Source: Methanomassiliicoccaceae archaeon (GTDB lineage: Archaea > Thermoplasmatota > Thermoplasmata > Methanomassiliicoccales > Methanomethylophilaceae). From it: a stretch of DNA of 40,032 nucleotides. The stretch is from contig PWHV01000006.1 in assembly GCA_003555025.1 (NCBI GenBank), positions 1 to 40,032 of the forward strand, written 5' to 3'. The notes beneath the pieces are model-generated. The model worked only from the letters and a program-made list of their open reading frames with translations, did not search any database and was not told where the DNA came from. Below, one piece after another: positions 1 through 40,032 of the stretch (the first letter of the stretch is position 1; every line of letters begins with the position of its first letter). A program made the position numbers and the translations under genes.

Positions 1-124
1 CAGGCTCGCCATGGACTGATGGGGCGGCGGAGCGTTGAAGCGTATCGCTCAGCGACAGCTTTATCGATGGAGAAGAAAATATTGGGGCGAGGCCCCATTT
101 TAAACGAAAGAAGGGGTTTGGCGC
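1..124. other. Window edge, no gene recognised
   Basis: This stretch lies downstream of the first minus-strand gene. One plus-strand frame is open from base 1 to about 141 but shows no recognisable protein. The only structure seen is a short GC hairpin with an AT-rich flank, listed separately. Confidence 0.4.
75..96 (-). terminator. Possible transcription end after the dehydrogenase gene
   Basis: A 5-bp GGGGC/GCCCC stem with a 3-nt loop (84-96) lies about 30 nt past the stop of the dehydrogenase. On the minus strand it is followed by an AT-rich, T-containing run (75-83). Archaeal termination depends mainly on T tracts, so this is a weak call based on position and composition. Confidence 0.25.
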
Positions 125-1126
125 TCACAGGGCGTCGATGACGGCCTGGGTGAACTTCTCGGTGTCACCCTTGCCGCCCATGTCGGGCGTGAGGGCGTCC
201 TTGTCGGCCAGGGCGGCGTATACCGCCTCCCTCATCCGGGCTGCATCGTCGGGCATCCGCATGTGGTCCAGCATCAAGGCGGCGGATAGCATCATGCCGG
301 ATGGGTTGGCTATGCCTTTGCCGGCGATGTCCGGGGCGCTGCCATGGGCGGCCTCGAAGACCGCGATGTTGTCGCCCATGTTGGCACCGGGCATCACCGC
401 CAGCCCCCCGACCAGACCGGCGATGAGGTCGCTGACGATGTCCCCGTAGAGGTTCTGGGCCACGATGACGTCGAACTGGGAGGGGTCGACAACCAGCTGA
501 TGACAGGCGTTATCCACCAGCATCTGATGGAAATCGATGCCGCTGTAGGTCTTGGAGACGTTCTCCACGGTGCGCAGGAAGAGGCCGTCGCCCATCTTGA
601 GGATGTTGGCCTTGTGAAGGGCGGTCACCTTGCCGCGGCCCATGCGGGCGGCGAGTTCGAAGGCGTAGCTTCCGATGCGACGGGATGCGCTCTCCGTCGT
701 GAGCTTGATGCTCTCCACCACGCCCTGGGCCGCCTCCCTCTCGAAGCCGACGTACAGGCCCTCGGTGTTCTCGCGCACGATGATCACATCCACATTGTCA
801 TGCATCCCCGACACGCCGGGGATGGAGCGGGCGTAGCGCACGTTGGCATAGAGGTTCAAGCGCTCGCGTATGATCATGTTCACGCTGCGGTAGCCCTTTC
901 CTATCGGAGTGGTTATCGGCCCTTTGAGGACCACGCCGCACTCCCATGCCAGCGGAAAGAACTTCGGCGAAAGCGGCCGGCCGTACTCCTCCATGGTCTT
1001 CATCCCGGCCTCGACGACCTGCCATTCGATCTCCGTTCCCATCGCTTCGATCACCTTGACGGTGGCATCGGTTATCTCCGGCCCAACACCGTCCCCGGGC
1101 ACTAGCACTGCGCTCTTCATCGTCAT
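125..1126 (-). CDS. NAD-type isocitrate/isopropylmalate dehydrogenase family protein, probably isocitrate dehydrogenase
   Basis: Beta-decarboxylating dehydrogenase of 333 residues, the usual length of the family. Visible motifs are the nucleotide-side PGDGVGPE (10-17), the substrate loop YRSVN (79-83) followed by arginines 87, 97 and 100, VRENTEGLY (118-125), HKANI with the catalytic lysine (K172), NLYGDIVSD with metal-binding aspartates (225-233), and HGSAPDIAGKG (261-271). In the family, a Ser and Asn in the substrate loop (S81, N83) are typical of isocitrate dehydrogenases, and Asp after AP in the last motif marks NAD rather than NADP use. Overall the protein resembles eukaryotic NAD-IDH3 subunits. 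The gene directly follows a (homo)citrate synthase with a one-base stop/start overlap, so both serve one pathway. Homoisocitrate or isopropylmalate remain alternative substrates. A GGAGG site precedes two ATGs (1126 and 1120); spacing does not decide between them. Confidence 0.85.
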   Translation of the reverse strand: MTMKSAVLVPGDGVGPEITDATVKVIEAMGTEIEWQVVEAGMKTMEEYGRPLSPKFFPLAWECGVVLKGPITTPIGKGYRSVNMIIRERLNLYANVRYARSIPGVSGMHDNVDVIIVRENTEGLYVGFEREAAQGVVESIKLTTESASRRIGSYAFELAARMGRGKVTALHKANILKMGDGLFLRTVENVSKTYSGIDFHQMLVDNACHQLVVDPSQFDVIVAQNLYGDIVSDLIAGLVGGLAVMPGANMGDNIAVFEAAHGSAPDIAGKGIANPSGMMLSAALMLDHMRMPDDAARMREAVYAALADKDALTPDMGGKGDTEKFTQAVIDAL

Positions 1127-2307
1127 CAGTCCTCCCCGTTCTCCACCACGTTGGTCCCGTCCTTGTAGTCCTGGTAAAGATAGAACAGCTCGTTAGCGGT
1201 CATGCTCCGTTTCAGGCTGACCGAGGCGGCCCTCACCCTTGTCAGCAGTATGGAGGCGGTGTTATCGTCCAGATAGATGCCTTTGTCCGTGAGTGCGGAT
1301 ACGATGGTGCTCTTCCCGGAGTGCTTGCCTATGATGATCTTCCGGGTCTGACCCACCTCCTCGGGCGCATAGGGCTCGTAGTTGCTAAGGTACTTGATCA
1401 CGCCATCGGTGTGGATACCGGCCTCGTGGGCGAAGCAGTTCTCGCCGACGATGGGCTTCCAAGGGGGGATCTCGCGCGCGGAGGCCTTGCCCACGAACTC
1501 GGCGACTTCCTTGAGCCTCTCGGTCTCGATGCCGGTATGGATCTTCAAGAGGTGCTTGCTGGCCATGACGATCTCCTCCAAGGGGGTGTTGCCCGTCCTC
1601 TCGCCGATGCCCATGACCGTGGTGCTAACGAACTTGGCCCCAGCCTTTATGCCCGCCACGGCGTTGGCGGTGGCCATGCCGAAGTCGTTGTGGGTGTGCA
1701 TCTCCACGTCCACGTCGACGTTGTTGACTATCCTCTCCACGTTCTTATAGGCGGAGAAGGGCTCGTCGATGCCTATGGTGTCGCAGTACCTGATGCGGTG
1801 GGCGCCGGCATCGGCGGCGGTCTTGGCGAATTCTATCATGAACTCCGGGTCGGCGCGGGAGGCGTCCTCGCCGTTGCACGATATGTACAGCCCGTGGTCG
1901 GAGGCGAACTCCACCGCCTCCTGCACCCTGTCCAGCACCCACTCCCGCGACTTTCGAAGCTTGTGCTCGATGTGGATGTCGGATGCGGACATCGATATCG
2001 CCACCGAGTCCACGTCACAGTCGAGGCTGTGCTCTATGTCCTCCAGCGACGCCCGGTTCCAGCCGAGGACGGAGGCGTTGAGCCCCATCTGCGCTATCTT
2101 GCGGATGGCTTTCTTCTCGTCGCCGCCCATGGCGGGTATGCCGGATTCTATCTGCTGCACGCCCAGCTCGTCCAGGAGCTTGGCGATCCTCAGCTTCTCT
2201 ATGTTGGCGAACACTATGCCTGCGGCCTGCTCACCGTCCCGCAAGGTGGTGTCGCAGAATATAACAGGGTTGTTCAGTTTGGCCAAGACCAATGAGATGT
2301 CTTTCAT
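1126..2307 (-). CDS. Homocitrate synthase/Re-citrate synthase (NifV/AksA-like)
   Basis: DRE-TIM metallolyase of about 393 residues that condenses acetyl-CoA with a 2-oxoacid. Visible motifs are DTTLRDGEQAAGI near the N-terminus, ESGIPAMGGDE, MHTHNDFGMATANA (metal-binding His pair) and GERTGNTPLEE, followed by a C-terminal region with ENCFAHEAGIHTDG. The GIPAMG and GERTGN motifs are those of NifV-type homocitrate synthases, a clade that also includes Re-citrate synthases. The downstream partner looks like an isocitrate dehydrogenase, which favours citrate synthesis feeding 2-oxoglutarate; homocitrate for coenzyme B or lysine is the alternative. The start chosen is ATG 2307, because GGAGGA lies 7 nt upstream and homology begins there. 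An in-frame ATG at 2409 would add 34 residues without family resemblance. Confidence 0.85.
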   Translation of the reverse strand: MKDISLVLAKLNNPVIFCDTTLRDGEQAAGIVFANIEKLRIAKLLDELGVQQIESGIPAMGGDEKKAIRKIAQMGLNASVLGWNRASLEDIEHSLDCDVDSVAISMSASDIHIEHKLRKSREWVLDRVQEAVEFASDHGLYISCNGEDASRADPEFMIEFAKTAADAGAHRIRYCDTIGIDEPFSAYKNVERIVNNVDVDVEMHTHNDFGMATANAVAGIKAGAKFVSTTVMGIGERTGNTPLEEIVMASKHLLKIHTGIETERLKEVAEFVGKASAREIPPWKPIVGENCFAHEAGIHTDGVIKYLSNYEPYAPEEVGQTRKIIIGKHSGKSTIVSALTDKGIYLDDNTASILLTRVRAASVSLKRSMTANELFYLYQDYKDGTNVVENGED

Positions 2308-2385
2308 GAGTCGTCCTCCATCAATGTCCGTGTCGTCGATCGGAATCAGGTAAACTGGCCTTGCAGGCCGTGTAACAATAACGGT

Positions 2386-2396
2386 GTTTGACAAAC
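2386..2396. promoter_or_regulatory. GTTTGACAAAC palindrome near the synthase transcription start
   Basis: An 11-bp perfect inverted repeat (5-bp arms, one central base) lies about 20-30 bp downstream of the TATA-like CATATATGA at 2412-2420 on the minus strand. It therefore sits at or just past the expected transcription start of the synthase gene, where archaeal repressors often bind. Its role as an operator is inferred from position only. Confidence 0.35.
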
Positions 2397-2411
2397 AATA
2401 TACGTACATCT

Positions 2412-2420
2412 CATATATGA
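2412..2420 (-). promoter_or_regulatory. TATA-like box for the synthase-dehydrogenase operon
   Basis: The AT-rich CATATATGA is the best TATA candidate in the 153-bp gap after pelota. It implies a leader of roughly 80 nt, long enough to hold the GGAGGA ribosome site before ATG 2307. Confidence 0.35.
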
Positions 2421-2460
2421 AACCATAAAAAATCTTTTCGCAGGGGTCCGATGCTTTGTC

Positions 2461-3495
2461 TCAAACAGCGTAGCGCAGCAGGGCGGCCAGTCCGGTTATC
2501 GCCTCCAGCTCCTTGCCGGCGTCGTGATGCTCTGACACCACCACAACGTCGCCCCCTTGGGCCTCCACGTCCCGGATTATGCGGTCGCAGTCCTCGCGGC
2601 GCAGCAGGGAGTCCAGCACCAGAAGTGTCTCCACCGCCCCCATGGCGGCGGCGTCGCTGACCTCCTTGGGCCCGTAGGCCACCAGGCCATCGGTGGCTAT
2701 CCGTTCCAACACCTTCTCCACCAGTTCCACCTCCATCGCCACCCGCGAGTCGCGAAGCACCTCCGCCCCCAGGCCCCGCTTCATCATCTCGTTGATGCCC
2801 GCCATCCCCGACTGGCCGGTGTGATACACGAACGCATGACGGAACAGCCCAGGCGCCTTGGCCCGGCCGCGCTCCATCAGCCCCTCCTTGGCGAAACCGG
2901 GTCCGAGGACCACGATGGGCATACCCTCCTCCGCCACCGAGGATATCTTGCTCAACAGCTCTCCGAGATAGTCGCCCTCGTCCTTGTCCTGGTACTGTTT
3001 GCCGGAGCGCATGGAACGGATCGTCGCCAGCTCGCGTACGCCCATCTGGCGCATCACCGCGATTGTTGCCTCGTCCTGGTCCAGGGACACGAACACCATC
3101 CTCGGACGCTTGGAGTCGTCGGCGGCACGGCGCAGGCGGTCGAGCTGCGAGCGCCTCCAGTGCCCCTTCCTCAACGTCAATGTCTCTCCGGGCTCGAAAT
3201 TGATGGTGTGGTGCTGGCCGAGGTCCTGGGGCCCTTCCTCTATCATGCCCAGCACCCGGAGGCGGAGGTCGAAGTCAGAGAACTCGATCTTCTCCACCCT
3301 GACGCCCAGGGTCATGCGCCGCTTCTCCGCCCGCTCGGAGCGGATCTTGTCACCCTTCTTCTCCTCGCGGCGATGGGTGGAGGCCTTCACCAGGTCATCG
3401 TCCTCGATGACGTTGAAAAGATGCCAGAGATCGTCCTCGCTCTCCAGCTGCATTCTGACCTCCCCGGCCCCCAGGTCCTGGTGCAGAATCCTCAT
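2461..3495 (-). CDS. mRNA surveillance protein pelota
   Basis: aPelota rescues stalled archaeal ribosomes together with aABCE1 and an aEF1A-type GTPase. The 344-residue length is normal. It starts with MRILHQDLGAGEVRMQ, typical of the Sm-like N-terminal domain, continues with VRVEKIEFSDFDLRLRVLG in the same domain, and carries the eRF1-like domains 2 and 3; the end contains DAAAMGAVETLLVLDSLLRR and a closing GLAALLRYAV. No GGQ loop is seen, as expected for pelota rather than aRF1. A TATA-like box 25 nt upstream of ATG 3495 and no ribosome site suggest leaderless expression. The gene is divergent from carA. Confidence 0.93.
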   Translation of the reverse strand: MRILHQDLGAGEVRMQLESEDDLWHLFNVIEDDDLVKASTHRREEKKGDKIRSERAEKRRMTLGVRVEKIEFSDFDLRLRVLGMIEEGPQDLGQHHTINFEPGETLTLRKGHWRRSQLDRLRRAADDSKRPRMVFVSLDQDEATIAVMRQMGVRELATIRSMRSGKQYQDKDEGDYLGELLSKISSVAEEGMPIVVLGPGFAKEGLMERGRAKAPGLFRHAFVYHTGQSGMAGINEMMKRGLGAEVLRDSRVAMEVELVEKVLERIATDGLVAYGPKEVSDAAAMGAVETLLVLDSLLRREDCDRIIRDVEAQGGDVVVVSEHHDAGKELEAITGLAALLRYAV

Positions 3496-3515
3496 CCCAT
3501 CGCAATCCTTGCCGG

Positions 3516-3524
3516 CTTATATCG
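3516..3524 (-). promoter_or_regulatory. TATA-like box for pelota
   Basis: CGATATAAG on the minus strand is centred 25 nt upstream of ATG 3495, the spacing expected for a leaderless archaeal transcript. It shares the divergent intergenic region with the carA promoter. Confidence 0.5.
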
Positions 3525-3659
3525 TTCTTTCGTTCTACCGTGTAAGTGGCCTAGGTCAGAGGGCCGATGCCCCGCCAAAAGGGGTTGGAATCTGTAGAAC
3601 CGCCGTTGTCTGTTATCCGACAAGCGATGTCCATAGCTGTCACTGGCGGACGATAACAG

Positions 3660-3668
3660 TTAAGTAAT
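3660..3668 (+). promoter_or_regulatory. TATA-like box for carA
   Basis: TTAAGTAAT is centred about 28 nt before ATG 3693. No Shine-Dalgarno sequence precedes the ATG, so carAB is probably transcribed as a leaderless mRNA. Confidence 0.45.
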
Positions 3669-3692
3669 ATCCACAATTTCCATAGCATTCTG

Positions 3693-4768
3693 ATGGTAGG
3701 TTGTTTTCTCGTGTTGGAGGACGGCACCGTTTTAGAGGGTGCCGGTTTCGGCCATCAGGACACGGTGTACGGGGAAGTGGTATTCAACACCGGCATGACC
3801 GGTTACCAGGAGAGCCTCACCGACCCCTCGTACCGCGGACAGATCCTGGTGATGGCCTACCCGCTGATCGGCAATTACGGTATCAAAGAAGGATACCAGC
3901 AGTCGGGCGGGGTGCATGTCAGAGGTTTCGTGGTGCGGGAGGCCTGTGAAGAGCCGAGCTTGATGTACGGCGGCGGGACCGTCGACGCTTATCTTCGTGA
4001 GAACTCCGTCCCGGGCATATCGGACCTGGACACCAGACAGCTGATCATAAAGATCCGCCAGCATGGTACCCTCCGCGGCGCGATCACCAGTTCGGAAGAC
4101 CCTTTCTCCTTGGTCGAGGAGCTGAGGGCCATGCCTTATCCCAACGAGAGCAACCTCATCGCCGAGGTGTCGCCGCGCGAGGTGACGAGGTACGACGAGA
4201 GGAAGCGTTTCACCGTCGGCCTCATAGACTGCGGCGCCAAAGAGGGCATAGTCCGCGACCTCCGCTCACGCTACAACGTCGTCCGCTTCCCCCATGACAC
4301 TCCCGCGGACGCCATCATCGACGCCGGCGTGGACGGCGTCATGGTCTCCAATGGCCCGGGGGATCCCTCCCATCCCGAGATAATGTCCACCACCATCAAG
4401 AACATCCGCGCCGTCGCTGACAGCATACCGCTGATGGGCATCTGCATGGGCAACCAGCTCACCGCCCTGGCCTTCGGCGCTGAGACCTACAAGATGAAGT
4501 TCGGCCACCGCGGCGCCAACCAGTCGGTTGTCTACGGCGGCAAGGTCTACATAACCTCGCAGAACCACGGCTACGCGGTGGACCCCGAATCCCTGCCGGG
4601 CACCGGCCTGGTGGCCGACCAGTTCAACGTTAACGACGGGACGGTCGAGGGGCTGCGCCACGAGGAGCTCCCGGTGTTCACCACCCAGTACCATCCTGAG
4701 GCCTCTCCCGGGCCCACGGACACGGCCTTCCTCTTCGACCGCCTCGGGGATATGATGGAGGCCTGCCA

Positions 4769-4772
<4 letters not shown>
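3693..4772 (+). CDS. Carbamoyl-phosphate synthase small subunit
   Basis: Glutamine amidotransferase subunit of carbamoyl-phosphate synthase; it hydrolyses glutamine and passes ammonia to CarB for arginine and pyrimidine synthesis. The 359 residues contain the N-terminal CPSase small-chain domain (FNTGMTGYQESLTDPSY at about 31-47) and a class I amidotransferase domain. The nucleophile C251 lies in GICMGNQ, and H334 and E336 in YHPEAS complete the triad. The residue two after the nucleophilic Gly is Asn, where many bacterial enzymes have His. It overlaps carB by 4 nt (ATGA), so translation is coupled. Confidence 0.96.
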
Positions 4773-7961
<3,189 letters not shown>

Positions 7962-7972
<11 letters not shown>

Positions 7973-8462
7973 TGATGCTGTTGACGCCGCGGCAACGCTT
8001 CAGCGAGGGTATGTACTCCGGCGGCACCGGGCCCTCGGTGACCACCAGCAGCCTCGGCTCGTCGGTGAGCTCGGGGGCGTCCACCACCGCCTGCCTGATG
8101 CTCACCCCCGCCTCCGCGATCACCGTGGACACATCGGCCAATATGCCAGTGGAGCTGGCATTGGTGGGAACTATCTCCAGCACGCTCCACCCCATGACCT
8201 GCGCCACTGAGGCCAGCAGAGGAATGGGTCTCAGGCGGGTGAACAGGTCGTTGAGCTCCGGGTTGCCCTCGATCCTCGCCAGTGTGGAGCGCACGATGCG
8301 GCGGTCGACCCTTGCCGCCCGCCCCAGGGCGGAGTCGGAGACCTCCACCTCCCCGCAGTAGACCTTCCCCTCGGCGATGCGCATGCCGTGGCGGAACATG
8401 AGCCTCGCCACCTTCTCCTGCGAAGGGTAGCCGATGAAATGGTGGGGGAGCTGCCTCTTCAT
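7962..8462 (-). CDS. ACT-domain predicted regulator of amino acid metabolism
   Basis: A 166-residue protein of the archaeal family annotated as predicted regulator of amino acid metabolism (COG2150 type). The N-terminal half (about 10-65) looks like a small helical DNA- or protein-binding region with DSALGRAARVDRRIVRSTL, suggestive of a helix-turn-helix. The C-terminal half (about 88-166) is an ACT-like ligand domain starting with WSVLEIVPTNASSTGILADV. No enzyme motif is seen. ATG 8462 is chosen because an AT-rich TATA candidate is centred 28 nt upstream; an in-frame ATG at 8501 would add 13 residues. The gene lies between carAB and the aromatic genes, which fits amino-acid sensing, but its target is unknown. 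Confidence 0.75.
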
Positions 8463-8485
8463 GAGGCTTTGATGGTCGATTCCGT

Positions 8486-8495
8486 TAATAATTTT
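8486..8495 (-). promoter_or_regulatory. TATA-like box for the ACT-domain gene
   Basis: AAAATTATTA on the minus strand is centred 28 nt before ATG 8462 and no ribosome site precedes that ATG, consistent with leaderless transcription. It lies back to back with the shikimate kinase promoter. Confidence 0.45.
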
Positions 8496-8555
8496 ATTCA
8501 TCAATGCACAGAAAGGGCCATTGTTGAGAACCGGTCGTGCATTCGGCCCCAGCCG

Positions 8556-8563
8556 TAAATAAT
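8556..8563 (+). promoter_or_regulatory. TATA-like box for the aromatic operon
   Basis: TAAATAAT predicts a transcription start near 8585. This rules against the upstream ATG at 8571 and leaves a leader of about 30 nt holding the GAGGTGG site (8606-8612) that precedes ATG 8619. Confidence 0.45.
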
Positions 8564-8618
8564 CAAATACGTGGTACACGATTCGATTGCGGGCCGCTGG
8601 CCTGTGAGGTGGTTTGAG

Positions 8619-9476
8619 ATGGCGATGAAGGGTAGAGGCATGGCCCGGGCGTCGGGCAGCATCATCAACGCCATCGTGAGCGGTCGCGGCTGCTCCTTCG
8701 GCATCGACCTGAAGACCTGGGCGGATGTGGAGATCAACGACAGCGGGCGCATCGACATCCGCATCGAGGATAATGAGAACGAGGACAAGTATCTGGTGCA
8801 CCGCTGCGTCTCCCAGGTCCTGGACGCCTACGCCCCCGAGCAGATGTACGGGGCCAAGGTGGTGACCCGCTCGGAGATCCCCATGTCCCGCGGGCTGAAG
8901 AGCTCCTCGGCGGCGGCCAATGCGGCGATAAGGGCCACCCTGGACGCCATGGACGTCGACATCGATCCCTTGGAGGCTCTGCGCATCGGCACCCGCGCAT
9001 CCCGTGACGCCGGCCTCTCCAAGACCGGCGCCTTCGACGACGCTTGCGCCTCTTGGTTCGGCGGCATATGCATCACCGACAACAGCTCCGAGGCGCTTCT
9101 CCGCCGCGGGCGTTTCAACAACGACTACCGGATCATCATCCACGTGCCGCGGCAGAGGGTGCGCAAGAGGGACATCCCCTTGCACCGCATCTCCGCCTGG
9201 AGCGAAATAATGGAGCATGCCTTCGGAATGGCCATCAGCCGCGACTACCTGCGGGCTATGATGCTCAACAGCCTCTGCATATCCGCCGCCCTCGACCTAG
9301 ACCAAGAGGTGTCCATGAACGCGCTGGTCCACGGCGCCTCGGCGGCGGGGTTCACCGGCACAGGCCCCAGCACCATCATTTTAGTGAAGGAGAACCGGGT
9401 CGAGGACTTCCTCAACCTCTTCGAATGCAGGGACGGCGACCTGCGCGTCGTGGACCTGTACAACGGCGAAGACTGA
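8619..9476 (+). CDS. Archaeal shikimate kinase (GHMP family)
   Basis: Phosphorylates shikimate to shikimate 3-phosphate with ATP in the chorismate pathway. It is the archaeal GHMP-superfamily type, unrelated to bacterial AroK. The signature SEIPMSRGLKSSSAAANA forms the ATP-binding loop, and a C-terminal AAGFTGTGPSTIILV is the second conserved glycine motif. From ATG 8619 the protein has 285 residues, normal for the family. GAGGTGG lies 6 nt before this ATG, and homology begins with GRGMARASGSIINAIV; ATG 8571 would add 16 unrelated residues. The stop is 4 nt before the EPSP synthase-like gene, so the two are co-transcribed. Confidence 0.9.
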   Translation: MAMKGRGMARASGSIINAIVSGRGCSFGIDLKTWADVEINDSGRIDIRIEDNENEDKYLVHRCVSQVLDAYAPEQMYGAKVVTRSEIPMSRGLKSSSAAANAAIRATLDAMDVDIDPLEALRIGTRASRDAGLSKTGAFDDACASWFGGICITDNSSEALLRRGRFNNDYRIIIHVPRQRVRKRDIPLHRISAWSEIMEHAFGMAISRDYLRAMMLNSLCISAALDLDQEVSMNALVHGASAAGFTGTGPSTIILVKENRVEDFLNLFECRDGDLRVVDLYNGED

Positions 9477-9480
9477 GGAC

Positions 9481-10710
9481 ATGATCGTATCAGGATCGGA
9501 GATGGACGGCGCAATTCCCGCCACGCCCTCACGCTGGCACACCCAGCTCTGTCTCGCCCTCGCCTCCATGGCGTTCGGCCGCAGCCGCCTGGAGAGGGCT
9601 GTCGTCGATGACGTGACCATTGAGCTGATGAAAGGACTTGAATCGATGGGGGCGGCCTTCAGCATCTCCGGCGGCGACATCACCGTGGACGGCGGGCTAT
9701 TCCATCCCCGCGGCGGGATCGACGCCGGCGGCGACGAGTCCAACCTGGCGCTGCTATGCGCCGTGGCATCCAACCTTCCCCGCGCCAGCCGCATCGCCTT
9801 CGGATCGCGCAGGGCCGAGGCCTATCCATTCCTCAACGCCCTCATGGCATTGGGGGTCTCCGTCTCCTCCCAGGACAAGAGGGGGGAGTCACCGTGGGTG
9901 ATCAAGGGTCCAACGCACAGCAACCACACGCATGTCAGAGGGGACCTGCCCCCCTCTTACGTGTGCTCTCTCGCCCTGGCATCGGTCATGAGGATGAGAG
10001 GGTCCGAGATAGCGGTATCGCAACCCGACCTTAGCCATTCGTTCATGGTTATCACCCAGGACGCTATGATGCGTTTCGGTCTTGGAATGTCGTTCGAAGA
10101 TGGCAGGGTGCGGGTCTCCGGCGAGGAGACCTTGCGGCCGGCCACGGCGCGGGTGCGGGACGACCATGAGCTGGCCTGCTACCCGTTGGTCGCCGGCGCC
10201 ATCCGCGGCCGGGTGACGGTGAGGGGGGACGTGGCCCATGACGCGGGAGTGATGGCGTTGCGGTCCTTCCGGGTCGGGATGGAGGGCTCCGCGGACGGCG
10301 TGACCGCACGGACCTCGCGCATCGAAGGCGGCGGGTTGGACATGTCCCTCTGCCCCCGCGCCTTTCCGGCCATGGCGGTGCTATCGGCCCATGCGCGCGG
10401 AGGCGGCAGGCTGCACTCCGCCCTCCTGCCCGGCCGCGACCTCATAACCCCCACGGTGAAGATGCTGCGGCGCATGGGATGTCTTGCCAGGGCTACGGAG
10501 GACGGCGCCCTGGTGCCTCAATGCGAGCTGCACGGGGCCGACCTCGGCGAGCTCGATGACCCCTTGGTATGCATGGCGGCGATGATAGCCGCAGCCAACG
10601 CCCGGGGCGAGACCTCCATCTCGAACCCGGAGCTGTGCGAATACGAGTACCCAGGCTTCCTTCGGCACATGGAGCTGTTGGGGATGCGGCTGGAGTGGCC
10701 GCGGGGATGA
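9481..10710 (+). CDS. EPSP synthase-family protein with substituted active site
   Basis: The 409 residues align along the whole length with 3-phosphoshikimate 1-carboxyvinyltransferase (AroA): PATPSRWHTQLCLALASMAF matches the N-terminal APPSKSxTxR region, VRGDLPPSYV the GDxSSQ region, and SNPELCEYEYPGFLRHMELLG the C-terminal motif. By hand alignment with E. coli AroA the catalytic and substrate residues are changed: K22 to R18, S23 to W19, R27 to L23, the NAGT loop to GDES (84-87), S169-S170-Q171 to P157-P158-S159, D313 to R293, K340/E341/R344 to P317/G318/L321, and H385-R386 to P361-L362. The gene sits where aroA belongs, between shikimate kinase and chorismate mutase. It may be a very divergent EPSP synthase, a dead regulatory partner, or an enzyme with another substrate. 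The fold assignment is firm; the activity is doubtful. Confidence 0.8.
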   Translation: MIVSGSEMDGAIPATPSRWHTQLCLALASMAFGRSRLERAVVDDVTIELMKGLESMGAAFSISGGDITVDGGLFHPRGGIDAGGDESNLALLCAVASNLPRASRIAFGSRRAEAYPFLNALMALGVSVSSQDKRGESPWVIKGPTHSNHTHVRGDLPPSYVCSLALASVMRMRGSEIAVSQPDLSHSFMVITQDAMMRFGLGMSFEDGRVRVSGEETLRPATARVRDDHELACYPLVAGAIRGRVTVRGDVAHDAGVMALRSFRVGMEGSADGVTARTSRIEGGGLDMSLCPRAFPAMAVLSAHARGGGRLHSALLPGRDLITPTVKMLRRMGCLARATEDGALVPQCELHGADLGELDDPLVCMAAMIAAANARGETSISNPELCEYEYPGFLRHMELLGMRLEWPRG

Positions 10711-10766
10711 ACAAGTATTTTTACAGTGAACATGATAAGCTCGGCGAACGCTCCAGGAGGCCGCCC

Positions 10767-11039
10767 ATGACTGAAATCGATGAACTTCGTGATATGATAG
10801 AGAGCATCGATAGGGAGATTGTGGAGCTGATAGCGACCCGCATGGAGGTCGCCGACGAGCTCGGCAAGGAGAAGAGCCGGCAGGCCAAGGGGCATCGCGA
10901 CCCCGATGTGGAGATCAAAGTGGTGGAGCGCTATCTGCAGCTGTCCAAAGAGGTGGACATCTCCGAGGAGGACGCCAGGAAGATCGCCCTCACCATACTG
11001 GAGATATCCTTGGAGCGCCAGAAGAAGCTATTCCGATAA
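10767..11039 (+). CDS. Chorismate mutase (AroQ class)
   Basis: A 90-residue all-helical monofunctional chorismate mutase that converts chorismate to prephenate for phenylalanine and tyrosine. Active-site positions of the AroQ family can be matched: R8 in ELRDMI, R25 in IATRMEVA, K34 in LGKEK, the RDPDVEIKVVERY segment, and Q near the end in LERQKK. ATG 10767 has AGGAGG 6 nt upstream. An alternative ATG at 10707 overlaps the preceding stop by 4 nt and would add 20 residues without homology, so it is less likely but possible. It is the last gene of the aromatic group. Confidence 0.88.
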   Translation: MTEIDELRDMIESIDREIVELIATRMEVADELGKEKSRQAKGHRDPDVEIKVVERYLQLSKEVDISEEDARKIALTILEISLERQKKLFR

Positions 11040-11058
11040 GCCTTTTTCAACATGGTTG

Positions 11059-11078
11059 TTTATTCTTATAAGAATAAA
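11059..11078. promoter_or_regulatory. 20-bp perfect AT-rich palindrome upstream of asd
   Basis: A perfect 20-bp inverted repeat (arms TTTATTCTTA) is centred about 29 bp upstream of the asd TATA box. An upstream location is typical of archaeal activator or Lrp-type sites. As RNA it would also form a weak AT stem after chorismate mutase, so an end-of-transcript role is possible. No second copy was found in the window. Confidence 0.45.
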
Positions 11079-11092
11079 TCTGACAAAAGATG

Positions 11093-11101
11093 TTTTAAAT
11101 A
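11093..11101 (+). promoter_or_regulatory. TATA-like box for the asd-homocysteine operon
   Basis: TTTTAAATA predicts a transcription start near 11122-11127 and a leader of about 28 nt that carries the GGAGG site (11140-11144) before the TTG start of asd. Confidence 0.5.
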
Positions 11102-11151
11102 CCCATCCAATATGGGGATTTCATTCAGCTCACAGCAATGGAGGTTTTTTA

Positions 11152-12210
11152 TTGGACAAGGTTAAAGTAGCGGTTCTTGGCGCCACCGGGATGATCGGGC
11201 AGAGATTCATACAGATCCTCGAGGACCACCCCTATTTCGAGTTCGGAGGACTGTACGCCTCGGAGAGGTCGGCAGGCAAGCGGCTGGGGGACGTTCTGAG
11301 GATCAGGGACCACCGTTTCCGCGATGAAACCCTGGAGATGCCCATCGAGAAGATGGAGGCCAAGACCGTGGCCGACTCATCGCGGGTGGCGTTCAGCGGC
11401 CTTCCCGCCGAGGCCGCCAAGGACATGGAGTCCGAACTGGCCCAGGCCGGTCTGGCAGTGTTCTCCAACGCCTCGTCGCACCGCATGTCGCCGGACGTGC
11501 CGTTGCTCATACCCGAGGTGAACCATGAGCACCTGGACGCCGTCAAGGACCAGGGCTCCTACGCCAACGGCGGCTTTATAGTGACCAACGCCAACTGTTC
11601 CACCACCGGCATCGCCCCGCCCCTCAAAGCCCTGGACGACGCCTTCGGACTGGATCTCGTCACCGTTTCCACCTACCAGGCCATCTCCGGCGCTGGATAC
11701 CCCGGCGTACCATCATTGGACATAGTAGGGAACATCCTGCCCCATATCGGAGGCGAGGAGGAGAAGATAGAGACCGAGATCAAGAAGATGCTGGGCGTTT
11801 GGAAGGATGGTTTCTTGTACTCCGATTTCACCATGCTCGCCAACTGCGCCCGCGTCCCGGTGGTCGACGGCCACCTCGAGGCCATGGTGCTGCGGATGGA
11901 CTCCACCCCCGAGGTGGAGGAGGCGATCGCGGCCTTGGAGTCTTTCCGCGGCCTTCCTGAGGGCATGAGGCTCCCATCGGCCCCAGAGAGGCCGGTCATA
12001 GTCATGAGGGAGCCGGACCGGCCCCAGCCCGCCTTGGACTCCTTCGCCGGGGAGCCGGAGAGGGCCAGGGGGATGGCTGTCAGCGTCGGCCGTGTCCGCC
12101 GGGACGGGGACTGGTTCAAACTGTTCACCCTGTCGCACAACACCCTGCGCGGCGGGGCGGGAGGCTCGTTGCTGAATGCAGAGCTGGCCAAGGCCAAGGG
12201 CCTTCTGTGA
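11152..12210 (+). CDS. Aspartate-semialdehyde dehydrogenase
   Basis: Makes L-aspartate 4-semialdehyde from aspartyl phosphate with NADPH. The 352-residue protein is the archaeal/fungal type: VAVLGATGMIGQRF is the nucleotide-binding N-terminus, VTNANCSTTGIA holds the catalytic cysteine, and a late SVGRVRRDGDWFKLF segment precedes SHNTLRGGAGG. The start is read as TTG 11152 because GGAGG ends 7 nt upstream and no in-frame ATG or GTG precedes the homology. It stands first in a tight operon with the DUF39, NIL/ferredoxin and UPF0280 genes, which use aspartate semialdehyde to make homocysteine, so this copy is dedicated at least partly to that route. Confidence 0.93.
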   Translation: MDKVKVAVLGATGMIGQRFIQILEDHPYFEFGGLYASERSAGKRLGDVLRIRDHRFRDETLEMPIEKMEAKTVADSSRVAFSGLPAEAAKDMESELAQAGLAVFSNASSHRMSPDVPLLIPEVNHEHLDAVKDQGSYANGGFIVTNANCSTTGIAPPLKALDDAFGLDLVTVSTYQAISGAGYPGVPSLDIVGNILPHIGGEEEKIETEIKKMLGVWKDGFLYSDFTMLANCARVPVVDGHLEAMVLRMDSTPEVEEAIAALESFRGLPEGMRLPSAPERPVIVMREPDRPQPALDSFAGEPERARGMAVSVGRVRRDGDWFKLFTLSHNTLRGGAGGSLLNAELAKAKGLL

Positions 12211-12218
12211 GGTTGAAG

Positions 12219-13385
12219 ATGAAACGAAGCTATGAGGAGATCAACGAGAAGCTCGCCAACGGCGACGCCGTGGTCATGACCGCGGAGGAGGTCATAGGCC
12301 TGGTGGACTCCGTTGGAGTGGAGAAGGCGGCCGCCGAGGTGGACGTTGTGACCACCGGGACCTTCGGGGCGATGTGCTCCTCCGGCGCCTTCCTCAACTT
12401 CGGCCACTCCGACCCGCCCATAAAGATGGGCAATATCTGGCTCAACGACGTTCCCGCCTACACCGGCATCGCGGCGGTGGACTGCTACATCGGCGCCAGC
12501 GAGATGATGGAGGGCGACGGCGAGGAGTACGGCGGCGCCCATGTCATCGAGGACCTGATAGAGGGCAAGGCGGTGAAGATGCGCGCCGAGTCCGTCGGCA
12601 GCGACTGCTACCCCCGCAAGGAGATCGAGACCTTCGTATCCCTGGACACCCTCAACGAGGCGTACATGTTCAATCCCCGCAACGCCTATCAGAACTACGC
12701 TGTGGGAGTGAACTCGTCGCCGCGCACCCTGTTCACCTACATGGGCAAGCTGCTCCCCCGCTACAAGAACGCCACCTACAGCTCCGCCGGGCAGCTCTCG
12801 CCACTGCTCAACGACCCCCAGTGCCGGACCGTGGGCCTGGGTACGAGGATATTCCTCGGCGGTAACGAGGGTTACGTGTCATGGCAGGGCACCCAGTTCA
12901 ACACCACTCATCCGACCAGGAACGGAGTGCCGGTGGGCAACAGCAGGACCCTGGCGGTGATCGGTGACCTGAAGGGGATGAGCACCGATTACATCCGCGC
13001 CCTCAGCGTGCACAATTACGGCATATCGATCGCGGTGGGCATCGGCGTGCCCATACCGATACTGGACGAGGACATGATGCGGGCCTGCGCCATCAAGGAC
13101 GAGGAGATATACGCCCCCGTAATCGATTATTCAGTACAATCACGGCGCCGCAAGACGCTGGCGGAGGTGAGCTACGCCGACCTGCGCTCCGGGACCATCG
13201 AGCTCTTCGACCGCAAGGTCAAGACCTCGTCCCTTTCCTCGTACCCCAAGGCCAAGGCCATCGCCGCGGAGCTGAAGAACTGGCTTGACGAGGGGCGGTT
13301 CGAGATCAGCCGGCCGGTGGCCCCGTTGCCTTCCGAGAGCAAGCCCAAGCCTCTGAACATATCCACGCGGGAGGAGCTGGAATGA
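12219..13385 (+). CDS. L-aspartate semialdehyde sulfurtransferase (DUF39, homocysteine biosynthesis)
   Basis: COG1900/DUF39 protein, the family of Methanosarcina MA1821, which together with a NIL/ferredoxin partner builds homocysteine from aspartate semialdehyde and sulfide-derived sulfur. Of 388 residues, C53 (GAMCSSGAFLNFGHSDPP) and C130 (GSDCYPRKE) lie where the family has two conserved cysteines implicated in persulfide chemistry. A further conserved stretch is NEGYVSWQGTQFNT. ATG 12219 is preceded by GAGG with 6-nt spacing; a GTG at 12207 overlapping the asd stop is the alternative. Its stop overlaps the next gene by 4 nt. Immediate linkage to asd supports the function strongly. Confidence 0.9.
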   Translation: MKRSYEEINEKLANGDAVVMTAEEVIGLVDSVGVEKAAAEVDVVTTGTFGAMCSSGAFLNFGHSDPPIKMGNIWLNDVPAYTGIAAVDCYIGASEMMEGDGEEYGGAHVIEDLIEGKAVKMRAESVGSDCYPRKEIETFVSLDTLNEAYMFNPRNAYQNYAVGVNSSPRTLFTYMGKLLPRYKNATYSSAGQLSPLLNDPQCRTVGLGTRIFLGGNEGYVSWQGTQFNTTHPTRNGVPVGNSRTLAVIGDLKGMSTDYIRALSVHNYGISIAVGIGVPIPILDEDMMRACAIKDEEIYAPVIDYSVQSRRRKTLAEVSYADLRSGTIELFDRKVKTSSLSSYPKAKAIAAELKNWLDEGRFEISRPVAPLPSESKPKPLNISTREELE

Positions 13386-13792
13386 CCGTGCGCAAGAAGT
13401 ACCTGCTGGCATTCACCCCGGAGAACGCGAACCTCCCGGTGATAGCGGTCCTGGTGCAGAAGTTCGGCATCATACCGAACATCATGCAGGCCAAGGTGAA
13501 CGAGAGAGGAGGGCGCCTCGTCCTGGACATAGAGGGTGACAGCGAATCCCTGGAGAACGCCAAGGCCCACATCCTCGAGCAGGGCGTGGAGATGAAGGAG
13601 CTCGACCGCCATGTCTTCCGCGACGAGTGGCGCTGCATACACTGCGGAGCTTGTGTGTCGATTTGCCCCGCCGAAGCGTTCCACGTGGACATGGAGACCT
13701 ACGAGGTGCGGTTCAACCCCGAGAAGTGCATAGCCTGCGAGGCCTGCATAAACGCCTGCTCCCCCAAGGCCATGAAGCTGGAGCTATGGTGA
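13382..13792 (+). CDS. NIL-domain ferredoxin, homocysteine biosynthesis partner
   Basis: A 136-residue protein with an N-terminal NIL domain (about 4-77) and two [4Fe-4S] ferredoxin motifs, CIHCGACVSICP and CIACEACINACSP. This is the architecture of Methanosarcina MA1822, which works with the DUF39 sulfurtransferase, probably supplying electrons to reduce the disulfide or persulfide intermediate. Each cluster motif has the four expected cysteines. It is coupled to the DUF39 gene by an ATGA overlap and to the next gene by a short overlap. Confidence 0.9.
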   Translation: MTVRKKYLLAFTPENANLPVIAVLVQKFGIIPNIMQAKVNERGGRLVLDIEGDSESLENAKAHILEQGVEMKELDRHVFRDEWRCIHCGACVSICPAEAFHVDMETYEVRFNPEKCIACEACINACSPKAMKLELW

Positions 13793-14568
13793 TTCGGGAG
13801 CATTTCGAGCTGGGCGAGACCGCCCTCACCATCATCGCCGATGAGGAGTTCATCCCGGCGGGGAAGGAGGCGGTCTTCGACGCCCGTGCGAGCATCGAGG
13901 CCGCCATCGCCTCAGACCCCTATTTCGCCAGTACCTGGGAGCCCATCGAGGCCGTCACCGATGACCGGGTCATCCGCCGCATGTGCTCCGCCGCCGCCGC
14001 GGCGGAGGTGGGGCCGATGGCCGCGGTGGCGGGGACGGTGGCCTGGGAGGCCGTCGAGGCGATGCGCGACGCCGGCGCGGGGACGGTGGTGGCGGACAAC
14101 GGCGGCGACATCGCCCTGGTCTGCGAGCGCCCGGTCACGGTGGGGATTTACAGCGGCGGCCCCCTCCGCAACCTGGGGCTATCCGTCGGCCCCCGCTCCG
14201 ACGTGCTGGGAATCTGCAGCTCCTCCGCCAAGGTGGGGCACTCCATATCCCTGGGCGAGTCCCATGTCTGCACCGTCGTGGCCGAGGACGTGAGCCTGGC
14301 CGACGCGTTCGCGACCGCCCTGGGCAACATGGTAGCCAGCGACGACGTCCACCATCTACAGGAATGCGTCTCCAGAGTGGCCAGCTTCAAAGGGGTAAAG
14401 GGGGCGATGGCCAACATCGGCGAGAATCTGGCCATGGCGGGCGACCTGCCTCGGCTGGTCAGGGTAGAGGAGAGGGAGGCGCTAATCACCAGACGCAGCC
14501 TGAATATCGGAGGTAATCCTTTTTTAGGCGCAGAATATATGGACAAAGGCGAGGAGAGAAGGCGATGA
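13786..14568 (+). CDS. UPF0280 (ApbE-like) protein, sulfide assimilation
   Basis: COG2122 family protein of about 260 residues, related in fold to ApbE flavin transferases. Its Methanosarcina relative MA1715 is reported to aid efficient sulfide assimilation into homocysteine. Conserved features seen are VGPMAAVAGTVAWEAVEAM, VVADNGGDIAL and VLGICSSSAKVGHS. Being fourth in the asd-DUF39-NIL/ferredoxin operon fits that role. The start may be ATG 13786 or GTG 13789; the latter gives a 4-nt GTGA overlap and better spacing from GGAG. Its 3' end contains an AT-rich patch that may be the hisG promoter. Confidence 0.82.
   Translation: MVIREHFELGETALTIIADEEFIPAGKEAVFDARASIEAAIASDPYFASTWEPIEAVTDDRVIRRMCSAAAAAEVGPMAAVAGTVAWEAVEAMRDAGAGTVVADNGGDIALVCERPVTVGIYSGGPLRNLGLSVGPRSDVLGICSSSAKVGHSISLGESHVCTVVAEDVSLADAFATALGNMVASDDVHHLQECVSRVASFKGVKGAMANIGENLAMAGDLPRLVRVEEREALITRRSLNIGGNPFLGAEYMDKGEERRR
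14533..14541 (+). promoter_or_regulatory. Possible internal promoter for hisG
   Basis: GAATATATG, in an AT-rich patch within the last codons of the UPF0280 gene, is centred 28 nt before ATG 14565 of hisG. That is the spacing of a leaderless archaeal promoter, although the hisG ATG also has a GGAG site. It would allow the his genes to be expressed apart from the homocysteine operon. Confidence 0.35.
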
Positions 14569-15428
14569 CCCTGCGAATGGCCGTACCCAACAAAGGCAGA
14601 TTGAACGAGAGGGCGCTGGAACTGCTCCACAAAGCGGGGCTGGAGATGGACATCAATTGGGGACGACGCCTTTACGCCGCCGCCGAAAACCAGGACATGG
14701 AGGTGATGTTCGTCCGCGCCCAGGACGTCCCCCGTTTCATACACAGCGGCACCGTCGACATGGGGATAACCGGTCTCGACCTAATACTAGAGGCCGACCT
14801 CGATGTGGAATGGGTACTGGACCTCGACTTTGGGCACTGCCGTCTGGCGGTGGCCGCCCCCGAGGCCACGGGATACACCAGCGTGGAAGACATCCCCGAG
14901 GGCGCCCGGGTGGCGACCTCCTTCCCCAACCTGGCCTGGCAGTTCTTCGCCGGCCGCGGCAAGAACGTGGAGATCGTCCGCGTATCCGGGGCGGCGGAGA
15001 TAACGCCGCACATCGGAGTGGCGGACCTCATAGTCGACCTCGTCTCCAGCGGGTCCACGCTGCGCACCAACCGCCTTGTCGAGCTGGACAGCATCATGCA
15101 CTCCCAGGCGGTCATCGTGGCCAACCCGGACAGCCTGCAGTCGAAGGGCAAGGAGATAAACGACCTGGGGTCTTCGGTGGAGAGCGTTCTGCTGGCGGAG
15201 AAGAAGAAGTACCTGATGGCGGACATCATGAGCGACACCTTGCCAGAGGTGGAGAGGATCTTCCCCGGCGTGGCGGGGCCCACGGTGATGAACATCGCCG
15301 GCCGCGACGACATGGTGGCGATACACGTGGTCATCGACAAGAGCGAGGTCTACGATGCGGTCAACTCCTTGAAGTCCATGGGAGCCAAGGGCATATTGAC
15401 CCTGCCCATCGACAGGCTGGTGCCATGA
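14565..15428 (+). CDS. ATP phosphoribosyltransferase (long form)
   Basis: First step of histidine synthesis, joining ATP and PRPP. At 287 residues it is the long HisG, with the catalytic domains (MAVPNKGRLNERALELL at the start, and a PRPP loop with VDLVSSGSTLRTNRLVEL) and a C-terminal ACT-like regulatory domain of about 75 residues that allows histidine feedback without HisZ. It overlaps the UPF0280 stop by 4 nt and hisC by 4 nt. A GGAG site precedes ATG 14565. Confidence 0.95.
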   Translation: MTLRMAVPNKGRLNERALELLHKAGLEMDINWGRRLYAAAENQDMEVMFVRAQDVPRFIHSGTVDMGITGLDLILEADLDVEWVLDLDFGHCRLAVAAPEATGYTSVEDIPEGARVATSFPNLAWQFFAGRGKNVEIVRVSGAAEITPHIGVADLIVDLVSSGSTLRTNRLVELDSIMHSQAVIVANPDSLQSKGKEINDLGSSVESVLLAEKKKYLMADIMSDTLPEVERIFPGVAGPTVMNIAGRDDMVAIHVVIDKSEVYDAVNSLKSMGAKGILTLPIDRLVP

Positions 15429-16471
15429 TGGACCGCTCCTTGATGCGAGAGTCCGCCCGCCATTTCAAGCCCTATTACAGCCCCGACGCCGACGGAGCGC
15501 TGCGCCTTGACACCAACACCAATGTGCTGGGGCCCAACCCCGCCGCCGCGGCGGCCCTCGCCGACCTTAGCTGCCTCGACTTCAACCAGTACCCGGACAC
15601 CTACTCAAGGCCTTTGCGTCGCAAGCTGGCCGGATTCCACGGCCTCAGCGAGGACAACTTCGTCACCGGCTCCGGATCCGATGAGATAATCGACATACTG
15701 TTCAAGACCTTCACCGACAAGGGGGACGTGGCCGTCATGCCCCATCCCTCCTACTCCATATACGAGTATTTCAGCGAGCTTCATGGCGGCGTCCCGGTCA
15801 AGGTCGACCTCGACGACGGGTTCCAACTGGACGTCGAAGGGATGCTGGCCCCTGACGCGGCCATCATAATGATCCCCTCACCGAACAATCCCACCGGCAA
15901 CTCCTTCCGCCGCGAAGACCTCATAAGCATCATCGAGCGAAGCGATCGCCCGGTGGTCATCGACGAGGCCTACGGCGAGTACCACGGCGACTCCTTCATA
16001 CCTTTGGTGGAGGAGTATGACAACCTCATAGTCACCCGCACCTTCTCCAAGGCCTATGCGATGGCGGGGCTGCGCGTCGGCTACTGCGCCTGCAGCGCCG
16101 CCGCGGCGGAGATGATGACCTGCATCAGGATACCTTACTCGTTGAACATGGTCAGCGAGAGGGCGGCCGTCGCCGCATTGGAGGACCAGGATTTCATCAC
16201 ACGGACGGTGGAGATGACGGAGAAAAACCGTCCGATGCTCGCCAAGGGCCTGGAGGGGATGGGGTTCCGATGCTTCCCCAGCGACGCCAACTTCATCCTG
16301 GCGAGGTCGCCTGTTGACCACCGCGGACTGGTGGACGGCCTCAAGGAGCGCGGCATACTGGTGCGTGACTTCGGCCACCGCCGCCTGCTGGAGGGCTGCG
16401 TGCGCTTCACCGTGGGCACCGAGGAGATGAACCAGAGGCTGCTGCGGGCCTGCAGGGAGCTGATAGGATGA
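15425..16471 (+). CDS. Histidinol-phosphate aminotransferase
   Basis: PLP-dependent fold-type I aminotransferase of 348 residues that converts imidazole acetol phosphate to histidinol phosphate. Seen are MIPSPNNPTGNSF, VVIDEAYGEY with the PLP-binding Asp, and TRTFSKAYAMAGLRVGY with the Schiff-base lysine. The C-terminus has GCVRFTVGTEEMN with the substrate-carboxylate arginine. The start is ATG 15425 (overlapping the hisG stop) or the adjacent ATG 15428. Position inside hisG-C-H-A separates it from the CobD-like aminotransferase at 37926. Confidence 0.94.
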   Translation: MMDRSLMRESARHFKPYYSPDADGALRLDTNTNVLGPNPAAAAALADLSCLDFNQYPDTYSRPLRRKLAGFHGLSEDNFVTGSGSDEIIDILFKTFTDKGDVAVMPHPSYSIYEYFSELHGGVPVKVDLDDGFQLDVEGMLAPDAAIIMIPSPNNPTGNSFRREDLISIIERSDRPVVIDEAYGEYHGDSFIPLVEEYDNLIVTRTFSKAYAMAGLRVGYCACSAAAAEMMTCIRIPYSLNMVSERAAVAALEDQDFITRTVEMTEKNRPMLAKGLEGMGFRCFPSDANFILARSPVDHRGLVDGLKERGILVRDFGHRRLLEGCVRFTVGTEEMNQRLLRACRELIG

Positions 16472-17070
16472 CCCTCAAAGTGTCGCTGGCCGACTACGGG
16501 GTGGGCAATCTTCACTCCATACGCAAGGCCCTGGAGATCTGCGGCGCCGAGGTCTCGGAGGTGGAGGACATGTCCCTTCTCGCTGAGGCCGACTGCATCG
16601 TCCTTCCCGGGGTGGGGGCGTTCAACCGCACCATGGAACGGCTCCTGCCTTTCCGCGACCGCATCATCGAGCGCCTGGAGGGCGGCACCCCCGCGCTAGG
16701 CATCTGCATCGGTATGCATATCCTCTTCGAGGGCAGCGATGAGGGGGACTCCCCCGGGCTGGGCTTCATCGATGGCTCGGTCGTCCCCATGGAAGCTAGC
16801 AGCCTCCCTCACATGGGATGGAACGACATCGATGGCAACGACCCCATCTTGGAGGGGGTGGACGACCGCTACTTCTATTTCGCCCATTCCTATCGCGCCC
16901 GCCCCGATGAACCCTCGGCGATAGTGGGCTCGACCTATTACGAAAGCATGTTCCCCTCCTTGTTCCGCTGTGAGAACACCTACGGGTGCCAGTTCCATCC
17001 GGAGAAGAGCAGTTCCTCCGGGCTCAGGTTGCTGGAGAACTTCGTCGGCTTCGCGGAGGAATGCCTGTGA
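16468..17070 (+). CDS. Imidazole glycerol phosphate synthase, glutaminase subunit
   Basis: HisH supplies ammonia from glutamine to HisF. The 200 residues form a class I amidotransferase: LADYGVGNLHSI at the N-terminus, LPGVGAFN oxyanion-region motif, the nucleophile in GICIGMH, and the His-Glu pair in FHPEKS. It overlaps hisC by 4 nt. Its partner hisF lies 5.7 kb away beyond the inserted kinase locus. Confidence 0.95.
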   Translation: MTLKVSLADYGVGNLHSIRKALEICGAEVSEVEDMSLLAEADCIVLPGVGAFNRTMERLLPFRDRIIERLEGGTPALGICIGMHILFEGSDEGDSPGLGFIDGSVVPMEASSLPHMGWNDIDGNDPILEGVDDRYFYFAHSYRARPDEPSAIVGSTYYESMFPSLFRCENTYGCQFHPEKSSSSGLRLLENFVGFAEECL

Positions 17071-17786
17071 TCGTCATACCGGCGGTGGACATCATGGACC
17101 ATTGCGTGGTCCAGCTCGTCGGCGGCGTCCCCGGCACCGAGCTGTTCAGCATTCCCGACCCGTTGCAGGTGGCCAGAGGATGGACCCTGAAAGGTGCCCC
17201 GGCGCTGCACGTCGTCGACCTGGACGGGGCCTTCGGCAAAGAAGACAACCTCGACCGCATAATCGGCATGGCGGCCGAGTGCGAGGTGCCGGTGCAGGTG
17301 GGGGGCGGCATATCCACGGACGAGAAGGCGGACCGGCTGCTGGACGCAGGGGTTGCACGGGTCATCGTCGGCACGCGGGGCATCAAGGAGCCGGAATGGC
17401 TGGAGCGGTTGGCGGAGCGCCGTCCCGGCCGCATCATACAAGCGCTGGACGTAAAGGACGGCAGGATAACCATGCGAGGATGGCAGGAGGAGGCGCCGAT
17501 GAGCCTCGAGGACATGTTCTCCCGCATCGAGGCCTTGCCTCTGGCGGGCATACTCAACACCAATGTCAACGTCGAGGGCAAAGGCCAAGGTATAGACGTA
17601 GGGGCGGCCACGGACTTCATCTCCCGCTCGCCGCACCCGGTCATATCCTCCGGCGGAGTGAGCACCATCGACGACGTCCTCGTCCTGAAGGATGCGGGCG
17701 CGGCGGCGGCGGTCGTCGGGGTGGCGGTGTACAGCGGCGAGTTCCGCCCCTGGGAGTGGCCCACCCCCTGGACCGTGGGCGAATAG
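17067..17786 (+). CDS. ProFAR isomerase (HisA)
   Basis: TIM-barrel isomerase for the Amadori rearrangement of ProFAR in histidine synthesis, about 239 residues. The catalytic aspartates are seen in IPAVDIMD and ALDVKDG, with phosphate-binding glycine motifs VQVGGGIST and ISSGGVSTIDD. The start is taken as GTG 17067: GGAGGA ends 6 nt upstream and the GTG overlaps the hisH stop by 4 nt. ATG 17061, only a base from the GGAGGA, is less likely. It ends the first his block; the converging membrane-protein gene follows after 14 nt. Confidence 0.93.
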   Translation: MIVIPAVDIMDHCVVQLVGGVPGTELFSIPDPLQVARGWTLKGAPALHVVDLDGAFGKEDNLDRIIGMAAECEVPVQVGGGISTDEKADRLLDAGVARVIVGTRGIKEPEWLERLAERRPGRIIQALDVKDGRITMRGWQEEAPMSLEDMFSRIEALPLAGILNTNVNVEGKGQGIDVGAATDFISRSPHPVISSGGVSTIDDVLVLKDAGAAAAVVGVAVYSGEFRPWEWPTPWTVGE

Positions 17787-17800
17787 TCTTTGTTTGAAGA

Positions 17801-18010
17801 TTAGGGGCCCTTGATCCCCAAGCGGGCCTTTATCTCTTCCCTGAACAGCCAGGCCAACACAGCGCCGTCCAACAGGACCAGCGCCGCGGCGATCAGCGAT
17901 GCCAGGACCCAATCCTCTGCGAACCAGTATATGAGATACCACACCAGGGCGTAGATGGCGACCGCGACCACCGTAAGCTGCGGGAAATATTTCGTTATGA
18001 AATCCTTCAT
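17801..18010 (-). CDS. Small two-helix membrane protein
   Basis: A 69-residue protein with two hydrophobic segments (about 11-30 and 34-54) joined by a short FAED turn, and a positively charged C-terminal tail (REEIKARLGIKG). No family is recognised. ATG 18010 is chosen because the N-terminus MKDFITKYFPQ leads directly into the first helix and an ATAAAAT TATA candidate lies 27 nt upstream. It lies downstream of the sensor kinase on the same strand and could be a membrane partner of it, but it appears to have its own promoter. Function unknown. Confidence 0.65.
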   Translation of the reverse strand: MKDFITKYFPQLTVVAVAIYALVWYLIYWFAEDWVLASLIAAALVLLDGAVLAWLFREEIKARLGIKGP

Positions 18011-18033
18011 CAATGGCGGATTGACCGGAGGGG

Positions 18034-18040
18034 ATAAAAT
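18034..18040 (-). promoter_or_regulatory. TATA-like box for the small membrane protein
   Basis: ATTTTAT on the minus strand is centred 27 nt before ATG 18010, with no ribosome site, which suggests leaderless transcription. Confidence 0.4.
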
Positions 18041-18146
18041 GGAATCCCTGGTATGGCCGCCGCTCCGCGGCCTCGGAGAAGGCCGTTGACAGGAGCTGCG
18101 GTCCGGAACGCCCCATGCCAAGAAGGTCCTGGTTCAGGTCATTGAC

Positions 18147-21100
18147 CTAATGACCGTAGCGGTAGCGGCCGGGGGGGATCCTCAACTCAAAGCGCGCGCC
18201 CTTGCCGGGGGCGCCGGTCTCCTCGATCTCTATGCCGGTGATCGCCAGAATTTCCTTGATGATGAACAGCCCCATCCCGGTGTTGATGCCGTGGGCGCGT
18301 TCGAATATCCTCTGCTTATCATCGGCGTCTATGCCTTTACCGTCATCCTCCCAGAATATGGTCAGGTGTCCATCGTCGACCCGGTGGCCCAACCTGACGA
18401 TGTTGGCCCCGTCGCCGTGGCGAAGGGTGTTGTCCAAGAGGTTGGTGAACACCTTGGGAAGCATGGTGTCGGCGAAAACCATGATGCCCTCGGTGTCATT
18501 CTCCAGACGAAGGCCGTCGAAATCTTGCTCGGGTGGAAGCGTGTCCTCCAGCTGCTGCCACTCCGGCGCCTGGGAGCCGATATCGCCATACAGCTTGGTG
18601 AAATCTATCTGCGAATGTATCTTCTCGGTTATCTCCATAAGGCGTTCGATGAGCTCGGAGGTCCTCATGTCAGGGTCGTCGAGCATCATCCTCAGGAAAC
18701 CGCCCAGCGCCAATGTCTGGTTAAGGACGTCATGCCGGGTCACGCCGGTCAGCAGGGTGAGCTGGCGGTTGGCGCTGCGCAACGCTTCCTCGGCCAGCTT
18801 CCTGTCGGTGACGTCGCGTACGGTCTCGATGGCGCCGATCAGTTCCCCTTTGCAACCGTATATAGGGCGGGCCATTGCCCAGAGCCTCATCTTTTTGCCC
18901 CCTACAGTAACCGGGACATCGTCCACCGCCATGGTGTCCCCGCGCCTCTCTATGTGCTCGTAGTGCCTCTCGGTTCCGGAATCGGGGTTCAACGCCAGGT
19001 CCAGAAGTACTGGACGCCGCTCGCCGTAGAACGGGACGGAATACTCCTGGTCGCCTCTGCCGACGATCTCCTCCGCCGCCACGCCGGTGATCTCCTCCAT
19101 GGCCTTGTTCCAGTACAACACGGTGCCGTCCCGGGAAACGACCATTGTCGGGTCGGGCAGGTTCCTTATGACGTCCGCCATTTGTGTCCTCGTTTCCAGC
19201 ATGACCTCGAACGCCTCGATCTGGCTGCTTATGTCTATATGGGCGCCCACTATGTTGTCAGCCGGCCGACCGTCCTCCTCGGTGAGCCTCCTCCCCCTCG
19301 ACAGTATCGAGGCGTGGCTGCCGTCGGCGCGGCGCATGCGGAACTGCGATTCGTACAACGAGGTGCTTCCGCTCTCGATGTACGAGAGCAAACGCCTGGC
19401 GGCGGCGTCGCGGTCTTCGGGGTGTATCAGATCGAACAAGGCATTCTCCATGCTGTCCCCGCCCTCGGCCTGACCCATGTCGGGCGGATGCCCCAGCATG
19501 GTGTAGTACTCGGGGCTGCACCATACCTTCCTATCAAGGGCGGAGATCTCCCATGCCCCGGTGTTGGAGGCCTCTATCAGGGTGCGGTAGAGCATCTCGC
19601 TCTCGGCCAACTTCCTCTCCGCGGCCTTGCGTTCGGTGATATCACGGCTAACGGCGATTATCCCTTCAGGTCGCCCGTAGTAATCTAGGAGGAAGTTGGC
19701 ATTCACCTCCACCCATACGGTGTGCCCGTCCTTGTGGTAATCCTCCAGTTCCAAGGTGTGAAAAATATCCTGCGGCGCCTTGCCCTCTTCCAGCTCCTGC
19801 AGGCTCCTCTCTAGAACGCTGACCGCGTTCCGGTATGATTCCGGGGTCATAATCTCGGAGATGTTCTTCCCGGTCTCTTCCTCCGCTGTATGGCCGCGGA
19901 TACCCTGCAGGGAAGTAGTGGTGAAGACCACATTCAAATCCATGTCGAGAATCGTTATGTTGTCGGCGGTGTTCTCGTTAAGTATGGTGAACAGCTCCTC
20001 CGTGCGGCGCAGCCTCTCCTTCTCCTCCACCTGCTCGGTGATGACCTCGGTGTTGACCACTATGCCGCCGATGGACCCGTCCTTCTGGTACCAGGGCATG
20101 CACTCCCATCTCGTCCAATCCACGGAGCCGTCCTCATGCTCGTATGAATCCATCTCAGCGCTCTCCACCGCCCCCCGCAAGCATCTCTGGTGCACCTCCC
20201 TCCATTTCTGCGGCAGGTCAGGGAACACCTCATAGTGATGCTTGCCGATGATGTCCCCCTCCACTCCGTACTGCTGCTTGTAGCCCTTGCTTACGAAAAG
20301 GTAGTTCAGATCGCGGTCGTGTATGGCGATGGCCGCCGTGGAGTTCTCCACTATGTAGCTCAGCATGTCGTAGGAGTGCTGCAGCTCGAGCTCGGCCTCC
20401 TTCTCTTTGGTTATGTCCGCATGGGTGCCGATCACTCGGAGCGGCCTCCCTTCATCATCGCGTTCCATGACCTGGCCGTGGTCCTTCACCCAAGCCCAAC
20501 CGCCGTCCTTGCAGCGTAAGCGGACCACGCATTGGTAATGATCGCTGGCACCATCGAAATGCTCCTTCATCGCCTGTTCCGAGGCGGCGATGTCATCGGG
20601 GTGGCAGAGCCCCCTCCACGTCTCGATGCTGATGGGGCGCAGCTCCTCCGGCGTGTAGCCGTGGGCCTCCAACCATCTGTCGTTGACTTCAGCCTCTCCG
20701 GTGCGCGGGTACCATTCCCATACTCCCATGTCCGAGTTCTCGATCGCCAAAGACAGCTTCTTCTCGCCCTCCTGAGAGGCGCCGAGGGCCAGGTTGCGGT
20801 CGTGGGCCAACAGCACTTGGGCCCCCAATGCCGACATGTTGCCCATGAACGCCTCCTCGTCGTTTAACCAGCACCGTGGCCCATCGCAGCTCTCCAGGCA
20901 GATGACCCCTCTGAGCTCGCCATCGACCACCATCCCGGTGTCGATCATGGAGCATGCATCCTCGCTCATGATGCATCCTTGGCGATGGTCGCAGAGCTCC
21001 GGGTCGTCGCTTATGTCCTCCGACTTGAGGATGATGTTATCCTTGAGCCTGTCGAGATACGGTCTCGCCCTTTCGTAGTCCGCAACGGGGCATTCGCCAT

Positions 21101-22094
21101 GGCTCGCGGACGGTCCGTCGTAGAGGGACCGGCAACGCATCTCCTCCGCATGCTCATCGACTTCCCATATGCTGCATCTGCTCGCGCCGATGCCGCCGCA
21201 TATCGCCTCTGTCATACGATGGAAAGCGGCGGGGATCTCACCTGAAGAGACCGCCCTGTCCATCTCCAGGCTGACGGCCGCGGTCCTTTGGAGCTCGGCG
21301 CGTTGCTCGGAGGCCTCCCCCTCCACCAGGGACTTCACCCAGGCAGTGACGTCCTGGAAGAGCAACGCCATGCGGCCCTTGTCGTGCCTAATTATCTCCA
21401 TGTCGTAATAGCTCCGACCGCCGTCCTCCTCAATTATCTCCACGGAATTGATGCTCTCTGACTCCCCGGTCTCATAGACTTTCCACAAAAGCCCTGACAG
21501 GCGATCCTTCGCCTCCGGCGGCAGCGTGGAAATGATATGCCCGATGGTGCTGCCCTCTTCGAACCCCCACTCCCCCGCCAAGGCGGAGGCGACCGGATTC
21601 ATGCTTAAGACCGTGCAGGCCTTCGGATCTCCCAGATCGCCCGTTTGCAAAATGATCAGTCCGGTCTGCAAGTGATTGACTATGTCGCAGAAGCCCTTGA
21701 CCTCCTTGAGCCCTCTCCAGTGGTCCACCGCCACATTCATCTTGTGCAACAGTTCGGTGAACTGCGACCGCGGGTCCCCTCCTTTCTGGATGTAGAAGTC
21801 GGCGCCGTTGTCGATGGCCTCGATGGCCACCTCCTCCCTCCCTCTGCCGGTGAAAAGGATGAAGGGCACATCGTCGTCACGGGAACGTATCTCCTTGAGA
21901 AGCCCGATGCCGTCCATATCCGGCATCTCGTAATCGGAGACGACGACATCGAACTCCTCCTGCTCCAACCTGCCTATGGCCTCCCTGGCGTTGTCGCATG
22001 TATCCACCGCCATTATCCTCTCGTCCCTCTCCAGGAAGAGTTTCGTCAGTTCGAGGAGGCTCTCCTCATCGTCCACGTAAAGGGCCCTGATCAA
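18147..22094 (-). CDS. Receiver-GAF-multi-PAS hybrid histidine kinase
   Basis: A signalling protein of about 1315 residues with no transmembrane segment seen, so probably cytoplasmic. Order: receiver domain (about 1-125, phospho-acceptor D54 in VVVSDYEMPDMDG, K104), a PAS-like region, a cysteine-rich GAF-like domain (about 285-430), roughly five PAS domains, an H-box RHDVLNQ (H at about 1121) of the archaeal type, and a HATPase domain with NLLDN, DDGKGI and GMGLFIIKEI. The receiver at the N-terminus rather than the end suggests input from another kinase. The start is read as TTG 22094, where the receiver fold begins (IRALYVDDEES), with a TATA candidate 26 nt upstream; open frame extends 40 codons further. 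It separates hisA from hisB. The ligand is unknown. Confidence 0.85.
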   Translation of the reverse strand: MIRALYVDDEESLLELTKLFLERDERIMAVDTCDNAREAIGRLEQEEFDVVVSDYEMPDMDGIGLLKEIRSRDDDVPFILFTGRGREEVAIEAIDNGADFYIQKGGDPRSQFTELLHKMNVAVDHWRGLKEVKGFCDIVNHLQTGLIILQTGDLGDPKACTVLSMNPVASALAGEWGFEEGSTIGHIISTLPPEAKDRLSGLLWKVYETGESESINSVEIIEEDGGRSYYDMEIIRHDKGRMALLFQDVTAWVKSLVEGEASEQRAELQRTAAVSLEMDRAVSSGEIPAAFHRMTEAICGGIGASRCSIWEVDEHAEEMRCRSLYDGPSASHGECPVADYERARPYLDRLKDNIILKSEDISDDPELCDHRQGCIMSEDACSMIDTGMVVDGELRGVICLESCDGPRCWLNDEEAFMGNMSALGAQVLLAHDRNLALGASQEGEKKLSLAIENSDMGVWEWYPRTGEAEVNDRWLEAHGYTPEELRPISIETWRGLCHPDDIAASEQAMKEHFDGASDHYQCVVRLRCKDGGWAWVKDHGQVMERDDEGRPLRVIGTHADITKEKEAELELQHSYDMLSYIVENSTAAIAIHDRDLNYLFVSKGYKQQYGVEGDIIGKHHYEVFPDLPQKWREVHQRCLRGAVESAEMDSYEHEDGSVDWTRWECMPWYQKDGSIGGIVVNTEVITEQVEEKERLRRTEELFTILNENTADNITILDMDLNVVFTTTSLQGIRGHTAEEETGKNISEIMTPESYRNAVSVLERSLQELEEGKAPQDIFHTLELEDYHKDGHTVWVEVNANFLLDYYGRPEGIIAVSRDITERKAAERKLAESEMLYRTLIEASNTGAWEISALDRKVWCSPEYYTMLGHPPDMGQAEGGDSMENALFDLIHPEDRDAAARRLLSYIESGSTSLYESQFRMRRADGSHASILSRGRRLTEEDGRPADNIVGAHIDISSQIEAFEVMLETRTQMADVIRNLPDPTMVVSRDGTVLYWNKAMEEITGVAAEEIVGRGDQEYSVPFYGERRPVLLDLALNPDSGTERHYEHIERRGDTMAVDDVPVTVGGKKMRLWAMARPIYGCKGELIGAIETVRDVTDRKLAEEALRSANRQLTLLTGVTRHDVLNQTLALGGFLRMMLDDPDMRTSELIERLMEITEKIHSQIDFTKLYGDIGSQAPEWQQLEDTLPPEQDFDGLRLENDTEGIMVFADTMLPKVFTNLLDNTLRHGDGANIVRLGHRVDDGHLTIFWEDDGKGIDADDKQRIFERAHGINTGMGLFIIKEILAITGIEIEETGAPGKGARFELRIPPGRYRYGH

Positions 22095-22115
22095 TCCGGC
22101 GCACCCCGTATATCT

Positions 22116-22146
22116 GGTTTTAAGAGGGCGGACCTGCCTTAAAACC
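22116..22146. promoter_or_regulatory. Inverted repeat GGTTTTAAG-N13-CTTAAAACC at the kinase promoter
   Basis: Two perfect 9-bp arms (22116-22124 and 22138-22146) are separated by 13 bp. On the minus strand the proximal arm reads CTTAAAACC, and is centred 26 nt before the kinase TTG start, so it doubles as the TATA box. A dimeric regulator bound to both arms would block TBP. The repeat is directly seen; the regulation is inferred. Confidence 0.5.
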
Positions 22147-22161
22147 GTTTCCAGTTTTTCC

Positions 22162-22185
22162 CCGCGAATGTTGTTCCATTCGCGG
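22162..22185. promoter_or_regulatory. 9-bp stem inverted repeat between kinase and hisB
   Basis: CCGCGAATG and CATTCGCGG are perfect arms around a 6-nt loop in the middle of the divergent intergenic region. It could be a second operator shared by both promoters; it lies outside both predicted transcripts, which argues against an RNA role. Confidence 0.45.
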
Positions 22186-22221
22186 CGGCGAGGCCCATCA
22201 TGCGTTCCATGCAAGCAAAGG

Positions 22222-22230
22222 TTACATAAT
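22222..22230 (+). promoter_or_regulatory. TATA-like box for hisB
   Basis: TTACATAAT predicts transcription start near 22250-22255, just before ATG 22259 and at the in-frame GTG 22250, so hisB is leaderless or nearly so. Confidence 0.4.
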
Positions 22231-22258
22231 CAGAAGTGAATCGGCCCGTGTGGGCAAC

Positions 22259-22804
22259 ATGAAGAGGAAAGCGAGCATATCCCGCGAGACGAAGGAGACC
22301 CGCATCAGCCTGTCCCTGCTTTTGGACGGCGAGGGGAAGCAGGACATCGAGTGCGAGGACCAATTCCTCACCCACATGCTGGACACCCTGGGGAGGTATT
22401 CCGGCATGGACCTAACGCTTAAGGCGTCGGGGGATGACCCGCACCATCTGATCGAGGATGCGGGCATAGTCCTGGGCAAGGCCCTGAGAGAGGCGATGGG
22501 TGACTCCCCCGTGCAGAGGATGGCCTCATCGACGGTGGCCATGGACGATGCGCTGGTGTCGGTCACCGTGGACCTTGTAGACCGCCCTTACGTGGACATC
22601 GACTGCGACGACCCGCTCTACCACCACTTCCTGCGCAGCCTCGCCACGGCGGCGGGGATGACGCTGCACGTGGTGGAGGTCAGAGGCTTCGACCCGCACC
22701 ACTCGGTGGAGGCGGCCTTCAAGGGCCTGGGCCGATGTCTGGAAGAAGCGTTGCGGCCCAGGGACGAGGAGCTCAGCACCAAGGGCGGGGTCAGGGGTGG
22801 CTGA
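22259..22804 (+). CDS. Imidazoleglycerol-phosphate dehydratase
   Basis: HisB dehydratase of about 181 residues. The manganese-binding histidine clusters are seen: [36 protein letters not shown] and [34 protein letters not shown] is the usual N-terminal strand. ATG 22259 fits the family N-terminus; an in-frame GTG at 22250 would add three residues and fits the TATA spacing slightly better. The gene starts the second his block, divergent from the kinase. Confidence 0.94.
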
Positions 22805-22805
22805 G

Positions 22806-23558
22806 ATGCTCACCCGCAGGATAATACCCTGCCTTGACGTCAAGGACGGCAACGTGGTCAAAGGTGTCAAGTTCCGCGACCTCAAGGACGTGGGCCACCC
22901 TCCGGAGCTGGCGACGGAGTACGAGCGCCAAGGCGCCGATGAGGTGACCTTCCTGGACATATCCGCCACCCAGGAGGCGAGGCGGACCATGCTCCGCATC
23001 GTGGAGGAGACCGCGGAGAAACTGTTCGTGCCCCTCACCGTGGGCGGCGGCATCAGGACGCGCAACGACATGCGCGAGGCCCTCAACGCCGGGGCGGACA
23101 AGGTGTCGGTGAACTCGGCGGCGGTGCGCTCACCGGAGCTCATATCCGTCTGCGCCGAGGACTTCGGCCGGCAGTGCGTGGTGGTGGCCATCGACGCCAA
23201 GCGCCATGGCCGTTCCTGGAAGGTGCACACCCACGGCGGCACCGAGTCCACCGACATCGACGCGGTGGAATGGGCCAAGACGGTGGAGGACCTCGGCGCC
23301 GGCGAGATACTGCTGACCTCGATGGACGCCGACGGCACCAAGGACGGCTACGACCTCGACCTCACCGGCATCATCGCCGATGAGGTGTCCATACCGGTGA
23401 TAGCCTCCGGCGGCTGCGGCAGCATCGAGCACATCTACGAGGTGTTCTCGCAGACGCGCGCGTCCGCGGCCCTGGCGGCCTCCATATTCCATTATGGCGA
23501 GCACACCGTGGGCGAGGTGAAGGAATACCTGCGCGACCAGGGGGTGCACGTGAGATGA
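22806..23558 (+). CDS. Imidazole glycerol phosphate synthase, cyclase subunit
   Basis: HisF, a TIM-barrel cyclase that forms IGP and AICAR using ammonia from HisH. The 250 residues show the catalytic aspartates in IPCLDVKDG and [10 protein letters not shown], and phosphate-binding motifs VGGGIRT and [14 protein letters not shown] 22806 is chosen since homology starts with [10 protein letters not shown]; a GTG at 22797 within hisB would add three residues. It overlaps hisIE by 4 nt. Confidence 0.95.
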
Positions 23559-24154
23559 ACCTCGTCTACGACCGCGACGGCCTCATACCGGTGGTGGTGC
23601 AGGACCGCCTCAGCAACGAGGTCCTCATGGTGGCCTGGGCCAACGAGGAGGCGGTGCGGCTGATGGAGGAGACCGGCAACACCCACTTCTGGTCCCGCAG
23701 CCGTCAGGAGCTGTGGCGCAAGGGGGACAGCTCCGGCCACTACCAGCACATCATATCGATGGAGACCGACTGCGACCGCGACACCCTGCTGGTGAGGGTG
23801 GAGCAGGAGGGCGTCGCCTGCCACACCGGCGAGCCCAGCTGCTTCTACGAGCATCTCAGCGGCGACACCGGCGCCACCATGGCAATCATCCCTCGGTTGA
23901 TGCGGGCCATCGAGGACCGCCGCGACAATCCCGTGGAGGGGAGCTACACCTGCCGCCTCATGCAGGACGAGAACCTGATGTGCAAGAAGCTGATAGAGGA
24001 GGCGGGCGAGCTGGCGCTGGCGATCAAGGACGGCGGGGAGGACGAGATGGCCTGGGAGCTGGCCGACCTTATATACCACCTCATGGTCGCCGTGGCGTCC
24101 ACCGGGCTGCCGGTGGACAAGGCCTACGCCAAGCTGAAGGAGAGAAGGAGATGA
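23555..24154 (+). CDS. Bifunctional phosphoribosyl-AMP cyclohydrolase/phosphoribosyl-ATP pyrophosphatase
   Basis: HisI-HisE fusion of 199 residues covering steps 2 and 3 of histidine synthesis. The HisI domain (about 1-105) has [17 protein letters not shown], the metal-site [13 protein letters not shown] and [11 protein letters not shown]. The HisE domain (about 108-199) has [17 protein letters not shown] and [11 protein letters not shown], the MazG-like pyrophosphatase motif. Both halves look intact. ATGA overlaps join it to hisF and to the PHP gene. Confidence 0.95.
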
Positions 24155-24798
24155 GATACGACCTCCACGCCCACACCCTGATAAGCGACGGCGAGCTGCT
24201 CCCCGCGGAGCTGGCCGCCCGAGCGATGGTCTCCGGCCACAGCGCCGTGGCGATCACCGACCACGTCGACATGACCAACATCGACTCGGCCATCGGTCAG
24301 GCGCTGCGGGCGGCGGAGCTCGTCGAGGACTACATCCGCGTCATCCCCGGAGTGGAGATAACCCATGTTCCGCCATCGAAGATAAACGGCCTGGTGGAGA
24401 GGGCTAGGCGTCTGGGCGCGGAGATCGTCGTGGTCCACGGCGAGACCCTGGTGGAGCCGGTGGCGGCGGGGACCAACCGCATGGCGGTGCAGAACCCCGA
24501 GGTGGACATACTCGCCCATCCGGGAGCGATAAGCCCCGCCGACGTGGAGGCGGCGGCGGCCAACAACGTCGCCCTGGAGATAACCGGCCGCAAGGGCCAC
24601 AGCCTCGCCAACGGCCACGTCGCCCGGCTGGCGGCCTCGCTGGGAGCGGAGATGCTGGTCAATTCCGACGCCCACGCCCCCGGCGACCTGATGGACGCCG
24701 ACCGCGCCGGAGCGGTGGCCTTGGGCGCGGGGATGGACGAGAGGCTGGCCCATCGCGCCCTGGAGGCCTTTCCGGCGGAGCTCGTCCGCCGGCTCTGA
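24151..24798 (+). CDS. PHP-domain phosphoesterase, candidate histidinol phosphatase
   Basis: A 215-residue PHP-family protein with metal-binding motifs YDLHAHTLISDGEL (N-terminal HxH), ITDHVDM, a central VVVHGE, LAHPG, and NSDAHAP near the end. The family includes histidinol-phosphate phosphatases and other phosphoesterases such as RNase P p30-like proteins. It is the last gene of the hisB-F-IE operon with an ATGA overlap and an AAGGAG site 7 nt upstream, so it most likely removes phosphate from histidinol phosphate, a step not covered by other genes here. The substrate assignment is by context. Confidence 0.8.
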   Translation: MRYDLHAHTLISDGELLPAELAARAMVSGHSAVAITDHVDMTNIDSAIGQALRAAELVEDYIRVIPGVEITHVPPSKINGLVERARRLGAEIVVVHGETLVEPVAAGTNRMAVQNPEVDILAHPGAISPADVEAAAANNVALEITGRKGHSLANGHVARLAASLGAEMLVNSDAHAPGDLMDADRAGAVALGAGMDERLAHRALEAFPAELVRRL

Positions 24799-24801
24799 TT
24801 C

Positions 24802-24810
24802 TTTTATACC
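24802..24810 (+). promoter_or_regulatory. TATA-like box for MTA phosphorylase
   Basis: TTTTATACC is centred 25 nt before ATG 24831 and no ribosome site is present, so the gene is probably leaderless and transcribed apart from the his operon. Confidence 0.5.
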
Positions 24811-24830
24811 AGCAATACGATTATCTTCGG

Positions 24831-25610
24831 ATGACATCGCGCATAGGCATCATCGGAGGGTCAGGGGTCTACGACCCAGGGGCCTTCGACCTCGAGCGGA
24901 AAGTGGACATGGACACCCCCTACGGCAAGCCCTCGGGGCAGATATTGGTGGGCAGGATGTACGGGGCGGACGTAGCGTTCATCCCCCGTCACGGCGAGTC
25001 CCACGAGCACCCGCCCCACAAGGTGCCCTACCAGGCCAACATATGGGCCATGAAGGAGCTGGGCGTCGATGTCATAATATCGCCCTGCGCGGTCGGCTCC
25101 CTGCAGGAGGAGTACCGCCCCGGAGAGCTGGTCCTCGCCGACCAGTTCATCGATTTCACCAAGACCCGCGAGTACACCTTCTTCCATGGCCCCAAGACGG
25201 TGCACATCAGCATCCCCGACCCGTTCTGCGAGGAGATCAACGCCCTCTTCCACCAGGAGGCGGAGGGGTTGGGCATCCCCATCCACCGAGGGGGCGCGTA
25301 CCTCTGCATCGAGGGGCCCCGCTTCTCCACCAAGGCGGAGAGCAGGATGTACCGCAACTTCGCGGACATCATCGGCATGACGGTGGTGCCGGAGTGCCAG
25401 CTGGCGAGGGAGATGGGGATGTGCTACTGCAGCCTGGCCATGGTCACCGACTATGATGTGTGGAAGGACCGGCCGGTGGAGCTGTCCACCGTGCTCAAGA
25501 CCATGAGCGAGAACCTGCACAAGGTCTCCGCGCTGCTGGAGGCGGTTCTGCCCAGGCTATCCTCGCGGGATTGCGGCTGCGCCGCGGCCGCGGAGCAGGC
25601 GGGTGTCTGA
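24831..25610 (+). CDS. S-methyl-5'-thioadenosine phosphorylase
   Basis: Purine nucleoside phosphorylase superfamily member of 259 residues that cleaves methylthioadenosine with phosphate to adenine and methylthioribose 1-phosphate. Seen are IGIIGGSGVYD, PRHGESHEHPPHKVPYQAN (phosphate-side motif), YLCIEGPRFSTKAESRMY, and MVTDYDVW, whose aspartates contact the 6-amino group in adenine-specific members. This favours MTA over methylthioinosine. The C-terminal tail has a small cysteine/alanine cluster (CGCAAAAEQAG) of unknown meaning. Confidence 0.9.
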   Translation: MTSRIGIIGGSGVYDPGAFDLERKVDMDTPYGKPSGQILVGRMYGADVAFIPRHGESHEHPPHKVPYQANIWAMKELGVDVIISPCAVGSLQEEYRPGELVLADQFIDFTKTREYTFFHGPKTVHISIPDPFCEEINALFHQEAEGLGIPIHRGGAYLCIEGPRFSTKAESRMYRNFADIIGMTVVPECQLAREMGMCYCSLAMVTDYDVWKDRPVELSTVLKTMSENLHKVSALLEAVLPRLSSRDCGCAAAAEQAGV

Positions 25611-25706
25611 GGCATCTCCCCGTCCGCCGGTCCGATGGCCTGCATGCTGATGCGGCCGGGCCTGAGGCTTGGCTAACAGGAGCGCGTCGCAACCCAGCGC
25701 TGAAGC

Positions 25707-28703
25707 TCATCCTTGACGGCGCATCAGCCACAGCCCGCCACCCACCATCGCAAGCGCCACCGCCATGAATCCCGTGTAGATGAGCCCGCGGACGAGCTCG
25801 TCCTCTTCTATCGGATCCATCTCCGGGTCCTCGCCGGGAACGGCCTTGAGATCGAGCTTCTTGAAGTACATCCCCGGCTTGTCCGCGGTCAGCGTGTACT
25901 CCCCCGCCTCGATGGTGAACTCGTAGCGGCCGCTGTCGTTGGTGCTGGTCCTCTTCTCGCCGTCGACGAGGACATTGGCCCCGGCCACCGGCTCGCCGTC
26001 GGAGTCGATCACCGTGCCGGTCACCTTGACCATGTCGCTGACCGTCAGCGTGTAGTTCTGCGACCCTGCCACGCCGTGGACCGACTCCGCGGTCAGGTGC
26101 ACATAGTAATCGCCCAAGTCCTCCATGCCCGGAGAGGCGGTCACAAGACCGTCCTCGTTCACCTCCACCGGGAACGGCGCATCGCTGGTCAGCGACCACC
26201 CTTGCGCCGCGACTTCGACGTTGGCCTCCGCCTGGTACCGATAGATGGCGTCTGCGGCCGCGGTCCCCGCCGCTTCGCTGACGATGGCGGTCGATGGGAG
26301 GACGGTGAGGTTGATATTCTGCGATTCGTTGAGGTTGCCCTCGTCGGAAGTGGCGGTGATGTTCACCTGATAGCTCCCCGCATCCCCGAGGGAGGGGACG
26401 CCGCTGATGTTCAGGCTGCCGTTCACCACTGCGAACGAGAGGAAGCCCGCGTCAGGAGACGTTTCCCATGACCAGGAGACCGACTCGTTGGCCTCCGCCA
26501 CATAGCCATAGGGGGCGGTCTCCTGCCCCTCCTCGACCGGCGCGCTGACAAAGCTCGGCGCCCAAGCACTGGTCACAGTGAGGTTGAACTGCTTGCGGTC
26601 CTCGTTGCCGAAGCGGTCGGAGGCGGTGATGTTCATTCGGTATAGGTCGGCGCCGTTGGACGGGGGCGTTCCGTTGACGACCCCCTTGCTCTCATTGATG
26701 CTGAGGAACTCAGGGTTGTCCTCGATCCCCCATTCAACCTCCGCATCCACCTTCGCCGAGTAACGGAAATGCCCGAGCTCCCTGACGGTCTGGTCGGGTA
26801 TCGCGGAGATGCTGGGCCAGAGGCTGTGCCGCAGCAAGGGGGTGCTGTTCCCCTCATCGATGAACCATGTCGCATCGAAGTCCCAGCCAGTGAAGGACTG
26901 ATTCTTGCGCATGTCGCTGTTGTTAAGGCCCTTCATCCCTGCCTCGTTGCCCGCCCCCGCGCCCTCCTGCACGGTGGTCTCGTTGTTCCAGTAAGCGGAG
27001 CCTGCCGTCCCTTGGTTGTCGCCTATCAAAGCCCCTGTCAGCACGGTCCCGGTCACGCTCACGTTAGCGTAGGAGTTGTTGATGCTTCCCCAGTTGACGC
27101 CCAGCAGTCCGCCCGTCGCCCGGTAGCCGCTGACATCGCCGCCGGCATGGGCGTTCAAAACCATCGAATCGGCGGCGGCGCGGCCGAGCAGGGCGCCGAC
27201 ATTGCTGTGGCCGCTGATCTCCCCGGTCACCGAGGCGTTGCTGACGGAGGAGCCCCCGTGAGCGAAGCCCACCAGGCCGCCCACGTCCTTGTAGCCCTTG
27301 ATATTGGCCTCCCTGAGGTCAAGGGCCTCCACCGCGCCCCTTAGCTGTCCGAAGAGCGCCACCGAGCCCGAGAGGGGCTGTTCAACATCGAGGCCGGTAA
27401 TCACGCAGCCGCCGCCGTCGAATTGGGCTGCCATATAGGGTATGTAGAGTCCGCGTTCCAATTCTATGTTGTGCCCCAGGCGGAACTCGAGGCCGGGGTC
27501 ATGGGCGAAGCCCAGCAGGTCCCGCATGCCTTGTACGTCCTCGATCAGCTGCGCCCCCTCTTCCTCTTTGTAGTGATCGACGACGTTCAGCGTCATGTTG
27601 TTCGCTTGCCACTCCCGGTACTGGTGTTCGAATAGGCCGCCGAGAGTCACCTTGTTGGCGCCGTTGATGCTCACCGCGGAGATGTTGTAATGGGAATTGA
27701 CCACCTCGCCGGCGTTGAATCCTGTCAGACCGCCCAGGTGGCCCATGGTGCCATACACGCCCCCCGAGGAGCTGCTGTTGCGGACGCTTCCCTCGTTGTG
27801 GCCTGCCAGCCCTCCGACGGAGAACGAGCCTTCCGTTTTGGCGGATGACTGCGAGTGCTCTACCACACCGTGGTTCTCCCCCACCAGGCCTCCCGCCTTG
27901 CGGATGCCTTCCGTCTCGCCGCTGGCCTTAGAGCCGTTGATGCTGCCGTGGTTGACACCGGCCAGACCTCCGGAGGACTCCGTCCCGTCCACCGGACCGG
28001 TCGATGAGCAGTTGAGCAGGTCGCCATGGTTCCCTCCTGCCAGGCCTCCGGCGCCGATGCCCGTTCCCGTGACCGATGCGGAGGAGGAGCTGTTGATGAC
28101 CGACCCGTGGTTGTCACCCACCACTCCGCCCACCAGGCCGTCGCCGCTGACCCGGCCGGAAGCGTGACCGCGCTCGATGACGGAGGAGGCTCCTGCCGAT
28201 CCGATGAGGGCCCCGCCGCGGTCACCCAGGGCGGACACCTCCCCGCTGGCGCTGCAGTTGTGGACCGTGCCGTTGCTTCTCCCCGCCAACGCCCCCACCG
28301 AATCTATGCCCGTCACCTCCGCCAAAAGCAGGCTGAGGTTCGCCACCCGTCCCGACGGCCCTATGGCGCTGAAGAGGCCGATGTCATCACCGTACGAATG
28401 GATATGAAGGCCGATTACACGGTGCCCGTCGCCTTCCAGTGTGCCGTTGAACTCCGAACCGTGACCGATGGGAGTCCAGTGGCCATGACCGGAGAGGTCG
28501 ATGTCGTTCACGAGGAGGTAATGGGCGCTGAGGTTGTCACGCAGACCGTGAAGCTGCGATGCCGACCCGATGAGATAGGGGTCCTCGGGCGTCCCCTCGC
28601 CCTCCGCGTCGCCCGAAGCCTGCGCATCCGTTGCGTTGAGCGGTACGAGCGGCAATGCCAGCATCAGTGATGCCGCGACGAACGACGGTATTTTCAATGA
28701 CAT
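25707..28703 (-). CDS. GLUG-repeat cell-surface protein with C-terminal anchor
   Basis: A 998-residue secreted protein. A signal peptide covers about 1-30 (hydrophobic ASLMLALPLVPL, then ATDAQASG). About eight GLUG-type repeats, each built on GGLxGxNxGxxxNS, fill about 130-340 and four more about 470-590; they alternate with SG.V.G strands and form a beta-helix-like stack. Four Ig/cadherin-like domains follow, then a carboxypeptidase-regulatory-like domain (VKVTGTVIDSDGEPVAGANV), and finally a transmembrane helix ending LWLMRRQG. Asn-x-Ser/Thr glycosylation sites are frequent. This is the layout of archaeal adhesins. The partner is unknown. It converges with the MTA phosphorylase gene. Confidence 0.85.
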   Translation of the reverse strand: MSLKIPSFVAASLMLALPLVPLNATDAQASGDAEGEGTPEDPYLIGSASQLHGLRDNLSAHYLLVNDIDLSGHGHWTPIGHGSEFNGTLEGDGHRVIGLHIHSYGDDIGLFSAIGPSGRVANLSLLLAEVTGIDSVGALAGRSNGTVHNCSASGEVSALGDRGGALIGSAGASSVIERGHASGRVSGDGLVGGVVGDNHGSVINSSSSASVTGTGIGAGGLAGGNHGDLLNCSSTGPVDGTESSGGLAGVNHGSINGSKASGETEGIRKAGGLVGENHGVVEHSQSSAKTEGSFSVGGLAGHNEGSVRNSSSSGGVYGTMGHLGGLTGFNAGEVVNSHYNISAVSINGANKVTLGGLFEHQYREWQANNMTLNVVDHYKEEEGAQLIEDVQGMRDLLGFAHDPGLEFRLGHNIELERGLYIPYMAAQFDGGGCVITGLDVEQPLSGSVALFGQLRGAVEALDLREANIKGYKDVGGLVGFAHGGSSVSNASVTGEISGHSNVGALLGRAAADSMVLNAHAGGDVSGYRATGGLLGVNWGSINNSYANVSVTGTVLTGALIGDNQGTAGSAYWNNETTVQEGAGAGNEAGMKGLNNSDMRKNQSFTGWDFDATWFIDEGNSTPLLRHSLWPSISAIPDQTVRELGHFRYSAKVDAEVEWGIEDNPEFLSINESKGVVNGTPPSNGADLYRMNITASDRFGNEDRKQFNLTVTSAWAPSFVSAPVEEGQETAPYGYVAEANESVSWSWETSPDAGFLSFAVVNGSLNISGVPSLGDAGSYQVNITATSDEGNLNESQNINLTVLPSTAIVSEAAGTAAADAIYRYQAEANVEVAAQGWSLTSDAPFPVEVNEDGLVTASPGMEDLGDYYVHLTAESVHGVAGSQNYTLTVSDMVKVTGTVIDSDGEPVAGANVLVDGEKRTSTNDSGRYEFTIEAGEYTLTADKPGMYFKKLDLKAVPGEDPEMDPIEEDELVRGLIYTGFMAVALAMVGGGLWLMRRQG

Positions 28704-28765
28704 TTCAACCAGTTTTCGGACGTATCCAACTCAGGCTCGCCGACCAGTGAAAAATCGGGGTCTGC

Positions 28766-28774
28766 CTATAAACA
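28766..28774 (-). promoter_or_regulatory. TATA-like box for the surface protein
   Basis: TGTTTATAG on the minus strand lies 67 nt before ATG 28703 and predicts a leader of about 40 nt. No clear ribosome site precedes the ATG. Confidence 0.35.
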
Positions 28775-28820
28775 ATTATTCAAGCGATCGCCACAGTAAA
28801 GGCCTAGCAATGCGTATCGA

Positions 28821-28918
28821 TCGCCAGGCTAAGGGCTTGGCGACGGCGGGGCGGGATCGTATCAATCCCCATAGGATGATGGCCTTCGCCATCGGGCGAC
28901 GCGGGCCTGCAGCGGCCC
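28821..28918. other. Series of four short hairpins downstream of gcvH
   Basis: Four inverted repeats follow one another: 28821-28843 (9-bp stem with one G-T pair), 28853-28869 (5 bp, 7-nt loop), 28878-28893 (6 bp, CTTC loop) and 28903-28918 (5 bp). They fill most of the gap between gcvH and the surface-protein promoter. They could terminate or stabilise the gcvH transcript, or be chance structures in GC-rich sequence. No T tract follows on the minus strand. Confidence 0.3.
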
Positions 28919-29305
28919 TCACTCCTCCAGCAGCTTGGCGTAGGAAACGTCGTCCATCAACGCCTGCAGCTCCGTTGGGTCGGAGAGCCGCATGTCGACC
29001 AACCAGCCATCACTGTAAGGGGATCGGTTCATGAGCTCCGGCTGCTCCTCCAGGTAGGGGTTGGCCTCTATGACCTCGCCGCTGAATGGGGAGTGCACCG
29101 GCTCGACCGTCTTGACGCTCTCCAACGCGCCGATCTCGTCGCCCTTGACCACCTCGCTGCCGGCGTCGGGGACCTCCACGAAGACTATGTCGCCCAGCTC
29201 GTGCTGGGCATGGTCTGTGATGCCCAGACGGACCTTGCCGCCGCCCATGTCCTGGACCCATTCGTGGGACTCGGTGTATAGCAGTCCTTCCCTGACCTCG
29301 TCCAT
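28919..29305 (-). CDS. Glycine cleavage system H protein
   Basis: Lipoyl carrier protein of 128 residues, the usual GcvH length. It shows YTESHEWV near the N-terminus, ITDHAQHELGDIVFVEVP, and the lipoylated lysine K65 in ALESVKTVEPVHSPFSGEV. ATG 29305 is preceded by GAGGT with 7-nt spacing; a long open frame upstream belongs to no family. No gcvT, gcvP or lipoate gene is nearby, so it either serves genes elsewhere or has a role outside glycine cleavage, as proposed for lone GcvH-like proteins. Confidence 0.92.
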   Translation of the reverse strand: MDEVREGLLYTESHEWVQDMGGGKVRLGITDHAQHELGDIVFVEVPDAGSEVVKGDEIGALESVKTVEPVHSPFSGEVIEANPYLEEQPELMNRSPYSDGWLVDMRLSDPTELQALMDDVSYAKLLEE

Positions 29306-29340
29306 GATCGAACCTCTAGACAGGATAAAACTAAGAAATA

Positions 29341-29349
29341 GATAAAAGC
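29341..29349 (-). promoter_or_regulatory. TATA-like box for gcvH
   Basis: GCTTTTATC on the minus strand predicts transcription start near 29318, which leaves a short leader holding the GAGGT site of gcvH. Confidence 0.4.
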
Positions 29350-29396
29350 GTCTGTATGCATCGCGACGCGGTGGCCGCGGGCCCAGGCCTGCGGAG

Positions 29397-29404
29397 TATA
29401 AATA
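29397..29404 (+). promoter_or_regulatory. TATA box for the YkgJ-type gene
   Basis: TATAAATA is the clearest TATA box in the window. Transcription should begin near 29425-29428, exactly where a 22-bp palindrome begins. Confidence 0.55.
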
Positions 29405-29425
29405 GTAATAAGCTTTAAACCGCCA

Positions 29426-29447
29426 GGGGTCTGCCGCGGCAGACCCC
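29426..29447. promoter_or_regulatory. 22-bp perfect GC palindrome at the transcription start of the YkgJ-type gene
   Basis: Arms GGGGTCTGCCG and its complement meet without a spacer, 14 bp before ATG 29462. As DNA it can bind a dimeric repressor over the start site; as RNA it would form a strong hairpin at the 5' end. A partial extra arm (GGACCCC, 29451-29457) follows. Confidence 0.55.
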
Positions 29448-29461
29448 GCAGGACCCCGGAA

Positions 29462-30031
29462 ATGGCTGTAAGATACCGAGACAGATACCTCATCGACAAC
29501 GATGGCCCCCTCCCTCCCGAGCTGCTGAATGACCTCGACCTCGCCTACGAGGTGGCCGCGCGCGTCAACCGGATGGTGCCATGCGAGGGCTGCGGGACCT
29601 GCTGCCATCAGAGCCGCATCTTGGTCCTCGAAGAAGAGATGGAGGCCATCTCCGCCGAGCTGAGCATGCCCGTGCAACGATTCATGGAGGAACACCTCCG
29701 TCGCAAAGGCGATGACTGGTTCTTCAGCGTCACCGGCCCTTGCGCCTTCCTCGGCGAGGACCGCCGCTGCCGCATACACGACGTCAAGCCGCGGATCTGC
29801 CGCGACGCCCCTTTCCTGAACACCCAATTCATCGGCGCGGTGCTCTACCTCCTGCGGAACCAGCGCCAAGGACTCGTTCTCCCCCTGCTCGGCACCTTCC
29901 TCATGGACGACAGCCCCTGCTCCCTCAAGGCGGCGGCGATGGTGAGCGAGGAGATCGCCCTGCTCCTCCAACGGGACGAGGACGACCAAGGAGGGCCAGG
30001 AAAGGTCTGCCGCTCCCCGGGAGCGGCATGA
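29462..30031 (+). CDS. YkgJ-family cysteine cluster protein
   Basis: A 189-residue member of the YkgJ/UPF0153 family, thought to bind zinc or an iron-sulfur cluster. The cysteine pattern is seen in PCEGCGTCCHQS (about 40-51) and GPCAFLGEDRRCRIHDVKP followed by CRDAPF. The family's biochemical role is not settled. It stands alone with its own TATA box and palindrome; the next gene, hypF, has a separate promoter. Confidence 0.85.
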   Translation: MAVRYRDRYLIDNDGPLPPELLNDLDLAYEVAARVNRMVPCEGCGTCCHQSRILVLEEEMEAISAELSMPVQRFMEEHLRRKGDDWFFSVTGPCAFLGEDRRCRIHDVKPRICRDAPFLNTQFIGAVLYLLRNQRQGLVLPLLGTFLMDDSPCSLKAAAMVSEEIALLLQRDEDDQGGPGKVCRSPGAA

Positions 30032-30061
30032 CGCTGGACATGATGATTAGGTCGCAAAATA

Positions 30062-30070
30062 ATATATAAT
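30062..30070 (+). promoter_or_regulatory. TATA box for hypF
   Basis: ATATATAAT is centred about 26 nt before ATG 30092 with no ribosome site, as expected for a leaderless transcript. Confidence 0.5.
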
Positions 30071-30091
30071 CATCCCACGCTGGAACCGGGG

Positions 30092-32266
30092 ATGAGGCTG
30101 GTCATCCACGGGGTCGTCCAAGGGGTGGGTTTCCGACCCACCGTGCACCGCATCGCCACAGACATGGGCCTGGACGGCCGGGTGCGCAACGACGGCGGCA
30201 GGGTGGTCGTGGAGGTCGACGGCGGCCACCGGGAACTCTTGCAGCGGATCATGGAGGAGCTGCCGCCGCTGGCCTCGGTGGAGTCGGTGGAGCTGATCGA
30301 CAAGGACTACCGCGGCCCGAAGGGGTTCAGCATCATGCCGTCCTCCGCCGGAGCGAAGGGGGCCGGCATACCGGTGGACACCGCGGTCTGCCCCTCATGC
30401 CTGGAGGAGATGTCCGACCCCGACGACCGCCGCTACGGCTATCCGTTCACCAACTGCACCGATTGCGGGGCGCGCTTCACCCTCATATCCGACCTTCCCT
30501 ACGACCGCGCCGCCACCGCCCTCGACCCATTCCCTCCTTGCGAGGACTGTCGCGGCGAGTACGCATCGCCGGGGGACCGCCGTTTCCACCACCAGACGGT
30601 CTGCTGCCCCCGTTGCGGTCCGCGATACCGCCTGGTCCACGGAGGGGAGGAGCAGCGCGACCGCCCGGTGCAGAGCTTCGCTGCCCTGCTGCGCTCCGGA
30701 TGCATCGGGGTGGCGAAGAGCTGGGGAGGCATGCATATATGCTCCACCCTGGACTCGCTGCCCCGCCTGCGGGAATGGTACCGGCGCGAGGAAAAGCCGT
30801 TCGCGGTCATGGTCAAGGACCTGGACGCGGCGAGGCGATTCGCCGACCCGTCGGAGGCGGAGCTCGAGGCCCTGGGCTCGGCGCAGAGGCCCATCGTGCT
30901 GGTGCCGAAGAGAGAGGGCGGTGGCCTGGACCAGGCCTCTCCGGGCCTGGACAACGTGGGCCTGTTCCTGCCCTACGCAGGCATGCAGCACCTCCTGTTC
31001 AAGGAGCTGGGCGAGGACGCGCTGGTGATGACCTCCGCCAACGTCCCCGGCGAGCCGATGATGCTCGACGACGGCAACGTGATGTCACTGGGCGCGGACG
31101 CCTACCTGCTGCACGACCAGCGCATACTCAACCGCGCCGACGACTCCGTCCTGAGGGTATACGACGGTGAAGCGATGTTCATCCGGCGCTCCCGCGGCCA
31201 CACCCCGGCGTGGATGCCCGCCCCCGGCGAGGGTTCGGTGCTCGCGCTGGGGGCGCAGGAGAACATCGCCGGCGCCGTCGCCCACGGCGGGAGGTTGTAC
31301 AGCACCCAGCACATCGGGGATGCCGACCACATCGGCGTGCTCGACTACCTTGACGATTCCCTCGCCCATCTGCGGCGATTGTTGGACATGGAGAATGTGG
31401 ACGCCGTCGCCATGGACATGCATCCCGGCTACAGCAACCGCCGCCTGGGCAGGAGGCTGGGCGAGGAGAACGGCGTCGAGCCCCTGGAGGTGCAGCACCA
31501 TTGGGCCCACGCCGCCTCGCTGCTGGTGGACAACCAGGTGGACGCGGCGGCGGTCCTGGCCCTGGACGGCAGCGGCTACGGCGATGATGGCAAGGCCTGG
31601 GGAGGGGAGGTCCTGCTCAGCTCCCTGGACGGCTACCGCCGGGTGGGGCATCTGCGGCCCTTCCCCCTTCTCGGAGGGGAGAAGGCGGTGCACGACATCC
31701 GCCGCCTATGCTACGCGATCGACAGGATGTCCGGGAGGGAGAACAATATGTTCGATGACAAGGACTCCCGCGTCCTGGACATCATGATGGGCAACAGCGT
31801 GGAGACCAGCTCGCTGGGCAGGGTGATGGACGCCCTCTCCTGCTACCTCGGCGTCTGCGGGCGCCGCAGCTACGACGGCGAGCCGGCGATGAAGCTGGAG
31901 AGTCTCTTGGACCGGGGGATGAGGGCCCAAGGCTTCGGCGTCACCGTCAGCGGCGGCGAGGTGGACAGCGTCTCCCTGCTGGCGGCGGTGATGGACAGCG
32001 CGCTGCGGCCCGAGGACAAAGCTTATACCGTCGTATCCTGCCTAGTGGACTCCATGGTGGACATGGCGGTCGACGCCGCCCAGCGGGAGGGCCTGGAGCA
32101 TATAGGCCTCAGCGGCGGGGTGTCCTACAACTCCGCGGTCTGCGACATCGCCCGCCGCCGCATCGAGGGACGGGGCATGAAGCTCCTGCGCCACCGCCGG
32201 GTCCCCAACGGCGACGGCGGCGTTGCCGTGGGGCAGGCGGCGATCGCCCTGCGGAGGTCGGGATGA
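30092..32266 (+). CDS. Hydrogenase maturation carbamoyltransferase HypF
   Basis: Builds the cyanide ligands of [NiFe]-hydrogenases from carbamoyl phosphate with HypE. All domains are present in 724 residues: acylphosphatase domain at 1-80 (GVVQGVGFRPTVHRIA), two zinc fingers (CPSCLEEM with CTDCG, and CEDC with CPRCG), a YrdC-like domain (about 190-370, KSWGGMHICSTLD and EKPFAVMVKD), and a Kae1-like domain (VQHHWAHAASLL, ALDGSGYGDDGKAWGGE, SGGVSYNSAV). It implies [NiFe]-hydrogenases elsewhere in the genome. The next gene overlaps its stop by 4 nt. Confidence 0.96.
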   Translation: MRLVIHGVVQGVGFRPTVHRIATDMGLDGRVRNDGGRVVVEVDGGHRELLQRIMEELPPLASVESVELIDKDYRGPKGFSIMPSSAGAKGAGIPVDTAVCPSCLEEMSDPDDRRYGYPFTNCTDCGARFTLISDLPYDRAATALDPFPPCEDCRGEYASPGDRRFHHQTVCCPRCGPRYRLVHGGEEQRDRPVQSFAALLRSGCIGVAKSWGGMHICSTLDSLPRLREWYRREEKPFAVMVKDLDAARRFADPSEAELEALGSAQRPIVLVPKREGGGLDQASPGLDNVGLFLPYAGMQHLLFKELGEDALVMTSANVPGEPMMLDDGNVMSLGADAYLLHDQRILNRADDSVLRVYDGEAMFIRRSRGHTPAWMPAPGEGSVLALGAQENIAGAVAHGGRLYSTQHIGDADHIGVLDYLDDSLAHLRRLLDMENVDAVAMDMHPGYSNRRLGRRLGEENGVEPLEVQHHWAHAASLLVDNQVDAAAVLALDGSGYGDDGKAWGGEVLLSSLDGYRRVGHLRPFPLLGGEKAVHDIRRLCYAIDRMSGRENNMFDDKDSRVLDIMMGNSVETSSLGRVMDALSCYLGVCGRRSYDGEPAMKLESLLDRGMRAQGFGVTVSGGEVDSVSLLAAVMDSALRPEDKAYTVVSCLVDSMVDMAVDAAQREGLEHIGLSGGVSYNSAVCDIARRRIEGRGMKLLRHRRVPNGDGGVAVGQAAIALRRSG

Positions 32267-33264
32267 GTACCCTCTTCGTTCTTCTCGACGGCGCCGAGGA
32301 CCACCGCATACCAGAGTTCGGCGGCCGCAAGCCCATGGAGGTGGCGGACACTCCGTTCATGGACTCGCTGGTGAAGGACCGGGGCAGCACCCAGGGCAGC
32401 ACCTACACCCATCTGTTCATCAACAAGCTCTTCACCGGGCATCCTCCCCTCACCCCTCGAGGGGCCATCGAGGCCTTGGGTCTGCGGCTGCGCACCTCCC
32501 CCAGCAGGGTCGCCTACCGCTTGAGCCCGGCCTACATCAGCAACGGCAACATCGAATGGGCCTACCATGTGGACGAGGACCAGGAGAAGGAGATAATCCG
32601 CGGGCTGGAGCAGAGGCTCCCCCTGCTGAGGGACAGGGACCCGGACGTGCTGTTCTTCCTCAAAGGGAGGGCGGTGATGACCATGGAGAGCGATGATGTC
32701 CTGGAGATGCCCTGTCCGCCGATGCCGGCGCCGTTGGTGAGGCGCCCGGAGTTCATGTGGCCCATCATCGCCGAGATCGCCGACGAGCTCAAAGGCCTCA
32801 CGGTGATGCCGTGGGGAGGCGGTCGCGTCACCGAGGAGGCCGCTCCCCACCCTGCGCTGGGCCCTCTCACCACGGTGTCCAACAGCCCCACCGCCCTGGG
32901 GATATCGCACGCCATCGGCCAGGAGGCGGTGAGGGTGGACCGTCTCGCCGACCGCTTCCCCCTCGCCCGCCGACTCCTGGACAAGGGCAACGTCTTCCTG
33001 CACGCTGACGAGATCGACGAGGTCAGCCACCAGCGCGACCCCGCTCTCAAGGTGCGGACCATCGAGGAGGTCGACACCCTGCTCGAGGAGCATGTCAGCG
33101 ACTTCCCCCGCATCGTCCTTTTGGTGGACCACGGCACCTCCTCCCTGACAGGGGAGCACATCCAGATGGAGGTGCCGGTGATGAGCAGCTACCGCTGCTC
33201 CCTGCAGGGCCGCTGCCGCCCCCTCGATGGCCTCATGCCCCTTCTGCTCTCCGGCAGTGAATGA
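32263..33264 (+). CDS. ApgM-like alkaline phosphatase-superfamily protein
   Basis: A 333-residue relative of archaeal 2,3-bisphosphoglycerate-independent phosphoglycerate mutase (ApgM), shorter than the usual 400 or so. The N-terminus FVLLDGAEDHRIPEFGG and EVADTPFMDSL match ApgM. Metal-site residues are kept: D9, D252 and H256 in DEVSH, D289-H290 in LVDHGTS, and H299. The phospho-serine region GSDTAHL of ApgM reads GSTYTHL (S46), so Ser and His stay but the residues between differ. The middle domain is reduced. It is translationally coupled to hypF and followed by a CobT-family gene. A phosphatase or phosphotransferase is likely; the substrate is unknown. Confidence 0.7.
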   Translation: MSTLFVLLDGAEDHRIPEFGGRKPMEVADTPFMDSLVKDRGSTQGSTYTHLFINKLFTGHPPLTPRGAIEALGLRLRTSPSRVAYRLSPAYISNGNIEWAYHVDEDQEKEIIRGLEQRLPLLRDRDPDVLFFLKGRAVMTMESDDVLEMPCPPMPAPLVRRPEFMWPIIAEIADELKGLTVMPWGGGRVTEEAAPHPALGPLTTVSNSPTALGISHAIGQEAVRVDRLADRFPLARRLLDKGNVFLHADEIDEVSHQRDPALKVRTIEEVDTLLEEHVSDFPRIVLLVDHGTSSLTGEHIQMEVPVMSSYRCSLQGRCRPLDGLMPLLLSGSE

Positions 33265-33270
33265 TGAAGG

Positions 33271-33279
33271 ATTAATATC
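33271..33279 (+). promoter_or_regulatory. TATA-like box for the CobT-family gene
   Basis: ATTAATATC is centred 28 nt before ATG 33303 and no ribosome site precedes the ATG, consistent with leaderless transcription separate from hypF. Confidence 0.45.
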
Positions 33280-33302
33280 ATGCGAGGGCATCACCTGGAC
33301 GG

Positions 33303-34412
33303 ATGAATCCTCCAATGGATCTGTCGCAGGACATCGAAGTGCACTCCTCCCCGCAGAAGGCGGAGGCGCTGATGTCCCGCATGTGGGGCCGGCGCGGCGT
33401 GTTCACCTGCACCATCGGCAACACCCTGACCTCCACCATACCAGGGGTCTCCGACGCCGGCGACACCCCCGAGCTCACACTCTACACCCCCAGCGCCGAC
33501 GTGGAGCTGCTGGTCCACGGCCGCACCCTGTGCATGGACGGCATCCCCATCAACCCCGGCGGGATCCCGACGCCGGCCACCGTGACCATGGCCGCCCTGG
33601 CTCTTAGCGGAATGCCCATGCACATCGTCAACGGCGGCGTCAAGGTCCTGCCCCATACGCCCTACTTCGACGTGGGCGGCAGCTGCGGCCGCGACATCCG
33701 CGGCGGGGATGCGGTCAGCGATGTGGAGGTCTGCTACGAGCGCGCCCTCATCATCGGTGACTCGCTGGCACGTTCCCATGACTTCCTGGTGGCGAGCGAG
33801 AGCTGCGCCGGGGGCACCACCACCGCATTGGCGGTGCTGCGGGCCATGGGCCTCATCGAGGAGAACCTGGTCAGCAGCAGCTCGCCCAACAACCCCCGGG
33901 AGTTGAAGGACTCCATAGTGGACGAGGCGTTGGAGGCCGCCGGCATCGGATTCGGCGACATGAGGGACGACCCGCTGGAGGCCATCCGCAGGGTCGGGGA
34001 CCCGATGATGCCCGCCAACGCCGGTCTGGTGGTGGGGGCCGCCCGCCGCGTACCGGTGATCCTCGGCGGGGGGACGCAGATGGTGGCGGTGCTCGCCGCC
34101 GCCTTGGCGATGGACCCCTCGGTGCGGGACAACATCATGGTGGGCACCACCCGGTGGCTCATCAACGACCCCAACTCCGACATGGTGCGCATGGTGCGCA
34201 GCCTCGGGGACCTGCCGCTGGCGGCCATACAGCTGGATTACAGCGACAGCCCCCATGACGGCCTGCGGGCCTACGAGCGCGGTTACGTCAAGGAGGGTGT
34301 GGGTTGCGGAGGGTCGGCCATCGCCGCCGTTCTGTCCAGCTCCGGGGAGGTGAGCTGCGCCCGGCTGCTGGAGAGGATACATTCTGATTACGAGAGGATA
34401 ATGGAACTCTAG
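33303..34412 (+). CDS. Archaeal CobT-family (nicotinate-nucleotide-base phosphoribosyltransferase-like) protein
   Basis: A 369-residue member of the archaeal family related to nicotinate-nucleotide-dimethylbenzimidazole phosphoribosyltransferase (UPF0284 type), which activates the lower base of cobamides to an alpha-ribotide phosphate. Conserved stretches include INPGGIPTPATVTMAAL, DVGGSCGRDIRGG, SESCAGGTTTALAVLRAMG, and AGLVVGAARRVPVILGGGTQM. It converges with the cobamide genes on the minus strand and its stop overlaps that of cobY by 4 nt. Context and motifs fit lower-ligand activation; base preference cannot be read. Confidence 0.85.
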   Translation: MNPPMDLSQDIEVHSSPQKAEALMSRMWGRRGVFTCTIGNTLTSTIPGVSDAGDTPELTLYTPSADVELLVHGRTLCMDGIPINPGGIPTPATVTMAALALSGMPMHIVNGGVKVLPHTPYFDVGGSCGRDIRGGDAVSDVEVCYERALIIGDSLARSHDFLVASESCAGGTTTALAVLRAMGLIEENLVSSSSPNNPRELKDSIVDEALEAAGIGFGDMRDDPLEAIRRVGDPMMPANAGLVVGAARRVPVILGGGTQMVAVLAAALAMDPSVRDNIMVGTTRWLINDPNSDMVRMVRSLGDLPLAAIQLDYSDSPHDGLRAYERGYVKEGVGCGGSAIAAVLSSSGEVSCARLLERIHSDYERIMEL

Positions 34413-34996
34413 GCCAGGCGCCTCACCGTCTCCAGCTCCTCAGGGGTGTTGACGTTGAGGGCCAGGTCCACGCCGCCGTGGAGGTAGAACCCCTCCTCCA
34501 GATACTTGTCCTCGAGTATGAGCGCACGGTCTACCACGCTCACGCCGGAGACCACGTACCTTCCCCCTTCAAGGTCCCAAACGTAGGACGGCGTCAGTCC
34601 CAACGAGCGGACCACTGATTCCTCCACCATCGCCAGGTAGGACTCGCCCCCCTCTTTCTCGTATGATCCGAGGAAAAGGTCCACCGTCACCGGCCGCAGC
34701 AGCGGGAGGTCGGAGGGGCACAGCATCACCTCGTCGGCGGGGATCGCCCGCAGGGCGCTGTGCAGGTCGAGGACGAAGTCCTCGCCCCCGGTGTCGATGG
34801 CCTCGGCGCCGCGGGTGATGGCCCTGGCGCGGGTCAGGGGGGTGTTGGGGCTCACCGAGACGTAGACGCGTCCGACCCGCTCGGCCTGCTGCAAGGCGTC
34901 GAGGACGCGGTCGATGCAGCTCCTGCCCTTGACCTCCAGCATGGGCTTCTCCACCCCCAGCGAGCTTATGCGGCTGCCCTTGCCGCCGGCGTTCAC
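34409..34996 (-). CDS. Adenosylcobinamide-phosphate guanylyltransferase (CobY)
   Basis: Nucleotidyltransferase that charges adenosylcobinamide phosphate with GMP, the archaeal replacement of CobU. AGGKGSRI is the NTP-binding loop, followed by EKPMLEVKG, and LCPSDLPLL holds the metal-binding Asp. From GTG 34996, which overlaps the cobS stop by 4 nt, the protein has 195 residues, as in known CobY. However this start leaves only MNAGGKG, cutting the first beta strand; the coding frame upstream reads LDVLV, which matches the family, but no standard start codon is in reach. A CTG at 35008 is possible. Confidence 0.82.
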   Translation of the reverse strand: MNAGGKGSRISSLGVEKPMLEVKGRSCIDRVLDALQQAERVGRVYVSVSPNTPLTRARAITRGAEAIDTGGEDFVLDLHSALRAIPADEVMLCPSDLPLLRPVTVDLFLGSYEKEGGESYLAMVEESVVRSLGLTPSYVWDLEGGRYVVSGVSVVDRALILEDKYLEEGFYLHGGVDLALNVNTPEELETVRRLA

Positions 34997-35775
34997 AAGA
35001 ACATCCAGGTCATCACCGCCAATGAGGCCAGCGCCAGCAGCGGACGCGATATCTCGTTCGTGGCTCCCAGCACATCGCCGTTCACCATGCCGAAGTTCCC
35101 CTCCGCCACCTTTGCCATGACCCAGCCCGACGCCGCAGAGACGGCCGCCATCAGCACCAGGACGGCGGCGGCGGCCTCCGGCGTCCATCCTCCATAGAGC
35201 GTGAGGACGGCGAGGACGGGGGCGGAGAGCAGGGCGCTGAGCGCCGTGGAGGTTGCCAAGGAGCGCAGCGTGGTCAGGCGCACGCTCTCCCCCGCCATGC
35301 CTGAGCCGGGGCTTCCGAAGGCGGCGGTCGCCACGGCGGCGTTGCGGGAGAAGACCTCCCCCATAAGAACCAGAGCGGCCAGCCCGGCGGCCGCCAGGGC
35401 GCTCCAGGAGGCCACCGCCAGCAATATCACGAACACCGCGAAGGCCACCCCGCCGGCGCCGATGCGGCTGTCCTTCAGCGCCCGCAGGTGGTCCTCGCGA
35501 CCGCCGGAGACCACCAGGCCGTCGCCGGTGTCCATGGTGCCGTCGAGGTGCAGGAACCGGTTCATCAGCGAGACCAGGAATAAAGTGAGCGTCGCCGCTA
35601 TCAGCGGTTCGAACACCGATAGCAGCAATCCGATCGATATGAAAGCGAGGAGGCCGTAGAACAGCCCTATAACGGGCAAGAGATGGAAGGAGCGGTCCAT
35701 GGCGGCCATGTCCTCCTCGCCTATGTCCAAGCGCAGCATGGTGAAGAACGAGAACATCGCCTTGACGGCTCCCAC
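34993..35775 (-). CDS. Adenosylcobinamide-GDP ribazoletransferase (cobalamin synthase)
   Basis: CobS, the multi-pass membrane enzyme that joins AdoCbi-GDP to alpha-ribazole or its phosphate. About 260 residues with several hydrophobic helices, the active-site motif NRFLHLDGTMDTGDGL and the C-terminal NGDVLGATNEISR. GTG 35775 is chosen because GGAGG lies 7 nt upstream; GTG 35781, which overlaps the upstream stop by 4 nt, would leave the ribosome site adjacent to the start codon. It sits between cobY and the cbiZ-cobZ fusion in one operon. Confidence 0.93.
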   Translation of the reverse strand: MGAVKAMFSFFTMLRLDIGEEDMAAMDRSFHLLPVIGLFYGLLAFISIGLLLSVFEPLIAATLTLFLVSLMNRFLHLDGTMDTGDGLVVSGGREDHLRALKDSRIGAGGVAFAVFVILLAVASWSALAAAGLAALVLMGEVFSRNAAVATAAFGSPGSGMAGESVRLTTLRSLATSTALSALLSAPVLAVLTLYGGWTPEAAAAVLVLMAAVSAASGWVMAKVAEGNFGMVNGDVLGATNEISRPLLALASLAVMTWMFL

Positions 35776-35777
35776 GC

Positions 35778-36932
35778 TCACTCCTCCTCAAACTTCTTGG
35801 TGTATATGGACGACATGATGCCGCCCACGAGGCCGCAGAGTATGTCGTCGATGAACGGGCCCATGCGGCCGATGACCCCCGGCTTGTGGCGGTCGAAGCG
35901 GTTGAACTCGAACAGTCCGCGGGTTCCCGCTATGTACTGCGCCAGCTGCATGCCCAGCATCTCGTCGGCGATGAGGTGGACCGGGTCGCGGGCGAACTCG
36001 CCCTGCCCCAGGCCGTAGATCTTGTCCTGTGCCCCCCATTGCTCGAGCAGCACCGCCGCCATCACCAGGGAGTTGACGTTGATGTCCTTCCCGTAATGGT
36101 CGAGGGAGGAGCGGAACATCGTCCTCAGCTCCTCGGTGTCCCATTCAGGGTTGGGGATGTAAAGCTCGAGGGCGGAGTCCCACAGCTGCGCCGGCGTCAC
36201 GTCGAAGTCCTCCAGCGCCTTGATGAAGCTGTACGGCTCGGGGAAGTCCTCCCGGCTCTTGAGGCTGATGGCCACCGCCTCGCGGGTGGCGCGGGCCATG
36301 GCTATCCCGACAGAAGTGCCGGTGCCGCAGTACTGCAGCCTCTCGCCGCCGGGCGGAGAGACGATGGCGACGGCGTCGGAGGTGGTGCCGGTCTCCGGAT
36401 GGCCCAGGGACTGCATCCCCGCGGTCTTGGCCTCGGTCACGACGATGGCGGCGTTCATCTTGGCCTCGGCGCTGAGCGGCGCGGAGCTGATGGCGATTAT
36501 GTTGATGGTGCCCATGCCCCGCTTCCTCGTCTTGGCCCTCTCCACCGACTTGCGCAGTCTCTCGGGCATGTCGGTGATGATGTCGCCGGCGCGGACGCGG
36601 TTGGAGACGCCGGCGGTGACGATGGACTTGCAGAGGGGCCCCTCGTACTGGCTGTCCACCACCGTCAGCACGGTGCGGATCTCGGCGGCGGTCATGAAGC
36701 CGACCGCTTGCTCCGGCAGGGACAGGTCGGCGAGGACCGCGTCCATGTCCTGCAACGGCTCCTCGTGGTCGTAGAGCTTGGGTACTTCGATGATCACGAA
36801 GGTGTCGGTACGGTGATCGCCGCCGTTCTTCATGGCCGAGCTCATCACCTCCATCTCCTGGTTGAGACGGATGACCGCCACCTCGAATCCCATGGAATCG
36901 TGGAATGTGACGTCGGCGGAGATGTCGTTCAT
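35778..36932 (-). CDS. Adenosylcobinamide amidohydrolase (CbiZ) fused to alpha-ribazole phosphatase-like (CobZ) domain
   Basis: A 384-residue two-domain protein. The N-terminal part (about 1-220) matches CbiZ, which opens the amide bond of scavenged adenosylcobinamide or pseudo-B12 to give adenosylcobyric acid: TAAEIRTVLTVVDSQYEG, TAGVSNRVRAGD, GTINIIAISSAPLS and ATGTTSDA-like ETGTTSDAVAIVSPPG. The C-terminal part (about 260-384) is PgpA-like, as in archaeal CobZ that dephosphorylates alpha-ribazole 5'-phosphate or the final cobamide phosphate: LIADEMLGMQLAQYIAG and FNRFDRHKPGVI ending with IDDILCGLVGG. GGAGG lies 6 nt before ATG 36932. It overlaps the upstream cbiB stop by 4 nt. Confidence 0.87.
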   Translation of the reverse strand: MNDISADVTFHDSMGFEVAVIRLNQEMEVMSSAMKNGGDHRTDTFVIIEVPKLYDHEEPLQDMDAVLADLSLPEQAVGFMTAAEIRTVLTVVDSQYEGPLCKSIVTAGVSNRVRAGDIITDMPERLRKSVERAKTRKRGMGTINIIAISSAPLSAEAKMNAAIVVTEAKTAGMQSLGHPETGTTSDAVAIVSPPGGERLQYCGTGTSVGIAMARATREAVAISLKSREDFPEPYSFIKALEDFDVTPAQLWDSALELYIPNPEWDTEELRTMFRSSLDHYGKDINVNSLVMAAVLLEQWGAQDKIYGLGQGEFARDPVHLIADEMLGMQLAQYIAGTRGLFEFNRFDRHKPGVIGRMGPFIDDILCGLVGGIMSSIYTKKFEEE

Positions 36933-37915
36933 ATTAGGCCTCCTATGATGCCCAGCAGGGCATCCTCCATGTAAAGCTGAGCGGGTGCTCCTATAAAAAC
37001 ATAGGACGGGAGAGCAACGAGAAGGATGAAGAGCAATGATGTCGCCTCCACCAGTCTGAGCGCCCTCGCTATGTCCTCCTTCTGCGGCAGCGGCCCGTCG
37101 CCGATGCGGTAGCCGGCGGGCTTCTCCATGGTCAGGCCCAGGGCGCCGGCGCTAGCCGCCATGGGCCAGCCGCTGTTGGGGCTCGGGGTCAAGTGCGCGT
37201 CCCGGACCGCGGTGGAGAACACCGCCCGAGCGTCCATGCGCAGCAGCAGCGCCGCCAGCGTTATGAAGGCCAACGATAACCGGGAGGTGATGAAGCCCAG
37301 GGCGTCATCGAGCCGGGCAGGGAATGTGCCCAGATGGGCGTAGCGGTCGTTGCGGTAGCCCCACATGGCGTCCATGAGGTTGGCGCAGCGGAATGCATAG
37401 GCCCCCGCGAGACCGAACAGTCCCATGTAGAAGGCGGGCGAAATGACGCTGTCTACGCTGTTCTCCGCCACCGTCTCCACGCAGCATGAGGACACATGCT
37501 CCTTGCCCAGGTTCTCCACGTCGCGGCTGACTATCATACGCGTCATCGAGCGGGCGGAGTGCAGGTCATCCCTCTCCAGCGCTTCCCTTATGGGCATGCA
37601 ATGCTTGCGGAAGGAGAACACCGCGAAGCTTATCTTGAAGAGCACGGCGGTGCCCAGCGCCCACGCCCACATGCCCAGCAGCTCGCGCAGCAGCGCTGTC
37701 AGCAGCAGGGCCAGAACGATGGTCACGAGCGCCACCAGAGCGTAGGAGGCTGCACCCATCATACGCTCTGGCCATATCCCTATGCGGGGCATGCGGCGGT
37801 CCAGGGCCGCCACCAAATTGCCCATCCATCGCAGCGGATGGACCCGGTTGGGCGGGTCCCCCAGGACCACGTCGATGGCCAGGGCGACCATGACCGCTGC
37901 CGCCGCTGCCGCCAT
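36929..37915 (-). CDS. Adenosylcobinamide-phosphate synthase (CbiB)
   Basis: Membrane enzyme that attaches aminopropanol phosphate to adenosylcobyric acid. About 328 residues with several hydrophobic helices; family motifs are VVLGDPPNRVHPLRWMG, VSRDVENLGKEHVSSCCVET, AENSVDSVISPAFY and AYRFCANLMDAM-like AYAFRCANLMDAMWGYRND, and LTPSPNSGWPMAASAGALG. ATG 37915 gives the usual N-terminal helix; GTG 37921 would add two residues. It accepts the product of the CbiZ reaction and the product of CobD, both encoded next to it. Confidence 0.93.
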   Translation of the reverse strand: MAAAAAAVMVALAIDVVLGDPPNRVHPLRWMGNLVAALDRRMPRIGIWPERMMGAASYALVALVTIVLALLLTALLRELLGMWAWALGTAVLFKISFAVFSFRKHCMPIREALERDDLHSARSMTRMIVSRDVENLGKEHVSSCCVETVAENSVDSVISPAFYMGLFGLAGAYAFRCANLMDAMWGYRNDRYAHLGTFPARLDDALGFITSRLSLAFITLAALLLRMDARAVFSTAVRDAHLTPSPNSGWPMAASAGALGLTMEKPAGYRIGDGPLPQKEDIARALRLVEATSLLFILLVALPSYVFIGAPAQLYMEDALLGIIGGLI

Positions 37916-37925
37916 CGCCACGATT

Positions 37926-39047
37926 TCACCACCCCAGGGACCCCATGGCCTCGTGGATGGCGTGCACGAAAGCCTCGTTGCGCTCACGGTCTTTGACGCA
38001 GAACCGTACGTACCTCTCGAAGGGACGGCCGAAGGAGGCGCAGTCGCGAATCATGAACCCTGAGTCCTTAACCCGGTCCTGGAACTGGGCCGCGCTGCAG
38101 CGCAGGCTCTGCACCGAGTTGAAGAAGAAGTAGGAATCGGTGCAACGGTCCACCGGGAAGCCGATCTCCTTCAGCTTTCCGAACATCCATTGGGCCTCGG
38201 TCGCCATCAGCTCCGCCGCCCTCTCCACGTGACCGTGATGCTCGCGGATGAGCTCCGCCGCCACCGTCTGCTCCACGGTACCGACGTTCCAGGACAGGCG
38301 CGCCTTGTCCATGTGCCTGATGACCTCCTTGCCGCCCAGGCCGTAGCCTATCCTGATGCCGGGTATGGCGAAGGATTTGGTCAACGAGCCGGCGACGAGC
38401 AGGTTTTCATACGATGCCGCGAAAGAGGCGACGCTGATGTCCTCGTGCCCCGGTACCAGCGTGAGGAGTGTCTCGTCCACGAACACCATGACGTCCTTGT
38501 GGCGGCATTCCTCCACTATCTCGAGGATCTTCTTACGCGCCTCGACGCGGCCAGTGGGGTTGTTGGGGTTGCATATGTACAGGGCCTTGGTGGAGGGGGT
38601 GATGCGCGGGAGGATGCGTTCCACGTCCATGCGGAAGTCCTCCGCCTCCAGGAGCAGCAGGTCGTTGACCTTGCCGCCGGCGATGTTGCATTGCTGCGAG
38701 TACTCGGCGAAGGTGGGCCGCGGAACCAGCACCCGGTCGCCTGGATTGATGAACACCAGCGGGAAGTTGCGTATTATCTCCGAGGATCCGGCCCCGACCA
38801 CCACCTCGTCGGCGTCCACCCCGTGAAGCTCCGCGATCGCGTCGCGCAGATCATGGCAGGAGTCGTCGGGGTAATGGGCGACTTCCTCGGCCGCCTTCGC
38901 GACGATGTCCGGCAGGGAGGGCGGAGGGCCGAAGGGGTTGAGGTTGTGGCTGTAGTCCTCAATCCCTTCCGTCTTCCAGGCGGTGCCCCCGTGCACGGTG
39001 CGGGGCAGATCCCTCAGCTGATCCCTTACCAGGTCCCGGACCCTCAT
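37926..39047 (-). CDS. L-threonine-O-3-phosphate decarboxylase (CobD)
   Basis: PLP enzyme of the histidinol-phosphate aminotransferase family, 373 residues, that makes (R)-1-amino-2-propanol phosphate for CbiB. Seen are YSHNLNPFGPPPSL near the N-terminus (typical of CobD rather than HisC), ICNPNNPTGRVE, FVDETLLTL, and the lysine in GSLTKSFAIPGIRIGYGLG. ATG 39047 is chosen because a TATA box is centred 26 nt upstream; ATG 39092 would add 15 residues and lies upstream of that box. The cobamide context, and the separate hisC in the his operon, support CobD. Confidence 0.9.
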   Translation of the reverse strand: MRVRDLVRDQLRDLPRTVHGGTAWKTEGIEDYSHNLNPFGPPPSLPDIVAKAAEEVAHYPDDSCHDLRDAIAELHGVDADEVVVGAGSSEIIRNFPLVFINPGDRVLVPRPTFAEYSQQCNIAGGKVNDLLLLEAEDFRMDVERILPRITPSTKALYICNPNNPTGRVEARKKILEIVEECRHKDVMVFVDETLLTLVPGHEDISVASFAASYENLLVAGSLTKSFAIPGIRIGYGLGGKEVIRHMDKARLSWNVGTVEQTVAAELIREHHGHVERAAELMATEAQWMFGKLKEIGFPVDRCTDSYFFFNSVQSLRCSAAQFQDRVKDSGFMIRDCASFGRPFERYVRFCVKDRERNEAFVHAIHEAMGSLGW

Positions 39048-39067
39048 CCCTCCTGTTAGTGCGCTGC

Positions 39068-39077
39068 TATATAATAA
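39068..39077 (-). promoter_or_regulatory. TATA box for the cobD-cbiB-cbiZ-cobS-cobY operon
   Basis: TTATTATATA on the minus strand is centred 26 nt before ATG 39047, giving the cobamide operon its own leaderless start downstream of btuD. Confidence 0.5.
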
Positions 39078-39104
39078 AGATGGCTGGTACATCCATCCAC
39101 TCGC

Positions 39105-39914
39105 TCAGCTCTTGAACTTGAGGGAGCAGCGGGGATGCACTATGACCTCGCCGGAGCTGTCACGGAAGATGCTGCAGTCCACTCCGTACACATCGGCGAT
39201 GTTCTTCTCCGTGACTATCTCATCAGGAGTGCCGATGCCCACGATGTGCCCCTCCTTCACCAGTATTATGCGGTCGCAGTACTTCACCATGAGGTTGATG
39301 TCGTGCGAGGCGACGACCACGGTCATGTCCTCCTCTTTCCTCATGAGGTCGCGGATGTACTCCATGACCTCCAGCTTGAAGCGCATGTCCAGGTGCGAAG
39401 TGGGCTCGTCGATGAGCATGACCCTCGGCTCCTGCACGTAGGCCTTGGCGATCAGGGTCCTCTGCCTCTCACCGGAGCTGAGGCGGTTGATGTTGCGGTC
39501 CGCCAGGTGGGTTATCTCGAACTTCGACAGCGCATCGCGGGCGATGCTCTCGTCATCGTCAGTCTCCCACCACAGCCCCTTGCGGTGCGGATAGCGGCCC
39601 ATCATCACCACCTCGATGACGTTGAGGTTGAAGTCGGGCGGGAATTCGGTGGGCACGTTAGAGCAAGTCTTGGCTATCTCAGAGAGGTTCAGCTTGTTGA
39701 TGTCCTTGCCGTCGACGTACATCACGCCGCTGCTCGGCTTCAACAGCCCGTTGATGGCGCGGAGAAGGGTGCTCTTGCCGCAGCCGTTCGGTCCTATGAG
39801 GCCGATCATCTCCCCCGGCTCCGCCTCGAAGAACATGTCTCGCAGCGCGTGGTAGTCCTCGTAGTAGAGGTTCAGCTCCTTTGATGATATCATCGACCCG
39901 TTCTCATGCGGCAT
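39105..39914 (-). CDS. Cobalamin/cobinamide ABC transporter ATP-binding protein (BtuD-like)
   Basis: A 269-residue FecE/BtuD-type ATPase. Walker A is GPNGCGKSTLL, the signature RLSSGERQR, Walker B VMLIDEPTSHLD, and the switch His lies in VVASHDINLM. The family imports iron chelates or corrinoids; location next to CbiZ and the nucleotide-loop genes points to corrinoids. ATG 39914 overlaps the btuC stop by 11 nt, with AGG sites upstream; ATG 39893 is an alternative. Confidence 0.9.
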   Translation of the reverse strand: MPHENGSMISSKELNLYYEDYHALRDMFFEAEPGEMIGLIGPNGCGKSTLLRAINGLLKPSSGVMYVDGKDINKLNLSEIAKTCSNVPTEFPPDFNLNVIEVVMMGRYPHRKGLWWETDDDESIARDALSKFEITHLADRNINRLSSGERQRTLIAKAYVQEPRVMLIDEPTSHLDMRFKLEVMEYIRDLMRKEEDMTVVVASHDINLMVKYCDRIILVKEGHIVGIGTPDEIVTEKNIADVYGVDCSIFRDSSGEVIVHPRCSLKFKS

Positions 39915-40032
39915 ATTCCTTTCCTCTCCTCATCAGCAGGTAGGCGAAGAACGGCACCCCTATGAGCGTCATTATCGCCCCCACCGGCAGCTCCACCGGT
40001 ACATAGGCCAACTTGGCTATAAGGTCAGCGAC
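39904..40032 (-). CDS. Cobalamin-type ABC transporter permease (BtuC/FecCD), C-terminal part
   Basis: The window holds only the last 42 residues; the gene continues beyond base 40032. The fragment reads with LPVGAIMTLIGVPFFAYLL, the characteristic end of the FecCD/BtuC permease family (a P-x-G-x-x-T-x-x-x-G-x-P-x-F-x-x-L-L pattern), then RRGKEYAA. It is upstream of and overlaps btuD, so both form the importer. Substrate (cobinamide or cobalamin) is inferred from context. Confidence 0.85.
   Translation of the reverse strand, partial: VADLIAKLAYVPVELPVGAIMTLIGVPFFAYLLMRRGKEYAA

Follow-up and report, generated by a model that had tools for sequence, protein, structure and literature searches.

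An EPSP synthase-fold protein without EPSP synthase active-site residues, kept between shikimate kinase and chorismate mutase paralogues in Methanomethylophilaceae: a putative non-catalytic partner

The window analyzed is a stretch of 40,032 nucleotides, positions 1 to 40,032 of contig PWHV01000006.1 (assembly GCA_003555025.1), from a Methanomassiliicoccaceae archaeon assigned to the family Methanomethylophilaceae. On its plus strand, carA-carB (3693..7972), recognized from their open reading frames and from conserved gene order, form the left boundary of the ancestral aro slot, while the gene for aspartate-semialdehyde dehydrogenase, asd (11152..12210, plus strand; TIGR00978, 394.8 bits), with order-wide synteny, forms the right boundary. 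Between them lie a divergent gene for a TrpY-family ACT-domain transcription regulator (7962..8501, minus strand) and three genes on the plus strand: SK2 (8640..9476), a GHMP-type shikimate kinase paralogue with a TIGR01920 score of 248.5 bits against a cut-off of 126.85; EPSP2 (9481..10710), an EPSP-synthase-fold protein of 409 amino acids, with an ATG start and a TGA stop, that is devoid of EPSPS active-site residues; and CM2 (10767..11039), a stand-alone AroQ-type chorismate mutase of 90 amino acids matched by PF01817 at 54 bits (cut-off 27). A syntenic block downstream (12207..17070, plus strand) encodes HcyBio, which is a sulfur-incorporation enzyme, a NIL/4Fe-4S ferredoxin, a UPF0280 (PRK04334)-type protein, and the products of hisG, hisC and hisH, the last three named by homology and reading of the ORFs.

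The stop codon of SK2 is separated from the ATG of EPSP2 by 4 bp, a gap that suggests translational coupling. Of 45 conserved shikimate kinase columns, 39 were fully kept in all SK2 copies, with a few changes found at motif edges (G3A, V125L and A243S). CM2 keeps R8, R25, K36, E49 and Q85, which correspond to the catalytic R11, R28, K39, E52 and Q88 of EcCM; to judge from these comparisons, the catalytic positions of SK2 and CM2 are intact. CM2 is without the tyrA domain carried by the ancestral gene and scored 44.4 with TIGR01791, under the cut-off of 66.95. A role of SK2 as homoserine kinase, considered on account of the asd neighbor, is unlikely, since SK2 falls far under the thrB cut-off and ThrB is encoded on contig C26, so that SK2 need not fill that role. 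The regulator scored 173.8 bits with NF053754 (TrpY_fam), slightly under the cut-off of 180, and its PF01842 ACT match is weak. It is divergent from SK2 and is present in the ancestral aro slot throughout the order; the intergenic region upstream of SK2 showed no conserved TGTACA, the TrpY-box-like motif.

The sole Pfam match of EPSP2 is EPSP_synthase (PF00275), covering residues 6-396 with an E value of 2.7e-22, which bears out the claim of an earlier, sequence-only reading that the protein is an end-to-end AroA homologue. With the aroA model TIGR01356 it scored 128.1 bits, under the 287-bit equivalog cut-off. An AlphaFold model built from a seven-sequence alignment retained the EPSPS fold with a pLDDT of 77 and a pTM of 0.79, and in a Foldseek search against the PDB the best matches were EPSP synthases, with many EPSPS entries at a TM of about 0.8. 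The two-domain fold spans the full length of EPSP2; the known chemistry is not kept. MurA and other enolpyruvyl transferases have the fold superfamily in common with EPSP2, but the scores exclude both identities: the MurA model TIGR01072 gave 22.8 bits against a cut-off of 392.7, and the structural matches ranked AroA first. Recoding of TAG for pyrrolysine was dismissed, as the stop is TGA, and so was a frameshift or pseudogene, given an intact ORF ending in TGA, orthologues in seven genomes and low dN/dS. Gene position alone would label EPSP2 as aroA, which is a caution for annotators.

Residues were numbered on the E. coli AroA sequence, against which the residue numbers given in the sequence-only reading were found correct, and were compared with those of 78 canonical relatives belonging to the same class. 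All 78 keep K22, S23, R27, G96, T97, R124, S169, S170, Q171, Y200, D313, K340, E341, R344, H385 and R386; EPSP2 retains none of these 16 invariant sites, which confirms that nearly the whole active site has been replaced. The replacements are K22R, S23W, R27L, G96E, T97S, R124A, S169P and S170P, followed by Q171S, Y200F, D313R, K340P, E341G, R344L, H385P and R386L, and among the tabulated active-site positions S197 and D384 alone are kept. K411, previously listed as probably lost, is uninformative, as the canonical relatives carry V or I there. A separate profile-profile alignment placed the same residues at the same EPSP2 sites; therefore a corrected alignment does not rescue the active site, and misalignment concealing canonical residues is excluded by two independent alignments. 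Nor does the loss stem from sequencing error or chance, because it is shared by the orthologues of five sister species and by one more distant orthologue.

A genome-wide profile search for a second, canonical aroA, suggested in the sequence-only reading along with structure prediction and a phylogeny, found two PF00275 loci in the window genome, the window copy at 78.6 bits and another at C7:103114-104313 with 353.9 bits. The C7 AroA, to which EPSP2 is about 35% identical, scored 415.9 bits with TIGR01356 (cut-off 287) and belongs to a complete operon, AroA'-AroB'-AroDE-SK-AroA-AroC-CM.TyrA, whose products include an AroA'-type aldolase, an AroB'-type DHQ synthase, an AroDE fusion and a chorismate mutase-TyrA fusion. 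The genes for S12, S7, EF-2 and EF-1a lie near this operon; they, AroA' and AroB' were named from reading of the sequence. Contamination as the source of C7 was rejected on the basis of these adjacent translation genes, the occurrence of the operon in all six congeners and a contamination estimate of 0.22%. Since C7 carries the complete operon with the canonical aroA and the single aroC of the genome, EPSP2 is not the only aroA of the organism and is dispensable for EPSP and chorismate synthesis, and the C7 copy probably does the EPSP chemistry. It had been considered that EPSP2 might still be an EPSP synthase with a different catalytic residue set, a new active-site solution for chorismate synthesis, in keeping with its preserved fold, length and operon position. 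This is disfavored to the point of being hardly credible, since the cleft has lost nearly all its cations as well as the acid/base residues, and a canonical aroA in a complete operon is present in the same genome and in every other genome with EPSP2.

EPSP2 orthologues were found in all six genomes of the window genus (G000-G005) and in one genome (G012) of a second early-branching genus of Methanomethylophilaceae. In all seven, EPSP2 lies between an intact SK2 and a stand-alone CM2, beside the TrpY-family regulator, and the canonical aro operon is present as well (7/7). Scanning of 102 family genomes with the protein and of 150 class genomes with PF00275 recovered no further member of the variant. 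SK2 was not found in the other family members sampled, nor was an EPSP2 hidden in their slot, which holds CM alone or unrelated genes. In one genome of genus g10 (G014), which the tree of canonical AroA resolves as sister of the window genus, SK2 and EPSP2 were not detected; a second loss there is uncertain because the genome is only 73% complete. The genomes of the EPSP2-bearing genus are mostly MAGs from soda lakes: five carry sample names (CSSed10, CSBr16, B1Sed10) identical or similar to those of the Kulunda soda-lake series (PMC6146748 for CSSed10 and B1Sed10), and one is named Sandtown.

With the window family labeled f1 and the other families of the order f2-f6, the order carAB - TrpY-like - (aro slot) - asd was found conserved in f1-f6. 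In f2, f3, f5 and f6 the slot carries the full canonical operon AroDE-SK-AroA-AroC-CM.TyrA; in the window genus it is reduced to SK2-EPSP2-CM2, and in most other f1 members to CM alone, with nothing or unrelated genes in a few. The earlier placement of EPSP2 between shikimate kinase and chorismate mutase thus holds, but the operon is not intact, being a relict without aroC, aroDE and tyrA. In the shikimate kinase tree SK2 is nested in the clade of families f2-f6 (98), apart from the f1 clade (100). An AU test with all f1 kinases and SK2 joined as one clade gave p 0.07 and did not reject that topology; the tree alone is not decisive for the origin of SK2, and synteny carries most weight. All EPSP2 sequences fall in a single clade (98) that groups, on long branches, with the order-type AroA (86). 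In a tree of Asd, HisG and HisC the first splits within the family lead to the two genera with EPSP2, and the 16 other members, which have neither SK2 nor EPSP2, cluster in a clade of their own.

The simplest account is that SK2-EPSP2-CM2 is a relict of the ancestral operon, left behind when a second complete operon arose in the family by acquisition or duplication, and that SK2 and EPSP2 were later lost once. In the common ancestor of the family two chorismate operons would have come to coexist, one of which (the present C7 copy) kept every enzyme, the other, in the ancestral slot, being trimmed to SK2-EPSP2-CM2; EPSP2 would then have lost its catalytic and phosphate-binding residues. Read in this way, the cassette traces the paring-down of a duplicated operon, from the complete operon through SK-EPSP2-CM to CM alone.

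Several further features of the slot were observed. A stand-alone CM persists after loss of SK2 and EPSP2 (loci L127-L132, L134-L137, L141, L142 and L144), and in all 13 slot CMs aligned the equivalent of CM2 R44 is W and that of G33 is A, unlike in the rest of the order. In genus g9 the slot contains an ORF of about 800 amino acids (L133:4228-6630 and L140:3487-5868), the L133 copy scoring as an AAA-ATPase/TPR protein. In the sister family f4 (G039; L117, L139) the canonical aro operon has been relocated in full to a different contig; the slot is empty and the TrpY-like gene directly adjoins asd.

Selection on EPSP2 was evident from within-genus pairs, in which its dN/dS was 0.08-0.27 as compared with 0.08-0.16 for canonical aroA, and stayed far under 1 in pairs whose dS reached about 2; SK2 and CM2 are held tighter (0.02-0.08). 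Between genera, SK2 is 70% identical, CM2 68%, canonical AroA 54% and EPSP2 only 27%, which suggests weak constraint or a different role of EPSP2 in the second genus. This divergence, far faster than that of the neighbors, and the fact that the remaining family members have lost both SK2 and EPSP2 are what might be expected of a decaying paralogue that has no role in its own right and is for now translated between SK2 and CM2 as a spacer or chaperone. Such decay is decidedly improbable in view of full-length ORFs in seven genomes, dN/dS well below 1 and a fold predicted intact.

When canonical AroA was compared among these genomes, all 19 active-site columns proved invariant, a figure matched by 0 of 20,000 random samples, as against 11 of 19 in EPSP2, which is not above background (p 0.17). 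The former active site of EPSP2 thus does not stand out from the remainder of the protein; selection acts on EPSP2, but there is no visible sign that it acts on chemistry at that site. The main rival to a partner role is a new ligand or reaction in a rebuilt pocket, EPSP2 being an enzyme whose cleft would act on the SK2 product, perhaps within a short SK2-EPSP2-CM2 route. Within the genus, K22R, S23W, S169P, S170P, D313R, K340P, E341G, H385P and R386L are uniform; the former active-site loops PSRWHTQ, CPRxFPA, PGRDxITPT and DDPLV are conserved, with the PSRWHTQ and PGRDxITPT regions the most conserved stretches of the protein; two new arginines have appeared at sites 22 and 313; and SK2 has the few motif-edge changes given above. 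On the other hand, there is free variation at sites 94, 124, 200 and 344, the former active-site positions carry a quite different residue set in the second genus, and neither a candidate reaction nor a pathway lacking a step was identified. The proposal of the sequence-only reading that EPSP2 is an enzyme for another substrate therefore finds some support in the genus-wide conservation of some rebuilt loops but not in the active-site columns as a whole, and it is considered unlikely.

EPSP2 has two of the marks by which a pseudoenzyme is recognized: residues kept in the active-type paralogue of the same genome are lost from it, and its reading frame is intact and under purifying selection in several species (seven genomes). 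That it is a selected pseudoenzyme, a putative non-catalytic partner of SK2 and possibly of CM2, is given an even chance. Among the roles put forward in the sequence-only reading, whose overall interpretation is partly supported, a non-catalytic partner fits best with seven intact ORFs, purifying selection, the disappearance of the charges that bind substrate and a former active site that is not especially conserved. In the partner model EPSP2 would make no EPSP; it would pair with SK2, with which it always co-occurs at a distance of 4 bp, and possibly with CM2, and may tune or stabilize flux into chorismate or prephenate, with the cassette seemingly under TrpY-type control. Physical interaction and regulation by EPSP2 are what we infer from this arrangement; HisZ acting on HisG(S), or TSB-like on TSA, would be comparable cases. 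Because EPSPS normally occurs as a monomer, a ready-made interface would be wanting, which counts against the partner reading, as do the 27% identity between genera and the genus-conserved former active-site loops, which would also fit a ligand pocket.

A third possibility is that EPSP2 binds a ligand without turnover, as a QutR-like metabolite sensor or regulator acting with the divergent TrpY-like regulator. EPSP2 is adjacent to that gene, and a regulator of the TrpY kind controls, as an activator, aromatic amino acid operons of Thermococcus (PMC6737238). A precedent is QutR, the fungal repressor of quinate use, which derives from shikimate-pathway enzyme domains and is regarded as an inactive relative of AROM domains that has retained inducer binding (PMC10512348). 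The AROM domains that QutR matches, however, are those of shikimate kinase, dehydroquinase and shikimate dehydrogenase, not that of EPSPS. A sensor role is quite unlikely, since EPSP2 has no DNA-binding domain, with EPSP_synthase as its only Pfam match, its S3P- and PEP-binding residues are lost, and the TrpY-like gene fills the slot also in families without EPSP2, so that the pairing of the two is not specific.

The closest known protein is AroA, of which EPSP2 shares the full-length two-domain fold, about 35% identity and the shikimate kinase neighbor; it differs in the replacement of the tested S3P- and PEP-binding and catalytic residues save S197 and D384, in its location outside a complete chorismate operon and in its score (128 vs 287 bits). 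AroA is the target of glyphosate, and its active site is normally among the most constrained of enzymes. A selected homologue with an erased site, retained next to a kinase and a mutase of active type, is a natural experiment on the EPSPS scaffold without the chemistry. HisZ derives from an enzyme family, that of histidyl-tRNA synthetase. As a regulatory subunit that enhances ATP phosphoribosyltransferase (PMC9734150), HisZ is a proposed parallel for EPSP2 in that an enzyme of amino acid biosynthesis is enhanced by a regulatory protein, but its fold is unrelated and its effect is proven. TSB-like of eudicots, a dead aromatic-pathway paralogue shown by assay to activate the subunit partner TSA (PMC12727527), resembles EPSP2 in lacking catalytic residues and being retained beside an active-type genome copy; two key residues are changed there, as opposed to more than 12 in EPSP2, for which the partner is a putative one. 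In the deoxyhypusine synthase of trypanosomatids a dead paralogue activates the enzyme (PMC3663545) and is likewise retained under selection alongside it, but it pairs with its own active paralogue, whereas EPSP2 sits with SK2 and CM2. An EPSPS fold serving as an obligate allosteric partner of an SK/CM pair, or catalyzing a new reaction within a reduced SK-X-CM route, is a tentative and rather unlikely outcome; such a function for this fold was not found in the literature searched.

Between G000 and G001/G002 the canonical aro operon of the window genus is fast-evolving, at 58-68% identity, and most flanking biosynthetic genes of the window are at 75-88%. In the same comparison SK2 has evolved far more slowly than the canonical SK, with identities of 84-87% versus 58-59%.
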